This document shows, piece by piece, positions 1-55,957 of a DNA stretch of 55,957 nt. The stretch is from a virus. Below the pieces are notes generated by a model, which did not search any database, was not told where the DNA came from, and worked only from the letters and a program-made list of their open reading frames with translations. The position numbers and the translations under genes were made by a program. The number at the start of each line of letters is the position of its first letter. The first letter of the stretch is position 1. The stretch spans positions 1-55,957 of the IMG/VR virus record IMGVR_UViG_3300028831_000182. The stretch is one strand, 5' to 3'.

Positions 1-98
1 AGTTCGGGGTGGCTGGGGGCACGTCGTCCACACCGCGAGGCACGGTGGGTGGTGTGGTGAACAACCCGGGTGATAACAACGCGCGGGCCGCCCGGTGA
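1..98 (+). CDS. C-terminal end of a partial gene, probably portal
   Basis: The frame starting at base 3 is open from the window edge and encodes a 31-residue Gly/Asn-rich tail ending in NNARAAR before a TGA at 96-98. The next gene starts with GTG at 95, so stop and start overlap as GTGA, the junction used throughout this genome. No domain is visible. Position immediately upstream of head genes suggests the portal protein; this is inference from gene order only. Confidence 0.5.
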   Translation, partial: FGVAGGTSSTPRGTVGGVVNNPGDNNARAAR

Positions 99-778
99 CG
101 GGCCGCCCATCGGCGGTGCGGGACGTCACCCGCCAGGTTCAGGCCCTGATGGATGCGCTGCTGGTGGAGGAACACACCGCCGCAGCGGAAATCGAGTCCG
201 GTCTGCGCGGGTATGCGGTCACGTTGACGGAGCGGGTTATCGCCGCTGGCCCAACCCGGCGGAAGCTGCGGGCCGCGATCCCGCGGCTGTTGCCCACCAC
301 CGAGCAGGTCCTGGGGATCGCCGGGCCCCCGGTGGCGCAGCTGCTGGCGGTATCTCGGGAACGGACCCTGCCGGTGATCGGGCGGCAGTTACGCGCTTAT
401 CAGCAGGTGGTGGGGCCACACGCGGTGGGCGCATCAACGAGGGGGACGCTGGCCGCGCAGGAGATCGCCACCGAGCTGGAGGGGCATTACTACGCCGCGG
501 CGTGCTCGGCGATCGGCGCGGCGGTCGCTGGGGTGGTCACAGCGATGACGCAGCAGGTCGGCGTGTGGGCGGTGCGCCCCGCTGAGTTGGCACCGGAGCT
601 GGCGCGGCGCTGGTGCAGCGAGGACCTGGTGCGTCTGCCGGGGGCCCCTGGGCGGGGTGTGTTGTGGCAGATGCGGTCGGTGTGCACCGCGCGGGCACGG
701 GAGGCGTCAGTCAGTGTGGTGAACGGACTACTCATAGCGGGATATGAGGGCTGGAACCGGGCAGCCGCCGCCAGCTAG
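95..778 (+). CDS. Head-proximal protein of unknown function
   Basis: A 227-residue, Ala/Arg-rich, mostly helical protein starting at GTG and overlapping the upstream stop by GTGA. It follows the probable portal gene, where siphophages often encode a MuF-like minor head protein, protease or adaptor, but I see no Ser-protease or MuF motif. Residues about 155-190 are hydrophobic and Ala/Val-rich. It is followed by a 108-base gap holding a promoter and palindrome, so it closes a transcription unit. Function not assigned. Confidence 0.7.
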   Translation: MTGRPSAVRDVTRQVQALMDALLVEEHTAAAEIESGLRGYAVTLTERVIAAGPTRRKLRAAIPRLLPTTEQVLGIAGPPVAQLLAVSRERTLPVIGRQLRAYQQVVGPHAVGASTRGTLAAQEIATELEGHYYAAACSAIGAAVAGVVTAMTQQVGVWAVRPAELAPELARRWCSEDLVRLPGAPGRGVLWQMRSVCTARAREASVSVVNGLLIAGYEGWNRAAAAS

Positions 779-781
779 CCA

Positions 782-811
782 TTGACGATAGTGCCGCACG
801 TTTGTAACGTG
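782..811 (+). promoter_or_regulatory. Promoter with palindromic operator over the -10
   Basis: TTGACG (782-787), a 17-base spacer ending in TG, then TAACGT (805-810). The palindrome CACGTT-TGT-AACGTG (797-811) covers the -10. A nearly identical block (21 of 23 bases over 791-813) recurs at 26816-26838 before the replication genes. Host sigma-70 recognition and repressor or activator control are inferred. Confidence 0.65.
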
Positions 812-886
812 ACAGGGGTAACGGGGGATAACGAGGGAGAGGCAAACAGGTGACGTACCTGCGCCCAACCCCCACAGGAGGAAACC

Positions 887-1156
887 ATGACCAGCGTCGA
901 TGTTCGCCACCGTTCGATCAAGCACGCCCGTCAGAGCTACCGGGATTTAGCGGCCACGATGGACGTCGAGCAGGCCCGCTACCTGGCTAGCTACCGCCGG
1001 CACCAGGCAGGTATCACCGGTGCTGTCTACCCACCACCCGGCGAGTGGGCGGCACTTGTCCAGCCCCAGGTGACCCGCACCAGGGAGCAGTACCTGGCTT
1101 ACGCCGCCTACTGGGCATCGATTGCGGACGCACGTGCAACCAGCCAGGCTAGCTAG
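887..1156 (+). CDS. Small protein of unknown function
   Basis: An 89-residue protein rich in Tyr, Arg and Ala, predicted mainly helical, with no Cys cluster, signal peptide or membrane segment. It is the first gene after the 782-811 promoter and is preceded by the genome's repeated start-associated sequence (CAGGAGGAAACC directly before ATG). It heads the short operon leading to the sigma factor gene. I do not recognise the family. Confidence 0.7.
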   Translation: MTSVDVRHRSIKHARQSYRDLAATMDVEQARYLASYRRHQAGITGAVYPPPGEWAALVQPQVTRTREQYLAYAAYWASIADARATSQAS

Positions 1157-1158
1157 CC

Positions 1159-1323
1159 ATGGGCCTAATCATCGTGGTGCTGCTGTGCGCCATCGCCATG
1201 GCAGCTGCGTTACACCGGGACCGCCACGCTAACGGCACACCCCACCAGTTCGGCCCATTCCAGGTCCGGGTGAACCCCGCCAAACGGGGCCTATTCCGCG
1301 CCCGACACAACCCCACCGACTAG
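1159..1323 (+). CDS. Small single-TM membrane protein
   Basis: A 54-residue protein with an N-terminal hydrophobic stretch (LIIVVLLCAIAMAAAL, residues 3-18) followed by a basic, polar tail. It starts two bases after the upstream TAG, suggesting translational coupling. No SD is obvious. Probably N-out or N-in single-pass inner membrane protein; no function can be assigned. Confidence 0.55.
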   Translation: MGLIIVVLLCAIAMAAALHRDRHANGTPHQFGPFQVRVNPAKRGLFRARHNPTD

Positions 1324-1397
1324 AACCACGTCCGCCGGCATAGATACCGGCTGTCTCCAGCTGAGCGGGACGCCGCCAGCGCCTTAGAGAGGAAACC

Positions 1398-1994
1398 GTG
1401 ATGACCAGTTGCCCCGTCGTCCCTGACCCCCGGGTGTCCACTGAGGTGGATGCGTGGGAGCTGGTGCGCCGCACCCAGGACGGTGACCAGGCCGCGTTCG
1501 GCCAGCTGTATGACCGCTACGTGGACGTGGTGTTCCGTTTCATCCTGTACCGGGTGGGGGACCGACCACTGGCTGAGGACCTGACCAGTGAGACGTTCTG
1601 CCGCGCGCTGCGCCGGATCAGCTCGGTGGCCTATCAAGGCCGGGACGTCGGGGCCTGGTTTATCACGATCGCCCGCAACCTGGTGCTCGATCACGTCAAG
1701 TGCTCACGCACGAAGCTGGAATGCACCACAGCGGACATGCTGGACGCCTGTGACGACCGCAGCCCGGACCGGATGGCCATCGACCGGGACATCACCCGCC
1801 GGGTGATGCGCTGCATTCAGCGGTTAAGCCCAGAGCAGGCCACCGCGGTCACCCTGCAGCACATTCACGGGCTGTCCGTGGCTGAGGTGGCTGCCGCCAT
1901 GGGCAAGAGGGATGGCGCAGTGAAGGCCCTGGCCTACCGTGGGCGGGTGGCGCTGGCCCAGATGCCTGAGCTGCAGAGGCTGGTGGACTGGTGA
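1398..1994 (+). CDS. ECF-type RNA polymerase sigma factor
   Basis: A 198-residue sigma-70 family protein of extracytoplasmic-function size. Region 2 lies at about residues 28-75, with the AFGQLYDRYVDVVFRF and LAEDLTSETFCRAL segments typical of sigma region 2.1-2.4. Region 4 lies at about 135-185 (LSPEQATAVTLQHIHGLSVAEVAAAMG, read as an HTH followed by AVKALAYRGRVAL). There is no region 3 and no anti-sigma domain. Preceded by AGAGGAAACC next to GTG 1398; ATG 1401 is the alternative start. The stop overlaps the start of the next gene. It should redirect host core polymerase to a promoter subset, perhaps phage late genes, but no matching ECF promoter was found. Confidence 0.9.
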   Translation: MMTSCPVVPDPRVSTEVDAWELVRRTQDGDQAAFGQLYDRYVDVVFRFILYRVGDRPLAEDLTSETFCRALRRISSVAYQGRDVGAWFITIARNLVLDHVKCSRTKLECTTADMLDACDDRSPDRMAIDRDITRRVMRCIQRLSPEQATAVTLQHIHGLSVAEVAAAMGKRDGAVKALAYRGRVALAQMPELQRLVDW

Positions 1995-2539
1995 ACGATC
2001 GGCTGGTCGACGTGCTGTTAGCCGAGTACGCCGAACTGAAAGACGAACAACGCACCCGGATCAAGGTGCGGGACAACCTGCCCTATGTGGCGCTGGCGCT
2101 CGCCGGGGTGGCCGTCACGAAGGCATACGACGGTGGGCCCGCGGCGCTGATCCTGCTGCTGTTAGGACCGGCGCTGGTCATCCTGGGCGTGGTCTACCTG
2201 CGCAATGACAACAAAATCAGCGAGATCGGGACGTACATCGCTGTCCAGCTCGCTGAGCGGTTGTCAGCGCAGCTGCCCGGATCGCCGGCAGTGTTCGAGT
2301 GGGAACGAGCTCACCGTGAGGTGCCCGGGCGCCGGGCCAACACGATCATGCAGCTGGCCATCGATCTATCGGTGTTCTGTGTGATCCCGCTGGTGTCCTT
2401 GACGGTTTTCTGGATCATCGGGCCGCACCAGGTGTGGCTGATTGTGCTGTCCGCGTTCTCCACCATCGCGGTGGGCCTGCTCGCCGCGGCGATCGTCCGC
2501 CCAGTAGTCGCTGGGAAGTTCACATGGAGGCTGCCGTGA
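1991..2539 (+). CDS. Four-TM membrane protein coupled to the sigma factor
   Basis: A 182-residue protein. A charged N-terminus (about 1-30) is followed by two hydrophobic segments (about 31-47 and 52-69), a cytoplasmic segment with NDNKISEIGTYIAVQLAERL, then two more TM helices (about 125-144 and 150-170). The GTG start overlaps the sigma stop (GTGA). The central segment resembles a conserved motif seen in actinobacterial membrane proteins of unknown function. Coupling to an ECF sigma raises an anti-sigma or tethering role, but the usual zinc-binding anti-sigma motif is absent. Confidence 0.75.
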   Translation: MNDRLVDVLLAEYAELKDEQRTRIKVRDNLPYVALALAGVAVTKAYDGGPAALILLLLGPALVILGVVYLRNDNKISEIGTYIAVQLAERLSAQLPGSPAVFEWERAHREVPGRRANTIMQLAIDLSVFCVIPLVSLTVFWIIGPHQVWLIVLSAFSTIAVGLLAAAIVRPVVAGKFTWRLP

Positions 2540-2694
2540 CCACTTCCGACCAGACCAACCTGGTGGGTGCGCTCACCGAGGAAAACCACGACCTGCGCGC
2601 CGAGGTGGGCCTGCTGCGTCAGCAACTGGACGAGTTCTACCGCCCGGGCTGGACACAGTGCGCCGCCGCAGCGGTCACCGAGGGGCAGCGGTGA
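2536..2694 (+). CDS. Short coiled-coil protein
   Basis: A 52-residue protein with a heptad-like helix (ALTEENHDLRAEVGLLRQQL). GTG 2536 is preferred because a GGAGG lies five bases upstream and GTGA overlaps the previous stop; ATG 2524 is in frame too. No catalytic motif. Possibly a small dimerising accessory of the neighbouring genes; unassigned. Confidence 0.55.
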   Translation: MTTSDQTNLVGALTEENHDLRAEVGLLRQQLDEFYRPGWTQCAAAAVTEGQR

Positions 2695-2930
2695 GCGACG
2701 CCCGAACCATTAAGGCCGCGATCGACAACCTGGCGCGGGTCCTGGATGAAGGTCTAGCCGGCCTGAAACCACCCGCGCCGGGCACTGCCCCGTTCGCCGT
2801 GGCCGGTGACGTCAACACGCGGCTACCGGATGCCGGGTTCGAGGTCTACAGCCCCGGCGAGGCGACCGTCACCATCGGATCGGACTTTGTGGCGGTGCTG
2901 ATCCGCCGGGTACCGTCACAAGGGCTGTGA
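2691..2930 (+). CDS. Hypothetical protein
   Basis: A 79-residue protein: an N-terminal helix (about 1-24), a Pro/Gly linker, then a beta-rich C-terminus (about 45-78). GTG start overlaps the upstream stop, with GAGGGGCAGC as SD. It belongs to the sigma-factor operon. No recognised family. Confidence 0.6.
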   Translation: MSDARTIKAAIDNLARVLDEGLAGLKPPAPGTAPFAVAGDVNTRLPDAGFEVYSPGEATVTIGSDFVAVLIRRVPSQGL

Positions 2931-2976
2931 TCTGCGGATATACCGCACACCCATCCTGTTGACCCTGGGAGCTGAT

Positions 2977-3252
2977 ATGACCCTCGAGGAAGCCCTGACC
3001 GTGTTGCTCGGCACGGACCGTACCGGTGATGACCTGGCTGACCTGGCTGCCGCGGCGCGGGAATCGTTCCGCCGTCGGGAGGTGAACACCCAGGCCGGTG
3101 CCGCGGTGCTCCACGCCATGGTGACCGACCATTACCGGTCCTATGAGCAGATCAGTGACCTGACCGGGATCCCGGAAGATGTGGCGCAGCGGTGGGCAGC
3201 ACCACCGGAGCGGGTTCCCGTGTCGGTGTCAGCGTCGCGGATGCTGTCCTAG
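2977..3252 (+). CDS. Small protein with a possible HTH
   Basis: A 91-residue acidic helical protein. The segment SYEQISDLTGIPEDVAQRWA (about 56-75) has helix-turn-helix spacing. ATG 2977 is chosen over the in-frame upstream ATG/GTG because GGGAG lies six bases before it. It is preceded by a 46-base gap. A DNA-binding role is plausible but unproven. Confidence 0.6.
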   Translation: MTLEEALTVLLGTDRTGDDLADLAAAARESFRRREVNTQAGAAVLHAMVTDHYRSYEQISDLTGIPEDVAQRWAAPPERVPVSVSASRMLS

Positions 3253-3276
3253 GCAGCCCTGGCAGGCTTACCGACC

Positions 3277-4065
3277 GTGGCCAGCTCCGTCCCGCTGTTA
3301 CGTAAGCAATTGATAGCTGTGGTCGACGGGGCCACCACGATGATTTGCCTGGACTGCGCTGGGCAGGTGCGGGACCTGGGGGACAAGTTCCATACCCTGG
3401 TCGGGGACTTCCAGCAGCCACCGTTTCACCGCTGGTGCCGCTCGGTGGTGGTCCCGTACCTGCCCGGTGGGGTCGATGACCAGCGTGAGGTGGCTAACGC
3501 TGAGATCCGCCGCCGGCCGCTGAAAGAACGCCGTAAGGGCCCCGGTGGGGTTGGTGCCCGCCGGGTTCCTCCACCGCACGCCGCGACGTTCGAGCGCCGG
3601 ATCACTCCCGACGACGCGGGCAGCTACGCGGATTTGTTCGATCGGGTCCTGGACGGCCCGGACCGGGAGCACCTAGAGGCCCTGAACTGGTATCTCCAGC
3701 ATGATGTGCTGGACCGGCAGCTGAGGCAGGGCCGCCCCGATGACCAGTACCTGCCGATGATCGCCGCGCTGGACGCCGCGATCCAGTCCCGTCGACTGCG
3801 TGATCAGGTCACGGTGTTCACCGCGATAAGTCACCCGAATGCCGCACGGTTGCGGGTATCAGATGTGGTGTCGGACGACTCTTACCTACAGGTGAGCCTG
3901 GATCCGGCGGTGGCCGCCAGGTGGGGTAGGCCGGTGGCGTTGACCCTCCCGGCGGGTTTGCCGGCGATCCAGCTCGAGCGGGACACCCAGCGGATGCTGT
4001 TAGCGCGCCGGCATTCATGGCGGGTACTGGCGCTGGGGTTGGTTCTGGTGGCGCTGTTACTGTGA
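3277..4065 (+). CDS. MuF-like protein with degenerate ADP-ribosyltransferase-like domain
   Basis: A 262-residue protein. N-terminal half carries CLDC (about 24-27) and FHRWCRS (about 49-55), the C-x2-C then H-x2-C arrangement seen at MuF C-termini. From about residue 150 it follows the layout of VIP2/ADPrib_exo toxins: VTVFTAIS where an Arg strand is expected, DDSYLQVSLDP at the STS position, LTLPAGLPAIQL, then a final strand HSWRV. The catalytic Arg, STS and ExE are not conserved (TAIS, QVS, TQRMLL), so activity is doubtful. Ends with a hydrophobic tail. Followed by a strong terminator. MuF-linked toxins are packaged in virions in other phages; that is inference here. Confidence 0.6.
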   Translation: MASSVPLLRKQLIAVVDGATTMICLDCAGQVRDLGDKFHTLVGDFQQPPFHRWCRSVVVPYLPGGVDDQREVANAEIRRRPLKERRKGPGGVGARRVPPPHAATFERRITPDDAGSYADLFDRVLDGPDREHLEALNWYLQHDVLDRQLRQGRPDDQYLPMIAALDAAIQSRRLRDQVTVFTAISHPNAARLRVSDVVSDDSYLQVSLDPAVAARWGRPVALTLPAGLPAIQLERDTQRMLLARRHSWRVLALGLVLVALLL

Positions 4066-4144
4066 TGGCGTGTCGACGGGTTGGATCTGGGTGGCTCTAG
4101 GTCTGGCCAGCGGCTGACTCTCTGGTGATTGATGGTGACCCCTT

Positions 4145-4188
4145 ACAGCGGGGACCGGGAAACTGAACCGGTCCCCGCTGTGTTTTTG
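4145..4188 (+). terminator. Strong intrinsic terminator
   Basis: A perfect 13-base stem (ACAGCGGGGACCG / CGGTCCCCGCTGT) with an 11-base loop is followed directly by GTTTTTG. It closes the operon 887-4065. It is the clearest rho-independent terminator in the window. Confidence 0.92.
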
Positions 4189-4273
4189 TGCCCCTTGTGA
4201 CGGTGGTGTGCGCCGGGCGGCACGGCTGCCTGGATTCCCCCGCCGACTAGACCCGGGTCGTATCGTCACCGGG

Positions 4274-4486
4274 GTGCGCCCGGGATCGCTGGTCATCGTC
4301 CGTGATGACCGTCTGGTGGAACAGCCGAACCTGGCTCTGCGCCATTTCCGCACCCAGGCCGCTGACGCGGTGCGCCGCGCTGAGCTGGACAGCGACGAAC
4401 ACGACCTGATCTGGGCGCTGTTCCTGGCCGCGGAAGGGTGGGACACGCTGCCGGCGTGGGTGACGTCCCGGCTGGGTGGGCGGTAG
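4274..4486 (+). CDS. Hypothetical protein
   Basis: A 70-residue protein (GTG 4274; GTG 4208 would add 22 Arg-rich residues that look non-coding). It has a beta-like N-terminus (SLVIVRDDRLV) and two helices. No SD is clear for either start. It stands alone between a terminator and a convergent minus-strand gene. Unrecognised. Confidence 0.45.
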   Translation: MRPGSLVIVRDDRLVEQPNLALRHFRTQAADAVRRAELDSDEHDLIWALFLAAEGWDTLPAWVTSRLGGR

Positions 4487-4645
4487 TCTCCGGTCACTTC
4501 TGCACCACCGGTATGCGCTGTGCCGCCGGCCGGGGTTGGCTCCCGTCAGGAAACAGGAGACACCCCGGCGGTCAGCGGTTACACTCAGTTCAGCGCCCAC
4601 CGAATCCTCCCCCGAACAGGTGGGCGAGCATTTCCCCCTAGGCGA

Positions 4646-4673
4646 GACCCCGGCAGCCCACCGCGCCGGGGTC
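4646..4673 (-). terminator. Hairpin downstream of the minus-strand membrane gene
   Basis: GACCCCGGC (4646-4654) pairs perfectly with GCCGGGGTC (4665-4673) over a 10-base loop, just past the stop of the minus-strand gene at 4678. No U-tract follows. It may terminate transcription from both sides of this convergent junction. Confidence 0.5.
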
Positions 4674-4677
4674 CGTC

Positions 4678-4947
4678 TCATTCCAGGGGCTGGGTGCATT
4701 TCCGGCAGCGGGTGGCCCCGACTGGGACCCGGGATAGGCACTGGCCGCAGCGGGACAACCCGATGCGGGTTTTCGTCAGCATCCAGTAGGTGTTCAGTGG
4801 CCACACCACCCAGAACAGGTACACCAGTGGCCACCACAACGCGGACGCGAGTAGCGCGGCGAACCCGGCGGGGAACATCGCGATAGCACCGGTCAGGAAC
4901 AGCCGGTCGGTCAGGGCCTTGTCATTAAGGCGTTGCTGGATGCTCAC
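4678..4947 (-). CDS. Membrane protein with C-terminal zinc ribbon
   Basis: An 89-residue protein. A short N-terminal helix is followed by hydrophobic segments (about 17-35 and 37-55), then a cytoplasmic zinc ribbon with two CxxC pairs (CGQC about 68-71 and CRKC about 81-84). GTG start with GGGGAGGAC six bases upstream. It is the only minus-strand gene among the structural genes and has its own convergent hairpin. Function unknown; it resembles small zinc-ribbon membrane proteins of actinobacteria. Confidence 0.7.
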   Translation of the reverse strand: MSIQQRLNDKALTDRLFLTGAIAMFPAGFAALLASALWWPLVYLFWVVWPLNTYWMLTKTRIGLSRCGQCLSRVPVGATRCRKCTQPLE

Positions 4948-5230
4948 GGTCGGGTCCTCCCCCTGGCGTAATAGGTCTGTCACCGTGCGTATCGCACACC
5001 GGTCACGGTTTGTTACCGGCGGGTTGTGTAGGACCAGATACCCACCAGTGCCCCTGATCGGTGGCCTACGCCGATCGGGTGCCCGGATGATCCGCGCCGT
5101 ACATACATCGGGCGCGGGACCACCGACCGGGTATCGCCGGGCGCAACGGGGCACACAGCTACCGGGGTGCACGGAGACGGGTGCACGGGTGACGGAGTGG
5201 GGCACGCGCTGACAGCCAGGAGGCGCACAC
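4948..5230. other. Divergent intergenic region ahead of the capsid operon
   Basis: A 283-base gap between the minus-strand membrane gene and the scaffold gene. It contains the palindrome GTGCG-TAT-CGCAC (about 4986-4998). No TTGnnn-N17 promoter of the kind found elsewhere is convincing here. The SD AGGAGG of the scaffold gene is at its right end. Divergent promoters are expected but were not located. Confidence 0.4.
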
Positions 5231-6148
5231 GTGACCGCACCCAACCCGCAGCAGCAGGGCCAACCCCAGCAGGGCCAGCAGGCACCTAACCAGTCAGGCA
5301 ATGGGCAGCCACCCACCACGGGTTCGGCTGACCAGGGCCAGCAGGGTCAGGGCCAGTTCCAGCAGTTCCCACCGCAGGGTGGGGCGCCTGCCCAGAATCC
5401 GTGGGCTGGCCTGTTGGACGCTGCCCCGCAGGGTGGTGGCCAGCCGACGCAGGGTCAGGGTCAACCAGCCCAGGGTCAGCCTGGGTGGCCACCCCCGCCG
5501 GCACCACCGCAGATGGATCCCACTCAGCTGATGGATCTGATCGGGCGGGCGGTGACCTCAGCGGTGGATCGCAGGGTCAATCAGCTGGCCAACCCGCAGT
5601 GGCAGCAGGCCCACGGTCAACCAGCCCAGGGTCAGCCACCGCAGCAGCAGGGCCAGCCCGGGTATCCGCCCGCCGGCTATCCGCCGGCACCACCGCACCA
5701 GTCGGGTCCGTCTGATGCGGATCGGCGTGAGGCCAGGATGGCTGCCCGGGAGTACCTGGGGGACCAGATCCAGTTCGGTTCGGATGCTGAGCGGGCTATG
5801 GCGGTGGAACTCACCGCGGCCGGGGTGGAAACCCAGCTGGCGCTGGGGATGACACCGAACCAGGCGGGGCTGGCGGCAGCGCAGACCGTTGCGCAGCGGG
5901 TGACGGCACTACGACGCACGTATGAGGACCAGGCGGTGCGCGCGTTACGCGCCCGGGGTCTGCTCAACGAGCAACCCCAGGTGCCCGCGGGCATGGCCGG
6001 GTCCATGGGCCTACCGCAGGGTGGGACCGCGGTCAGCACCGCCCAGACGCACCAGACCGCAGCTAAGGCCAGCAAGTTGGCCGCGTGGGCTGCGGAGGAA
6101 AACGCGCAACGTGGGTGGACCACGAAACCAGGAGCTACTGGTTCGTAA
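5231..6148 (+). CDS. Capsid scaffold protein
   Basis: A 305-residue protein with a low-complexity first half rich in Gln, Pro and Gly (about 1-160) and a charged, helical second half (about 160-260, DADRREARMAAREYL onward) ending in a basic tail. GTG start with a good AGGAGG. It lies directly before the decoration and capsid genes, the standard place for a scaffold. The disordered Q/P/G-rich region is typical of actinophage scaffolds. It should act inside the procapsid and be absent from the mature virion. Confidence 0.8.
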   Translation: MTAPNPQQQGQPQQGQQAPNQSGNGQPPTTGSADQGQQGQGQFQQFPPQGGAPAQNPWAGLLDAAPQGGGQPTQGQGQPAQGQPGWPPPPAPPQMDPTQLMDLIGRAVTSAVDRRVNQLANPQWQQAHGQPAQGQPPQQQGQPGYPPAGYPPAPPHQSGPSDADRREARMAAREYLGDQIQFGSDAERAMAVELTAAGVETQLALGMTPNQAGLAAAQTVAQRVTALRRTYEDQAVRALRARGLLNEQPQVPAGMAGSMGLPQGGTAVSTAQTHQTAAKASKLAAWAAEENAQRGWTTKPGATGS

Positions 6149-6163
6149 CCCGTTAGGAGCAGC

Positions 6164-6904
6164 ATGACCACTCCATACCGCCAGTTTGGGGGTGGGTTCA
6201 GCCCTGGTTTGCGCGAGGCAGACCTGGACATCGACCCCACCGTTGACTGGCTTGCCAGCGAGCACTACTCGGTGAAACGCGCCGGGATCACCATCGACTA
6301 CACCACGGTGGACGCGGACGCGGATGGCCAGCGGATCATCCGTGGCGGCACCGCCATGGGGAAGATCACCGCATCGGGGAAGTACGGCCCGTACCGCCCG
6401 CAGACCAATGAGGTGCAGCAGCTTTCGATCACCGGTTCACCGACCGGTGGCACGTTCACCATCACCTGGTCGGGGCAGACCACGACCGCTATCGCCTACA
6501 ACGCCACCGCGGCGCAGGTGAAGGCGGCGCTGGAGGCCCTGTCGAACATCAACCCCGGCGATGTGGACGTCACTGGTGGGCCGCTGCCGGGTAGCGCGGT
6601 GTCGGTCACTTTCAAGGGCCAGTACATCGGGACGAACGTGGCCGCGATGACGTCCACGGACTCCCTGACTGGTGGCACCAGCCCGGCGACGGCGATCAGC
6701 ACCGCCACCGCGGGTGGCGCTGACCCGTCGTCCCCGGATGGTCGGGAGACAGCGGTGGGCCTGTTGTTCCCCGGTGACCTGAACGTCCAGTGGGGTGACA
6801 CGGTGGCGTCGCTGATGACCCACGGGTCCGCGATCGAGGCCCGCTGCACTGGGATCGACTCGGCCGCTAAGACCGACCTGGCAGGGAGGATCTGGTTCCA
6901 GTGA
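6164..6904 (+). CDS. gpD-like head decoration protein with inserted Ig-like domain
   Basis: A 246-residue protein. The ends match a lambda-gpD-like decoration fold: RIIRGGTAMGKITASGKYGP (about 56-75) and DGRETAVGLLFPGDL onward (about 193-246). Between them, at about residues 87-187, sits an Ig-like domain beginning QLSITGSPTGGTFTITW and ending LTGGTSP-ATAIST. A close relative of this domain is inserted in the major tail protein at 10324. It overlaps the capsid gene start (GTGA). It probably trims and stabilises the capsid lattice and displays the Ig-like domain on the head surface. Confidence 0.85.
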   Translation: MTTPYRQFGGGFSPGLREADLDIDPTVDWLASEHYSVKRAGITIDYTTVDADADGQRIIRGGTAMGKITASGKYGPYRPQTNEVQQLSITGSPTGGTFTITWSGQTTTAIAYNATAAQVKAALEALSNINPGDVDVTGGPLPGSAVSVTFKGQYIGTNVAAMTSTDSLTGGTSPATAISTATAGGADPSSPDGRETAVGLLFPGDLNVQWGDTVASLMTHGSAIEARCTGIDSAAKTDLAGRIWFQ

Positions 6905-7986
6905 ACATTTGGCAGCTGGAAGAGCTCCAGCCACCCCTGCTGTTGCCCTACGTTCGGTCCCTGCTCGCACCGGAGGCTTACCGGGGTAACGCGTGGCTCC
7001 CGGACCGCACCCACGGTGACGTCGAGTACCAGTACCTGGTCGGCGCGCGGAACACCCCGGTCATGGCGCACATCATCGGTTGGGACGCTGAGGCCCCGAT
7101 CGCTGGTCGTGAGGCCCAGGGCCGCAAGGTGTTCGGTGAGCTGCCCCCGATCAAGCGCAAGCGCCGGATTTCGGAGAAGGAAATCCTGCGGTTTATGACC
7201 CCCCGCATGGGCACCACCGACCAGCAGGACGCGCTGCGTCAGCTGATGGGTTCGATCGCGAACCTGGTTGCGTCGGTCCAGGCCCGTGTCGAGTGGTTGC
7301 GGATGCAGGCCCTGTCTGAGGACGTCCTGATCTACGACGAGGGCGGCGTCAAGTGGCAGTTTGACTACGGCATCAATGACGAGTACCAGATCAACCTGGT
7401 CACTCAGACCGATGGTGCGAGCACCGATGTGTCCGCGGACTACGGGCCGGCGTGGTCGGATGTGGCTAACGCCACGCCCATCACCGACCTGCGTCACATT
7501 TGCGGGAAGATCCAGGACGAGACGGGGCAGCGTCCCCAGACCCTGGTGTGCTCCCGGAAGTACGCGGAATACCTCCTGGACAATGACCAGCTGAAAGGCT
7601 GGATCTACCAGACCAACGCGCCGGACCGGCCGCTGCTGCCGGGTGAGGTGCAGTCCCTGTTCACCCGCTATGACCTGCCGGCGATCGTGACCTATGACGT
7701 CACGGTCAACGCTGAGGCCCATGACGGGTCGGTGTCGACGGTGCGGCCGATGTCGCAGAACAAGGCTGTGCTGCTGCCGGGTCCCCCGGTGGGTAACACC
7801 CTGTGGGGTCCCACCGCTGAGTCCCGGGCGTTGATCGGTACCGCGTACTCCCAGATGGCTCCCGGGTTGTGGGCATCGACCTACGGCACTGACGAGCCGC
7901 CCGGCGAGTGGTCCAAGGTTGTGGCGGTCGCGTTCCCGGTGGTCCCGGACGCGCACCTGTTGGGGCAGATGACGCTGGGCGCATAG
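6901..7986 (+). CDS. Major capsid protein (lambda gpE family)
   Basis: A 361-residue protein of the size and pattern of the phage major capsid protein E family (HK97 fold). Recognisable stretches are VEYQYLVGARNTPVMAHII with nearby EAPIAGREAQG (about 40-75), the long helix QDALRQLMGSIANLVASVQARVEW (about 108-132) and KAVLLPGPPVGNTLWGPT near the C-terminus. GTG start overlaps the decoration gene stop. Followed by a terminator at 8023-8063, so this high-expression unit ends here. It builds the icosahedral shell around the scaffold. Confidence 0.93.
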   Translation: MNIWQLEELQPPLLLPYVRSLLAPEAYRGNAWLPDRTHGDVEYQYLVGARNTPVMAHIIGWDAEAPIAGREAQGRKVFGELPPIKRKRRISEKEILRFMTPRMGTTDQQDALRQLMGSIANLVASVQARVEWLRMQALSEDVLIYDEGGVKWQFDYGINDEYQINLVTQTDGASTDVSADYGPAWSDVANATPITDLRHICGKIQDETGQRPQTLVCSRKYAEYLLDNDQLKGWIYQTNAPDRPLLPGEVQSLFTRYDLPAIVTYDVTVNAEAHDGSVSTVRPMSQNKAVLLPGPPVGNTLWGPTAESRALIGTAYSQMAPGLWASTYGTDEPPGEWSKVVAVAFPVVPDAHLLGQMTLGA

Positions 7987-8022
7987 GGGCCTGGCCGGGG
8001 GGAGTTTCCCCAGGGGAAAGGG

Positions 8023-8063
8023 AGGGGCTGACTGTCGTGTCGCGCCACTGACGGTCAGCCCCT
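8023..8063 (+). terminator. Terminator after the capsid gene
   Basis: AGGGGCTGAC (8023-8032) pairs perfectly with GTCAGCCCCT (8054-8063). The loop can form an inner GTC/GAC stem. A pyrimidine-rich CCGTCTATTCCTT follows. It separates capsid from connector genes. Confidence 0.85.
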
Positions 8064-8183
8064 CCGTCTATTCCTTGGTTGATTGATGAGGGGTCCAAAC
8101 CCCAACTAGCTGGGGGTGGACACCAACTCGTTGCTATTTATCTCCAATTCAGCTCCAACTAGGTCCAGATATTGGAGGCCCGG

Positions 8184-8621
8184 ATGGTCCGGTCGGTGCT
8201 GGGTCGGAACCCTGGTGGGGTTCGGACGGTGCTCGATAGCGCGGTGGACCGGTGCGCGCCGTGCTCGGTGGCGCCGGTGGAGGACCTGGTGGTGGCTGAG
8301 GTCACCGGGCGGGTCATTGTGCGGCACCGCACCAGGACCGGGATCGACGCTGAGGGGGTCGCCGAGTACGGCTGGTCCACTGTCTATGACGGCCCGGGGG
8401 TGTGGTCGGCGCTGCTGGAGCTGGAGGACGACGACGGGTCGGGGGCTCTCACCCAGGCAGCGACGGTCACGATCGGCGCCATGGATGTGAAGCTGGAGAC
8501 CACCGCCAGCGTGTGGGACGAGGACCGGCGCCGCTGGGATGTGGTGTCCGCGGTCACCGACCCCACGGGCGGGCTGGTCATCGACGTGACCAGGAGGGTG
8601 GACGCTGATGGCTCGCTCTAG
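8184..8621 (+). CDS. Head-tail connector candidate
   Basis: A 145-residue, beta-rich acidic protein in the first connector slot after the capsid gene. ATG 8184 is chosen because GGAGG sits five to six bases upstream; the TTG at 8172 lies within the SD. The stop overlaps the next gene. Sequence resembles the class of small actinophage head-tail proteins described only by position. It likely binds the portal or the connector ring. Confidence 0.65.
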   Translation: MVRSVLGRNPGGVRTVLDSAVDRCAPCSVAPVEDLVVAEVTGRVIVRHRTRTGIDAEGVAEYGWSTVYDGPGVWSALLELEDDDGSGALTQAATVTIGAMDVKLETTASVWDEDRRRWDVVSAVTDPTGGLVIDVTRRVDADGSL

Positions 8622-8997
8622 GAGCCGCACCCGCATCCAGGTGCCCGCAAAGTTCGATGAGTGGATCGCTGGCCTGGACGATTTCGACCCGGGCACCGAG
8701 GTCCTAGCCGAGTGGTCACGGGCCATGGAGCTGTTCTACGGGCACTCCCAGGAAGTGGTGCACCGCATCAGTGGGGCGTTGCAGGAATCCGGGGGCCACG
8801 ACACCCAGCGGGCGGGCCTTACCCGGGTGGTGGGGGAGCTGACCTACGGAGGCACCCCAGAGTGCGACTACGCCATCTATGAGCATCAGCGCGGCGGATC
8901 CCACGCTTTTGAGACGGTTGCGTTCCGCATGACCCGCCGGGATTTCGAGCGGGCACTAGCTGACGGCCTGGATAAGCACGTGAGGACATTCCTCTGA
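8608..8997 (+). CDS. Tail completion / HK97 gp10-like connector candidate
   Basis: A 129-residue helical and beta protein, overlapping the preceding gene by 14 bases and the next by one. Position, length and the basic N-terminus (ARSRSRTR) match gp10-like or neck proteins that lie between the connector and the tail terminator. No direct motif is visible, so the call rests on gene order. Confidence 0.6.
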   Translation: MARSRSRTRIQVPAKFDEWIAGLDDFDPGTEVLAEWSRAMELFYGHSQEVVHRISGALQESGGHDTQRAGLTRVVGELTYGGTPECDYAIYEHQRGGSHAFETVAFRMTRRDFERALADGLDKHVRTFL

Positions 8998-9494
8998 TGG
9001 AACTCGAACCCGCCGCGCGCCGGCAGCTGCTGGCCGACGCCACCGTGTCTGGGTACGTGGGTGACCGGGCATACCTCTACCGGCTAGAAGACCGGGTGGA
9101 TCCGCTGGGGCTACGCGCGGTGGTCATCTACGCCGGCCCGTGGTGGGCGGACGCGGACCGCTATGAGGGCGCCAGCATGGAGTACCCCACCCTGGTGGTG
9201 GACTGCTGGGCGGATTGCACCCGCAACGGTGACGGGGAAATCGTGCGCATGGACAGAATCCAGAACGCGCGCGCGGTGTGGCGGGCCGTGCACAGAGTCC
9301 TACACAACCCACCCCGCGGGATGATCTGGGGCGCCACGGGCAGTAACCCCGGACTGCTGGTCAACACATCCAGTCTGTGGCTGGGGCCAACCCACCTGGA
9401 GGGCGCGAACACCACCAGGACGGGTATCCCCCTCCAGGACGCGGCGGTGGTGACCGCCACCTACGCGCTGAATGTGGCTGTGCTGACCGGCTAG
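8997..9494 (+). CDS. Tail terminator candidate
   Basis: A 165-residue protein with alternating beta and helix, containing YPTLVVDCWADC then DRIQNARAVWRAVHRVLH, the pattern of a minor tail terminator (lambda gpU-like). Its start overlaps the preceding stop by one base. It lies two small genes before the major tail protein. It would cap the tail tube at the head-proximal end. Confidence 0.6.
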   Translation: MELEPAARRQLLADATVSGYVGDRAYLYRLEDRVDPLGLRAVVIYAGPWWADADRYEGASMEYPTLVVDCWADCTRNGDGEIVRMDRIQNARAVWRAVHRVLHNPPRGMIWGATGSNPGLLVNTSSLWLGPTHLEGANTTRTGIPLQDAAVVTATYALNVAVLTG

Positions 9495-9505
9495 GAGGGG
9501 TTGGG

Positions 9506-9703
9506 ATGGTTTCCGCGGCGGGCGGGCGTAAGGGGTTCGTGTACCGGTCCAGGCATGACGTCTACCGGGCGTTGCGGCGTAAGGGCAAATCCAAGCGGAT
9601 CGCGGCGATGATCGCTAACGCTGGGCGCACCCACGCGCAGCGATCCAGGATGGCCCGGAAAGCGGCGAACACCAGGCAGCGTCGGGGCCGGTCTAGGTTC
9701 TGA
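9506..9703 (+). CDS. Small basic protein
   Basis: A 65-residue, strongly basic protein (many Lys/Arg; segment YRALRRKGKSKRIAAMIANAG). ATG 9506 has GGAGGGG nearby. Small basic proteins of this kind are common in actinophage connector regions and may bind nucleic acid. No certain function. Confidence 0.65.
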   Translation: MVSAAGGRKGFVYRSRHDVYRALRRKGKSKRIAAMIANAGRTHAQRSRMARKAANTRQRRGRSRF

Positions 9704-9705
9704 CC

Positions 9706-9948
9706 ATGCTGGATGAACTCGACGACGAACAACGCGCCCGGCTGTGCATCCTCACCACCCTGCGGGACGCCTTCGCTGTGGAGGCGGATGCGTTCGATCT
9801 GGTGCGCATGGCCCGCTGGGTGGAGCTCGGCTGCGACCCCGACGCGCATCACGAGGGCAGCTACCGGGGTGGTGGGCCGATCGCTGAGGACATCGCCGCT
9901 GGCCGGGTCAGCATCGACACCCGCGGTTGGGTGCCGGCAGTCGGGTGA
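9706..9948 (+). CDS. Hypothetical acidic protein
   Basis: An 80-residue acidic protein beginning MLDELDDEQRARL, helical in the first half and loop-rich later. It starts two bases after the upstream stop and overlaps the next gene by GTGA. It sits between tail-terminator and tail-tube genes. Unrecognised. Confidence 0.65.
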   Translation: MLDELDDEQRARLCILTTLRDAFAVEADAFDLVRMARWVELGCDPDAHHEGSYRGGGPIAEDIAAGRVSIDTRGWVPAVG

Positions 9949-10142
9949 AAACCGTCGATGTGCGCTGCCCGGTGAACCCGTCCCGGCTGTTTATGCGGCT
10001 GAAACGGGACCCGGCGGTGCGCATCGACCCATACAGCAATCTGATCGAGGTGGCCTGCCGGGACTGCGCCCGCCCCACCGGGTCCCGTGTTTTGCATCGG
10101 TACAACATCCTGGGTGAGCTAGTCGAAACGGTCACCGCCTAG
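9945..10142 (+). CDS. Com-like small protein
   Basis: A 65-residue protein: VRCPVNPSRLFMRL, a spacer, then IEVACRDCARPTG and VLHRYNILGELVET. The C...LF...C-x2-C...H pattern resembles the zinc-ribbon Com family (phage Mu translational activator) and similar tail-region proteins in actinophages. GTGA overlap with the upstream gene. Regulatory or structural role cannot be distinguished. Confidence 0.6.
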   Translation: MKTVDVRCPVNPSRLFMRLKRDPAVRIDPYSNLIEVACRDCARPTGSRVLHRYNILGELVETVTA

Positions 10143-10323
10143 GCGCGGGCCTTGACCCGGGCTAGGGCTGCCTGGATGTCGAGGCCCGCGGTGATGCCGG
10201 GCGGGTGTGCAGTCGTAGGACCGAACTGGTCCCACCTGGCTGGTCTGCTGGGTGCCGGTGGCTGGTCCTAGCCATGGTGTGCGGCAGACAGCCGCGCTGT
10301 TGATCGCTCCCATGGAGGCACCC

Positions 10324-11229
10324 GTGACCACACCCACCCAGATCGTGGAAGGCTTCAGCCTCAACCACGCCCAGATCCTGGACGGCACCGAAACGTTCAC
10401 CGAAGCCCTGGCCCGCACTGACCTTGAGGGCTGGGACATCTACGGCGTGAATGAGGCCAGCCTGGACCCCGACACTGACCAGTTCATCAACGAAGGCGAC
10501 GACGCCCAGCTGTCCGTGTGGAACTGGCTCAACGGCGCCGATGTCACCATTCAGGCCGGGTATGTGTCGTTCCCGCTGATCGCGAACCTGACCGGTGAGG
10601 ACATCACCGAGTCCGGGGGCACCGCGGAAGCCCAGACCATCACCGTGACCGGCACCCCAACTGGTGGCACCTACAACCTGACTTACGACGGGGACACCAC
10701 CGCGGCGATCCCCTACAACGCCACCGCCACCCAGGTCGCCAACGCGCTGGCCGCGCTGGACACCCTGGACGCCGGGGACATCGCCGTGACCGGCGGGCCG
10801 CACCCGGGGACCCCGATCGTCGTCACGTTCGACATTTCCGCTGGTGATGTGGCCCTGATGACCGCCACCCCAACGCTGACCGGTGGCACCAGCCCCGCGG
10901 TGACCGTGACCACCAGCACCCCCTCAGCGGACACCGATGAGGCGGTCTATGAGATGCCGCTGTGGACTGAGGACAGTTTCAACGTGGCGCCGCGCCCGAT
11001 GCTGGCGACCATGCCCAGCAAGGACCACCGGGGCAACGTGCGCCTGTTCGTCATTGGTTTGTACCGGGTCCAGTTCGCGCCGATCACGTTCGACGGCCCG
11101 CAGTACAAAGAGGGCCTGAAAATCAACTACGGCGGCCGGGCCACCATGTCGGCGTGGGATGAGACCGGGGCCGCGTTCGCTGGTGGGAAAAAGCGGGTGG
11201 GCACTCTGGTCAGCCGACCCCGGATCTGA
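10324..11229 (+). CDS. Major tail protein with inserted Ig-like domain
   Basis: A 301-residue tail-tube protein. N-terminal region (about 1-95) and C-terminal region (about 205-301, including FNVAPRPMLATMPSKDHRG) form the tube domain. Between them, at about 101-200, lies an Ig-like domain starting QTITVTGTPTGGTYNLTYDG and ending in TLTGGTSPAVTVTT, homologous to the one in the decoration protein. GTG 10324 follows GGAGG by five bases; ATG 10312 overlaps that SD. It precedes the chaperone and tape-measure genes, the fixed order for major tail proteins. Confidence 0.85.
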   Translation: MTTPTQIVEGFSLNHAQILDGTETFTEALARTDLEGWDIYGVNEASLDPDTDQFINEGDDAQLSVWNWLNGADVTIQAGYVSFPLIANLTGEDITESGGTAEAQTITVTGTPTGGTYNLTYDGDTTAAIPYNATATQVANALAALDTLDAGDIAVTGGPHPGTPIVVTFDISAGDVALMTATPTLTGGTSPAVTVTTSTPSADTDEAVYEMPLWTEDSFNVAPRPMLATMPSKDHRGNVRLFVIGLYRVQFAPITFDGPQYKEGLKINYGGRATMSAWDETGAAFAGGKKRVGTLVSRPRI

Positions 11230-11278
11230 GCTGCGGCCTAAGCCCAGCCCCACCTACATCCCTTGAGGAGTGAGCGGC

Positions 11279-11887
11279 ATGACCGCCCCTAGAACCACTA
11301 CCCGTCGTCGTCGCACCGCGGTGTCACCAGCTGTTGTGGAGCTACCGAAGGATGCGCAGGGGGAGGGTGAGGCCGGCAGCGCAGCGCAACCAGGCAGTAG
11401 CGACACAATCGCTGCCGACCTCGAGCCCATCTTCCCGGACCCGACGAACCTGACCATCCTGGGGATCCCCGCGATAGTGAACCGGCTCCAGACCCGCGAG
11501 GTCATGGCCGTGATCCGCATCGTGATCAACGAGATGGGCGGCGCGGTCACCGAGCTGGACCTGGCGTCCCTGTCCCCCACGGCGGGGCAGAACCCGGCGA
11601 AAGCCGAGGCAGCCAAACAGCAGATTCTGGGTTTCCTGATCGTGGCGCTACCCAACGCCGCGGACGAGATCATCAAACTGCTATCCGGCCTGGTGGAGCC
11701 GAAAGACCCCACCCAGTCCAAGGTCCTCGACGCGATCATGCACAACCCGCCACCAGCAGTGACCCTGGACCTGCTGTCCGTGGTGTGGGACCAGGAACGG
11801 GACGACCTCACCGAACTACTGGGAAAAGCCCGGCAGCTGTTCGGGTTCGCGGTGGCTCTGCAACGGACCGGGAAAGCGGGGACATAG
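11279..11887 (+). CDS. Tail assembly chaperone, upstream frame (gpG-like)
   Basis: A 202-residue protein with a disordered basic and acidic N-terminus (about 1-45) and a helical core. ATG 11279 follows GAGGAG by eight bases. Codons CTG GGA AAA at 11819-11827 contain the slippery heptamer GGGAAAA (11821-11827). A ribosome slipping -1 there enters the frame that ends at 12246. This is the canonical siphophage arrangement: the short form and its extension chaperone the tape measure during tail assembly. Confidence 0.85.
   Translation: MTAPRTTTRRRRTAVSPAVVELPKDAQGEGEAGSAAQPGSSDTIAADLEPIFPDPTNLTILGIPAIVNRLQTREVMAVIRIVINEMGGAVTELDLASLSPTAGQNPAKAEAAKQQILGFLIVALPNAADEIIKLLSGLVEPKDPTQSKVLDAIMHNPPPAVTLDLLSVVWDQERDDLTELLGKARQLFGFAVALQRTGKAGT
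11821..11827 (+). promoter_or_regulatory. -1 programmed frameshift site GGGAAAA
   Basis: G-GGA-AAA fits the X-XXY-YYZ rule in the zero frame and lies inside the overlap of the two chaperone frames. After slippage, reading resumes at AGC (11827). Confidence 0.85.
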
Positions 11888-12246
11888 CCGCGGACTGGCT
11901 CCGTCGACCGTGGGCGCGCACGTTCGACCTGATCACATCGGAGTACGGGTGGACCGACGCGCACATTCTCAGCCTCCCGCTTTCCCGGATCCGGCAACTA
12001 CGGGACGTCATCCTCACGCGACTAGGCGAGCAACGCCGCGCGCGACTGTCCGAGCTGGAACTACAGACCCGGTACCTAGTCCAGGCGATCTGGTCGACCG
12101 CGCCCGGGGTGAAACGCGGCCAGGCCCAGAAGGCCGCCGATGGGGTGCGGTTCCTGCCACCCAAACCACGGCAGCGGCGGATCCCCTCCGTGCGTCAGGT
12201 CATGGGCATGTTCCCCCCGGACGATCGGACCGTCGTGCGCGGGTGA
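11827..12246 (+). CDS. Tail assembly chaperone, -1 frame extension (gpGT-like)
   Basis: This frame encodes about 139 residues read only after the -1 shift, beginning SPAAVRVRGG and including DIAADWLRRPWARTFDLI and a basic tail. It has no convincing start of its own. Product is a fusion with the upstream frame, running 11279-12246. The T domain is expected to contact tail-tube subunits while the G domain binds the tape measure. Confidence 0.82.
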   Translation, partial: SPAAVRVRGGSATDRESGDIAADWLRRPWARTFDLITSEYGWTDAHILSLPLSRIRQLRDVILTRLGEQRRARLSELELQTRYLVQAIWSTAPGVKRGQAQKAADGVRFLPPKPRQRRIPSVRQVMGMFPPDDRTVVRG

Positions 12247-12252
12247 TCAGCA

Positions 12253-15200
12253 ATGGCTGAGACCGGCAGCGCGGTTTTCCGGGCGATAGCGGACTGGGCG
12301 CAGCTACGCCGCGAGGCCAAACGCGCCGGCAAGGACCTCAAGGACACCCGCCGGCAGGTCGACGACCTCAATGACGGACTGGGTGACCTGGACAAGTCCT
12401 CCGATGACGCGTCTAAGAGCCTGCGCAAGGTTGGGGACTCAGCGAAGTCCTCCGATAAGGACGTCAAGGGCCTGCTGGGGTCGGTCCAGCAGTGGGCGAA
12501 AGTCCGCGCTAAGGCCGTGCTGGAAACCGACGCAACCCGCGCCCGCGCTGAGATCCAGAAGATCAAGGCTGAGCTGGCGGGGCTGCGGGTCACGAAACTC
12601 CAGCTAGACGCTGACGCGTCCCGGGTCCGCGCGCAGATCGCTGAGGTCAAGGCTGAGCTGCGGGGCCTGGAAGCCCAGGACGCCAGCCCGGAAATCGACC
12701 TACAGATCACTAAAGCGAAAGCCCGGATCAAGGAACTCGAGGCTGAGCTACGCCACATCAAGGACGCGAAAATCCGGGTCGACGCCGACACCGCCCGCGC
12801 CCGGGCGAAAATGGCGGAAGCCTCCCGGGACGCTGACGCCCTGGGCCGCAAACGGGTCTCTATCAAGGTCGACGCCGACCCGTCCCGCGCCCGGACCCTG
12901 GCCACCGCGCTGGGCGCTGTCACCGCGGCTGTGGCCCTGCTGGGGCCAGCTGCGGGCATCATCGGCGGTCTAGCCGGGGCGCTGTTCGCTATCGCGTCAG
13001 CCGCCGCCCCAGCCGCCGCTGGGCTACTCGGTGTGGCTGCTGCCGCTGGTGCCGCCGCCCAGGCCGCCGCGGTGGTCGCGGTGTCGTTCCTGGGTGTGGG
13101 TAAGGCCGTCAAGGCGTTGCAAACCCGGCAGGACGCCGCCGCATCAGGTGCCGCGTCGAGCGCGAAAACCCAGCAGGCGTCCGCGGATCGGGTGTCGGAT
13201 GCCTACCGATCCCAACAGCGCGCGATCGAGCAACGCAACCGCACCGCCATCCAGGGCCAGCAGCAGGTGGAATCCGCTGAGCGGGCGGTGGCCGCCGCGG
13301 TGGAATCCGCCGCTCGGCGTATCGCGTCTGCTGAGAAGGCCCACGCCGACGCGGTCCGCGACGTCGAACGCGCCCGGGCGGATCTCAACCGTGAGCTGGA
13401 GCTGGCTAAGGAACGGATGGAGGACCTGCAGCTCCAGATCAAGGGCGGGCTGCTGGATGAGGAATCCGCTGAGATCCGGGTTAAGCGCGCCGCTGAGGAA
13501 CTGGCCCGGGTACGCCGGCTTGGCGGGTCTGGGCTGGATCTGGAGGAAGCCCAAAACTCCTACGACCAGGCGGTCCAGTCCCTTGAGGAGGTCAAGGCTA
13601 GGAACAAGGATCTCCAGAAACAGCAGGAAGCCACCGCGAAATCCGGGGTGGACGGGGACGAGCAGGTCATCGCCGCCCGGGAGCGCCTAGCCGACGCCAC
13701 CAGCTCCGAGCAGGCCGCGGAAGCCGAGCTAGACCAGGCCCGCATCGACGGACGTAAGGAAGTCGAGGACGCCGAACGGCAGCTGTCACAGACCATCCAG
13801 CAAACCTCCTGGGCGAACGCCGACGCCCAGCAGGCCGTGGTGGACGCCACCAGGGAACTGGAGCGGGCCTACCGGGACGCTGGGGCCGCAGCGGAGTCCG
13901 GTGGCGCGGGGAAAGCGGCGGACGATTTCGATAAAGCGTCCCCCGCGGCTAAGGCGTTCGCCCAGTTCCTGTTCGACCGGGTAATCCCGGCGCTCAAGGC
14001 TGTCCGCGATGAGGTCCAGGCCCACGCGCTACCGAAGTTCCAGACCGCCATTGAGACCGCGCTGCCGCTGTTGGACCTGTTCGGCGGCAAGCTAGTCGAC
14101 ACCGCGGACATCATCGGGAACCTGTCCATCGAGGCGGCCCGCATGATGACGTCGGGGCCGTGGACCCGGGATTTCGGCACGATCCTGGACTCCAATAACC
14201 GGATCATCGACACCCTGGGCCACTCGGGTCTGGTCGCCGCGGACATCCTGCGGATCCTGTGGGTGGTCGCCGGGCCACTGGCTGAGCGGCTGGCCACGCT
14301 GGTGCTCCACGGCCTGGAGGCCGCCCGGGCGTTCCTGGAGGCTAAACGGTCCTCCGGTGAACTAGCGGACTTTATGACCCGCGCCGGTGACGTTATCGAA
14401 CAATTGCTACGAATTGTCGGTAACTTCATTGTCGCGCTATTCAACATGGGGAAGGCGGCAGCCCCAGCGGGGCAGATCCTGCTCGATTCCCTGGAGGGCG
14501 CCAGTAAGAAGTTCCGCGAGTTCACCGGTTCCGCGGAGGGCCAGAATAAGCTACACGACTACTTTATGGCCACTGTTCCTGTTGTTCAGGAATTGGGCCG
14601 ACTGCTGGTCGATCTCGTTAAGTTCTTCGGTCGCCTATCGTCGGATCCGAATACCGCCGCGTTTATCCAGCAATTGCGGACTGACTTTTTGCCGGCGCTG
14701 GAGCGGATGATAGCCGCGCTGGGCGATAAGGTTATTCCGCTGCTGATCAGTTTGGGATCTCACCTAGCTGATGTCATTGCCAAGCTCGGTGGCGGGGGGC
14801 TGACGGGTTTCCTGGTCACCCTCAATGCCATCGCCACGGCACTGTCCTGGCTGCTAAGCATCCCCGGTCTGGGGGAGTTTGTCGGGTTCATCCTGACCCT
14901 GGCGGGCGCTGGCGCCGCGTTGAGCCTGGTCGGCACGGCAATCGGTGGAGTGGTCACCGCGCTGGGGTTCCTGGGGCCGGTACTCGACATCGTGGCGCTG
15001 GCCGTTCGCGGCCTGGCCGCCGCGCTGATTGCTAACCCGATCGTCGCGATCATCACCGGCATTGCGTTAGCCGCATTGCTGATTTACCAACACTGGGACG
15101 AATTGAAAGCCTGGTGGGACAACACCCTATGGCCTGGGATCAAGGCCGCCGCGCAGGCTGTGTGGGATTTCCTGACCGAGCTATTCAGCGGGCCGGAACA

Positions 15201-16092
15201 GCCGGAAGCGGTGCGCCAGTTCGGGGAGAAAGTCAAAGGGCACTTCGCGGACTGGACATCGTGGTGCACCAATAAGCTAAATGAGTTCTGGGACTGGGCT
15301 AATGGGAAAGTCTCAGAAGCGGATCAGTCTATAAATAACACGATCGCCTCAATGGGTGAGGGGATCAAACAAAAGTGGAACGACGCCTGGGAGGCGACGA
15401 AACGTGTCCTGGGCACCGCGTGGGACTTCATCAACGGCACCAGCGCCGACCGGGCCAACATCCTGCGCGGCATCCTCCAGACCATCGGGGACAAGCTGGG
15501 TATCGACCTGGCCGGCGCGTGGGACCGGGCCTCCCAGAAGGTGTCCGACGTTTGGCGGTCCATCACTCAGACCATCGACAATGCGGTGGCCGCGATCGAG
15601 CGCACTATCGCCCGGATCCAGGCCGCATGGGACCGGCTGAAAGCTAACGTGTCCTCCGGGATTTCCACCGTCACCTCCTACATCCCCGGTTTCGCTGAGG
15701 GCGGCATGGTCGGTGGCAGCGGCCCCGGCGACAACCAGATCATCAAGGCCACCGCTGGGGAATGGGTGGTGCCCAGGGACATCACGTCCCGTTTCCTGCC
15801 GTTCCTCAAGGCGATCACGTTCGGGTCGGCGCGGTCGGTGGCGCAGATCATCCAGCCCGAACAGGCCCGCCTGATCCAGGACCGGCTGGCCGGGGTCCCG
15901 GACCTGTCCGCGCTGTCGGGGCTGGGGGAGCTGTTGACCACCACCCGGGGCGCGAACACCACCGCGGTCACCAGCACCGAAACCCGTGGGGTCAACGTGG
16001 TGACAAATATCTACAATCCTATTGCTGAGCCGGGATCGGATTCTGTTGCTGATCGAATGCGCACCCTGTCCCTGATGGGCGTGTTCTCGTGA
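12253..16092 (+). CDS. Tape measure protein
   Basis: A 1279-residue protein, the longest in the window. N-terminal coiled-coil arrays (about 1-205) with repeated DADxSRxRAxIxxxKAEL units; hydrophobic segments (about 215-290); more coiled coil (about 310-560); further hydrophobic stretches (about 850-950); and a C-terminal Gly-rich motif with GEWVVPRDITSRFLP typical of tape measures. Its length sets tail length. Codon use becomes visibly AT-richer at about 14380-14760 and 15260-15370, unlike its surroundings, which suggests recombination. The stop overlaps the next gene. Confidence 0.95.
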   Translation: MAETGSAVFRAIADWAQLRREAKRAGKDLKDTRRQVDDLNDGLGDLDKSSDDASKSLRKVGDSAKSSDKDVKGLLGSVQQWAKVRAKAVLETDATRARAEIQKIKAELAGLRVTKLQLDADASRVRAQIAEVKAELRGLEAQDASPEIDLQITKAKARIKELEAELRHIKDAKIRVDADTARARAKMAEASRDADALGRKRVSIKVDADPSRARTLATALGAVTAAVALLGPAAGIIGGLAGALFAIASAAAPAAAGLLGVAAAAGAAAQAAAVVAVSFLGVGKAVKALQTRQDAAASGAASSAKTQQASADRVSDAYRSQQRAIEQRNRTAIQGQQQVESAERAVAAAVESAARRIASAEKAHADAVRDVERARADLNRELELAKERMEDLQLQIKGGLLDEESAEIRVKRAAEELARVRRLGGSGLDLEEAQNSYDQAVQSLEEVKARNKDLQKQQEATAKSGVDGDEQVIAARERLADATSSEQAAEAELDQARIDGRKEVEDAERQLSQTIQQTSWANADAQQAVVDATRELERAYRDAGAAAESGGAGKAADDFDKASPAAKAFAQFLFDRVIPALKAVRDEVQAHALPKFQTAIETALPLLDLFGGKLVDTADIIGNLSIEAARMMTSGPWTRDFGTILDSNNRIIDTLGHSGLVAADILRILWVVAGPLAERLATLVLHGLEAARAFLEAKRSSGELADFMTRAGDVIEQLLRIVGNFIVALFNMGKAAAPAGQILLDSLEGASKKFREFTGSAEGQNKLHDYFMATVPVVQELGRLLVDLVKFFGRLSSDPNTAAFIQQLRTDFLPALERMIAALGDKVIPLLISLGSHLADVIAKLGGGGLTGFLVTLNAIATALSWLLSIPGLGEFVGFILTLAGAGAALSLVGTAIGGVVTALGFLGPVLDIVALAVRGLAAALIANPIVAIITGIALAALLIYQHWDELKAWWDNTLWPGIKAAAQAVWDFLTELFSGPEQPEAVRQFGEKVKGHFADWTSWCTNKLNEFWDWANGKVSEADQSINNTIASMGEGIKQKWNDAWEATKRVLGTAWDFINGTSADRANILRGILQTIGDKLGIDLAGAWDRASQKVSDVWRSITQTIDNAVAAIERTIARIQAAWDRLKANVSSGISTVTSYIPGFAEGGMVGGSGPGDNQIIKATAGEWVVPRDITSRFLPFLKAITFGSARSVAQIIQPEQARLIQDRLAGVPDLSALSGLGELLTTTRGANTTAVTSTETRGVNVVTNIYNPIAEPGSDSVADRMRTLSLMGVFS

Positions 16093-16370
16093 CCGCCGAC
16101 CCGCTGGACCTGGGCCACGGTGTAACCGCGGTGTTCGTGTCCTGGCGCCGGTTCGAGCAGGCCGGGGTCATCGAAACCCACAACTGTGTCGATGGGGAAC
16201 GCAAGTCCGGGGGGATCATGTTCGACCTGCCCGGTATGCGTGAGGCGTTCCCAGGGCGGCCGCTGTGGGCGCTGGTCAGCCTCGAACCGCTGACGATCAC
16301 CCCGTCCGTGTTGTGCTCCGAATGTGGGCACCACGGCTACATCAAAAACGGTAGATGGGAGCCCTGCTGA
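16089..16370 (+). CDS. Small Cys-containing tail-region protein
   Basis: A 93-residue protein with a C-terminal CSECGHHGYIKNGRWEPC segment that could bind zinc. It is GTGA-coupled to the tape measure gene and ATG-coupled to the next tail gene. Similar zinc-knuckle proteins of unknown role occur in this position in actinophages. Not a known tail component by sequence. Confidence 0.6.
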   Translation: MTADPLDLGHGVTAVFVSWRRFEQAGVIETHNCVDGERKSGGIMFDLPGMREAFPGRPLWALVSLEPLTITPSVLCSECGHHGYIKNGRWEPC

Positions 16371-17179
16371 TGTACGCCAACGGGGTCGATCTGAACACCC
16401 TGGCCTACAACGTGGGCAGTAGATCGGGTCGGCTCCAGACCGCACCACGACGCGGTAAGAACGCGCAGGTACCCGCCCGGCATGGGGCGATTGTCACGCC
16501 GGGGAAGAAGTTCGACCAGGCCACCGTGGTGCTGAACATGTGGGTGCTCAGCGCCGACGTGGAGGGCAACGTGCCCCGCGACGGCACCATGCGCCAGCTG
16601 ATGCAGGAACACCTGGACCGGCTGCTGGGCATTTTCGGCGCTGACACGGTGGAGCTAGTCGAACCCAAACCCGATGGGTCACGCCGGCGAATTGTGGGGC
16701 AGGTCCTGGACACCATCGCCCCGAACGTGCAGGCCGCCGGCACCCGCGCTGAGTTCGGGATCAGCCTGGTATGCGCCAGCGCGTTCTGGGAGGACACCGA
16801 GCTGGTGACCGCCACCCGGTCGGGGACGGGTGACTGGCAGCTGCTGCCGTTCCAGGGGGCTAACGCGCCCATGGATGACTGCGTGGTGCGGTTCACCGCG
16901 CCGTGCACCAACCCGCAGCTGACGAACAGTAAGGGCGTGTGGGTGGCGTACAACGCGGCGCTGGCCAGCTCCCAGTGGGTGGAAATCGACTGCGCCACCT
17001 GGGAAGTGACCGGTGGGGGTGGGCTGACAGCCAACCCCGCGAACGTCGACCACGACGGGGACGCGCGCTGGTTCGTGATCGAGCCCGGGGACCCCACCCC
17101 GCTGGTGGTCGCATCCCAAACCGCTGGCAGCACCGGAGGGTTCCGCATCACCGGGCGCCGCAAATTCAAAACCGCGTAG
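16370..17179 (+). CDS. Distal tail protein candidate
   Basis: A 269-residue beta-rich protein in the slot between tape measure and the large tail-tip protein, where siphophages encode Dit. It opens MYANGVDLNTLAYNVG; the N-terminal half resembles the tube-like Dit domain, and the C-terminal half a galectin-like beta sandwich (about 150-269). ATG 16370 overlaps the upstream TGA and has GGGAG upstream; the in-frame GTG 16355 is inside the previous gene. Confidence 0.7.
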   Translation: MYANGVDLNTLAYNVGSRSGRLQTAPRRGKNAQVPARHGAIVTPGKKFDQATVVLNMWVLSADVEGNVPRDGTMRQLMQEHLDRLLGIFGADTVELVEPKPDGSRRRIVGQVLDTIAPNVQAAGTRAEFGISLVCASAFWEDTELVTATRSGTGDWQLLPFQGANAPMDDCVVRFTAPCTNPQLTNSKGVWVAYNAALASSQWVEIDCATWEVTGGGGLTANPANVDHDGDARWFVIEPGDPTPLVVASQTAGSTGGFRITGRRKFKTA

Positions 17180-17191
17180 GAGGCCACCGCT

Positions 17192-20100
17192 GTGCTAGTG
17201 GAGTTCTGGATCCTCAACGCGGCCGGCGCGCTGGTCTGCCCACTACCCGACGTGGACTCTTGGACGATCTCCCCGGTCGCTAACGACGCCGGGGCCGCCG
17301 AGCTGGTGTATCCGGTCACTGGCCTGAACTGGTCGACGCTGCACCAGTGCGTCACCCAGGACCGGCGGGTCACCCTCCAGGTCCGCATCGACGGCAACGT
17401 GCGCGATGACCTGCGCATCACCCTGTTTGAGGCCAACGGGGACGACGTACACGACGACGGCACCTGGTCATATCGCGGGTGGCTGCCGATGGGCCGGCTA
17501 CGCGACGCCGTGGTCGAACCGAAGTCCGGGATGCCCGCCCAGGACGGGGACTCCACCATCGAGCAGGACGGGCACTACTACTCAGCCACTGCGGGCACGA
17601 TCATGTCCACGCTGATCACCGAGGCCCACGTCCGGGACGCGCTGGGCGAGGTCACCTACGACTTCACCAGCACCCACGACTCCAACGGGGTGGCCTGGAC
17701 CCAGATCATCACCCTGAAATTCACCCCCGGTATCGACTACCTGCGGGCCCTGTCGGGGCTGATTGAGGCCGGGATGTGCGAGGCCCGCATGGTCGGGTCC
17801 GAGCTCCAGCTGTTCCAGCCCGGCACGGTCGGTGTCGACCGCACCCTGACCAACCCGCCGCTGATTTTCCGTAAGGGCCAGTCGCTGACCGACGCGCCCC
17901 GCAAACACACCACCGATGGGCTGGCCACCGCTGTCCTCGCGGTCGGTGGTGAGGGCGAGTACACGTGGGAGGACGACACCGCAGCGCATACCAGGCTGGG
18001 TTACCGCATCGAAACCAGCGTGTCGCAGGGGTCGATCACCGACCCGGGCACCCTGACCGCCTATGCCCAGCACTGGCTGGAGGGAGCGGTCACCGGCCGG
18101 ATGCAGGTCACCCACGGCGGGGTGATCGAGGACGGTCCGATTCCGCTGCTGGATTTCGACACCGGGGACTGGTCGTGGTCCGAGCTGGCATCCGATGGGG
18201 TCCTGGAAAAACTGCGGGTGGCGCAGTGGGTGCTGTCCATGGCATCGGACGGGGTGATCTCCTGGACCGCGGTCCTGAATGACCTGATCGCCGAGCGGAC
18301 CGCGGCGCTGGCCCGGCGCCTCCAGGGCATTGAGGGCGGGACCACAATCGCCGGCACATCCAACGCCCGGCAAATCCCGGACAGCTACATCGACGGGGAA
18401 CCACCAGAGCCCCCGGATTCCGGTGGGGTCACGGTGGAGTCGGTGGCCTACATCACCGATGAGGGCACCGTGCTGGCCGCCGTGACCGTCCAGTGGGACG
18501 CGGTGCTTTTCAACCAGGACGGCACCGCGATGACCGACCTGGCCCGCTACGTCGTGCAGTGGCGCTACGCCGATGGGTCCATGCAACCCATCAGCGCGCT
18601 GCTGAGCTGGAACACGGTGACCGACATCGGGGACCTGTTCGCTAATTTCAGCGCGGTACGCCCGGGTGTGTGGATCGACGTGCGGATCGGGGCCGCCGAT
18701 GTGGCGGGCAACTTCTCTGGCTGGTCATCGACCGTCACCCACCTGACCGCTAACGACACCGGGGCGCCCCCAACCCCACCCGCGCCGATCGCTACCGCGT
18801 TCATCGGGACGATCAAATGGGAGTGGAACGGGCTGGGTGCGCTGGGCGAGCCGATGCCCGCGGACTTCTCCCACGCCGAGTTCCACGTGTCCACGGTGAA
18901 CAACTTCACCGAGTCCAGCGCCACCCTGTATGACACCCTGCCCGGTCCCGGCGCGGTCGCCCAAACGAATGCGGCCTACGGCACCACCTACTACGGCCGG
19001 CTGGTCCTGGTCGACACCAGCGGGAACAAATCCACCCATTCCGCTATCGCCAGCACCCAGCCCCGCCAGATCCTCAACCCCGACATAGCTAATTTGTCGA
19101 TCGGGTCAGCGCAGATCATCGACCTGGACGTGGGGAAAATCACCGCTGGCACCTTGTCAGCCGCTGTGATCCTCACCGGGTCTATCGCCACCGCGAGCTC
19201 TGGCGCCCGGTTCGGGATGAACTCATCAGAGTTTTTCGCCTACAACTCCGGTGGGACGAAAACCGTCAGCATCACCAACGCCGGGGCCGCGTCCCTGCTC
19301 GGTGAGATCCGCACCGCCGCGTCCGGGGCAAGGATCGTGGTCAACCCGGCGGGGACCGCGCCCACGGAAATGCGGTTCTACCCGGCGAACTCCAGCCTGG
19401 GTAAATACATTTCGCTGTTCACCACCGACGTGCCCGGCTGGCCCGGCTACTCCCTGGTCTACCTCAAAGGGGACCGCTACACCGGCCTGTCCGGTGAAGG
19501 TGTGCTCAGAATGTGGCACTACGAAGCGGCTTTCGGTTGGTTCGACTCCACCGCTGGGCTACTCACCGACACCGAGTCATCGGTCTATGCCCGCCAGTAT
19601 TCCGCTGGGATGAACGGGTCCCGGCTGCTGTTCGTTGCCCACGGGCTGCGGGACTCACCGTGGCATGAGTTCGCTTTCACCACCGATTCCATCACCCAGT
19701 CCACCGGGATGGGCCGGTTTTTCCGGGACGGTGACAACGCGTTCATTATGGCGTGCCCCGCGAAAGGCAGCGCGCTGTGCTTGCAGGGTAACTGGGTGTT
19801 CGCGGTGTCGGCGGGTAACACCGCTAACCATGTCGGGTTCACCGCGCTGACCGTCACCCAGTCATCCGGGCAGGCCGTCAAAACCAACATCAGCGACATT
19901 GACCATGACGTGCTGGCGGTGCTCGAGGCGGCCCCGTCGCGGCGGTGGGAGTACACCCAGGACCACCAGCCGGTGCCGAAGTCCCCGCCGATCCGCCGGC
20001 ACAAACTGACCCCCGGTGGGGCGCCCACCACTGAGGTGATCGAGATCGACACCCCTGACAATGGGTTACCGATCCAGGGGCATTTCGGTCCGATGGCGGA

Positions 20101-20278
20101 AGATCTCCCAGCGGGGGTGCGGGTCTACACGCCGCAGGATCCCAGCGCGCCGCACATCGACCACGGGTCGTTCATGGGCTACCAGTGGGAAATCCTGCGC
20201 CGGCTGCATGCCCTGGTCAAAAAGCAAGGCCAACAGATCGCCGACCTACAGAAGGAGACACCCCGTGGACGCACCTAA
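17192..20278 (+). CDS. Tail-tip/receptor-binding protein with S74-type chaperone domain
   Basis: A 1028-residue protein. About 1-380: gp27/Tal-like hub region. About 410-620: two fibronectin-III-like beta domains (VESVAYITDEGTVLAAVTVQW, then KWEWNGLGALGEPMPADFSHAEF). About 640-890: beta-helical tip region with KITAGTLSAAVILTGSI and TASSGARFGMNSSEFFAY. About 890-1028: intramolecular chaperone of the S74 type, seen as SSGQAVKTNI (candidate Ser/Lys dyad), RRWEYT, GPMAEDLPAGV and a terminal coiled coil (LRRLHALVKKQGQQI). The chaperone probably trimerises the tip and is then cleaved off. The tip likely contacts the host. Confidence 0.8.
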   Translation: MLVEFWILNAAGALVCPLPDVDSWTISPVANDAGAAELVYPVTGLNWSTLHQCVTQDRRVTLQVRIDGNVRDDLRITLFEANGDDVHDDGTWSYRGWLPMGRLRDAVVEPKSGMPAQDGDSTIEQDGHYYSATAGTIMSTLITEAHVRDALGEVTYDFTSTHDSNGVAWTQIITLKFTPGIDYLRALSGLIEAGMCEARMVGSELQLFQPGTVGVDRTLTNPPLIFRKGQSLTDAPRKHTTDGLATAVLAVGGEGEYTWEDDTAAHTRLGYRIETSVSQGSITDPGTLTAYAQHWLEGAVTGRMQVTHGGVIEDGPIPLLDFDTGDWSWSELASDGVLEKLRVAQWVLSMASDGVISWTAVLNDLIAERTAALARRLQGIEGGTTIAGTSNARQIPDSYIDGEPPEPPDSGGVTVESVAYITDEGTVLAAVTVQWDAVLFNQDGTAMTDLARYVVQWRYADGSMQPISALLSWNTVTDIGDLFANFSAVRPGVWIDVRIGAADVAGNFSGWSSTVTHLTANDTGAPPTPPAPIATAFIGTIKWEWNGLGALGEPMPADFSHAEFHVSTVNNFTESSATLYDTLPGPGAVAQTNAAYGTTYYGRLVLVDTSGNKSTHSAIASTQPRQILNPDIANLSIGSAQIIDLDVGKITAGTLSAAVILTGSIATASSGARFGMNSSEFFAYNSGGTKTVSITNAGAASLLGEIRTAASGARIVVNPAGTAPTEMRFYPANSSLGKYISLFTTDVPGWPGYSLVYLKGDRYTGLSGEGVLRMWHYEAAFGWFDSTAGLLTDTESSVYARQYSAGMNGSRLLFVAHGLRDSPWHEFAFTTDSITQSTGMGRFFRDGDNAFIMACPAKGSALCLQGNWVFAVSAGNTANHVGFTALTVTQSSGQAVKTNISDIDHDVLAVLEAAPSRRWEYTQDHQPVPKSPPIRRHKLTPGGAPTTEVIEIDTPDNGLPIQGHFGPMAEDLPAGVRVYTPQDPSAPHIDHGSFMGYQWEILRRLHALVKKQGQQIADLQKETPRGRT

Positions 20279-20495
20279 CCCCGGTCAAGTTTCGGTGGAC
20301 CCGGCGACCCTGGTCCGTCACCACCACGCCATCGGTAACGCCCTAGTCGCGCAGCTCACCAACGATCTGGCCGTCACCCGCGCGTTGCTGGATGACTGCC
20401 GCGCCGAGAACGAGCGACTGGCCCGGGTCAATGAGGCCCTGACTCAGCAGATCGACCCCGAACAGGCCGCCACCGCGCCAGGCCAGCAAGAGTGA
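20265..20495 (+). CDS. Short coiled-coil tail-region protein
   Basis: A 76-residue protein with a helix VARTRALLDDCRAENERL-like heptad region (about 36-60). GTG 20265 follows AAGGAGA and overlaps the end of the tail-tip gene. It lies between the tip and membrane genes. No recognised family. Confidence 0.6.
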   Translation: MDAPNPGQVSVDPATLVRHHHAIGNALVAQLTNDLAVTRALLDDCRAENERLARVNEALTQQIDPEQAATAPGQQE

Positions 20496-20959
20496 CCAGA
20501 GATGAACCCCGGGGGACCGTGGTCCTGGTTCGGGACGGCCGGCACCCCATCGCGGTACTGACCATGGCCGCGTCCAGCCTGTCCGGGCTGGCTGGGCTGC
20601 TGCTGCCCCCTAACCCGCAGTCATCCATCGACCAGCTACTGGCCGAACCGTGGCGCAGTGGCTACTACGCGCTGCTGTTGGTGTCCGGGCTGGTGGTGTC
20701 GGTCGCGGTGTGGCTCCCCGACCTGCGGGACCGGATGATCTGGGAACGCATCGGGCTGTTGCCCTTCACCGGGGTGCTGCTGGTCTACCCCATAGCCCTG
20801 GTCAACGCGCAAATCACCGGCCTGCCGCTGGGCGCCGCGATCGGTGCCCTGTTCGGCATCGGCGGGCTGTGGCGCATCATCGCGATCAGCCTGGAGCTGC
20901 GCAGGTGGAAAACCGCGATCAAGCGCCTCACGGCTGGTGAGGAAACGGTGACCGCATGA
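20492..20959 (+). CDS. Four-TM membrane protein
   Basis: A 155-residue protein with hydrophobic segments at about 18-38, 55-75, 86-104 and 108-128, and a charged C-terminus (ELRRWKTAIKRLTAGEE). GTGA-coupled to its neighbour. The position close to the lysis genes allows a holin-like or spanin-accessory role, but it is larger than a typical two-TM holin. Confidence 0.6.
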   Translation: MTRDEPRGTVVLVRDGRHPIAVLTMAASSLSGLAGLLLPPNPQSSIDQLLAEPWRSGYYALLLVSGLVVSVAVWLPDLRDRMIWERIGLLPFTGVLLVYPIALVNAQITGLPLGAAIGALFGIGGLWRIIAISLELRRWKTAIKRLTAGEETVTA

Positions 20960-21351
20960 CCGCGGGATGGCTACAAACAATCGCCGCGCTGATCGTGGCC
21001 CTGTTCACCGGAGGGGGCCTGGTCCAGCTGGCCACCCTGCGGCAAACCCGCCGCAACCTGGAAACCGACTCGATCCGCAAAGTGGCCGACGCCACCATTG
21101 TGTTACTCGATCCGATGCGCTCTGAGATCGAACGACTAGAGGCCCGCGTCGCGCGGCTATCCGAAAGTTCCGAGCAGGCCACCCGCAAATGGGAGGACGC
21201 CGAGGCCCGGGTGCGGGTCCTGACCGCGGAAGCCGAACAGGTCACCGCGAACTACCGGCGGGCGCTGGCGCTGCTCCAGCAACATGACATCCCGTTTCCG
21301 TGGGATCCGGTCATCGGACCCGGTGCGGCACCCGGGATCAGCGGACCGTAG
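20956..21351 (+). CDS. TM-anchored coiled-coil protein
   Basis: A 131-residue protein: one N-terminal TM helix (about 5-24), then a long coiled coil (about 45-105) and a Pro/Gly tail. ATGA-coupled to the four-TM gene. Topology resembles proteins spanning from membrane into periplasm or cytoplasm during lysis. Function inferred from context only. Confidence 0.6.
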   Translation: MTAGWLQTIAALIVALFTGGGLVQLATLRQTRRNLETDSIRKVADATIVLLDPMRSEIERLEARVARLSESSEQATRKWEDAEARVRVLTAEAEQVTANYRRALALLQQHDIPFPWDPVIGPGAAPGISGP

Positions 21352-21360
21352 GACCCAACA

Positions 21361-21402
21361 CCACCAGCCCACACGTGTGTGAGCAGCGCAGCGGGCTGGT
21401 GG
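21361..21402 (+). other. Stable intergenic RNA hairpin
   Basis: CCACCAGCCC (21361-21370) pairs perfectly with GGGCTGGTGG (21393-21402) around a 22-base loop. No U-tract follows. It lies in an 84-base gap in an otherwise tightly packed region, so it may be an mRNA processing or stability element, or a weak terminator. Confidence 0.6.
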
Positions 21403-21435
21403 CTTCACCATGCTAGGCGACCCAGGGAGGGACCT

Positions 21436-21828
21436 ATGGCGACCGCACCACGCGCAGCCCGCAAATGGATCACCGACTGGTTACAGAACCAGTTACTGGG
21501 GGACATCCTGCGCACCCTGGGTGATCACGAGACCCGTATCCGAGCCCAGGAGGCTGGCATGAGTGCCCTGACCGATTACGTCCGCGACTTCCGCACCCAG
21601 GCCGACGCTGAGACCACCCGGGTAGCGGGTGTCCTCGCTGACCTGCAGAACAGGCTGGACACCGACGACGCGGCCGACGTGGAAGCAGTCCGCGCCGAGC
21701 TGTCCCCGGTGATCGACGGCCTCAAGGCCATGGGCACCGGAGGGCAGGCTGACCCGCTGCCCGCGCCACCGGCCAACGTTCCCGATGAAGGCCCGGGCGC
21801 TGGCGACACCATGGGTAGCCAGCTCTGA
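21436..21828 (+). CDS. Coiled-coil protein
   Basis: A 130-residue helical protein with a basic N-terminus, a central coiled coil (about 30-95, DHETRIRAQEAGMSALTDYV onward) and a Pro/Gly-rich end. ATG 21436 has GGGAGGGACC upstream. It overlaps the next start by one base. A tail-fibre or lysis accessory is possible; no family recognised. Confidence 0.6.
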   Translation: MATAPRAARKWITDWLQNQLLGDILRTLGDHETRIRAQEAGMSALTDYVRDFRTQADAETTRVAGVLADLQNRLDTDDAADVEAVRAELSPVIDGLKAMGTGGQADPLPAPPANVPDEGPGAGDTMGSQL

Positions 21829-22136
21829 TGTCGACCCCACTCAACGATCCCCAGTCCCGGGCTTTCCGTGAGGCCGGTCCTGGGGATCGTTGGGATGGGG
21901 ACCTGGCGGCGCTGGAGGCCACCGCGCAGGGCTGGGCGCACCCACCGGCCAGCCGGGCGGCTGATCTGGTGCTGCCGCAGACGTACGAACGCGGCGCCGG
22001 CTGGGACGAACACCGCGACGGCCCGAAGTCCCTACAGCAGGCACAGCAGGCGCTACAGGCGCGCATCAACAACCCGCACGCACCAGATACTCAAATTGAG
22101 GCAGATGCCTACTCAGATCACGGTAGGCCGTCGTGA
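21828..22136 (+). CDS. Hypothetical protein upstream of the endolysin
   Basis: A 102-residue polar protein, loop-rich at the start and with a C-terminal helix (SLQQAQQALQARI). Translationally coupled on both sides (ATG at 21828, GTGA to the amidase). No signal peptide or membrane segment. Confidence 0.55.
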   Translation: MSTPLNDPQSRAFREAGPGDRWDGDLAALEATAQGWAHPPASRAADLVLPQTYERGAGWDEHRDGPKSLQQAQQALQARINNPHAPDTQIEADAYSDHGRPS

Positions 22137-23083
22137 GTATCTACATCCCCTGGCTGGCTGACGCTGCCCGAATGACCGGCTACCCCGTGGTGGAAGTCGC
22201 CGGCTGGCGCACCCGCGGTCACGGCGGGATGCGCGTCGTAGAGGGCGTCGTCGGACACCACACCGCCGATGGACCCGGCGAGTACCCCAGCTTGTTCATC
22301 GTCCGCGACGGCCGGGCGGATCTCGCTGGTCCGCTCGCGCACCTGGGCCTGGGCCGGTCCGGGACCGTGTACGTGATCGCCGCCGGCCAGTGCTGGCACG
22401 CCGGGGCCAGCGAGTGGGCCGGGTTCCTTGATCTCAACGATGAATTTATCGGGATCGAAGCCGAGTCCCGGGGCACCACCGACGACTGGACCCCAGCCCA
22501 GCACGACGCCTACCCGCGGCTGGTGGCCGCGCTGCTGTACTTCATGCGCCGGGATGCGTCCCGGTTCGGTGGGCATAAAGAGGTGTGCCTACCGAAGGGC
22601 CGCAAGATCGATCCAGCGTTCTGGGACCTGGGCGGTATGCGTGAGCGGGTGGCCTGGCTGCTCGCTGACCCGCTGGGCCGCATTCCGGCGTTCGCTAATC
22701 CCCCTACCGCAGTGGAGGACCTGGTGGCCTACAGGCTCGCACCGACCATCCCGCCGGCTGGCGCGGCACCTGATGCGCTGCCCACCGGGGACTGGCCGGC
22801 CGTTGAGGAAACCATCGCCACTCCCGGGCCGGTGGGCGGGTGGCGTGGCCGGTTTTTGTTCCATCCCGTGTTCGGGTGGCGCGGCGGGTTCATCCAGGAA
22901 GCCTGGTCGGGACCATCCCAGACGCACTACGTAGCCCGCTACGACCCCGCTAAGAAAACCGGTGGCCTGTACGTGCCCGCGTTCACCTCGCCACCGTGGG
23001 AGCTCCCAGCCGGGGACAAGTGCCTGGTACTGCGCTACGCCGCACCGAACCCGGGATCTGTCGGACCCGAACCGCAGCACTAA
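22133..23083 (+). CDS. Endolysin, N-acetylmuramoyl-L-alanine amidase
   Basis: A 316-residue Amidase_2/PGRP-type enzyme. Zinc and catalytic positions are visible: GHHTADGP (about 41-48), CWHAG (about 86-90), GIEAES (about 104-109) and GHKEVCLPKGRKIDP (about 149-163). It cuts the bond between MurNAc and L-Ala in host peptidoglycan. The C-terminal part (about 215-316, with repeated GWRGRFLFHPVFGWRGG-like aromatic strands) is probably a wall-binding domain. No signal peptide, so it needs the holin downstream. GTG start coupled to the previous stop. Confidence 0.92.
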   Translation: MSIYIPWLADAARMTGYPVVEVAGWRTRGHGGMRVVEGVVGHHTADGPGEYPSLFIVRDGRADLAGPLAHLGLGRSGTVYVIAAGQCWHAGASEWAGFLDLNDEFIGIEAESRGTTDDWTPAQHDAYPRLVAALLYFMRRDASRFGGHKEVCLPKGRKIDPAFWDLGGMRERVAWLLADPLGRIPAFANPPTAVEDLVAYRLAPTIPPAGAAPDALPTGDWPAVEETIATPGPVGGWRGRFLFHPVFGWRGGFIQEAWSGPSQTHYVARYDPAKKTGGLYVPAFTSPPWELPAGDKCLVLRYAAPNPGSVGPEPQH

Positions 23084-23098
23084 CCAACGGAGGAAACC

Positions 23099-23440
23099 AT
23101 GGCTGACCGTCCCACCCCCCTACGTGACGCAGCCCGGATCTGGTCCCTGGTCACGGGATCGGTCGGCGCGGTGGTCACGTTCCTGGTCACTAATCAGGTC
23201 CTCAACGCCGGCCAGGCCGAAACCCTCACCAACGCCAGCGCCAGCGTGAACCTGCTGATCTCAGCGGTCACCGGGCTGATCGCCGCGATCGGTGCGGTAG
23301 CCGGCTCGTTCGGCACCGCGAAACAGGGCGAGTCCAAGGTGACCCCGGTGGAAGCACCCCGCGACAACGACGGCCGGGTCCTCGCACCGCTGGCACCGAT
23401 GCAGGCACCGATGGCTGGTGTCCCCAACGGCGGCATGTGA
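23099..23440 (+). CDS. Holin candidate
   Basis: A 113-residue protein with two hydrophobic helices (about 14-34 and 48-68) and a polar Pro-rich tail, immediately after the amidase. Preceded by GGAGGAAACC before ATG. Two-TM topology, size and position fit an actinophage holin that opens the membrane for the amidase. Confidence 0.75.
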   Translation: MADRPTPLRDAARIWSLVTGSVGAVVTFLVTNQVLNAGQAETLTNASASVNLLISAVTGLIAAIGAVAGSFGTAKQGESKVTPVEAPRDNDGRVLAPLAPMQAPMAGVPNGGM

Positions 23441-23526
23441 TGGCTAAGGGCAAGCCCAGCAAGGGCACCGCGGCCGATAAGCGACTCAAGCGCAACCGCG
23501 GCAAACGCGGAACCAGGCGCAAGTAA
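23440..23526 (+). CDS. 28-residue basic protein
   Basis: MAKGKPSKGTAADKRLKRNR and eight further basic residues: almost half Lys/Arg. ATG overlaps the holin stop. It could bind nucleic acid or membrane. Short but well coupled, so probably translated. Confidence 0.5.
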   Translation: MAKGKPSKGTAADKRLKRNRGKRGTRRK

Positions 23527-23541
23527 CGAAAGGGGTCCCCG

Positions 23542-23846
23542 GTGGACCTGGGATGGGACCCGCCCCAGGGGGCGCTGCTGCTGCCCATCGGGGGCCCGTT
23601 TTCGGCGACGCTGGTGGCGTCAGCGGCCTGGGACACCATGGTGGCCGCGCTCGATCTCTACATCGAAGGCGACGGTAGCCCGGTGACGTGGACCGCGACT
23701 CTGGACGGCACCAGCGCGGTCTGGGACGAAGACACCGCCGAGGTGTCCGCGATCCTGACGTCAGGGAAACGCACCGCGACGCTGCGCGGCACCCCACCAG
23801 GTGGTGAGCCGACCCCCTGGTACCGGCTGGCGATTAGGGCCGTCTG

Positions 23847-23847
<1 letters not shown>
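23542..23847 (+). CDS. Beta-rich tail/fibre-region protein
   Basis: A 101-residue beta-rich protein ([16 protein letters not shown], then [16 protein letters not shown]). It starts at GTG 23542 after GGGGTCC and overlaps the collagen-like fibre gene by one base. Small beta proteins in this slot often attach or fold fibres. Function inferred by position. Confidence 0.6.
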
Positions 23848-25942
<2,095 letters not shown>

Positions 25943-25946
<4 letters not shown>

Positions 25947-26731
25947 CAGCCCCCGGGCCCGCCTACGCCGTCACCTGCTACGGACCCTGCCGGCGGGTGA
26001 TCTGGACCGGGGACGTAATGCCCGGGACCGCGGATCAGCTGTTGACCGCCTACGCGGATTCCACCTGCCAGGTCACGGCGTGCCCGTACAAAACCACCGT
26101 CAAGGCCACTGCGCAGGCCGCCGCGGATGCGGTGGACCCCCTCAAGCTGGTGGCCGCGCTCCAAACCCGAGTGGCCACCCTGGAGACCAGGGCACTGATC
26201 CCAGGACCGACTGGCCCGGCTGGGCCCCCCGGACCGCAAGGCCCCAAGGGTGACCCCGGCGCAGCGGGAGCCACCGGACCGGCCGGCTCAGCGGGCGCTA
26301 CCGGGCCGCAAGGCGCCACCGGGCCAGCGGGACCCCCGGGGCCGCCGCGCATGCTGCTGTGGTTCGTTCCGCCGGCCGCAGCGGTGGCCTGGGCCAACAT
26401 GCCCGCCGCGGACACCGAGCTCTACGGCACCACTAACACCCGGGCCCTGGCTGGGCTAGCCGACGCCACGGAATCCCGGGTGACCTGCCAGCTGACCGTG
26501 GCCGCGACCCTCACCGCGAAATTGCGGCTGCAGTACTCCACCGATGGCGGCACCACGTGGGCCAACGCCGGCAGTGAGGTCGTGCTGGGCGCGGTCCCGG
26601 CGTGGCGGGTCGGGGCGTGGGCCGCGCTACCGGCCGGGGCGAAAACCGATGTGGTGCTACGTCTGGTCGGATCCGGGGGCAATGCGGTCGCTGACCCGGC
26701 GTTACGGGCCATCGCGGTGGAGTTCCGGTGA
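25943..26731 (+). CDS. Second collagen-like tail protein
   Basis: A 262-residue protein: an N-terminal domain with five Cys (about 1-60, CYGPC and CQVTAC), a helix (about 55-85), a short collagen-like block (about 90-135, [17 protein letters not shown] start) and a beta-rich C-terminal domain (about 140-262). ATGA-coupled to the first fibre, so the two are probably made together and may form one appendage. Last gene of the structural block. Confidence 0.8.
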
Positions 26732-26815
26732 CCCGGGTGAGCGGGTCTGGTTGCGTGCCGTGGTCGGTGGTCGACGGGCGGTAACCTTCTAAGTCCTGGT
26801 CGCGATATACACGAC

Positions 26816-26838
26816 GTGCCACACGTTGGTAACGTGAC
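26816..26838 (+). promoter_or_regulatory. Conserved palindromic promoter element before replication genes
   Basis: Contains CACGTT-GGT-AACGTG (26822-26836) overlapping a -10-like TAACGT (26830-26835). It matches 791-813 at 21 of 23 positions. No good TTGnnn lies at the -35 spacing, so activation or a phage-modified polymerase is possible. It lies in the 173-base gap before the replication operon. Confidence 0.6.
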
Positions 26839-26904
26839 GAGAGTTCCCCGGGTTGGCAACCAGGGAGTGATGAGCACCACCAGACACGAGCGAAGGAGAC
26901 CCGT

Positions 26905-27306
26905 ATGCCTTACTCGGCACACCCAGAATCAGCTACAATCATCGACACGGCGCACTCGCTCGTGTCGCCACTGCGTGAAGACGGCCCGTTGACCAGCCAA
27001 GGTCCGGGCCGTCGCGCATTTCAGGGCCCGGCCGCCCGGATCCATGACCTCAAGTGCTGGCCCCCCTACTGGGACCTGGTCAACCGAGGCGTTAAAACAT
27101 TCGAGATCCGCCTCAACGACCGCGGCTACCGCGCCGGGGACCTCCTGATACTGCGGGAATGGGTCCCCGCCGACTGGCTAGCGGCCGGCGAGCCTGGCTA
27201 TGCCACCGGCCGTACCTGCCACCGCACGATCACCAACGTGTTCACCGGCGGCAAGTTCGGTCTAGCTGAGGGCTACGTCGCGCTGTCCCTGGCGGTGGCC
27301 CGATGA
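26905..27306 (+). CDS. ASCH/DUF3850-type RNA-binding-like protein
   Basis: A 133-residue protein whose C-terminal part matches DUF3850 (ASCH fold): HDLKCWPPYWDLVNRGVKTFEIRLNDRG read in two pieces (about 47-75), GDLLILREW, YATGRTCHRTITNVFTGG and GLAEGYVALSL. ASCH proteins bind RNA or modified nucleosides. The first 45 residues are an unusual extension. First gene after the 26816-26838 element, with GAAGGAG before ATG. Confidence 0.8.
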   Translation: MPYSAHPESATIIDTAHSLVSPLREDGPLTSQGPGRRAFQGPAARIHDLKCWPPYWDLVNRGVKTFEIRLNDRGYRAGDLLILREWVPADWLAAGEPGYATGRTCHRTITNVFTGGKFGLAEGYVALSLAVAR

Positions 27307-27599
27307 GCATTTACCAGTGGTGCCTGAACCACTCCACACCCAACACCCGCGACCGGGCTCTACTCCTCCTCATCGCCCAGGGCTGCCCCGAGCAACGAAC
27401 CCCCTGGCCTGGCGTACCACACGACGGTGACCACGACCCGCTCTACGACGCCCTGGCCCGGCTCCAGACAGCGTCCTGGATACGCCTACACATCCGGCGC
27501 GACATCGTGGACGACTACATCGGCAGGCGCCTGGACCTGTCTCGACCCACTGACCTGATCGAGGTCAGTTTCCCCATCTACGGGCAGGTGAACCGATGA
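27303..27599 (+). CDS. Hypothetical protein of the replication operon
   Basis: A 98-residue protein with helices in RDRALLLLIAQG and DALARLQTASWIRLHIRRDI, and one Cys. ATGA-coupled on both sides. It could be a small winged-helix protein, but the recognition helix is not clear. Confidence 0.6.
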   Translation: MSIYQWCLNHSTPNTRDRALLLLIAQGCPEQRTPWPGVPHDGDHDPLYDALARLQTASWIRLHIRRDIVDDYIGRRLDLSRPTDLIEVSFPIYGQVNR

Positions 27600-27880
27600 A
27601 CACCCCCCTATACGACGTCGCTAAGGCGCTCGGCGAGCTCACCCAGTACCGGGCTACCGCCACCGTGGACCCGCTGGCAGCGCAATCCATCACGATCGCG
27701 GACAAGCTGGCCTGCCACATGGCCCGCCATTTCCCTGACGCGACAGATCGCAGCACCGCCGGGGCCGCGCTGGTCATCCTGGCCGCGTCGATCACGTCAT
27801 TGAGCGGCATCCCGGTGGAGGTCGTGGCCAACATCACGGGCTTAGCTGGCCAGGAACTCACCCAGGGGGCGACCCGATGA
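27596..27880 (+). CDS. Hypothetical protein
   Basis: A 94-residue helical protein with no Cys cluster; the C-terminal half (SGIPVEVVANITGLAGQEL) has HTH-like spacing. Coupled by ATGA to both neighbours. Unassigned. Confidence 0.6.
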   Translation: MNTPLYDVAKALGELTQYRATATVDPLAAQSITIADKLACHMARHFPDATDRSTAGAALVILAASITSLSGIPVEVVANITGLAGQELTQGATR

Positions 27881-28179
27881 GCACCGACGACCACGCCACG
27901 ATTACGCACCCCAGCGGGGGAACGTGGTACCGCGATCAGATCGACCCGGACACCCAGGCCGCCTATAAGCGCGCAGTCGAGCTATCGACTAGCCCCGATC
28001 ATCGCTACGCCCAGTGGCATACCAGCAAGGTCCATCTACTGGGTAAGGCGTGTGTGCCGGAAGTCCCGCACCTGATCGACTTCTGGATGTGGCTACCGAT
28101 CCAGCTGATGACCCGTGAGCAAGCGCAGCGGTCCGGTCACGCGTTCTGCAAGCGGTGTTTCGGTCGGGGGACGCTATGA
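27877..28179 (+). CDS. Hypothetical protein with C-terminal CxxC
   Basis: A 100-residue protein ending HAFCKRCFGRGTL. The single CxxC plus upstream Cys and His (KVHLLGKACVPEVPH) may form a zinc site. ATGA-coupled to the replication initiator. Found only by context to be part of the replication operon. Confidence 0.6.
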   Translation: MSTDDHATITHPSGGTWYRDQIDPDTQAAYKRAVELSTSPDHRYAQWHTSKVHLLGKACVPEVPHLIDFWMWLPIQLMTREQAQRSGHAFCKRCFGRGTL

Positions 28180-29102
28180 GCGCCCGCGAGCCTGGAACCT
28201 ACATCGAGCTGGACGACGCCTGGGCAGACCCCGGATGGGTCCGGGTGCCCAACACCATTGCCCGGTGCACCACCATCAGCCGCGGGGCTAAGGGTTTCGT
28301 GCTGGAGCTCGCATCCCATGCGCCAGGGCGCCGGATGACGATCGCGGACATGGTGGCATCGAGCACTGACGGGCGCGACGCCACCAGGGCACGGATCACC
28401 GAGCTGGAGCAGGCCGGGTTCCTCACCCGCCACCGGGAACGCGACTCGAATGGACAGCTAGGCGCTGTCATCTACCGACTGCACGTGACTCCGCAAACTC
28501 CCAGGTCAGAACCAACGCCGGGTTTTCCAACACTGGTTAATCCAACGTTGGATAACCCGGTCACTAGTAATAAGACTAAAGATCTAGAAGACAAAGAACC
28601 TAAAACCTCTACGTCCGCGACGCCTGACGGCGACGCTGACGACGCAGCCCAGGCCCCCCTGCTCGAGGCTGGGGTTGGGGTGAAACCCAGCCAGGAACAG
28701 AAGCGAGAAGACGTCGAACAGCTATGCGAGCTCTTAGCGGGTTTGATCGTCAAGAATGGGAGTCCGCGCGCGCCCGTGATCAACAAGGGGTGGCGTGATG
28801 CTGCGCGGTTGCTGCTGGATCGGGATAAGCGCCCGCTGCGCGAGGTGCGGTACGTGATCGAGTGGTGCCAGCGGGACGAGTTCTGGCGCACCAACATCCT
28901 GAGCATGCCGACGCTGCGGAAGCAGTACGACCGGCTGGTGATGCGCGCTAAGCAGGAGTGGACCGAGTCTAAGAGGCGCCAGCAGGGCCCGGGGGAGCAG
29001 CGCCGTGGTGCGCATGGGGAGGAAGTCCTGGTGAATGGCCGGTGGGTGTTGGACCGGTCGGCGTTGCCGGCTGATGACTGGCGCCGGTGGTCCGAACAGT
29101 GA
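28176..29102 (+). CDS. Winged-helix replication initiator candidate
   Basis: A 308-residue protein. N-terminal winged helix (about 18-100; RGAKGFVLELASHA, RMTIADMVASSTDGRDATRARITELEQAGFL, read as HTH plus wing). A disordered linker (about 108-165), then a helical C-terminal domain (about 170-265, WRDAARLLLDRDKRPLREVRYVIEWCQRD) like those of phage O/DnaD-type initiators that contact a helicase. The linker DNA (28510-28610) is strikingly AT-rich with a palindrome, as in lambda O. Start ATG 28176 by ATGA coupling. It precedes a helicase-like ATPase. Confidence 0.75.
   Translation: MSAREPGTYIELDDAWADPGWVRVPNTIARCTTISRGAKGFVLELASHAPGRRMTIADMVASSTDGRDATRARITELEQAGFLTRHRERDSNGQLGAVIYRLHVTPQTPRSEPTPGFPTLVNPTLDNPVTSNKTKDLEDKEPKTSTSATPDGDADDAAQAPLLEAGVGVKPSQEQKREDVEQLCELLAGLIVKNGSPRAPVINKGWRDAARLLLDRDKRPLREVRYVIEWCQRDEFWRTNILSMPTLRKQYDRLVMRAKQEWTESKRRQQGPGEQRRGAHGEEVLVNGRWVLDRSALPADDWRRWSEQ
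28525..28610 (+). other. Candidate replication origin inside the initiator gene
   Basis: An AT-rich island in a GC-rich genome. It starts with TCCAAC repeats, including the perfect palindrome TCCAACGTTGGA, and continues into an A-rich stretch (AATAAGACTAAAGATCTAG). Lambda-type phages carry iterons and an AT-rich region inside the initiator gene. Origin function is inferred. Confidence 0.5.
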
Positions 29103-29923
29103 CCGCCATCATGCCCCCGCTGGCGTATTTCGGCGGGAAAACCACCCTGGCCCCGAAGATCGCTTCTCTGCTGCCGGATCACCTGCACTATGTCGAGCCG
29201 TACTGCGGCTCGCTGGCGGTGTTGCTGGCTAAGCCACCCTCCAGGATGGAGACGGTCAACGATCTGTCGCGGGACCTGATGACGTTCTGGCGGATGGTTC
29301 GGGATCGACTGGACGATCTCGAGCGGATATGCGCGCTGACTCCGCATTCCCGGGCTGAGCAGGAACTGTCGTATGACCTGGATGGGTGCGACGACCTGGA
29401 GCGGGCCCGCCGGGTATGGGTGATGCTGACCCAGGCGCGGGGTGGGACTTTCAAGCGCACGGGGTGGAGGTTCTACCGGGACCCATCCAGCAGTTATGTG
29501 GGGATGCCGGCGTATCTGAACGGGTACCTGGCGCGCCTGCCGGCTGCTGCCGCCCGGTTACGGGAGGTGTCCCTGGAATGCCGGCCAGCGCTTGAGCTAA
29601 TCACCGATTTCGGGCAGCACCCGGATTGTTTGCTGTATGTCGATCCGCCGTATCTGGGGTCGACCCGCGGCAAGAACTACGACTACTACCAGCACGACAT
29701 GCGTGGCGAGGACGACCATCGCGAACTCGCGGACGCGCTGCTGGGGTGCCGCGCTGCGGTGGTGTTGTCGGGTTATCCGTCGCCGGTCTATGACGAGCTT
29801 TATGCCGGCTGGGGTCGGGTCGAGATGTCCGCGTCGACCGGCCAGGGCGGCGCGTGGTCGAACCGAACTGAGGTTCTGTGGTCGAACCGGCCCATAGGTC
29901 GGCAAGGCCAGTTATGGGCCTAA
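29099..29923 (+). CDS. D12-class adenine-N6 DNA methyltransferase
   Basis: A 274-residue Dam-like enzyme. PPLAYFGGKTTL (about 6-17) is the SAM-binding FxGGK motif, YVEPYCGS the second motif, and YVDPPYLGSTRG (about 180-191) contains the catalytic DPPY. It should methylate adenine N6 in duplex DNA. No cognate endonuclease is nearby, so it is an orphan enzyme, probably for restriction evasion or replication timing. GTG start overlaps the initiator stop. Confidence 0.9.
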   Translation: MTAIMPPLAYFGGKTTLAPKIASLLPDHLHYVEPYCGSLAVLLAKPPSRMETVNDLSRDLMTFWRMVRDRLDDLERICALTPHSRAEQELSYDLDGCDDLERARRVWVMLTQARGGTFKRTGWRFYRDPSSSYVGMPAYLNGYLARLPAAAARLREVSLECRPALELITDFGQHPDCLLYVDPPYLGSTRGKNYDYYQHDMRGEDDHRELADALLGCRAAVVLSGYPSPVYDELYAGWGRVEMSASTGQGGAWSNRTEVLWSNRPIGRQGQLWA

Positions 29924-29990
29924 CGGGGCGTAACAGGTCGGGCACTGTGCGCGATCTAGCAGCTACACGCATCGACCTAGAGGGGGAGCT

Positions 29991-31343
29991 ATGCCGGGGT
30001 TGGACCAGTTCGAGCCGCCGCAGTACGCCTATGACGTGCTCGCTGAGCGGGCGCTGTTGAAAATCGCCCTGGATGGGGATCCGCATGCGTGTCAGCTGTG
30101 CGGTGAGCTGGGGCCGAAGATGTGGGACCGCAAGCACGTGACGCTGGCCGCGGTGCTGGCCCGGATGGTCGCGGACCGCCAGCACATCGACCCGATCAGT
30201 GTGATGGGGCAGATCACCGCGCAGGGCAAGATCGGGCAGGTTGACGGGCCGTTCCTGCACACGATCGCGTCGGGGCCTGGGGATCACTCGGGTGTGTTGT
30301 TCTACGCCGACCGGATCCGGGAGATGCACGCCCGCCGCGCGGCGCGTGAGGTGATGCTGGGCGCGATGCAGCGCATGGAGCACGGCTGGCAGGCCGGTGA
30401 GGACATGCCGGTGATCGATGCGATGACAGCGGCGCGGGCCGCGTTCGACGGGATAGAGCGGGGCCTGACGGGGCCGGAATCGGTGACGGTGCAGTCCATG
30501 GCTGAGTTCCTGGACGGGCCGACGCAGGAGGACTGGATCGTGCCGGGGCTGCTCGAGCGCATGGAGCGGATCATCTTGACCGGCTCTGAGGGGCACGGTA
30601 AGTCGATGCTGTGCACCCAGCTGGGTGCGTGCATGGCCGCGTCGGTGCACCCGTTTTCGGGTGAGGTCCTGGGCGCGGGGAACCGGGGGATCAGGGTCAC
30701 GATCCTGGACTGCGAGAACAGCGATGTGCAGTCGCGCCGTAGGTGGCGCCGGGTGATCAGCATGGCTGACCGGTGTCGGGCGCAGCGGGGTCTGGATCGG
30801 TGCGACTGGAAATCCCAAATGCACATCGAGATCCGCCCGGAGGGCATCAACCTGCTGGACGCCCGGGACGTGGCCCACGTGGAGCATGTGGTGGCCGAAA
30901 CGGTGCCTGATCTGTTCATCCTGGGTCCGCTTTACAAGCTGTTCAATGAGGATCCAAGCAATGAGTCGGCGTGCCGTGAGGTGTCGGCGGTGCTGGATGG
31001 GTTGCGGGCCAGGCACCGGTTCGCGTTGCTGTTGGAGGCTCACCCGCGTAAGGGCCAGGCCCCTGACGGGTTGCGGGCGATGGAACCGATCGGATCCAGC
31101 CTGTGGATGCGCTGGCCGGAATATGGGTTCGGGATCCGCCGAGCGAAGGCAGCGAAGGGCCGCCGGCCTGAGCTGGTCGACGTGGTGTCGTGGCGAGGTA
31201 CCCGCGAGGAACGCCAATGGCCTGAGGGTTTGAAACATGACAGCCGGCTGCCGTGGATGCCGGTGAGCGTCGCGGAGCGTGAGGTAACCAACCAGGTCCT
31301 GGACTTGGACGACGACGGCACCGAACAGTGGTATCAGCGGTGA
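29991..31343 (+). CDS. DnaB/RepA-like helicase ATPase
   Basis: A 450-residue protein. About 10-115: DnaB-N-like helical domain. About 170-400: RecA-fold ATPase with Walker A GSEGHGKSML (about 198-207), a Walker-B-like strand DLFILGPL (about 305-312), and LEAHPRKGQ, the sensor position. It resembles actinophage RepA-like and DnaB-like helicases. It is expected to be loaded by the initiator encoded just upstream. ATG preceded by GAGGGGGAGC. Confidence 0.82.
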   Translation: MPGLDQFEPPQYAYDVLAERALLKIALDGDPHACQLCGELGPKMWDRKHVTLAAVLARMVADRQHIDPISVMGQITAQGKIGQVDGPFLHTIASGPGDHSGVLFYADRIREMHARRAAREVMLGAMQRMEHGWQAGEDMPVIDAMTAARAAFDGIERGLTGPESVTVQSMAEFLDGPTQEDWIVPGLLERMERIILTGSEGHGKSMLCTQLGACMAASVHPFSGEVLGAGNRGIRVTILDCENSDVQSRRRWRRVISMADRCRAQRGLDRCDWKSQMHIEIRPEGINLLDARDVAHVEHVVAETVPDLFILGPLYKLFNEDPSNESACREVSAVLDGLRARHRFALLLEAHPRKGQAPDGLRAMEPIGSSLWMRWPEYGFGIRRAKAAKGRRPELVDVVSWRGTREERQWPEGLKHDSRLPWMPVSVAEREVTNQVLDLDDDGTEQWYQR

Positions 31344-31678
31344 GCACCCGCAAGCCATCGGTGGAGCAGACCGTTAAGGCACTGCTGCTCAACGTGCTGG
31401 ATCCGGCCGCTGGTGACCTCGCTGACGCGATAGAAGCCACCGCAGCGGCGCACTACTCCACGCAGAGCAACGCGGACCACACGCGCCACTACGGGCCGTG
31501 TGTGGCGTGTCGGGAGCCGTGGCCGTGCGCGACGTGGCAGCAGGCCGCTACGGCTGGCCTGGAGTGGGTGGTCGCCGCGGCGAACGAGGTCCTGGCCCGG
31601 TACGGGAAAGTCGCCCCACCGTTGGGTGACCCGAAGGCCGCGCTCGAGCTAGCGCGCCGGCAGCGGGAGGCAGCGTGA
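31340..31678 (+). CDS. Small protein with CxxC-PC motif
   Basis: A 112-residue helical protein with GPCVACREPWPCATW in the middle. The C-x2-C-x4-PC pattern recurs in the proteins at 49647 and 54358, suggesting a family of small zinc proteins of this phage group. GTG start overlaps the helicase stop and its end overlaps the methyltransferase start. Function unknown. Confidence 0.65.
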   Translation: MSTRKPSVEQTVKALLLNVLDPAAGDLADAIEATAAAHYSTQSNADHTRHYGPCVACREPWPCATWQQAATAGLEWVVAAANEVLARYGKVAPPLGDPKAALELARRQREAA

Positions 31679-32346
31679 TCCCCTACTACCAGGATGAACT
31701 GGTCACGCTCTACCACGGAGACTGCCGTGAGATCACCGACTGGGTGGCCGCGGATGTACTGGTCGCCGACCCGCCTTATGGACGCGCGTGGCGTCAGGGC
31801 CGGATGAAAGCCGCGCACCAGGCCAACGATGCCCATGCTGGGATCGCGGGTGATCTGGACACCACTGTGCGGGATCAGGTCCTGGAGCTGTGGGGCCCGC
31901 GGCTGGCGATCGTGTTCGGCGATCTGATGCTGGCCCCGCCGGTCGGCACCCGCCTGGTGGGGATCTACCGCAAGCCATCGAACGCTGGATGCCATGGCGC
32001 GATAGCGGGTGTGCGCCGCGACGTTGAGGCGATCAACTTCCTGGGGCCGTGGCCGCATGGCATCGGGGGACGCTCAAGCGTGTTCGCCACGTCGGTGGCG
32101 TCGCAGGGTAACCCGTCCAGTCCGCAGGGCCGTTACCGCCATCCGCACGCCAAACCGGGGGATGTGATGGAGGAACTGATCCAGTTATGCCCACCGGGCG
32201 CGGTCGCTGACCCATGCGCCGGTTCGGGGTCGACCCTGTGCGCGGCGAAACGGCTAGGTCGACGCGCTATCGGGGTGGAACTAAGCGAACGGGACTGCGA
32301 GATGGCCGCGAGCCGCCTGGATCAGGGTGTGCTGGCGTTCGCATGA
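31675..32346 (+). CDS. DNA methyltransferase, beta-type N6-adenine or N4-cytosine
   Basis: A 223-residue enzyme. YHGDCREI and VLVADPPYGRAW (about 13-42) carry the catalytic DPPY; the SAM-binding motif VADPCAGSGSTLCAAKRLGRRAIGVELS lies at the C-terminal end (about 178-205, read in pieces). Catalytic motif before SAM motif defines a beta-type order. Second orphan methyltransferase in the replication operon. GTG start coupled to the previous gene. Confidence 0.88.
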   Translation: MIPYYQDELVTLYHGDCREITDWVAADVLVADPPYGRAWRQGRMKAAHQANDAHAGIAGDLDTTVRDQVLELWGPRLAIVFGDLMLAPPVGTRLVGIYRKPSNAGCHGAIAGVRRDVEAINFLGPWPHGIGGRSSVFATSVASQGNPSSPQGRYRHPHAKPGDVMEELIQLCPPGAVADPCAGSGSTLCAAKRLGRRAIGVELSERDCEMAASRLDQGVLAFA

Positions 32347-32552
32347 CCCCGGAGGAATGGCTGCTGGTCCGCCTGGATGACCCACCGCAGGTGTATCTGC
32401 TGCGGGACCGTGGCGAGGGACCGTGGGACATCGTGGTGCGGATCGATGGGGGCTACGCCGAGCGGGCGGACGCGGAACGGGTCGCGGCCGAGTTGGGCCG
32501 TGAGGTCCGCTGGCTGCATCTAGCAGCGAAAGAACGATCACCAGGGGGTTGA
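32343..32552 (+). CDS. Hypothetical protein
   Basis: A 69-residue beta/helix protein (WDIVVRIDGGYAERADAERVAAEL). ATGA-coupled to the methyltransferase. Its C-terminal codons overlap the -35 element of the next promoter. Unrecognised. Confidence 0.6.
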   Translation: MTPEEWLLVRLDDPPQVYLLRDRGEGPWDIVVRIDGGYAERADAERVAAELGREVRWLHLAAKERSPGG

Positions 32553-32576
32553 TACCGACCCCCGATGGTGTAGGGT
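32549..32576 (+). promoter_or_regulatory. Promoter TTGATA-N16-TAGGGT
   Basis: TTGATA (32549-32554), 16-base spacer ending in TG, TAGGGT (32571-32576). Same -10 as 39546, 42104 and minus 55745. It drives the recombination genes starting at 32635. Confidence 0.7.
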
Positions 32577-32634
32577 ATGTGTGCAGGTCCAGGGTGACGA
32601 CCCGACGACCTCACCGAGAGAGGAAACCGAACTA

Positions 32635-32940
32635 ATGGCTGATCTACGGGCTGATGCGCTTATCGCGCTGACTACCGCGCTGTACGGCGACGACGAACAC
32701 GCCCAGCGCGTGCTGAGTGAGCTGGAATCGGCTGGCTACCGGGTGGTTCCGGCGGGTTTGGTGCCCCAGTTTGATGACCTGTCCGAGGTCGCGGACATCC
32801 TCAACAGGCTGGGCAACTGGTCCAACTCGGTGCACAACAGCCAGCAAGCTAAGACGTCCGCGGCGCTGATCCGGCAGCTGCGTGACCTGGCGTGTCTGGT
32901 GCTGCGCGTCGACCAGGAAGCGGGGCAGTCCAGTGAGTGA
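32635..32940 (+). CDS. Hypothetical helical protein
   Basis: A 101-residue acidic helical protein. ATG 32635 follows GAGAGGAAACC by seven bases; the in-frame GTG at 32581 lies in the leader. First gene of the unit that leads to ERF and SSB. Unassigned. Confidence 0.65.
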   Translation: MADLRADALIALTTALYGDDEHAQRVLSELESAGYRVVPAGLVPQFDDLSEVADILNRLGNWSNSVHNSQQAKTSAALIRQLRDLACLVLRVDQEAGQSSE

Positions 32941-33205
32941 GCAGGACCAGGTGTGGCTGAAACTGGCCCGAAAGAACCTGGACACCATCGACACCAGCGT
33001 TGCTGGCGCCCAGCTGAGTCTGAAACACGCCGGCCTGGCGCTGGGTGACCTGGTGCACAACCTGGGAATAGAGCTAGGCGACGGGCACGAGGTGGCCGAC
33101 ATCCAGGGCGAGCTCGATAACGCCGCCCGGTCGCTGCGCCACGTCGCGCGGATCGTGCGCCTACGCCAGCTGCTACTGGAGGGCGAGGAACACACCGATG
33201 GTTGA
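32933..33205 (+). CDS. Hypothetical helical protein
   Basis: A 90-residue all-helical protein (LARKNLDTIDTSVAGAQLSL; AARSLRHVARIVRLRQLLLEG). GTG 32933 overlaps the upstream gene by eight bases. It may form a helical bundle with its neighbour. No function assigned. Confidence 0.6.
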   Translation: MSEQDQVWLKLARKNLDTIDTSVAGAQLSLKHAGLALGDLVHNLGIELGDGHEVADIQGELDNAARSLRHVARIVRLRQLLLEGEEHTDG

Positions 33206-33803
33206 GCTGACACACCGCCAGCATGAGGTTTATGACGGGATCAAAAGTCGGCTGTCTCCGGGCGAGATCGCCGAGGCCATGGGCGTGTCGCTGCAGTACG
33301 TCACCCAGCTACGCGGTGAGCTACGGGACCTGGGGCTGATCCGGCAGCGCGGCGACCTACCAGCCCACGGGCGGTATGAGGACGTGTACCCGTGGGAGCT
33401 GACCTCAGACCAGCCGCCGGTCTACAAGCCGGCACTGCCCCCGCGGGCGAGGTTGCGGCTGGTGTACCCGCAGGATGCGCGCCGGGACCTGACGGTGCCC
33501 CCGATTAGGCAGCTGTGGTGGCCTGACCCGGATCCGCGGTGGTCGGTACAGGGCATCGCGATGGCCCGCCCGGATGGGAAAAAACCGAAGGACGCGCTAC
33601 CGAACCGGCGCGTGGTCGTGGTGACATGGCTACGCACGGAGGCTGAGTGGTGCATGACGGTGCCGGCTCGCCAGCCCTGGACCAGGGCACAGACCGTGGC
33701 CTGGTCGAAACTCCCTGTAACAATCGAGGAAATAGAACCGATGACACTACTGATAGCAGCTGCTATCGGTGTTGATTCCGTTTATGACCTCGAGGGGGAA
33801 TAA
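33198..33803 (+). CDS. HTH protein of the recombination operon
   Basis: A 201-residue protein. N-terminal winged/sigma-like HTH: LTHRQHEVYDGIKSRLSPGE then IAEAMGVSLQYVTQLRGELRDLGL (about 4-48). The rest has aromatic beta segments (RQLWWPDPDPRWSVQG) of unknown fold. It overlaps the previous gene by eight bases and abuts ERF. Probably a transcription regulator or DNA-binding recombination accessory. Confidence 0.65.
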   Translation: MVELTHRQHEVYDGIKSRLSPGEIAEAMGVSLQYVTQLRGELRDLGLIRQRGDLPAHGRYEDVYPWELTSDQPPVYKPALPPRARLRLVYPQDARRDLTVPPIRQLWWPDPDPRWSVQGIAMARPDGKKPKDALPNRRVVVVTWLRTEAEWCMTVPARQPWTRAQTVAWSKLPVTIEEIEPMTLLIAAAIGVDSVYDLEGE

Positions 33804-34613
33804 GTGACCGCTGTAGTGGAACCGCAAATCGGGCAACTGGCAGAGCTGGACCTGCCGCAGGCCGCCATCCAGGAGATGACTATCCACCAGCTGCTGGTGG
33901 AGGCACGCCGGATGATCGGTGCGATCGGTAAGAACGCCCGCAATAGCGAGCAGAACTACAACTACCGCGGTGTGGATGACGTGGTGAACGCCGCCGCGCC
34001 TGTGTTTAACCGGCTGGGGATCCTGGGGCCGATGCCCATCGCGTCGTCAGCTGGGTACCGGGATGTGCGCACGTCGCGGGATAAGCCAGCTCGTGAGGTC
34101 ACGGTGCAGGTGACCTACCGGTTCACTGGCCTCCCGCTGGGTGACCACCTGGACATCGTGGTGCCGGGCGAGTCGATGGACATGGGTGACAAGGGCACCC
34201 CTAAGGCCATGTCGGTGGCGCTGCGTATCGCGCTGCTCCAGGCACTGCTGATCCCCACCGAGGACCTGCACCCGGATCCTGATTCCCAGTCCTATGAGCG
34301 TGGGGACACCGCGTCCGGTGCGGCGGATCGCCAGTCTCGGGAATCGTCCCGGGATGAATTGCTGGAGACGGTGACGACGCTGGCTACGGAGTTACGCGAA
34401 ACCCTGGGTGTGAATGAGTACGACTTCAACGAGTGGCTAGTGGGTGTGTGCCAGAAAGATTTCGGTGTCGACATCGCGTCGTCGCGGATTGATGACGGGC
34501 CGGTGGAGTCGATCGATTTCGGGAAGCTGCGCACTAAGCAACTCCAGCTGGCCTGGACGCGGCTAAAGCGGAAGCTGGCGCAGGAGAAGCTGGCCCGCGA
34601 GGGAGGGGCGTAA
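33804..34613 (+). CDS. ERF-family single-strand annealing protein
   Basis: A 269-residue protein. NYNYRGVDDVVNAAAPVFNRLGI (about 50-72, read in pieces), VQVTYRFTGLPLGD and GDKGTPKAMSVALRIAL are the conserved ERF segments. It anneals complementary single strands for phage recombination and circularisation. It is followed by SSB and two nucleases, the expected partners. GTG start directly after the previous stop. Confidence 0.88.
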   Translation: MTAVVEPQIGQLAELDLPQAAIQEMTIHQLLVEARRMIGAIGKNARNSEQNYNYRGVDDVVNAAAPVFNRLGILGPMPIASSAGYRDVRTSRDKPAREVTVQVTYRFTGLPLGDHLDIVVPGESMDMGDKGTPKAMSVALRIALLQALLIPTEDLHPDPDSQSYERGDTASGAADRQSRESSRDELLETVTTLATELRETLGVNEYDFNEWLVGVCQKDFGVDIASSRIDDGPVESIDFGKLRTKQLQLAWTRLKRKLAQEKLAREGGA

Positions 34614-34626
34614 GCGATGAGTGTCG

Positions 34627-34706
34627 GGCCGCCCAGTCGGGTTGGGGAGGAAACCAGGCAGCGAAGCTGCCCAGAAATGACCCAACCCGCTGGGACCGGC
34701 CCTAAG
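34627..34706 (+). ncRNA. Nested hairpin RNA between ERF and SSB
   Basis: The 5' arm GGGCCGCCCAGTCGGGTTGGG pairs, with two small bulges, with a 3' arm that begins CCCAACCCG, continues CTGGG and ends CGGCCC. In the loop lie the start-associated motif GAGGAAACC and a perfect inner hairpin GGCAGC-GAA-GCTGCC. It sits in the 203-base gap ahead of SSB. Candidate cis-regulator (attenuator or protein-binding leader) or small RNA. A 66-residue ORF crosses it but looks non-coding. Confidence 0.55.
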
Positions 34707-34816
34707 CGGAACAGACGGTGCAGATCGTCAACAGGCGTCCCCTCTTACCTGCTCCCCTGCCGCTCGGAAGTAACGATAGATCAGCACCGGGCTGGTCGAC
34801 AACGTAGGGAGCCGTG

Positions 34817-35194
34817 ATGATCAACCTGGTGCAGATCGGGGGCAACCTGATCGAGGACCCTGACTTGCGTGACGCCGCGAACGGTGCGCTGTGCGCCGAG
34901 TTCACCTTGGCTAGCAAGGGGGTGCGTTACGACCGGCGGCAGAACGCTGACGTTATTGATCAGGTGTTCGTGCGGGTTGTCGCGTGGGAGGACGCCGCTG
35001 AGGTCGTGGCCCGGATCGGGAAGGGGACCGTGGTCCTGGTCATCGGGCAGATCACCCAGCAAGAGGTGGAGAAAAACGGGCGCAAGGAAAGCAAAACGAA
35101 GGTGCGCGCCCTGACGGTCCAGGTGGTGCGGACCCCGCAGGAGGACCGAGCGCGGCCGGCTGTGCCGGCTGGTGATGACCAGTACCCCGGATGA
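34817..35194 (+). CDS. ssb: Single-stranded DNA-binding protein
   Basis: A 125-residue OB-fold protein: MINLVQIGGNLIEDPDLRD (about 1-19), AEFTLASKGVRYD, VFVRVVAWEDAAEVVARIGKG, TVVLVIGQITQQE and an acidic C-terminal tail (AGDDQYPG) that is short of the classical DDxPF tip. It coats single strands during replication and ERF-driven annealing. ATG 34817 is preferred over GTG 34814; GGGAG lies upstream. Confidence 0.88.
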   Translation: MINLVQIGGNLIEDPDLRDAANGALCAEFTLASKGVRYDRRQNADVIDQVFVRVVAWEDAAEVVARIGKGTVVLVIGQITQQEVEKNGRKESKTKVRALTVQVVRTPQEDRARPAVPAGDDQYPG

Positions 35195-35206
35195 CAGGAG
35201 GAACAC

Positions 35207-35953
35207 GTGACGGCATGGTGGGCAGGGCCGCTAGCTGGGTTGGATTTCGAGACCACAGCTAAGGAACCGGAGCTGGCCCGGGCGGTGTCCGCCACGGTGC
35301 TGGTGGACCAGCCGGGCCAGCTGGTGGAGCCGTTCAGCTGGCTGGTGGCTGTCACGGACCCGATCCCCACGGAAGCCACCGCTATCCACGGCATCACCAC
35401 CGAGCACGCCCAGGCCCACGGGGAACCGGTCGGGAAGGTCATCGCTGGGATCAGCGGCCTGCTGGCGTCGCTGTGGCACGACCGGATCCCCCTGGTGATC
35501 TACAACGCCCCCTATGACCTCACGTTGCTGAACTGTGAGCGGATCCGATGCCGGATGGAACCGCTGGCGGTGTCGGAGACGCTAACCCCGGTGATCGATC
35601 CCCTGGTCCTGGACAAGGCAATGGACCGGTACCGGAAGGGGTCCCGGCAGTTGGGAGACACGTGCGCCCACTACGGGGTTGTGCTGGAGGACGCGCACAC
35701 CAGCGACGCTGACGCGGTGGCCGCAGTGAAGCTGGCCCGGAAGATCGGGGAGCGGTACACCCGGAGTCTGGGCGTGTCGATGGTGGAGCTGTATCACCGG
35801 CAGCGGGCCTGGTATCAGCGTGCTGCGGCAAGCTATGAGCAGTACCTGATCCGGCGAGCGGAGCAAGCGGGTAGACCGCTGAGTGAGATCAATCAGATCT
35901 ACATTGACCGGCGCTGGCCGGTGAAGCCCATCCCCATGCCGGTGGCCCCCTGA
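35207..35953 (+). CDS. DEDDh (DnaQ-like) 3'-5' exonuclease
   Basis: A 248-residue enzyme. Motif I GLDFETTAKEP (about 10-20), AIHGITTEHA (about 64-73), motif II YNAPYDLTLLN (about 104-114) and motif III AHTSDADAVAAVKLA (about 164-178, D-x-D after H). It trims 3' ends and may proofread or process recombination intermediates, since no phage polymerase is present. GTG with AGGAGG. The C-terminal helical extension (about 190-248) is additional to the core. Confidence 0.9.
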   Translation: MTAWWAGPLAGLDFETTAKEPELARAVSATVLVDQPGQLVEPFSWLVAVTDPIPTEATAIHGITTEHAQAHGEPVGKVIAGISGLLASLWHDRIPLVIYNAPYDLTLLNCERIRCRMEPLAVSETLTPVIDPLVLDKAMDRYRKGSRQLGDTCAHYGVVLEDAHTSDADAVAAVKLARKIGERYTRSLGVSMVELYHRQRAWYQRAAASYEQYLIRRAEQAGRPLSEINQIYIDRRWPVKPIPMPVAP

Positions 35954-36225
35954 TGGCCGCGCCAGCGCGTGAACCGCTGTGTGAGTGCTGCGATCTCCCA
36001 GTCAGTTCCTGCGGTAAAGCCGCTGAGGACCGGCAGCGAGCCCAGGACCGCCGGCACAGGACCTGGCTGGTCGGTCAGGGCTGGTTCGCCTCGAGCTACC
36101 CGGGTAGCTGTGACAACTGCGGCACCCCGTTTAAGGCCGGCAAGCTGATCCACGCGAACGGCCGGGGTGGGATGCGGTGGCGCTCGGAGTGCTGCGCCCC
36201 GGATATGCCTGAGGGTACGTCGTGA
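35953..36225 (+). CDS. Cys-rich zinc-binding protein
   Basis: A 90-residue protein with CECCDLPVSSC at the start and CDNCGTPFKAGKLIH plus ECC later, so at least two metal sites. ATG overlaps the exonuclease stop by one base and GTGA links it to the next nuclease. It may help DNA recognition by the flanking nucleases. Confidence 0.65.
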   Translation: MAAPAREPLCECCDLPVSSCGKAAEDRQRAQDRRHRTWLVGQGWFASSYPGSCDNCGTPFKAGKLIHANGRGGMRWRSECCAPDMPEGTS

Positions 36226-37517
36226 GCCTCCAGGAGACCTGCGGTCACGACACCCCGGACGGGCCGTGCGCTCTGCCACCGCACCGCCGGGGGTGGCACG
36301 ACTCGAACCCGCCCGTGGTGAAGGTCCCGCGCAATAAGGACGGCCGGCCGCAGGTGTCGATCACCCAGCTGCGCACCTACGGGGCGACGGACCTGCTGGA
36401 CGACGACGCGGAACGGGTCGCTGGCTGTCCCCGGGCGTACGCGCTGACCTACGGCGGGCCGAAAGTCCCGGAAGTCCCGAACCGGGCGGGTGAGCTCGGT
36501 GGGGTTCTGCACCGTGCGCTGCACTGGATGGACCAGTTCGACACCGGACCGGAGGAAGCCTTGGGCAGGGTGTGGCCGCCCACGCTGGGGCCTGAGGACT
36601 ACGCCGACGCGGTGGAAATCCTGCTGGGCTACCTGGAGCGGGAAGGCCCGATGACCCGCTACGCCACCCTGGACACTGAGCTGGACCTGTCGGTGCCGCT
36701 GTTCACTGATGACACCTACGGGCAGGTGTTTTTCCGGGGGATCATCGACAACCTGGCGGTTGACCCGCTGGAGCCCGATGTGGTCCATGTGATCGATTTC
36801 AAGTCTGCTAGCCGGCCGGTCGGGGTGGATGACCTGAGGGGCAACATTCAGCTGCGGGGCTACGTGTGGCTGGCGCGGCGCTGGTGGATGACTCAACACG
36901 GGCAGCCCCCGGCGCGGATCGTGGCGCACCTGGATTTGCTGCGCTACGGGGACGTGGCGATCGAGTACACCCGCCGCGAGATCGAGGTGTGGCACGAGTG
37001 GGCGTGCGCGATGGTCCGCACGATGCTGCGGGACCAGGCCGCTATGCCGATCCTGAACAACGGGTGCACGTGGTGCCCGGTGCGGTGGGGCTGCCCGGCG
37101 TGGCGGGACCTGCCGGGCACGGCTATGTCGCTGTGGGCGCGGATGACGGGCATGTCCGAGGACCAGCTGAGGGACCGCTACGCCGACGCCACCCAGGTCC
37201 TGGGCCTGCTCACTCGGCAGCACACCCAGCTGAAAGAGACGCTGGAGGCTGAGGCCCACGCTAAGGGCCGGCTGGTCGTGGGTGACCAGGAATGGGTCAG
37301 CGAACCGGGCACGAAAAAGTCCGCTGACGTGCTGGCCATGGCCCGGCTGTTGCTGCCGCAGCATCCCCAGGCGTTCGCCATGGCGGTGAAGTCCAGCCAG
37401 TCCGCGGCGGAAAAAGCTGGCCGGGATCTGGAGCCGTCGCTGCGGGACGAGCTGATCAATTGTGTGTCGTCGGTGCCGGCTGGGCGCACGATCAAAAAAC
37501 GGAAGGTGAAGCGATGA
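36222..37517 (+). CDS. Cas4/RecB-like PD-(D/E)XK exonuclease with Fe-S-type cysteines
   Basis: A 431-residue nuclease. About 135-215: nuclease core with HRALHWMDQF, GIIDNL, VVHVIDFKSA (the D-x(n)-D-x-K motif) and the Q motif NIQLRGYVWLARRW. Cys in AGCPRAYAL (about 68) plus CTWCPVRWGC (about 287-296) match the four-Cys [4Fe-4S] arrangement of Cas4 and AddB. The last 110 residues are helical with a very basic end (IKKRKVKR). It probably resects DNA ends for ERF. GTGA-coupled. Confidence 0.85.
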   Translation: MSLQETCGHDTPDGPCALPPHRRGWHDSNPPVVKVPRNKDGRPQVSITQLRTYGATDLLDDDAERVAGCPRAYALTYGGPKVPEVPNRAGELGGVLHRALHWMDQFDTGPEEALGRVWPPTLGPEDYADAVEILLGYLEREGPMTRYATLDTELDLSVPLFTDDTYGQVFFRGIIDNLAVDPLEPDVVHVIDFKSASRPVGVDDLRGNIQLRGYVWLARRWWMTQHGQPPARIVAHLDLLRYGDVAIEYTRREIEVWHEWACAMVRTMLRDQAAMPILNNGCTWCPVRWGCPAWRDLPGTAMSLWARMTGMSEDQLRDRYADATQVLGLLTRQHTQLKETLEAEAHAKGRLVVGDQEWVSEPGTKKSADVLAMARLLLPQHPQAFAMAVKSSQSAAEKAGRDLEPSLRDELINCVSSVPAGRTIKKRKVKR

Positions 37518-37861
37518 CGGGGCTGGCCTGGCTGCTGACGGGCGTGGGGATCTCAGCAGGCACGGGCCTGGTTACCGCGTTAGCCATTGACCGTGATCTG
37601 CGTAGCACCGCGGTGCATTGCCTGGCCGCGCTGGTGTTGGGCCCGTCGATCCTGCTTATGGCGTTTATCCGGCGGGGCCCGTCGCTGTTGCCGCTGTCAC
37701 CGAAGGCGCTGGGGCGGTTTTGCCAGCAGGTCGATGTCGACATGCAACCAGCGTGGGTGCTGTCTTACGGCGGTCGTGGCGTGATCCTGGTCCGCCGCAG
37801 AAGTGCCAGCTGGTGGCGTAACAACGTGCCCAGCCGGGCCGCTGACGCCGCCGGCAAGTAG
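37514..37861 (+). CDS. Two-TM membrane protein
   Basis: A 115-residue protein with hydrophobic helices at about 3-24 and 32-52 and a basic soluble tail. ATG 37514 overlaps the nuclease stop. Not close to lysis genes. Function unknown. Confidence 0.6.
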   Translation: MTGLAWLLTGVGISAGTGLVTALAIDRDLRSTAVHCLAALVLGPSILLMAFIRRGPSLLPLSPKALGRFCQQVDVDMQPAWVLSYGGRGVILVRRRSASWWRNNVPSRAADAAGK

Positions 37862-37877
37862 CAGAAGGGGAAATGCA

Positions 37878-38039
37878 ATGGCTAGGCAAGCGCGTATCAG
37901 CAAGGCGCAGCTGGCTGAGGTTCCGAAGGTGGATCTGGACGAGATCCAGGACCACCCACCGGGGCCCCAGCGGTCGTTCGACGAGTGGTGTGACATCCAG
38001 GACGCGCAGTTCAGCGCGGCAGTAACCGAGTGGAGGTAG
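37878..38039 (+). CDS. Hypothetical 53-residue protein
   Basis: A small protein with basic start (ARQARISKAQLAEV) and an acidic end. ATG has AAGGGG ten bases upstream. Followed four bases later by another small gene. Unassigned. Confidence 0.55.
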   Translation: MARQARISKAQLAEVPKVDLDEIQDHPPGPQRSFDEWCDIQDAQFSAAVTEWR

Positions 38040-38043
38040 GCAG

Positions 38044-38172
38044 ATGGCTAAGTGGAGCAAGTCAGCGAAGGAAATCGCCCTGGAGCAGAAGGTAGCTAAG
38101 ACCGGCAAGCCCAGCGACACCCAGGCGCTGGTGAATAAGCAGATCAGCAACGCGAATAAGCGCGGCCGGTGA
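38044..38172 (+). CDS. Hypothetical 42-residue basic protein
   Basis: MAKWSKSAKEIALEQKVAKT and a short Lys/Asn-rich remainder. The stop overlaps the start of the HNH gene as GTGA. Probably a small DNA- or RNA-associated protein; not seen elsewhere by me. Confidence 0.55.
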   Translation: MAKWSKSAKEIALEQKVAKTGKPSDTQALVNKQISNANKRGR

Positions 38173-38633
38173 AACGCGGCACCGGACTGCGGTCTGATCC
38201 AGCTAAGACCCGGGAGTGGCAGCAACGCTCCCGGGCTGCTGCGCTCGGGCGTCAGCGCACCAGCGGCACGAAACGCGTTACACGGATCACGCAACGCCCG
38301 GCGCGTAACGACGGGCCGTGGCGCCGGGAGGTGTTCGCCGCCTACGGCGCTGGGTGTGTGGCCCCGCGGTGCGGCCGGCGCGCTGACCACGCGCATCACA
38401 TCGTTCACCGGTCGATGTGCGGGCCGTCCGTGGTGGAGAACGGGATGCCGCTGTGCCGGGCGCACCACGACGCGGTGCACGCCTACCTGGTGCGGGTCAG
38501 CCCGGACTGGTTGACCGACACCCAGATCGACTGGCTGGACCGCGGTGGGCACGCCCGCTGGGAGGACGACGGAACCGTGAGCGGGGCCCATTGCAAACTG
38601 TTCGCCCCACTAGGAGAGGAAACCGAGCTATGA
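38169..38633 (+). CDS. HNH protein of the NinG/endonuclease type
   Basis: A 154-residue protein. Basic N-terminus (about 1-50). Zinc and active-site region: CVAPRCGRRADHAHHIVHRSM, then NGMPLCRAHHDAVH (about 62-101, read in pieces), giving two CxxC-like pairs with HHIVH and AHH. This is a beta-beta-alpha-metal nuclease signature. It lies next to recombination genes and may process recombination structures or act in packaging. GTGA-coupled. Confidence 0.8.
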   Translation: MKRGTGLRSDPAKTREWQQRSRAAALGRQRTSGTKRVTRITQRPARNDGPWRREVFAAYGAGCVAPRCGRRADHAHHIVHRSMCGPSVVENGMPLCRAHHDAVHAYLVRVSPDWLTDTQIDWLDRGGHARWEDDGTVSGAHCKLFAPLGEETEL

Positions 38634-39442
38634 GCACCACAATCCTGCCCACCCGCCACCTGGTGGCGGTGCTACGTGACGCCGCGTTGACCACCCTGGA
38701 CCCGAAGATGGAACTACCGCACCTGTCCGCAGTGCTGCTGCACACCGACCGCGGGCCGTGGCAGATCCCTGTCGATGACGCTAAGGACGACGACGGCGCC
38801 CAGCTGTTCGATGAGGTCCAGTCGGATCTGCTGGTGGGCACGTCCACGATGATTTCCATGGTCGCGCAGGTCCACGCGTCGTGCACGGGCCAGTTGCACC
38901 GCCCGGTGCTGATCTCAGCGATGGACGCTGACGCTGTGGTGGATGTGTTCACCCCGCTGGTCAGCAAGCGGCTACCGCGCACGGTCACCCACCGCACGGT
39001 GATCACCTACGACGGGGAGATCCTGACGATCGCTGAGGACCCCGAGCAGGTACCGGACGGGGTGAAGTTGACCCTGACGGCGATGGATCTGGACACGGTG
39101 CCCCGCAACCTCACTGAGCTGCTGGACGTCGATTTCAGTAAGCCGGTGGTGGTCGACGGCAACGAGGTCCCGGCGCTGTTGGGTACCGGCTGGGAAGCCG
39201 CTCACCTGGGTGTGCTGTCCAAGGTCGCGGGCCGCCGGAAGATGCCAGTGGGGGTGTACCGGTCGCATCAGCGGCAGCGGATCGTGGTGGAGATCGGCGC
39301 GGCCTACCGGGCGGTGGTGTCACCGTTCCCGCTGAAAACGGACAACGCGCAGGACCGCGAGCCTCAGGTGGAGCTCTACCACCCGGACCTCCCGGCGCGG
39401 CGCCAGCCGGATCAGGATTTGCTGGTGCCGGCTACAGCGTGA
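38630..39442 (+). CDS. Possible sliding-clamp-like protein
   Basis: A 270-residue protein. LSAVLLHTDRGPWQIPV, DLLVGTSTMISMV and VVVEIGAAYRAVVSPFPLK resemble strand pairs of DnaN domains, and the length fits two of three clamp domains, but similarity is weak. A clamp would recruit host polymerase to phage DNA. ATG 38630 with GAGAGGAAACC eight bases upstream. A longer in-frame ORF back to 38417 is a shadow of the HNH gene. Confidence 0.5.
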   Translation: MSTTILPTRHLVAVLRDAALTTLDPKMELPHLSAVLLHTDRGPWQIPVDDAKDDDGAQLFDEVQSDLLVGTSTMISMVAQVHASCTGQLHRPVLISAMDADAVVDVFTPLVSKRLPRTVTHRTVITYDGEILTIAEDPEQVPDGVKLTLTAMDLDTVPRNLTELLDVDFSKPVVVDGNEVPALLGTGWEAAHLGVLSKVAGRRKMPVGVYRSHQRQRIVVEIGAAYRAVVSPFPLKTDNAQDREPQVELYHPDLPARRQPDQDLLVPATA

Positions 39443-39481
39443 GGCCGATCAGTAACGGCTGGTAGTCAACGCGCGATAAGT

Positions 39482-39517
39482 CGGGTGTAGGTGGTCAACA
39501 GGGGCCACCGGCACCCG
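39482..39517 (+). terminator. Terminator closing the replication block
   Basis: Two-part stem CGGGTG-TA-GGTGG / CCACC-GG-CACCCG, followed by ATCTGTTGTAT. It lies 40 bases after the clamp-like gene and just upstream of the next promoter. Confidence 0.7.
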
Positions 39518-39522
39518 ATCTG

Positions 39523-39551
39523 TTGTATCCGGTCCCCGCAGTCTGTAGGGT
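39523..39551 (+). promoter_or_regulatory. Promoter TTGTAT-N17-TAGGGT
   Basis: TTGTAT (39523-39528), 17-base spacer ending in TG, TAGGGT (39546-39551), then a GAGGAAACC leader to ATG 39594. Starts the small-gene block. Confidence 0.72.
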
Positions 39552-39593
39552 TGTGGGGGAGGGATCGACGGGTCCCGAGTATCGGAGGAAACC

Positions 39594-39917
39594 ATGCTGA
39601 GCAACACTGCGCCGGCACTGCCACCGCTGACCACGATCCAGCAGGCCAACATCGACGCCTTGGAAGATCTGTCCGAACCTGCGATGGGTTTCGTGGTGGA
39701 AGCCTGGGCGATGACCGAGTGGAGCCACGACGGCCCGCACCCGACGCCCATCCGGTTGCCGCTGGTGGCCACCGAACCGTGCTCGAATGACTACCTCCAC
39801 GGCAAGGGCGTGTGTTACGGCCCGACCGGTGACGCGTTGTGCCTGGCCTGCCAGATCGACTGGTGCGAGCAGGACAAGCGGGCCAACCACACGATCAGCA
39901 TCGACGTCGCGGCATGA
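39594..39917 (+). CDS. Cys-rich small protein
   Basis: A 107-residue protein with a helical first half and CSNDYLHGKGVCYGPTG then LCLACQIDWC near the end, likely one or two zinc sites. First gene of the small-gene operon, preceded by CGGAGGAAACC and promoter 39523. Unassigned. Confidence 0.65.
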   Translation: MLSNTAPALPPLTTIQQANIDALEDLSEPAMGFVVEAWAMTEWSHDGPHPTPIRLPLVATEPCSNDYLHGKGVCYGPTGDALCLACQIDWCEQDKRANHTISIDVAA

Positions 39918-40396
39918 ACGGCGCAGAGTTCGACGGATGGCTAGGTGGCGAGCTGCAGCGCGCAGACGCTGCGCTTAGACGGTCACTGCCTTATCACTGC
40001 CTACCCGGGGATTGCCGGGACGCTGAGCACTGCCAGCAGGGGGGCCGCTGCGAGGACGCGGTAGGCCCCGACGACGACATTGTGGCGATCATGGCGGATG
40101 ACCGTCTGGTGACCGCGGTCAGCCTGTCCGACCCGTACCGGACTGCCGCGCTGGACCGGCTGGCCGGCTGGAACGGCACGGCGGATGTTGAGCTGCGGCA
40201 GCTGCTGGGTGGCTGGCGCGACGCGATACACGCCCGCCGGCTACCGCCGATGAACCTGGACAGCGGCCGGATCGCCCACCAGCTCAGCCAGGCGCGCCGC
40301 CGCCGCCGGGTACCGGTGCAGGTGTGGTGGGCCATCGCGCTGATGGTGGCGTGCTGGCTGACTGCGGTGGTCACGCTGTGGGTGGCCCTGCCATGA
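39914..40396 (+). CDS. TM protein with Cys-rich N-terminal domain
   Basis: A 160-residue protein: Cys at CLPGDCRDAEHCQQGGRC (about 29-46), a helical middle, a basic stretch RRRRR (about 134-138) and a C-terminal TM helix (about 140-158). Tail-anchored topology with Cys-rich domain in the cytoplasm is likely. ATGA-coupled. Confidence 0.65.
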   Translation: MNGAEFDGWLGGELQRADAALRRSLPYHCLPGDCRDAEHCQQGGRCEDAVGPDDDIVAIMADDRLVTAVSLSDPYRTAALDRLAGWNGTADVELRQLLGGWRDAIHARRLPPMNLDSGRIAHQLSQARRRRRVPVQVWWAIALMVACWLTAVVTLWVALP

Positions 40397-40494
40397 GATT
40401 CCGGGATGAACTGTGGCTGCTCCCAGCGGGGGTGTGGTGGCTGCTGGTCGTGTGCCTGCTGGCCACTGCCCCCTATTGGTTGTCCGGCCGCTGA
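40393..40494 (+). CDS. Small single-TM protein
   Basis: A 33-residue Trp-rich membrane peptide (VWWLLVVCLLATAPYWL). ATGA-coupled to the previous TM protein. Phage membrane peptides of this size often modulate host membrane proteins; no direct evidence here. Confidence 0.5.
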   Translation: MRFRDELWLLPAGVWWLLVVCLLATAPYWLSGR

Positions 40495-40509
40495 CAGGGA
40501 AGGGGAAAC

Positions 40510-40932
40510 ATGACCGATACAGCAACGGAACCGGTAGCAGAGACCGCCGCCGATGACATGCTGGCCGCGCTGAAAGACGCCCGGGAGGCTCTGGAGGCAG
40601 TGGCTTACGCGTACCACTCCAGCAACCCGCGGATCAACGCCGCGATGTATCGGAGGGTCAGGGACGCGCACCGTCGCTGCGGTGAGTCCCAGGACGCGCT
40701 ACAGCGGGGGATCGAGGCCGTCCGGGGCGGGGACCACCGGGCTGCCAGTGAGCAGTGGTGCGTGTTCTACGGCGGGCCAGACCCGGATAACTGCGCTGGA
40801 GTCGAGTTCCGCGATGACCAGGCCGACGCTGAGGAACACGCCCAGTGGATGCGCGAGTCTGGGGTAGCTCGGCGCACCGTGCTCCACGGCCCGTGGGTAG
40901 TGACCCAGGTGTCAGGTGGTAGCGATGACTGA
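40510..40932 (+). CDS. Hypothetical protein
   Basis: A 140-residue protein: acidic helical N-terminus (about 1-75) and a C-terminal domain with WCVFYGGPDPDNC and aromatic strands. AGGGGAAAC lies before ATG. Unrecognised. Confidence 0.62.
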   Translation: MTDTATEPVAETAADDMLAALKDAREALEAVAYAYHSSNPRINAAMYRRVRDAHRRCGESQDALQRGIEAVRGGDHRAASEQWCVFYGGPDPDNCAGVEFRDDQADAEEHAQWMRESGVARRTVLHGPWVVTQVSGGSDD

Positions 40933-41155
40933 ACCAGACACCACCCATGAATGCCCAGCTCCGTGGTGTTCCACGCGGGTGCCTCAGAACATGTTCGCGT
41001 GCCGGGCTGACTGGTATCAGCTGTCCAAGCGGGTCCGAGCCCGGATCTGGCGGGGCTACCGGGATGACCCGGGCGGGGACGCTCACCGGGCCGCGATGGC
41101 AGCGGCAATCGAGGAATATCGGCAGGTCCAACAGGAGAGGAAACCAACACCGTGA
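40925..41155 (+). CDS. Small zinc protein of an actinobacterial family
   Basis: A 76-residue protein: CPAPWCSTRVPQNMFACRADWYQ then RVRARIWRGYR. The C-x4-C...C-x2-W pattern matches a small protein type widespread in Streptomyces and their phages. ATG overlaps the preceding gene end. Function unknown. Confidence 0.7.
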   Translation: MTEPDTTHECPAPWCSTRVPQNMFACRADWYQLSKRVRARIWRGYRDDPGGDAHRAAMAAAIEEYRQVQQERKPTP

Positions 41156-41520
41156 CGAGCTACGTGACCCTGATCGAGCGCAACGAGTGGGAAGGCGAGA
41201 CCTGGCGGTTCTACATCCCGTTCGAGGGCAACGAGAAGGCCATCGGGGACCTAGAGACCGCGCTGTCGGCGTTCACCGCGGCATGGGAAGCCGATGGCGC
41301 AGTCGATGACCCGCCCTATGAGCTGGTGCTGGACCCGCTGGACTCCGCCGAGGTGGACACGCTGGTCAAGCACGCCGATGACGACGGATATATGTTTGAC
41401 CACAACATGCTGGAGGGGCAGATGGTCCTGCCCGCGGACGTCCTGGAGGCGCTAGCTGGGGGCGACCTCGACCCGCTGTATAAGGGCCGGATCCGGGACT
41501 ACATGCAGGCCAGCTCATGA
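41152..41520 (+). CDS. Hypothetical acidic protein
   Basis: A 122-residue acidic protein with EWEGETWRFYIPFEGNEKAI and many Asp/Glu. GTG preceded by GAGAGGAAACC. Highly acidic small phage proteins can mimic DNA, but no specific signature is present. Confidence 0.65.
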   Translation: MTSYVTLIERNEWEGETWRFYIPFEGNEKAIGDLETALSAFTAAWEADGAVDDPPYELVLDPLDSAEVDTLVKHADDDGYMFDHNMLEGQMVLPADVLEALAGGDLDPLYKGRIRDYMQASS

Positions 41521-41819
41521 CGCCGCCATTCACCCCGGGCATACATGACGGACCAGGGTGGCGCCTAGGGCGCAAAAACCCGTACTGCATCTACCTCCAG
41601 CTCGGCGCGGAACCGAGCGACAACGATCCTTTTGTCGGATCGCTGAATCGCCCACTCGACGCCCAGCGCGCGGTGGAAGCGGTGAACCTGATTAGGGCTG
41701 GGGAGATGGAAGCGCTGCGCGCCGATCTGGCGCAGGTGACTGCTGAGCGGGAACACCTTGACAGGCTCAACCGGCGGTTGTCTGCGCGGATTTATGAGCT
41801 GACGGGTGAACACCGGTGA
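41517..41819 (+). CDS. Coiled-coil protein
   Basis: A 100-residue protein with a beta-like first half (GWRLGRKNPYCIYLQL) and a C-terminal coiled coil (EALRADLAQVTAEREHLDRL). Coupled on both sides. Unassigned. Confidence 0.62.
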   Translation: MTPPFTPGIHDGPGWRLGRKNPYCIYLQLGAEPSDNDPFVGSLNRPLDAQRAVEAVNLIRAGEMEALRADLAQVTAEREHLDRLNRRLSARIYELTGEHR

Positions 41820-42106
41820 CCGGTCCGGTCAAGATTGATCTGTGCGAGTCCTGTGACGCTGAGATTTTCTGGGCGCGCACCCAGTCCGGTAAGGCCATGC
41901 CGGTGGATGTGGATCCGCGGCCGGACGGCAACGTCGTGGTGGTCGACCAGGACCCTCTGACGGTGCTGGTCCTCAAGGGTGGTGAACCGGCCGGGGGTCT
42001 GCGGTACGTGTCGCATTTCGCCACCTGTAGCCACGCTAACCAGCATCGGCGACGCGGCAAGAGGAAAACAACCACAACAGTTGAACCTGGCCCCACCCTA
42101 CTGTAG
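41816..42106 (+). CDS. Small zinc-finger protein
   Basis: A 96-residue protein beginning with LCESCDAEIFWARTQSGKAMPVD and later HFATCSHANQHRR. The C-x2-C...C-x-H arrangement is common in actinophage small proteins. Its end overlaps the next promoter. Confidence 0.7.
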   Translation: MTGPVKIDLCESCDAEIFWARTQSGKAMPVDVDPRPDGNVVVVDQDPLTVLVLKGGEPAGGLRYVSHFATCSHANQHRRRGKRKTTTTVEPGPTLL

Positions 42107-42109
42107 GGT
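42081..42109 (+). promoter_or_regulatory. Promoter TTGAAC-N17-TAGGGT
   Basis: TTGAAC (42081-42086), 17-base spacer ending in TG, TAGGGT (42104-42109). Leads into the zinc-ribbon gene at 42154. Confidence 0.72.
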
Positions 42110-42153
42110 CAGTGTTAGTGGTCGACGGGCCACCGAGGAAACCGGAGGAACCC

Positions 42154-42324
42154 ATGTCTGGCTGTGATTGCGGTCTGCGGACCTGCCCGAACTGTTCCCT
42201 GCACACCATGCCGCCCGACACCGATCGGTGCATCCCGTGCGGCTACAACCTGGTGGCCAACCCCGCGAACGTCGACCAGGCCCGCGACGCCTACCGGACC
42301 CTGACCGGTCGCGACCCGCACTAA
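42154..42324 (+). CDS. Zinc-ribbon protein
   Basis: A 56-residue protein: CDCGLRTCPNCSLHTMPP then RCIPCGYNLV, giving two CxxC pairs. ATG has GGAGGAACCC. It is followed by a hairpin terminator, so it may be a one-gene transcript from promoter 42081. Likely a small regulator. Confidence 0.68.
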   Translation: MSGCDCGLRTCPNCSLHTMPPDTDRCIPCGYNLVANPANVDQARDAYRTLTGRDPH

Positions 42325-42346
42325 CCATCCCCGCTACTGGGGGTAC

Positions 42347-42383
42347 GGGGTGGCCACACCAATCCCGCGGCGGTGGCCACCCC
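42347..42383 (+). terminator. Hairpin terminator
   Basis: GGGGTGGCCAC pairs perfectly with GTGGCCACCCC around a 15-base loop; ATTAACAAACAATT follows. Closes the unit started at 42081. Confidence 0.65.
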
Positions 42384-42415
42384 ATTAACAAACAATTGAG
42401 ATGAGGAAAAAGACA

Positions 42416-42955
42416 ATGGGCGACGGAATTAACAAAGGAATCGACGGCCCCCCGTACCTCCGCAGCCACGGTGATCCGCGTGAGGAACCAATCGAGGACC
42501 TATCGCATGAGGCGTTCATGGATGCTTTTGCGACCAGCAGGCAGAGACTGTCTGGGAGCGGGTTGCAGGCGCTGGACAACGTCACCGTGATGGCGATGCA
42601 CCGGCTGTTGAGCGGCACGCCGCTGGCCGATGCGTTCGGCGAGGACGGCACCGAGCGGTTCCCCAGCGAACCCCCGGACTTGTCCGTGCTGCGGTTCGAG
42701 AAGACCTGGGGCAAGGAGAGGGCCTACACCTACGTGGCGCTGCGCGTCGGTGACACCTGGTATCTGTCCGGTAAGCGGATCAAGACCATGGGCTGGGTGG
42801 AACTTCGCAATTTCATCCACAACAACCGGTGCTGGATCTCCACCGCGTGGGCTGAGATCCCCGTACCCGAGGAATCCCCGGTGGAGGAACTGACCCCAGC
42901 CGAGTGGCACCGGATCAACTACGGGCAAGCCATCGACGGCAGCGAGAACACCTGA
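42416..42955 (+). CDS. Hypothetical protein
   Basis: A 179-residue protein: helical N-terminal half and a beta-rich C-terminal half (WGKERAYTYVALRVGDTWYL). ATG follows GAGGAAAAAG. Overlaps the next start by one base. No family recognised. Confidence 0.62.
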   Translation: MGDGINKGIDGPPYLRSHGDPREEPIEDLSHEAFMDAFATSRQRLSGSGLQALDNVTVMAMHRLLSGTPLADAFGEDGTERFPSEPPDLSVLRFEKTWGKERAYTYVALRVGDTWYLSGKRIKTMGWVELRNFIHNNRCWISTAWAEIPVPEESPVEELTPAEWHRINYGQAIDGSENT

Positions 42956-43224
42956 TGCCGCTCGCCGAAGTCCTCGCGGACTGGACCGATGTGGATATAG
43001 CCAGCTACGAGCTGGGTAGATGCCTGGGCTTATTCGGCGGTCAAAACTTCCATATCGATGTCAAACACGTGTTCTGGACGAACAACCCGCTGGGCAACGG
43101 CCTATATGGCGCGTTGCTGGAGCTGGTGTCGGCTGGAGTGCTGGAGATGCGTGAGGCCCCTGATCGGCAGTTCCGCTGGGCGCCCCAGGTGGGCGAGCGT
43201 CCGAGCTGGAGCCCCGCACGGTGA
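42955..43224 (+). CDS. Hypothetical protein
   Basis: An 89-residue protein with ALLELVSAGVLEMREAPDRQFRW, an HTH-and-wing-like pattern. ATG coupled. Possibly a small winged-helix protein. Uncertain. Confidence 0.58.
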   Translation: MPLAEVLADWTDVDIASYELGRCLGLFGGQNFHIDVKHVFWTNNPLGNGLYGALLELVSAGVLEMREAPDRQFRWAPQVGERPSWSPAR

Positions 43225-43331
43225 CCCTGGTCCTGGTCGGGCGCCGGTCCCGCTCGTTTGGGTTCTGGACCCTTGACGGGTGGGTGCCCTGGAGGAGCTA
43301 CGTCGCCCGCCGGCAGCTGAACGCTGAGTAA
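43221..43331 (+). CDS. 36-residue peptide
   Basis: Basic, Trp-rich peptide (SFGFWTLDGWVPWRSYVARR). GTGA-coupled to the previous gene. Short, but coupling supports translation. Confidence 0.4.
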   Translation: MTLVLVGRRSRSFGFWTLDGWVPWRSYVARRQLNAE

Positions 43332-43404
43332 CACCAGCGCCACGCCGTGCGATAGGCCAGGTGTACGGCGGGGGACGCACCGCCCACAAATCGAAGAGGA
43401 AACC

Positions 43405-43707
43405 ATGCGGACCAAAGTCATCCAACTCACGTACATGAACGTCATGGCGCTGCGGGAGGTCGACGTGGCCACCGAGCTGGGCGCCACCTTCGCAGTGTTC
43501 GACGGCAGCCCCCGCCAGGCCCTGTCCACCCTGGACAAGACGATCAGCCGCAGCGGCGGCACCACCCGTCGGTCTCTGGCCGCGGTTCGCCGCAAGCTGC
43601 AGGGCGCCGCGTCGGAGGCTCTACGCCGGCCTGAGATGGTGCCCGGGCCTCACAAGCTGACTGATTACGTTGTCGTTACTGTCCCGGACGCTGCCGCTGC
43701 TGAGTAG
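43405..43707 (+). CDS. Hypothetical protein
   Basis: A 100-residue protein with a beta-hairpin start (TKVIQLTYMNVMALREVDV) and a basic helix (RRSLAAVRRKLQGAA). ATG after GAAGAGGAAACC, with a 73-base leader. Followed at once by the tRNA-like element. Confidence 0.62.
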   Translation: MRTKVIQLTYMNVMALREVDVATELGATFAVFDGSPRQALSTLDKTISRSGGTTRRSLAAVRRKLQGAASEALRRPEMVPGPHKLTDYVVVTVPDAAAAE

Positions 43708-43715
43708 CGGCGCTG

Positions 43716-43804
43716 GCCCCGTTCGCCCAGGTTGGTGGGCGGCTGGCTCACCTGGTCATCGACAACAGGTGCCCGGCTCGCGGGTTCGACTCCCGCACGG
43801 GTCG
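43716..43804 (+). tRNA. tRNA-like element with enlarged anticodon arm
   Basis: Acceptor GCCCCGT / ACGGGTC (one C-U mismatch), D arm GCCC-AGGTTGGT-GGGC, and a perfect T arm GCGGG-TTCGACT-CCCGC with the TTCGA consensus. The central arm is abnormal: GCTGG / CCGGC encloses a second stem CACCTG / CAGGTG with an 11-base loop GTCATCGACAA, so no normal 7-base anticodon loop forms. No CCA is encoded. It could be a degenerate tRNA, one with an insertion, or a tRNA mimic. Confidence 0.45.
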
Positions 43805-43828
43805 CGACTCCAGGGGGGAGGTGAACTG

Positions 43829-44008
43829 ATGGCGTTTAGTGACTACTTCTCATTGCGCAATGCCGTGAACCCGGACCGGGATGGTGACGGCGCGGTGTCC
43901 GCTGGCCTGGCCGCGTACGAGCGCGAGCACGGGACCATCCCGCGGCATGGGCGTGACGCACTGGTGTGGGATGAGAACGGAAAGATCCAGAAGACCCCGC
44001 TGATCTAG
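43829..44008 (+). CDS. Hypothetical 59-residue protein
   Basis: A small protein with NPDRDGDGAVSAG, which resembles a calcium-loop but is not a full EF hand. GGGGGGAGG lies upstream of ATG. Followed by a hairpin. Confidence 0.6.
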   Translation: MAFSDYFSLRNAVNPDRDGDGAVSAGLAAYEREHGTIPRHGRDALVWDENGKIQKTPLI

Positions 44009-44018
44009 TGGGCTAGAC

Positions 44019-44069
44019 GTCAGCCCCGCAACCCGGATCACTTCCCCTGGACCGGGCAGCGGGGCTGAC
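44019..44069 (+). terminator. Hairpin after the small-gene unit
   Basis: GTCAGCCCCGC pairs perfectly with GCGGGGCTGAC, loop 29 bases. No U-tract. Reads as a terminator or mRNA end. Confidence 0.5.
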
Positions 44070-44071
44070 CC

Positions 44072-44246
44072 ATGTCTACACCAGCCAACGGACCGAGCAC
44101 GCGGCCGGCGCGCTGTGGTAAACCGTGATCACCGCCGCTGCTAGTTCCCCTGGGGCCACCCATGCCTGATGCTGCCCAGACACCCATCCACGACCAGCTC
44201 CAGCTCGAAGCCCGCAGTGGTGGGATCCGTCGGCCGCGTCACCGAG
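44072..44246. other. Intergenic stretch with chained mini-ORFs
   Basis: Three very short + strand frames are linked by stop/start overlaps: 44072-44128, 44125-44169 and 44162-44314. The coupling is suggestive, but the peptides have no recognisable features and the last runs into the convergent gene. Probably mostly non-coding. Confidence 0.25.
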
Positions 44247-44447
44247 CTAAGGAATCCGCGCCACCGGAGATTGCATCAGCAGATCCACCTGGGGGTCGTC
44301 ATCATCGACGGTGAGGTGGCCAGCGCGGATGCCTGCCATGGTTTCGGCGGATAGCCCCAGGGTGGGCCGGTTACGTGCCCGCAGTATGCGTAGGTGCCGT
44401 TCCCGCTCTGGTTTGCCGATCAGTTCGTCTAGTACCCATCGCCACAT
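44247..44447 (-). CDS. Hypothetical minus-strand protein
   Basis: A 66-residue protein: MWRWVLDELIGKPERERHLR, then TLGLSAETMAGIRAG and an acidic stretch. It is protein-like and stands alone on the minus strand. ATG 44447 is chosen; GTG 44471 or ATG 44486 would extend it under the divergent promoter at 44465. Unassigned. Confidence 0.55.
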   Translation of the reverse strand: MWRWVLDELIGKPERERHLRILRARNRPTLGLSAETMAGIRAGHLTVDDDDPQVDLLMQSPVARIP

Positions 44448-44464
44448 GCCTACCACCACCGCTG

Positions 44465-44493
44465 TTGTCACTGGCCCCCGCATCCTGTAACGT
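44465..44493 (+). promoter_or_regulatory. Promoter TTGTCA-N17-TAACGT
   Basis: TTGTCA (44465-44470), 17-base spacer ending in TG, TAACGT (44488-44493). Same -10 as at 805. It overlaps the upstream end of the minus-strand gene, allowing promoter interference. Confidence 0.7.
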
Positions 44494-44548
44494 CGGGGGT
44501 GTTGGTTCCGATGGACTAGACGTAGCCCATCAAACGTCGGAGGAAACC

Positions 44549-44818
44549 ATGACGATCTCGCTGCAATCCCTGTGTGATCCAGACTCGCTGACGTGCTCCG
44601 ACCCCGGTCGGCACCTGTCCACCAGCTGCTACCCGCGGTATGTGTCGCTGTGCGACCCCGATGACACCGACCAGATGGACTACCACCAGTGGCGCGCGAC
44701 GTGTTCCGCTGCCGCCCCGGTAGGTCCCGTCGTTCCCCGTGAGGCCCAGGACAGGGGGTCTGACTGCCCGTTCCACGACGCGGACCAGCTCTGCCCAGCC
44801 TGCACTTTCCAGCCCTGA
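44549..44818 (+). CDS. Cys-rich protein
   Basis: An 89-residue protein with nine Cys spread over its length (LCDPDSLTCSDPGRH, CPFHDADQLCPACTF). ATG after CGGAGGAAACC, driven by promoter 44465. Probably zinc-binding. Confidence 0.65.
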   Translation: MTISLQSLCDPDSLTCSDPGRHLSTSCYPRYVSLCDPDDTDQMDYHQWRATCSAAAPVGPVVPREAQDRGSDCPFHDADQLCPACTFQP

Positions 44819-44831
44819 CAGCGAGGACGCC

Positions 44832-45074
44832 ATGAGTAACCGACCCCTGGTCGAATGTAAGCCCCACGGACTGATCAGCTGCGGCGCCTGCCTGGATGCC
44901 GCCATGGAGCCTTACTACGACTCCATCCAGCCGCCCAGCGCCCTGGCCGCAGCTCTGATCGCTGAGAGCGAGGACGGCACGATCCGGTCCCTGTTTGAAC
45001 CGCTGCGGGATGACCGGGAACCGGTCGACCTTGACGACGCGCACTATTTCAACAACCCATTAGCGAGCGGATGA
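44832..45074 (+). CDS. Small Cys protein
   Basis: An 80-residue protein: ECKPHGLISCGACLDAAMEP near the start, then an acidic helical tail. The C-P-H...C-x2-C motif is common in small actinobacterial zinc proteins. GAGGACGCC precedes ATG. Confidence 0.62.
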   Translation: MSNRPLVECKPHGLISCGACLDAAMEPYYDSIQPPSALAAALIAESEDGTIRSLFEPLRDDREPVDLDDAHYFNNPLASG

Positions 45075-45100
45075 CCATGCCGACGCAAGATCGCACGGGT

Positions 45101-45122
45101 CGCACGTGTGGATGCACGTGCG
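45101..45122. other. Palindrome CGCACGTG-N6-CACGTGCG
   Basis: A perfect 8-base inverted repeat in the gap before the small TM and DUF397 genes. It may be an operator or an RNA hairpin. An open frame runs through this gap into DUF397, but I regard it as non-coding. Confidence 0.45.
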
Positions 45123-45221
45123 GGCTACCTGCGCTGGTCAGGGACCACACGATGGGAGGTACAACCAGCGTGTTAACAGCAGGAGGCTGCACTGATCGCA
45201 CCCTGCTGAGGGAGCCGCCAC

Positions 45222-45356
45222 ATGCATACCGGGAACGCGGCAGCAGAACTACTCACCCTGGGGATGTTCCTCGCAGTGGAGGGGCTCCCCCTGTTGCTGG
45301 GCGCCTACGTCGAACATCGGGCTGGGCGCCGCGAGGAAAGAGAGACACGCGAATGA
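45222..45356 (+). CDS. Small membrane-like protein upstream of DUF397
   Basis: A 44-residue protein with a hydrophobic middle (LLTLGMFLAVEGLPLLLGAYV) and a charged tail. ATGA-coupled to the DUF397 gene. Possibly a single-TM partner. Short ORF, supported by coupling. Confidence 0.5.
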   Translation: MHTGNAAAELLTLGMFLAVEGLPLLLGAYVEHRAGRREERETRE

Positions 45357-45628
45357 TCCACTGGCGCAAAAGCAGTCACAGCGGGAACAACGGCACGTGC
45401 GTTGAGATCGCTGACGGGCAAGCCGGCCAGATCCTGGTCCGCAGCTCCACCAGCCCCCACATCCCACCCGTGGCTTTCACCACCGCCGAGATGCTGGCGT
45501 TTTTCCGGGGCGTGAAGGCCGGCGAGTTCGACGATCTAGTACTCGACGCGATAGGCAACGCCAGTGGATCCCGTGTCGGTTCTGGTCCTGCTGGTCCTCA
45601 GCGTCGTAGCGATAGCGGCAGGAGGTGA
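45353..45628 (+). CDS. DUF397 protein
   Basis: A 91-residue protein with the DUF397 core: WRKSSHSGNNGTCVEIADG (about 4-22), ILVRSSTSP and FTTAEMLAFFRGVKAGEFDDLV. DUF397 proteins are actinobacterial and often work opposite XRE/DUF5753 regulators in development and antibiotic control. No such regulator is in this window, so it may act on host regulators. The N-terminal frame extension to 45071 is not favoured. Its end overlaps the next gene. Confidence 0.88.
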   Translation: MIHWRKSSHSGNNGTCVEIADGQAGQILVRSSTSPHIPPVAFTTAEMLAFFRGVKAGEFDDLVLDAIGNASGSRVGSGPAGPQRRSDSGRR

Positions 45629-45764
45629 GGCCCTGTACCTGTACCTGGCAAGTCATAGCACCGCAGCTGCGTTCTGCGCAGCGATGCTGATCATCGATCT
45701 GGCCGCCGGCTACCTGACGTGGATGCCCGGCACCGAGGAAACCGAAAGAGGAAACCATGGCTAA
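45564..45764 (+). CDS. Two-TM small membrane protein
   Basis: A 66-residue protein with two hydrophobic stretches (about 4-26 and 31-50), starting at GTG inside the DUF397 gene. Overlaps the next leader. Unassigned. Confidence 0.6.
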   Translation: MDPVSVLVLLVLSVVAIAAGGEALYLYLASHSTAAAFCAAMLIIDLAAGYLTWMPGTEETERGNHG

Positions 45765-45876
45765 CAAGCAAGGCAAGTCCGGCAGGTCCGCCCATGAGAA
45801 GGTCAGCGACGCGCTGAGCACGTTCGAGCGGACCCTGGACCGCGTTACCCGCGCCACCGACCGGCTAGGCCGCTAA
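45757..45876 (+). CDS. 39-residue basic helical protein
   Basis: MANKQGKSGRSAHEKVSDAL then a helix ending in TDRLGR. ATG directly after AGAGGAAACC, overlapping the previous stop. Likely translated; role unknown. Confidence 0.55.
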   Translation: MANKQGKSGRSAHEKVSDALSTFERTLDRVTRATDRLGR

Positions 45877-45878
45877 CC

Positions 45879-45977
45879 ATGGCCGATGAATGGCAGATCG
45901 ACACCCCTGTTGAGGACCTTCTGGTCGACGTCGAGTGGCAGGGCATGGTCGACGCAGCGAACGCCCAGAGCGACTAG
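45879..45977 (+). CDS. 32-residue acidic peptide
   Basis: MADEWQIDTPVEDLLVDVEW plus a short tail, strongly acidic. Begins two bases after the previous stop. Possible protein-binding peptide. Confidence 0.45.
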   Translation: MADEWQIDTPVEDLLVDVEWQGMVDAANAQSD

Positions 45978-46043
45978 ATGACCATATGGGAGGCAGTGAC
46001 CATCCTGCTGCTACTCGCGGCAGGGTGGCACTGGTCAAAGTGA
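45978..46043 (+). CDS. 21-residue membrane peptide
   Basis: MTIWEAVTILLLLAAGWHWSK: a single hydrophobic helix. ATG follows the previous TAG with no gap. Very short; kept because the block is tightly tiled. Confidence 0.35.
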   Translation: MTIWEAVTILLLLAAGWHWSK

Positions 46044-46050
46044 GGAAACC

Positions 46051-46218
46051 ATGATCTACAGAGATGGGCAGAAGGTAGTAGAACTGCACACCGGGGTCAC
46101 TGGCCGTGTGCACATCATCGGCGACGATGAGGACGTGATCTGGGACAACGGGCAGAGCACGTCACTGGCCACGGCCCGTTTCAACGGGATAGCCAAAGAC
46201 GACAGGCCGGACCGCTGA
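46051..46218 (+). CDS. 55-residue beta-rich protein
   Basis: Small protein with strand pattern KVVELHTGVTGRVHIIGDD. ATG after GTGAGGAAACC. Unassigned. Confidence 0.55.
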   Translation: MIYRDGQKVVELHTGVTGRVHIIGDDEDVIWDNGQSTSLATARFNGIAKDDRPDR

Positions 46219-46320
46219 GAACACCGGCATACGCCGCAGTCCGGCTGCTGCTGAGCAACGTCGAGACGTTAGCTGCTTGGACTCCCGACGACCGAACCTG
46301 ATCACGGTTACCATCCGCGC

Positions 46321-46572
46321 ATGGCTGACACGAAAACCACCACCAGCAGGCACGCCAACGACGACGACACCACCAGCAGCGGCGGCAAGCTGCGCAAGGC
46401 AGCGGAAAACCTCCGTGCCACCGTCACCGGAGACAAAACCGGCGACCAGCCCACCACCGAGCAGGGTCCAGCCCCAGCGGTGAGCTACGCCGGCAGCGGC
46501 ACCACTGAACCCGTGGAGCTGCCCGTGGAAACCCACGGCAACCACTACCGCGGATCAACCGGCGACGTCTGA
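46321..46572 (+). CDS. Disordered Thr/Gly-rich protein
   Basis: An 83-residue polar, probably disordered protein. No SD is visible and a TACCAT hexamer lies seven bases upstream of ATG, so the mRNA may be leaderless, as is common in actinobacteria. Ends 12 bases before the terminase small subunit. Confidence 0.55.
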   Translation: MADTKTTTSRHANDDDTTSSGGKLRKAAENLRATVTGDKTGDQPTTEQGPAPAVSYAGSGTTEPVELPVETHGNHYRGSTGDV

Positions 46573-46583
46573 CCCGTTGCCAC

Positions 46584-47090
46584 ATGCCCGAACCCAGCAG
46601 GAAGCTGCGCCGCAGCAAGACGGACGCCCAGGCCAGGGCGGAACAGGCTTTCAAGCTGTCCCTGACTGGTCTGGGCTGGCGTGAGATAGCCCGGCAACTC
46701 AACTACGGCAACCCGGGCAACGCGTGGCGCGCGGCGCAGCGATTCATCGATAACATGCCTGATCAGGGCAGTAGTAACCGCCGCCGGGTGATCGCCCACC
46801 AGTGTCTGGATGAGGTGTGGAAACTCGCCCACGCCCAGGCCGTGAACGGTGAGGTGCCGGCGATGCGGGTCCTGGTGGAAGTGGTCCGTACCCGGGCGCA
46901 GCTCGATGGTCTGAACCGGCCGACCGTGCTCCAGATCGACGGGCCCAGCGACACCCAGCAGCAGGTGGGCCCCACTCTGCGGGAGGTTTTACCCGCTGAG
47001 TTGACCGCTGACGTGCGAACTCTGCGCGCCCAGGCTCTGGCCATTCACCGGGCCTTGCCAGCTGGCCCAGCGGGCGAGCAGGCCGGCTAG
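46584..47090 (+). CDS. Terminase small subunit candidate
   Basis: A 168-residue protein. Basic start, then an HTH-like segment FKLSLTGLGWREIARQLNYGNPGNAWRAAQRF (about 22-53, read in pieces), a central helical region and a Pro/Ala-rich C-terminus. DNA-recognition HTH plus oligomerising helices fit TerS, and the ATPase half of TerL lies 600 bases downstream. It would recognise the packaging site. Confidence 0.72.
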   Translation: MPEPSRKLRRSKTDAQARAEQAFKLSLTGLGWREIARQLNYGNPGNAWRAAQRFIDNMPDQGSSNRRRVIAHQCLDEVWKLAHAQAVNGEVPAMRVLVEVVRTRAQLDGLNRPTVLQIDGPSDTQQQVGPTLREVLPAELTADVRTLRAQALAIHRALPAGPAGEQAG

Positions 47091-47091
47091 C

Positions 47092-47340
47092 GTGACCGTT
47101 TTGATCGAGGGCGTTGGGGGAAAGTGTCAGCACCCGACCTGCCGGCGGCTGGTGGTTCCGGGTGCGTGCTGGTGCTGCGGGTCGTGTCAGCTGGCTGAGT
47201 TGGTGGGTTACGACGTGCCAGCGGAGGGCAATCTGGCGCACACCCGCATGTGCGACCTACGCCAGCGCGCGTACGCGTTGTGCCGCTGCGGCCGGTCCGG
47301 GGGCTGCCTGATCCACGACCAGTCCGCGCACGTGGTGTGA
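47092..47340 (+). CDS. Cys-rich zinc protein between terminase genes
   Basis: An 82-residue protein with CQHPTCRRLVVPGACWCCGSC and later CRCGRSGGCLIH: up to ten Cys, enough for two zinc sites. GTG just after the TerS stop, GTGA to the next gene. Not a known terminase part. Confidence 0.62.
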   Translation: MTVLIEGVGGKCQHPTCRRLVVPGACWCCGSCQLAELVGYDVPAEGNLAHTRMCDLRQRAYALCRCGRSGGCLIHDQSAHVV

Positions 47341-47702
47341 CCAGGGCATTCACCCTGGGTTATCTTCCATGTGTGCGCGACACACCTATTCGTGTGCGGA
47401 TCCCTGACGAGCTGCGGGCCTTAGTGGTCGACGCAGCCGACCGGGACCGGCTCAACCAGTCCGCCTGGATCCGTGAGGTCCTGGCCGCGGTGGCGTCCTC
47501 GCCGCTGTCCCTGCCGCAGATCCTGGACGTGCTGCGGTCCGCGCCGCCGGCCGGGATCAACGGGCATCACCGCTGGAAGTCCCCGAACCCGCAGATGGGG
47601 GCCAGCGTGGTGGCCAGGTCGTGTTTGCATCGAGCAGACCTGATCGAGCGGTTCCCCACTTTCAACAGGTGCGCCGGCTGTGGTCGGGAGTGGCCGCGGT
47701 GA
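47337..47702 (+). CDS. Ribbon-helix-helix protein
   Basis: A 121-residue protein. RVRIPDELRALVVDAADRDRLNQSAWIREVLAAV (about 17-50, read in pieces) is an RHH/CopG-type motif; the C-terminus has SCLHRAD and CAGCGREW, a zinc knuckle. GTGA-coupled both sides; GTG 47373 is a possible shorter start. Likely a DNA-binding regulator or a packaging accessory. Confidence 0.68.
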   Translation: MTRAFTLGYLPCVRDTPIRVRIPDELRALVVDAADRDRLNQSAWIREVLAAVASSPLSLPQILDVLRSAPPAGINGHHRWKSPNPQMGASVVARSCLHRADLIERFPTFNRCAGCGREWPR

Positions 47703-48481
47703 CCCTGGCGCCTGACGCGCCGCGGGTGCATCCGTCCCTGCTGGATCTGACCGAAGACCAGGCCATTGAGGCAGCGTGCTGGGCTCACCTGGGGGTGTGG
47801 TCAGCGCGGAAGCTGGGCCTGGACATGGCGCCGCTGCACTGGGAGTGGTGCGACCTGGCGATGGATTGGACCCGTGGGTGTGTGGTCGCCCCGCGGGAGC
47901 ACGGGAAGTCCCAAACGTTCGCGGTCAACGCCACGGTGTGGGAGTCGCTGATCAGCCCGGGGCTGTGGACGTACATTTTTAGCGCCACCCTGGACCAGGC
48001 TAAGGCCCTGTTAGGGCAGATCAAGGCCACCATGGAGGTGGTCAACCCGGTGATGATGGCTGGCGCGTTCGTGGACAACTTCACCGAGGTGGAGTTCGCG
48101 AACGGATCGAGGGTGACGGTCGCCGGGGCCGGTAAGAGCGTGCGTGGTGCGCACCCGGACCGGATCGTGGGCGATGACGTCCTGGAGGAAGAGTCCACCA
48201 TGACCGAGCTGGGCCGTAAGCGGATGCAACGCTGGTTTTTCGGCACGGTGGGTGGGATGGCTCACCCGGGAACCACCAGGAAGGTGCGGGCCCGCTGGTG
48301 GGATGACCGGGTGGTGCTGCGAATGCCACCTACGCGAATACATCTTATTGGCACCCCCTTTCATGAAAGAGATTTGTTAATGAGTATGAGAACGCATCCG
48401 CTTTATCGTTATAGAAGATATGCTGCCGAGTTTGATCCGGCTAATTGCGTTCCTGGTTCTCTAGCCGTAGAGGCGAGTTAG
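47699..48481 (+). CDS. Large terminase, ATPase domain only, with recoded 3' end
   Basis: A 260-residue packaging ATPase. Walker A APREHGKS (about 64-71), Walker B RIVGDD followed by E (about 155-164), C-motif-like LIGTPFHERDLL (about 216-227) and PLYRYRRYAAEF (about 234-245). Full TerL proteins are roughly 450-550 residues, and the nuclease domain is missing here. The last 50 codons (from about 48327) switch to AT-rich codons (AGA, TTA, TTG) unlike the rest. The terminal LAVEAS-stop recurs, in different codons, at the end of the HNH gene. The nuclease half is probably encoded outside the window. Confidence 0.85.
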   Translation: MTLAPDAPRVHPSLLDLTEDQAIEAACWAHLGVWSARKLGLDMAPLHWEWCDLAMDWTRGCVVAPREHGKSQTFAVNATVWESLISPGLWTYIFSATLDQAKALLGQIKATMEVVNPVMMAGAFVDNFTEVEFANGSRVTVAGAGKSVRGAHPDRIVGDDVLEEESTMTELGRKRMQRWFFGTVGGMAHPGTTRKVRARWWDDRVVLRMPPTRIHLIGTPFHERDLLMSMRTHPLYRYRRYAAEFDPANCVPGSLAVEAS

Positions 48482-48485
48482 TAGA

Positions 48486-48529
48486 CTTCTCAGAGAAGGC
48501 GCCCCCGCAGTGCTACCACACTCGGGGGC
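48486..48529 (+). terminator. Hairpins after the terminase ATPase gene
   Basis: CTTCT-CAG-AGAAG (48486-48498) is followed by GCCCCCG-C-AGTG-CTACCA-CACT-CGGGGGC (48501-48529). No U-tract. Terminator-like; it could also be RNA structure carried with the HNH insertion. Confidence 0.5.
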
Positions 48530-48562
48530 CGGTCCGACTATCTGTGAACTGGAGCGTCGAAC

Positions 48563-49171
48563 GTGTGTGAGTGTACGTTCACTGAACGATGGTCTGCCAT
48601 CCCGACCTGGTAGGAGTCCTGCCAGGTCAGCACCTGCGGTCGTGTCCTGAGCCTGCCTAGGCAGGTGCTCCGCTCGAACGGGTCGTCGTACAGGGTCAGC
48701 GGGGGCCTGTTGGCCCAGACGTCGCGCCCTGATGGGCGATTAGAAGTGAAGCTTTCTCGGGATAACAGCGCCGTAACGGCCCTGGTCCATCAGCTCGTTT
48801 TGTTTACGTTCGTCGGGCCGCGTCCTCCGGGCCAAGAGGGATGTCACTGGGATGGTGACAACCAGAACAACCACCTGACCAACCTTCGGTGGGACACCAG
48901 CCTGGCCAATTCGGCGGATCAGCGTCGGCACGGAACCCATTGGAACACCGCTAAGACGGAATGTACTTATGGCCATCGGCTGGCATTTCCGAACCTACGC
49001 GCTGGTTACTGGGAGAAGTACGATCGCCGCGGCTGCCTGGCCTGCCACCGAGCTAACACGGCATGTCGGAACGCGCTGGCCAGGAAGGGGATCCTGCTCG
49101 ACTTCCAGACTGAGGCTGACTGGAGGTACGAGGAGATCATGCGTGGCCAGCTGGCGGTGGAGGCCAGCTAG
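48563..49171 (+). pseudogene. HNH homing-type endonuclease interrupted by an amber codon
   Basis: From GTG 48563 the frame reads VCECTFTERWSAIPTW, then TAG (48611-48613), then ESCQVSTCGRVLSL: together a NUMOD4-like start. HNH_3 core follows: LVHQLVLFTFVGPRPPGQEG, CHWDGDNQNNHLTNLRWDT, NSADQRRHGTH. A C-terminal zinc region has CTYGH and CLACH. A start at GTG 48665 would give a 168-residue protein without the N-terminal part. The amber means it is broken, read through, or restarted. It ends in GQLAVEAS, nearly the end of the terminase protein upstream. Confidence 0.75.
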
Positions 49172-49290
49172 TTGTCCTTGCGGCGGTGTCGGGGTTTGCG
49201 GTCGCGCCAGAGCACCCAGGGCATGAGGACCACGAGTGCGAACGCGATAGCGAACTCGACCATTTTGTGCGTGAGGGGCCAGGGAGGCAT
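49168..49290 (-). CDS. Small single-TM protein
   Basis: A 40-residue protein with a TM helix (VEFAIAFALVVLMPWVLW) and a very basic tail (RDRKPRHRRKDN). It converges on the HNH gene, overlapping its stop by three bases. No clear SD. The membrane-plus-basic-tail pattern is coherent, so probably real. Confidence 0.45.
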   Translation of the reverse strand: MPPWPLTHKMVEFAIAFALVVLMPWVLWRDRKPRHRRKDN

Positions 49291-49370
49291 ACCCGGCAAA
49301 CCGGTCGACTCGGCACCCGGGAACGCCCACCCGTATAGGCAGATGGCTAACCGGGTGATAGGTTAACCAG

Positions 49371-49610
49371 GTGACCAATGACCCAGTAGCGCCGGCCAAC
49401 TTGAACGAGCTACGGGCCGTGCGCGATCCAGCTGCACGAGCAAGGGCAGCCCGCGCCTACGTGAAAGCCCGCCAGGACGCCATCGCCACCGCGCTGGGGA
49501 TCCGGGATGACGCAATCCGCGCGCTGCTCCAGGACCACGGGCCGTCCGAGGTGGCCCGCCTATGCGACGTCAGCTTGTCCACGGTCAAGATTGCGAGGGG
49601 CAGGCAATGA
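49371..49610 (+). CDS. HTH protein of an actinobacterial family
   Basis: A 79-residue protein: helical N-terminus, then RDDAIRALLQDHGPSEVARL and CDVSLSTVKIARG, an HTH of the type common in Streptomyces proteins and phages. GTG 49371 after TTAACCAG. Likely a small regulator. A 13-codon ORF (49607-49648) links its stop to the next gene by stop/start overlaps. Confidence 0.7.
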   Translation: MTNDPVAPANLNELRAVRDPAARARAARAYVKARQDAIATALGIRDDAIRALLQDHGPSEVARLCDVSLSTVKIARGRQ

Positions 49611-49646
49611 GCGACACCTGCCCCCGCCGTGCCCGGTGGAGTTCTG

Positions 49647-49928
49647 ATGGTTGACCCGAAGTCGTACGCCGATGACAGCCACCAGCTACTGGTTGACAGC
49701 GTGGATCTGCCGGTTCTGCGCGCGTTGCTCGAGCTGCACCGCCCGTCCCGCGCCGGCTCCCTGTCGGTGATCGAGGTGGATGGTCGCCGGCATGGGCTGT
49801 ACGAGCCTCACTGCCTGGGCTGTAACTACCAGGGGAACTCGTTCATCGACGCGGAGTGGCCCTGTGAAACGGTGCGGCTGATCGCCATGGATCTGGGAGT
49901 GGTGCTACCGGCGCCTGATTTCGGGTGA
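49647..49928 (+). CDS. CxxC-PC family small protein
   Basis: A 93-residue protein: LHRPSRAGSLSVIEVDG, then HCLGCNYQGNSF and EWPCETVRLIAMDLG. It shares C-x2-C...PC-x-T with the proteins at 31340 and 54358. Zinc binding is likely. ATG 49647 with GGAG upstream. Confidence 0.66.
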   Translation: MVDPKSYADDSHQLLVDSVDLPVLRALLELHRPSRAGSLSVIEVDGRRHGLYEPHCLGCNYQGNSFIDAEWPCETVRLIAMDLGVVLPAPDFG

Positions 49929-50167
49929 GCGCCACCACCCACGGGTTCGTCCAGGATCCCGACAACCCGCTGCGCTGGCACCGCGATGGCCGCCCAGCTG
50001 GTCAGGCCCCGCGCCCGCCTCGCCGGCATCGGTGCGCGTCGCAAACCATGGAGCTGGATCTGGGGTCGATGTCCTGGACGCATCGGTGCGCGTGTGGGGC
50101 GGTGCGTAATCACAGCCAGTGGATTGGCAAGAACAGCAGGAGACACGATGGAGGAAACAATGACTGA
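49925..50167 (+). CDS. His/Cys-containing small protein
   Basis: An 80-residue basic protein with HRCASQTMELDLGSM and HRCACGAVRNHSQW. The paired C residues and His suggest one zinc site. GTGA-coupled upstream; its end overlaps the next start. Confidence 0.6.
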   Translation: MSATTHGFVQDPDNPLRWHRDGRPAGQAPRPPRRHRCASQTMELDLGSMSWTHRCACGAVRNHSQWIGKNSRRHDGGNND

Positions 50168-50546
50168 CCCAGTGACGGTCGCCGGCGGGACTGATCCGGT
50201 CGCCACCCAACCCACGGATGAGGAACTACACGCTGCTGCGGTCGACGCGATCACCGCGGTGGTGACCCGGAAGTGGGCCGGGGCCAGCCCGGAGGGGATC
50301 CGGGAGATGGCCACCGGGGTGCTGGATTTGTCCCTGGAGATGGGTGACCAGGGCGCGGTAGTGCTGGTCCCGGGTCACCGCCCGGATGCGTGGCGGCTGG
50401 CTGACGCGGTGCGCCGCACCGGCACGTCTTATTGCTCGGTGTGCCCGAACAAACCCCCGGTTTATGACGGCACACCGGCTGGGCAGGACCTGAAAGCCGC
50501 CGAGCAGGTGATTAGGCACCTGATGACCAGGGGGCCCGGGTCATGA
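50160..50546 (+). CDS. Hypothetical protein
   Basis: A 128-residue protein: acidic helical region (TDEELHAAAVDAITAVV), then VLVPGHRPDAWRLADAV and a C-terminal CSVCPNKP. ATG 50160 follows GGAGGAAACA; ATG 50148 is in the SD. Unassigned. Confidence 0.62.
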   Translation: MTDPVTVAGGTDPVATQPTDEELHAAAVDAITAVVTRKWAGASPEGIREMATGVLDLSLEMGDQGAVVLVPGHRPDAWRLADAVRRTGTSYCSVCPNKPPVYDGTPAGQDLKAAEQVIRHLMTRGPGS

Positions 50547-50722
50547 CCCCGAACGACGTCTGGTGGGTGGAGGTTTCGCTGGGCCTGGTGTGCCTGGCGC
50601 TGGTCCTGGTGCTCGTGCTGCTGGTGCTCGTGCTGGTCGGGTTGCGGCGTATCTACCTGAGGCTGAACATGCCCATTCCGTGGTCGGTCGGTGACCACGG
50701 CGAGCTGCGACCGGAGCTGTGA
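50543..50722 (+). CDS. Single-TM protein
   Basis: A 59-residue protein with a long Leu/Val-rich helix (VSLGLVCLALVLVLVLLVLVLV begins at about residue 10). ATGA-coupled. Function unknown. Confidence 0.6.
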   Translation: MTPNDVWWVEVSLGLVCLALVLVLVLLVLVLVGLRRIYLRLNMPIPWSVGDHGELRPEL

Positions 50723-50725
50723 CCG

Positions 50726-51127
50726 ATGGACCGCGATCAGTGGCACCTGGTGATGCAAAATCTGGAGTTCCTGGCAGGTGGCTGGGAGAAACTCGCCGAG
50801 GAAGCCAGCGAACGCGCAGAACGTCAACGCGCCAACCGTGGCCACGCGGTCGCGAACGAAAACGACGCACGGGCGTTGGCGTGGCAGAACGCCGCCGGGG
50901 ATCTGCGGACACTGCTGATCGCCTACCTGGAGCCTGAGCTGGCGGTCCGCTACTTCTACGCCGGGGAGTGGCGCCTGGGTGTCCTGCTGGTGCACCCACC
51001 TAAAGACCCGGGGTACTGGCAGATCCAGCGGTCCGGGATCGGCGCGATGGTCGATCGGGTGCCCGCCGACGCCGACCGGATCCGGGTTTATGTCGAGGGC
51101 ACCAAAGCGCCTACGGAGAAGCCATGA
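50726..51127 (+). CDS. Hypothetical helical protein
   Basis: A 133-residue protein: coiled-coil-like helix (GWEKLAEEASERAERQRANR), a second helix, then a beta-rich end (WRLGVLLVHPPKDPGYW). ATG coupled to the secreted-protein gene downstream. Unrecognised. Confidence 0.62.
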   Translation: MDRDQWHLVMQNLEFLAGGWEKLAEEASERAERQRANRGHAVANENDARALAWQNAAGDLRTLLIAYLEPELAVRYFYAGEWRLGVLLVHPPKDPGYWQIQRSGIGAMVDRVPADADRIRVYVEGTKAPTEKP

Positions 51128-51468
51128 AACTGCAATTGCTGATAGCTGCTGCTGGTGTGGTGTTGCTGGCGGTGGTCGGGTCGACTGGGCACATCCCAGG
51201 GGCGCCGGCCGCCGAGCCGGGCTGCCAGGCGCGGGTGGTCGCCAGCGAAGGCGCACCACCACCCGGGACACCGACCCTGGATCCGCAGAAGCTGTGCGAC
51301 GCGCTGGACCAGGCCGTTAAGACAGCGGAGTGCATGGGTGACCAGCCGGACGCGGATCGGGTCAACGCCCGGGAGCTGTGCTTGGAGGTCCAGCGCCGTG
51401 GGTGTGGGAACGCGGGCCGGGACTGCACCCTGATCCCAGCGGACCAGACCTATTACACCCGCCACTGA
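51124..51468 (+). CDS. Exported Cys-rich protein
   Basis: A 114-residue protein with a signal-peptide-like start (KLQLLIAAAGVVLLAVVG) and a likely cleavage region near AAEPG. The mature part has seven Cys. It may be secreted or surface-located after infection. ATGA-coupled. Confidence 0.6.
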   Translation: MKLQLLIAAAGVVLLAVVGSTGHIPGAPAAEPGCQARVVASEGAPPPGTPTLDPQKLCDALDQAVKTAECMGDQPDADRVNARELCLEVQRRGCGNAGRDCTLIPADQTYYTRH

Positions 51469-51683
51469 TGGCCGCCCCGAAACCGTGCCCACCGCGCCGG
51501 TTACACGACCGGGGCTGGGCGATCAACTGCCGGCAGTGCCGAGCTGAGCGGGGCGTACCGCCGGCCGGGACGCCGTACCCGCTTGACGTGGAGATCCACC
51601 ACCAGACCATGGTGGTGACGCAGCGCAATGGCAGGAGGAACGGTGCGCAACGCTCTGCCCCTGGAGGGGCTTCAGCCGGCTGA
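51468..51683 (+). CDS. Small Cys protein upstream of the resolvase
   Basis: A 71-residue basic protein with CPPRRLHDRGWAINCRQCRAE at the start, a C...H...C-x2-C zinc-like pattern. Its 3' part overlaps the RusA-like gene. ATG overlaps the upstream stop by one base. Confidence 0.55.
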   Translation: MAAPKPCPPRRLHDRGWAINCRQCRAERGVPPAGTPYPLDVEIHHQTMVVTQRNGRRNGAQRSAPGGASAG

Positions 51684-52287
51684 TGGCTTGTTCGCTCTGG
51701 ACCGGTCCACGTATCAGCAGCTGCAGGGCCGCCGCGGGCCGGCTGCTGATGCGGTGATCGTGGATGACCCGACCCCCGACGCGGCCGGGTTCATCCGGCT
51801 GGACCTGCCCCGCTGGGACACCGCGTGGGAACCGAAGATGCAGGCCGGTCGCCGCTGGCCGGCGGTGAACCCGCGGACTGGGAAGGTCATCAAGCAACGC
51901 AAAGTGTGGGACGCACTGAAAGGCAACGCCCGTACCGCGCATTTCGCGCAGCGCCACAAGGCCGTGCGGGAAGTCATCGGCGCGGTAGTCGACGCAGCTA
52001 AACGCGCTGGCCTGGTCCCGTGCCAGCACCTGACCGTGCGCCTGGTGTGGGCCCCCGGGGACTGGCGAGTGGCCGACGACGACAACCTGTGGCACCTACA
52101 GAAGGTGTGTTGTGACGCGCTCGCTAGGGGCCCTAAGCGGGTCAAGGCACTAGCCGACGTTCAGGGCCTGCACCTGGTCCCCGACGACACCCGCCAGTAC
52201 ATGGACAAGCTGGCCCCCCTGATCCACCGCCCACCGAAAGGCCAGACCGGGCCATCGGGGCTGTGGCTGGAGGTGAAACCGGAATGA
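51643..52287 (+). CDS. RusA-like Holliday junction resolvase
   Basis: A 214-residue protein. The second half has LTVRLVWAPGDWRVADDDNL, KVCCDALAR, GLHLVPDDT and LWLEVKPE, matching the RusA pattern of D-x-DN-L, a helix with K, then a late DD. The first 100 residues are an extension beyond the usual ~120-residue family length. It should cut four-way junctions formed by ERF-mediated recombination or before packaging. GTG 51643 follows AGGAGG. Confidence 0.82.
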   Translation: MRNALPLEGLQPADGLFALDRSTYQQLQGRRGPAADAVIVDDPTPDAAGFIRLDLPRWDTAWEPKMQAGRRWPAVNPRTGKVIKQRKVWDALKGNARTAHFAQRHKAVREVIGAVVDAAKRAGLVPCQHLTVRLVWAPGDWRVADDDNLWHLQKVCCDALARGPKRVKALADVQGLHLVPDDTRQYMDKLAPLIHRPPKGQTGPSGLWLEVKPE

Positions 52288-52574
52288 TGCAAGACCCATT
52301 GGGGGAATCCACCGGCGTAGTTCGTGGCACGGGGATCCACCACGGAGCGCAGCGCGCGCGAACGGAACTGCTCGAACCGAGCAACGGCGAGCATGTCTGG
52401 GTGGTCATGGCCGGGTATGTCCAGTCGGCGGAAGCGATGCGGAAAGCGCAGCGCGGTGAGCAGGTCAACCTTGACGCAGAAAACCTGGCGATCGTGCAAT
52501 CAGGGTGTTTCGTGTGCGAGCAGCCTTACAGCGAGCGACTGAGCTACCGCAAGTGTCCCGGCGAACCGCAGTGA
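52284..52574 (+). CDS. Hypothetical protein with CxxC
   Basis: A 96-residue protein: polar start, EHVWVVMAGYVQSAEAM, and SGCFVCEQPY near the end. ATGA-coupled to the resolvase gene. No function assigned. Confidence 0.6.
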   Translation: MMQDPLGESTGVVRGTGIHHGAQRARTELLEPSNGEHVWVVMAGYVQSAEAMRKAQRGEQVNLDAENLAIVQSGCFVCEQPYSERLSYRKCPGEPQ

Positions 52575-52654
52575 CCAGGGACCAGTGGATGTCGCTGGGT
52601 GTGGTGGTCGTGGTCGTGCTGATCGTGGCTGGCGCGTGCTTAGCGTTCGGTTAG
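52571..52654 (+). CDS. 27-residue membrane peptide
   Basis: One hydrophobic helix (LGVVVVVVLIVAGACLAFG). GTGA-coupled; its stop overlaps the convergent minus-strand gene stop by three bases. It is the last + strand gene of the window. Confidence 0.42.
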   Translation: MTRDQWMSLGVVVVVVLIVAGACLAFG

Positions 52655-52794
52655 CGCCGGGCGATTTTCAGGACCAGACCAGCCACCGCGGACGGGATGG
52701 TCACCATCCATGCGGGGCTGGTGACACCCACCGCAACGACAATGACCAGGGCCAGCTGACCCGCGATCAACGCGGCGACCATGGCCCTGGTCAT
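52651..52794 (-). CDS. Small two-helix membrane protein
   Basis: A 47-residue protein: MTRAMVAALIAGQLALVIVV then TIPSAVAGLVLKIARR. GGGGGG-type SD before ATG. Last gene of the minus-strand cluster, tail to tail with the + strand. Confidence 0.55.
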   Translation of the reverse strand: MTRAMVAALIAGQLALVIVVAVGVTSPAWMVTIPSAVAGLVLKIARR

Positions 52795-52861
52795 TTTCTG
52801 TCCCCCCTGGAGTGAAGCCTTACACCTGGCATATCGCCGGCCGCGGGGGAAGCGTTACCGG

Positions 52862-53068
52862 CTACTTATGCGGGGTGGTGGTGTCCTCAGTCGACGGCGC
52901 CGGGGACGGCACCGGTACCGGGATCAGGCTGGTGGGGCCTGGGGACACGGTGGTGGCCGGTGGCGGGGTCACATCGTTGTTATCGGGATCGGTGGCGTCG
53001 TCATCGCACGCGGCCAGGGACAGGACAGCCAGCGCGACGGCCGGCAGGAAAGCAAGTAGGCGTCTCAT
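52862..53068 (-). CDS. Small lipoprotein
   Basis: A 68-residue protein with signal peptide and lipobox LSLAAC (Cys about 21), then an Asp/Pro/Thr-rich disordered tail. It would be anchored outside the host membrane. Prophage- or phage-encoded lipoproteins often block superinfection; that role is inferred. Confidence 0.78.
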   Translation of the reverse strand: MRRLLAFLPAVALAVLSLAACDDDATDPDNNDVTPPPATTVSPGPTSLIPVPVPSPAPSTEDTTTPHK

Positions 53069-53077
53069 GTCGGCGAA

Positions 53078-53305
53078 TCATGCCTGGGTTGATCTGTCGC
53101 CTCGCAAGGCGCGTCCCGTCGCGGTCTTCCACGCGGTGATCGTGACCCGGCGGGTGACCAGCTCGGTGGTGTAGGACCAGTCGGGTTTACTGCGTGCCGC
53201 GTCCCGCTCCGCTGTTTCCCGGTCGGTGCCGTAATCGGTGACCGACCACTGGTCGATGTCCCGTGCTGCTGTTAGTACCCCGTAGTGCGTCTCGCTTGTG
53301 GCCAT
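53078..53305 (-). CDS. Hypothetical protein between lipoprotein genes
   Basis: A 75-residue protein with a beta-rich start (HYGVLTAARDIDQWSVTDYG) and a basic end. Overlaps the HNH lipoprotein gene by one base. No signal peptide. Unassigned. Confidence 0.6.
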   Translation of the reverse strand: MATSETHYGVLTAARDIDQWSVTDYGTDRETAERDAARSKPDWSYTTELVTRRVTITAWKTATGRALRGDRSTQA

Positions 53306-53793
53306 TAGATGGTCCAGATCAGTTCCATGCGGTCCTGGGCGTCGACCAGCAGGACCCGCCCGGCGCACACGTCGGCGTGTAGCTGCCGCTCCAGCCGGTC
53401 CTTGGCCACTGACTGCGCCACCGGCTGCGGGTACAGGTTCCTGGGGTCTTTCGGATGCCCACCGATCTCCAGGGCCACGATGTGGTCGAGCCGGTAGTGG
53501 TTCATCGAGTCGGTGAGCCCGTAGCGGGCCATTTCCTCCCGCTTGATCGGGGTTGTGTAGCTGGTGGGGGGGCGTACGCGCGCCATCCACGCCGGGTTGC
53601 AGATCGTGTCGTGGATGTTGCCCTGGGTGACTTCCAGGTTCACCGACCCGGGGTCGCATACCCGGTCAGCCTCGCCGCCCACACCCAGCCGGCACTCAGC
53701 CTGGATGGTGGTGGGTACCGCGGTCAGGGATTGGGGCGCGGCGCACCCTGCTGCTGTTGCTACCGCGAGGACAGCCCCCAGGATGATCCGCAT
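53305..53793 (-). CDS. Lipoprotein with secreted HNH-type nuclease domain
   Basis: A 162-residue protein: signal peptide with lipobox TAAGC (Cys about 18), then a domain like secreted actinobacterial HNH proteins: CDPGSVN, VTQGNIHDTIC, PPTSYTTPIKREEMARYG, YRLDHIVALEIGGHPKDPRN (the DH...GG core), LYPQPVAQSVAKDRLERQLH and ADVCAGRV. The DH and downstream N are typical catalytic positions. It should sit outside the membrane of infected cells, where it could cut incoming or released DNA. Confidence 0.8.
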   Translation of the reverse strand: MRIILGAVLAVATAAGCAAPQSLTAVPTTIQAECRLGVGGEADRVCDPGSVNLEVTQGNIHDTICNPAWMARVRPPTSYTTPIKREEMARYGLTDSMNHYRLDHIVALEIGGHPKDPRNLYPQPVAQSVAKDRLERQLHADVCAGRVLLVDAQDRMELIWTI

Positions 53794-53796
53794 AGC

Positions 53797-53967
53797 TCAC
53801 TCCCCAAAGTTCAGCGCGCACTGGTGGGGCACTTCGCTGCCCACCTCGATCAGATCCTGACAGTCCGGGCACTGGGTGTAGCGCACGCACCGCCGGCCGC
53901 GGGGCCGGCCACGCACACCGCACAGGATCACGGTCATGGGCTGGTGCTGCGGCTGGTCGGTCACCAT
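53797..53967 (-). CDS. Small zinc-ribbon protein
   Basis: A 56-residue basic protein with CPDCQDLIEVGSEVPHQC, a C-x2-C...H-x-C site. ATG 53967 follows GGAGG by five bases. Overlaps the membrane gene upstream on its strand. Confidence 0.6.
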   Translation of the reverse strand: MVTDQPQHQPMTVILCGVRGRPRGRRCVRYTQCPDCQDLIEVGSEVPHQCALNFGE

Positions 53968-54140
53968 CCCTGCCTCCAGGCCAGCACCAGCCGGGCCGAA
54001 GCGAAGATGACAAGCCCGAACCCGCCGAGCAAACCACCCGCACCGGGGTGGAGGGGCAGGACCAGGATCGCGGCGGACAGCATGGCCATGGCCACGAACG
54101 CAGCGGACCACGCCCACCGGGGAACTCGCCGATCAGCCAT
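53961..54140 (-). CDS. Two-TM membrane protein
   Basis: A 59-residue protein with hydrophobic stretches WSAAFVAMAMLSAAILVLPL and GLLGGFGLVIFASARLVLA. Start overlaps the upstream stop (TGATG). Unassigned. Confidence 0.6.
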   Translation of the reverse strand: MADRRVPRWAWSAAFVAMAMLSAAILVLPLHPGAGGLLGGFGLVIFASARLVLAWRQGW

Positions 54141-54361
54141 CAATCCTCCGGGGTCTGCCAGGGCGTGTGGATGGCGTACCGGATGTGATGGTCAGTCACC
54201 GGCCGCATGTTGTGGATCTCCACCGACCAATCAGCGGTGACGGATTCCACAGCGTGGGTGAGCCTGGCCATGTCGACCCCATCCAGATAGCCAGCCAGAT
54301 CAGCCACCAGCTGGCCCTGGAAACGGTCCAGGTCGTCAAGGGGACCGCTGATGTATGTCAT
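54140..54361 (-). CDS. Hypothetical acidic protein
   Basis: A 73-residue acidic protein (DDLDRFQGQLVADLAGYL). ATGA-coupled at its start and TGATG at its end. No recognised family. Confidence 0.6.
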   Translation of the reverse strand: MTYISGPLDDLDRFQGQLVADLAGYLDGVDMARLTHAVESVTADWSVEIHNMRPVTDHHIRYAIHTPWQTPED

Positions 54362-54564
54362 CGGTCGTCCTCCAGCTCGAAATACACCGCTTCCGCGATG
54401 GCCCGCACCGTGGCGCACGGGTAGGCGTGGGAGCACTCGGCGCAGTGCCCAGCATCAGCGGTCGGTGAGTCGGGGTCTGGTTTGTGGAGTTCGAGCACAC
54501 CGAGTAGCCCGGCGTACCAGTCGCCAGCGTCGGCGCCCAGGTCAATCTCCAGGGGCTGCACCAT
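54358..54564 (-). CDS. CxxC-PC family small protein
   Basis: A 68-residue acidic protein with VLELHKPDPDSPTADAGHC then AECSHAYPCATVRAIAEAV. Third member of the C-x2-C...PC-x-T group with 31340 and 49647. Overlaps both neighbours. Confidence 0.65.
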   Translation of the reverse strand: MVQPLEIDLGADAGDWYAGLLGVLELHKPDPDSPTADAGHCAECSHAYPCATVRAIAEAVYFELEDDR

Positions 54565-54770
54565 CAGTTGCCCTCCAATGCGTCAGCGGCGCGGTCCAGG
54601 TTGCTGGCGAGCTCGCGCAGCAGCGCCGGGTCCATAAACAGGGTGGTGTGCGCGCCGGTCATCAGGACCACCGCAGAGCCCTGCCGGTAGATAGCCACGG
54701 TCTGGTGGTCGGTTGACCAGGTGCGCCACATGCGGGTGGACTCACCGAGCGGTACTCGGATCCGGGTCAC
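54564..54770 (-). CDS. Small beta/helix protein
   Basis: A 68-residue protein: beta pattern (MWRTWSTDHQTVAIYRQG) and a C-terminal helix (LLRELASNLDRAADALEG). GTGA-coupled to the upstream gene. Unassigned. Confidence 0.58.
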   Translation of the reverse strand: MTRIRVPLGESTRMWRTWSTDHQTVAIYRQGSAVVLMTGAHTTLFMDPALLRELASNLDRAADALEGN

Positions 54771-55324
54771 TGGTCTGCCTCTCGCATCGTCAGCAGCTGA
54801 TACAGGGTTTCGAGGACCAGCCGGTGGTGCAGGCGGTCCCACTGCGGCCGGGCCCGCTGCGGGTCACGCACCACGTCCACGCCGTGATCGTCAGCGGCCA
54901 CCACACCCACCCGCCGGGTGGTGGGCACGAACGCGCCAGCGCAGGACTGGCGGGTCAGCTGCCGGGGCAGCAGCACCACCGTGGGGCACATCGCCACGAA
55001 TGGCGCGGCCAGAGCCTGCGCGGTGGGCCAGTGCCCAGCGGGGGCTATCACCCCGTGTAGCGACACGGCGGGGGCTGGTGCCTTGTGGCGCTGTTCGGGC
55101 AGCAGCAGCCATTCCAGATCAAACTTGTCCAGCACGGGCCGCTGGTTGCGGTCCTGGCGTTGCCGGTGGGGTTCGGGTAGCAGCGTGGCCACCAGAGCAA
55201 CCCTGCGACCGAGCACAACCCGGGGGCCCACGGTGGTCCCGGGCCAGGCCAGTGCGGCTACCGCGTCGGGGATGTATTGATCGAGGTCGTGCGCGCTGAC
55301 TAACGCGCTGACGTGGGTGGGCAT
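54767..55324 (-). CDS. Hypothetical 185-residue protein
   Basis: Mixed alpha/beta protein with VVLGRRVALVATLLPEPHRQ and VVLLPRQLTRQ segments. ATG 55324 overlaps the zinc-ribbon gene stop (TGATG); GTG 55327 is the alternative. No catalytic motif I can name. Second gene of the minus-strand operon. Confidence 0.6.
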   Translation of the reverse strand: MPTHVSALVSAHDLDQYIPDAVAALAWPGTTVGPRVVLGRRVALVATLLPEPHRQRQDRNQRPVLDKFDLEWLLLPEQRHKAPAPAVSLHGVIAPAGHWPTAQALAAPFVAMCPTVVLLPRQLTRQSCAGAFVPTTRRVGVVAADDHGVDVVRDPQRARPQWDRLHHRLVLETLYQLLTMREADQ

Positions 55325-55689
55325 CACATGTTCCTGAGCAACTCGGGTTCGACGGGATCGAGGACGTCCTCAAGCCAGGACCTGAACTGCTCGGTGAGAC
55401 CGATCAGAACCGCGGTCACGCCCACACCGATGGCGGTCGTGGCGACGCCCAGGTCCAGCAGGAAGTAGCAGCTGATCGCCACGATGAGCATCAGGGCCAG
55501 CCCGGCGTAGTGGAGCACATTGTCACCGAACTGCCAGGCCTTGGAGTTCGTCCAGGAGTAGCCGCAGATCGGGCACACGTACCGCTGGCGTGGGTTGGGT
55601 TGGAGGGCCTGGTATTTGCTGAGGATCATCACGTCGTCGGGGTCTTGCACGTCCGCGTCGTAGCAGGACAGGCAGGGAAGTTCGTACAT
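55324..55689 (-). CDS. Zinc-ribbon membrane protein
   Basis: A 121-residue protein: CLSCYDADV and CPICGYSW form a split zinc ribbon (about 6-46), followed by two TM helices (about 60-75 and 80-98) and an acidic end. First gene downstream of promoter 55745-55773 on the minus strand; GAGGAAACCC lies in its leader. Unknown function. Confidence 0.68.
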   Translation of the reverse strand: MYELPCLSCYDADVQDPDDVMILSKYQALQPNPRQRYVCPICGYSWTNSKAWQFGDNVLHYAGLALMLIVAISCYFLLDLGVATTAIGVGVTAVLIGLTEQFRSWLEDVLDPVEPELLRNM

Positions 55690-55744
55690 GATCGGGTTAC
55701 CTTTCGGGTTTCCTCTTGTCGGGCCACGTCTGGCCACACCCATG

Positions 55745-55773
55745 ACCCTACAGAATCGGGGGGACGCGGGCAA
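55745..55773 (-). promoter_or_regulatory. Minus-strand promoter TTGCCC-N17-TAGGGT
   Basis: On the minus strand TTGCCC (55773-55768), 17-base spacer ending in TG, TAGGGT (55750-55745). Same -10 as three + strand promoters. It probably drives the whole cluster down to 52651. Confidence 0.7.
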
Positions 55774-55778
55774 TAAGA

Positions 55779-55816
55779 AGGGGGCCCATCGGCCCGCGTC
55801 GCCCGATGGACCCCCT
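55779..55816 (-). terminator. Terminator after the edge DUF397 gene
   Basis: On the minus strand AGGGGGTCCATCGGG pairs with CCGATGGGCCCCCT, followed by TCTTATT. It lies between the DUF397 stop and the next promoter, so it insulates the two units. Confidence 0.75.
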
Positions 55817-55831
55817 AAACGTTGCAACCTG

Positions 55832-55957
55832 CTAGTCGAACTCGCCCCTCTTAGCGCCAGCAATGAACGCGGTCCACTCCCCCGCTGTGAAGTACAGCGG
55901 CTCCCGGTCCGGGTTCATCGAGTCCCGCACCGCTCGGCCACCGTTGTCCAGCCTGGC
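55832..55957 (-). CDS. DUF397 protein, partial
   Basis: The C-terminal 41 residues of a second DUF397 protein run off the window edge: LDNGGRAVRDSMNPDREPLY then FTAGEWTAFIAGAKRGEFD. The pattern matches the family C-terminus and is distinct from the copy at 45353. Two DUF397 genes on opposite strands of one phage genome is unusual. Confidence 0.85.
   Translation of the reverse strand, partial: ARLDNGGRAVRDSMNPDREPLYFTAGEWTAFIAGAKRGEFD

Follow-up and report, generated by a model that had tools for sequence, protein, structure and literature searches.

Why should two adjacent phage genes of different function end in the same peptide, written with different codons? The question is raised by a terminase ATPase gene and the HNH endonuclease gene behind it in a viral sequence of 55,957 nucleotides (IMG/VR record IMGVR_UViG_3300028831_000182), here called the window. 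Both genes end LAVEAS-stop. A preliminary description of the sequence had proposed that an HNH cassette lies at the terminase 3′ end, that it supplies a replacement coding tail, and that the displaced native tail has become fused to the HNH reading frame. This core is well supported by an HNH-free relative of the terminase, by the ends of homologous HNH genes and by a second, cultured phage, Darwin. With a probability of roughly 0.83, we interpret the locus as a homing-type NUMOD4-HNH element at the 3′ end of the terminase ATPase gene, with a replacement tail and with the native tail displaced into the HNH frame. The features are listed in table 1.

Table 1. Features of the terminase–HNH locus (positions in the window).
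Feature	Position	Strand	Basis
Terminase large subunit, ATPase-only gene	47699..48481	+	phrog_28155, KellEzio gp4 and L005 matches
AT-rich replacement tail of terminase, 53 codons and TAG	48320..48481	+	GC3 change point; L005-clade protein tail
GC-rich hairpin GCCCCCG...CGGGGGC directly 3′ of terminase stop, no T-run	48501..48529	+	sequence and predicted fold
Full-length NUMOD4-HNH endonuclease gene with in-frame amber	48563..49171	+	homologue alignment; NUMOD4 and HNH_3 on read-through
HNH open reading frame as first listed (nuclease and Cys motif, without NUMOD4)	48665..49171	+	PF13392, phrog_1492
Most likely displaced native terminase end GQLAVEAS-stop, C-terminus and stop of HNH frame	49145..49171	+	beyond the family's common end; GC-rich; L005 GSVAVEAA-stop
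DNA 3′ of HNH stop resembling DNA 3′ of L005 terminase stop	49172..49186	+	11/15 bases

The terminase ATPase gene

The upstream gene opens with a GTG, closes with a TAG at 48479–48481 and has the C-terminus GSLAVEAS. Its product matches phrog_28155 in a profile search (E = 7.6e-87, residues 2–258 of 260) and is 54% identical to gp4 of the Arthrobacter phage KellEzio, annotated as 'terminase large subunit, ATPase domain'. The best relative, 75% identical and likewise 260 residues long, is the terminase of L005, a 66 kb IMG/VR record of the same GC content. TerL is naturally split in this family: the Arthrobacter phages KellEzio, Kitkat and DanielleIgnace carry an ATPase-only gene of equal length, then RusA, with a nuclease gene a few genes on. 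Given the equal gene length in these phages, the stop at 48481 marks the normal end of the protein and not a truncation. Queries with the KellEzio and DanielleIgnace proteins gave no match to the nuclease half in the window, and that half is either highly diverged or past the end of the contig. No prophage relatives of the terminase were confirmed in GTDB genomes. Elsewhere in the window, near head-protein genes, a 198-aa frame (1398–1994, plus strand) matches phage RNA polymerase sigma factors (phrog_1740, E = 1.6e-22).

A shift to AT-rich codons about 50 codons before the terminase stop had been noted from the sequence, and the measurement bears it out: GC3 falls abruptly from 0.855 before codon 208 (position 48320) to 0.321 over the last 53 codons. 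The change point is confined to ±6 nucleotides (support interval 48314–48326, log-likelihood gain 28.4, Fisher p = 8e-14) and falls in the well conserved MPPTR motif. The lowest-GC3 stretch of 48 codons in the 23 open reading frames scanned starts at this same position, and the zone is the lowest-GC 160-nt stretch of the whole contig. A promoter hidden in it was considered and rejected, as the zone is without a consensus site.

The HNH gene

The HNH gene was first placed at 48665, which is merely the first start codon after an amber stop; this start has had to be revised. The true start is a GTG at 48563 with GGAG upstream, from which the gene encodes MCECTFTERWSAIPTW, an amber codon at 48611–48613, then ESCQVSTCGRVLSL and the HNH part, all in frame with the terminase. 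Alignments with full-length homologues extend unbroken across the TAG, from 48575 to about 49144. The shorter frame contains an HNH_3 domain (PF13392, E = 1.6e-5, 24.9 bits against a cut-off of 24.8) and matches phrog_1492 (E = 2.2e-46); NUMOD4 (PF07463, E = 7e-5) is found only when the TAG is read through, and the two domains do not share one open frame. By descent the gene is a member of the NUMOD4-HNH family; it is probably broken, or makes a shortened enzyme from a later start. Because the amber codon cuts the NUMOD4 domain, its product has probably lost its activity as a homing enzyme. The hairpin between the two genes is absent from the terminator-scan output and has no Rfam match; it is perhaps a terminator or processing signal before the HNH gene.

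The homologues of the window HNH protein are 35–44% identical to it, and with this protein alone as query no close relatives were found in IMG/VR. A member of the family is also seen in the Mycobacterium phage Coco12 (1616–3353), where lysin A is annotated as two joined pieces with an opposite-strand HNH gene inside; this is a possible intron or other split arrangement, present in several related mycobacteriophages.

HNH genes adjacent to terminase are often part of the packaging module (as discussed in PMC10448857; PMC12724721), and the gene could be such a packaging partner of the terminase, of the HK97 gp74 type, with the shared peptide functional or accidental. This is very improbable. The split-terminase relatives have no HNH gene of the window family around the terminase, so that conservation beside terminase is not seen; the gene has the homing-type NUMOD4 and HNH_3 architecture and carries an amber codon; its relatives adjoin ribonucleotide reductase (RNR), helicase, polymerase, lysin and tRNA genes; and tail sharing occurs also at RNR, RusA and a VRR-NUC-like gene, as described below.

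Nor is splicing an attractive account of the HNH gene and the repeated tail. Phage terminase introns are known (PMC10448857), the two genes share one frame and the spacer folds well (z = –2.7), all of which would suit a group I intron or intein. Against this, Rfam searches were empty at the gathering threshold and up to E = 5, and most of the structured stretch codes for NUMOD4. Moreover, the terminase is complete before the insert, at the length of its L005 counterpart, and a second LAVEAS-stop would be needless if the insert were spliced out. We regard an intron or intein as exceedingly improbable.

The shared end

The terminase ends CTA GCC GTA GAG GCG AGT TAG and the HNH gene CTG GCG GTG GAG GCC AGC TAG, so that the third base differs in five of the six shared codons, in agreement with the near-complete synonymous difference described initially. 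The GC-rich, genome-typical codons described initially for its GQLAVEAS end are confirmed; they are clear at this end only, the GC3 of the HNH gene as a whole being intermediate (0.74). The duplicated peptide is short (six residues); the end-anchored similarity of the pair is 31, a value of at least 31 being found in 2 of 3430 mismatched control pairs in which HNH ends were set against foreign upstream gene ends.

Is LAVEAS simply how this HNH family ends? None of ten homologues ends in this way; their ends vary around 'RYxEIM', with 0 to several residues past 'EIM'. Eleven of 13 HNH queries align only to 49150 or less; the exceptions are the query from the window and that from Darwin, a gene with a borrowed tail of its own. 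A family-wide LAVEAS end, which would have spoken for inheritance within the HNH family, was thus not found among the homologues examined.

The terminase relatives supply the other half of the argument. L005 has no match to the window HNH gene, and its terminase ends PGSVAVEAA-stop in GC-rich codons. The resemblance between the DNA behind its stop and the DNA behind the HNH stop (table 1) is reached by 0 of 224 other TAG sites in the window, and we take it as modest evidence. Eight more IMG/VR relatives have similar terminase ends with a tail GC3 near that of the body, and no HNH gene of the window family lies within 7–11 kb around their terminase. Uninterrupted native terminase ends are thus present in relatives without the endonuclease (L005, KellEzio, DanielleIgnace and others), and an AT-rich tail behind a GC-rich body, which would have counted against a replacement tail, occurs in none of the HNH-free relatives. 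The closest of these is 75% identical, and the native site of the window is not matchable base by base. Given L005 and the absence of LAVEAS ends among the homologues examined, the native terminase end has most likely been displaced and now forms the end of the HNH gene. The native terminase of a close HNH-free relative would then be predicted to run GC-rich into GxLAVEAS-stop, followed by TTGTCCTTGCGG.

An empty site at base level for Darwin

Evidence for a displaced native tail consists of the peptide match and the L005 comparison in the window, and of a base-level match in Darwin, a cultured Corynebacterium phage (NC_042086) found among the homologues of the window HNH gene. The large RNR subunit of Darwin ends LQPALEGTDIESCVSCML, and the HNH gene behind it (gp72), which overlaps the RNR stop, ends LQPALEGTEVDSCVSCML. 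No HNH gene is present at the RNR site in Darwin's sister phages. The native RNR gene of C3PO and Stickynote, with the DNA behind it, ends AGC TGT GTA AGC TGT ATG CTG TAA CCACAATGACC, and the end of the Darwin HNH gene with the DNA behind it is exactly this native end with its following DNA; Darwin's own RNR gene ends GTC AGT TGT ATG CTG TAG. The last eight codons of the Darwin HNH gene (stop included) and the downstream DNA are therefore the native RNR end. The comparison with HNH-free relatives that the preliminary description had called for has accordingly come out in its favour, through the GC-rich tail of L005 and, at base level, through C3PO, Stickynote and a further sister, Zion. Because the preceding codons of the Darwin HNH tail resemble Zion, a different relative seems to be the source of the element, which would have recombined into a C3PO-like phage within the last codons.

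Darwin and the window share the HNH family and the anatomy, but differ in several respects. In Darwin the host gene is RNR, NUMOD4 is intact, the displaced tail is longer (18 residues), and the RNR gene differs from that of an HNH-free sister in its last codons only, without an AT-rich zone. No description of the Darwin arrangement was found in papers.

Recurrence in other phages

A survey of tail sharing at 174 HNH places from phages and IMG/VR, with 119 distinct ends, gave two more clear cases. In L100 and L223, the latter a prophage in the isolate genome of Leifsonia sp. Root227, the invaded gene is RusA (PF05866, E = 3.5e-17 in L100); in L100 it ends GVDVKVRRLA and the HNH gene GVDIKIRRLA. 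In L081 and L144 the invaded gene is one that we take to be VRR-NUC-like from a reading of its sequence alone; in L081 it ends GSILDQLRSIR and the HNH gene GAILDQMQAVR. The end-anchored scores of L100 and L081 are 47–48 against a control maximum of 33, and 6/8 and 5/7 of their shared codons, respectively, differ. In both, as in Darwin, the invaded gene and the HNH gene overlap, the stop of the one with the start of the other. Close relatives, and with them an HNH-free allele, were not found for L100 and L081.

A tree of 122 HNH proteins, made with the ends left out and weak in many of its branches, requires four separate changes to account for the four genes with borrowed tails. Roughly 2–3% of the examined HNH genes of the family show tail sharing, a figure that would miss short or out-of-frame tails. 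One further candidate was set aside: in the IMG/VR records L169 and L091 a hydrolase-like gene ends ADRINEVQE and the overlapping HNH gene STNEIRE, with a score of 25 that lies inside the control range. It may be a fifth case of tail sharing, with a short tail (NEVQE/NEIRE).

Recurrence also bears on whether the window locus is an assembly chimera of an environmental contig, as a sharp composition boundary in a virus record without reads might suggest. A chimera would need two joins that kept both frame and alignment register in low-identity DNA, and the same architecture is present in the cultured phage Darwin and in the Leifsonia isolate; we consider this explanation highly unlikely.

Origin of the AT-rich tail

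The AT-rich zone comprises 53 codons and the displaced tail only 6–8. Simple insertion leaves some 45 AT-rich codons upstream of the displaced piece without an account, and has to be supplemented by either co-conversion from a donor or the loss of the greater part of the native tail. Since the zone far exceeds the displaced tail, and since spacer and HNH gene, with GC contents of 0.62 and 0.61, are not AT-rich, the terminase tail and the rest of the cassette may differ in history.

The protein encoded by the tail is closest to the L005 clade, with 77% identity as against 78% in the body, and it retains the clade-specific residues HERDLL, MRT and FDPA.C.PGS shared with L005. The recoded tail thus still encodes a protein of the window/L005 clade, and its spelling has been altered far more than its protein. 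Against other relatives the tail is more conserved (0.51–0.69 identical) than the body (0.42–0.55). Its amino-acid make-up (GARP 0.38, FYMINK 0.21) is unlike that of an AT-rich genome, the corresponding values in L025 being 0.21 and 0.38. L025 (IMG/VR 3300028829_004180) is a 37% GC phage with the same kind of split terminase ATPase gene, in a family that spans 37–69% GC. A search with the tail turned up no AT-rich donor, nor was one found in named phages, where the best match was 62% identical.

Two alternatives to a tail acquired with the element have to be weighed against these observations. In one, the events were separate: ordinary mosaic recombination with a phage of lower GC supplied the tail, and insertion of the HNH gene near the terminase stop took place at another time. 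The GC content of spacer and HNH gene would fit such a history, as would the membership of L025 in the TerL family and the position of the 5′ boundary in the MPPTR motif, where ordinary crossovers are likely. However, the AT-rich zone stops exactly at the terminase stop before the HNH gene, the native-looking second tail lies exactly behind that gene, so that a replacement tail was needed at insertion, and the residues of the tail are not of the AT-rich-genome type. Separate events are, on balance, rather improbable. In the other, the tail was not imported at all; it was re-spelled in place under selection for dissimilarity, either to evade the endonuclease or to avoid recombination of the two tail copies with each other. 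Equal identity to L005 in body and tail despite different codons, the GC-type residues of the tail and the high fraction of differing shared codons in the window, L100 and L081 are what this would produce. Yet about 45 of the recoded codons exist in a single copy and could not all be part of a recognition site, the boundary is abrupt, and, as the tail is otherwise more conserved than the body, 0.77 against 0.78 hints at a slightly foreign tail. We judge re-spelling in place unlikely.

Our preference is for import of the AT-rich tail from an unsampled lower-GC sister phage. The AT-rich spelling is not fully explained by this, given the composition of spacer and HNH gene, the residues of the tail and the fruitless search for a donor.

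A proposed mechanism for tail replacement

On the preferred reading, an HNH protein of this kind would cut an allele lacking the HNH gene, close to the terminase stop. With a donor phage as template, repair would copy the element together with about 160 bp of donor terminase, with the 5′ crossover near 48320 (in Darwin, within the last codons) and the 3′ crossover in the shared tail, so that the HNH frame would end in the last codons of the recipient itself. The element would thus have brought, or been acquired together with, a foreign AT-rich last part of the terminase with its own stop, and the terminase would have stayed complete. The native last 6–8 codons or so and their stop would have been pushed behind the insert to become the C-terminus and stop of the HNH frame. 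The different spelling of the new tail keeps the protein, and would remove the target site and lower RecA-type deletion between the two tail copies. Cutting, homing, co-conversion and evasion of cleavage are put forward here as the processes that would produce the observed layout.

Relation to known gene-end elements

To our knowledge, the replacement-tail layout was previously familiar only from fungal mitochondria. The likeness to atp6 of Allomyces, drawn in the preliminary description, is apt: the window locus is probably a gene-end element of that type, with a complete host gene bearing a divergent tail, a displaced native tail and uninterrupted relatives. The same arrangement is documented in Glomus sp., where atp6, atp9, cox2 and nad3 carry an inserted C-terminus and an endonuclease ORF, followed by the displaced native C-terminus; the inserted copies show 64–81% nucleotide identity with a nearly unchanged protein, as in Allomyces macrogynus atp6 (PMC3630166). 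As in the window, an endonuclease ORF in these mobile-ORF hybrids is inserted where an essential gene ends and comes with a divergent substitute for its C-terminus, the displaced native C-terminus is closer to endonuclease-free relatives, and the differences between copies are mostly synonymous (PMC3630166). Unlike the window, with its phage gene and NUMOD4-HNH enzyme, they are mitochondrial and encode LAGLIDADG or GIY-YIG enzymes. In the fungal hybrids the ORF may be read in phase with the host gene, whereas in the window it is the HNH frame that takes over the displaced tail and stop codon.

In phages, homing endonuclease genes cluster near terminase and RNR genes (PMC10448857). T4 MobE, an HNH gene between nrdA and nrdB whose start overlaps the nrdA stop, resembles the window in lying directly behind an essential gene, but neither a replacement nor a displaced tail is reported for it, and MobE of Aeh1 splits nrdA without restoring it (PMC2988022). 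In actinophages, insertions are known that change how the preceding gene ends or how that end is spelled, as in the window: the HNH gene gp51 of mycobacteriophage Omega gives lysin A a new 3′ end (PMC3706429), and gene 60 of YungJamal has a synonymously changed gene-end repeat (PMC4351075). These are, however, reported as single curiosities, in which an HNH frame ending in a displaced tail is not described, and YungJamal gene 60, unlike the window HNH gene, is of unknown function and opposite orientation (PMC4351075). No phage report of a replacement tail together with an HNH frame ending in a displaced tail was found in the open-licence literature.

It is an evenly balanced question, in our estimate, whether phages carry recurring gene-end homing elements as a class, in which the HNH enzyme targets the last codons of conserved genes, a re-spelled tail gives immunity and stability, and the displaced tail and stop end the HNH frame. 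Each transfer would then rebuild both genes, and such elements would have arisen repeatedly, at terminase, RNR, RusA and the VRR-NUC-like gene. For annotation, the locus is a caution that an HNH gene can bear the C-terminus of its neighbour, and tail replacement explains some abrupt composition shifts at phage gene ends. The layout occurs at four different phage genes, and closely related HNH-free phages are in culture: the pair of Darwin and C3PO makes homing, co-conversion and the role of the re-spelled tail directly testable. The finding shows how, by tail replacement and with neither intron nor intein, a free-standing endonuclease may target conserved coding sequence and still leave the gene alive.
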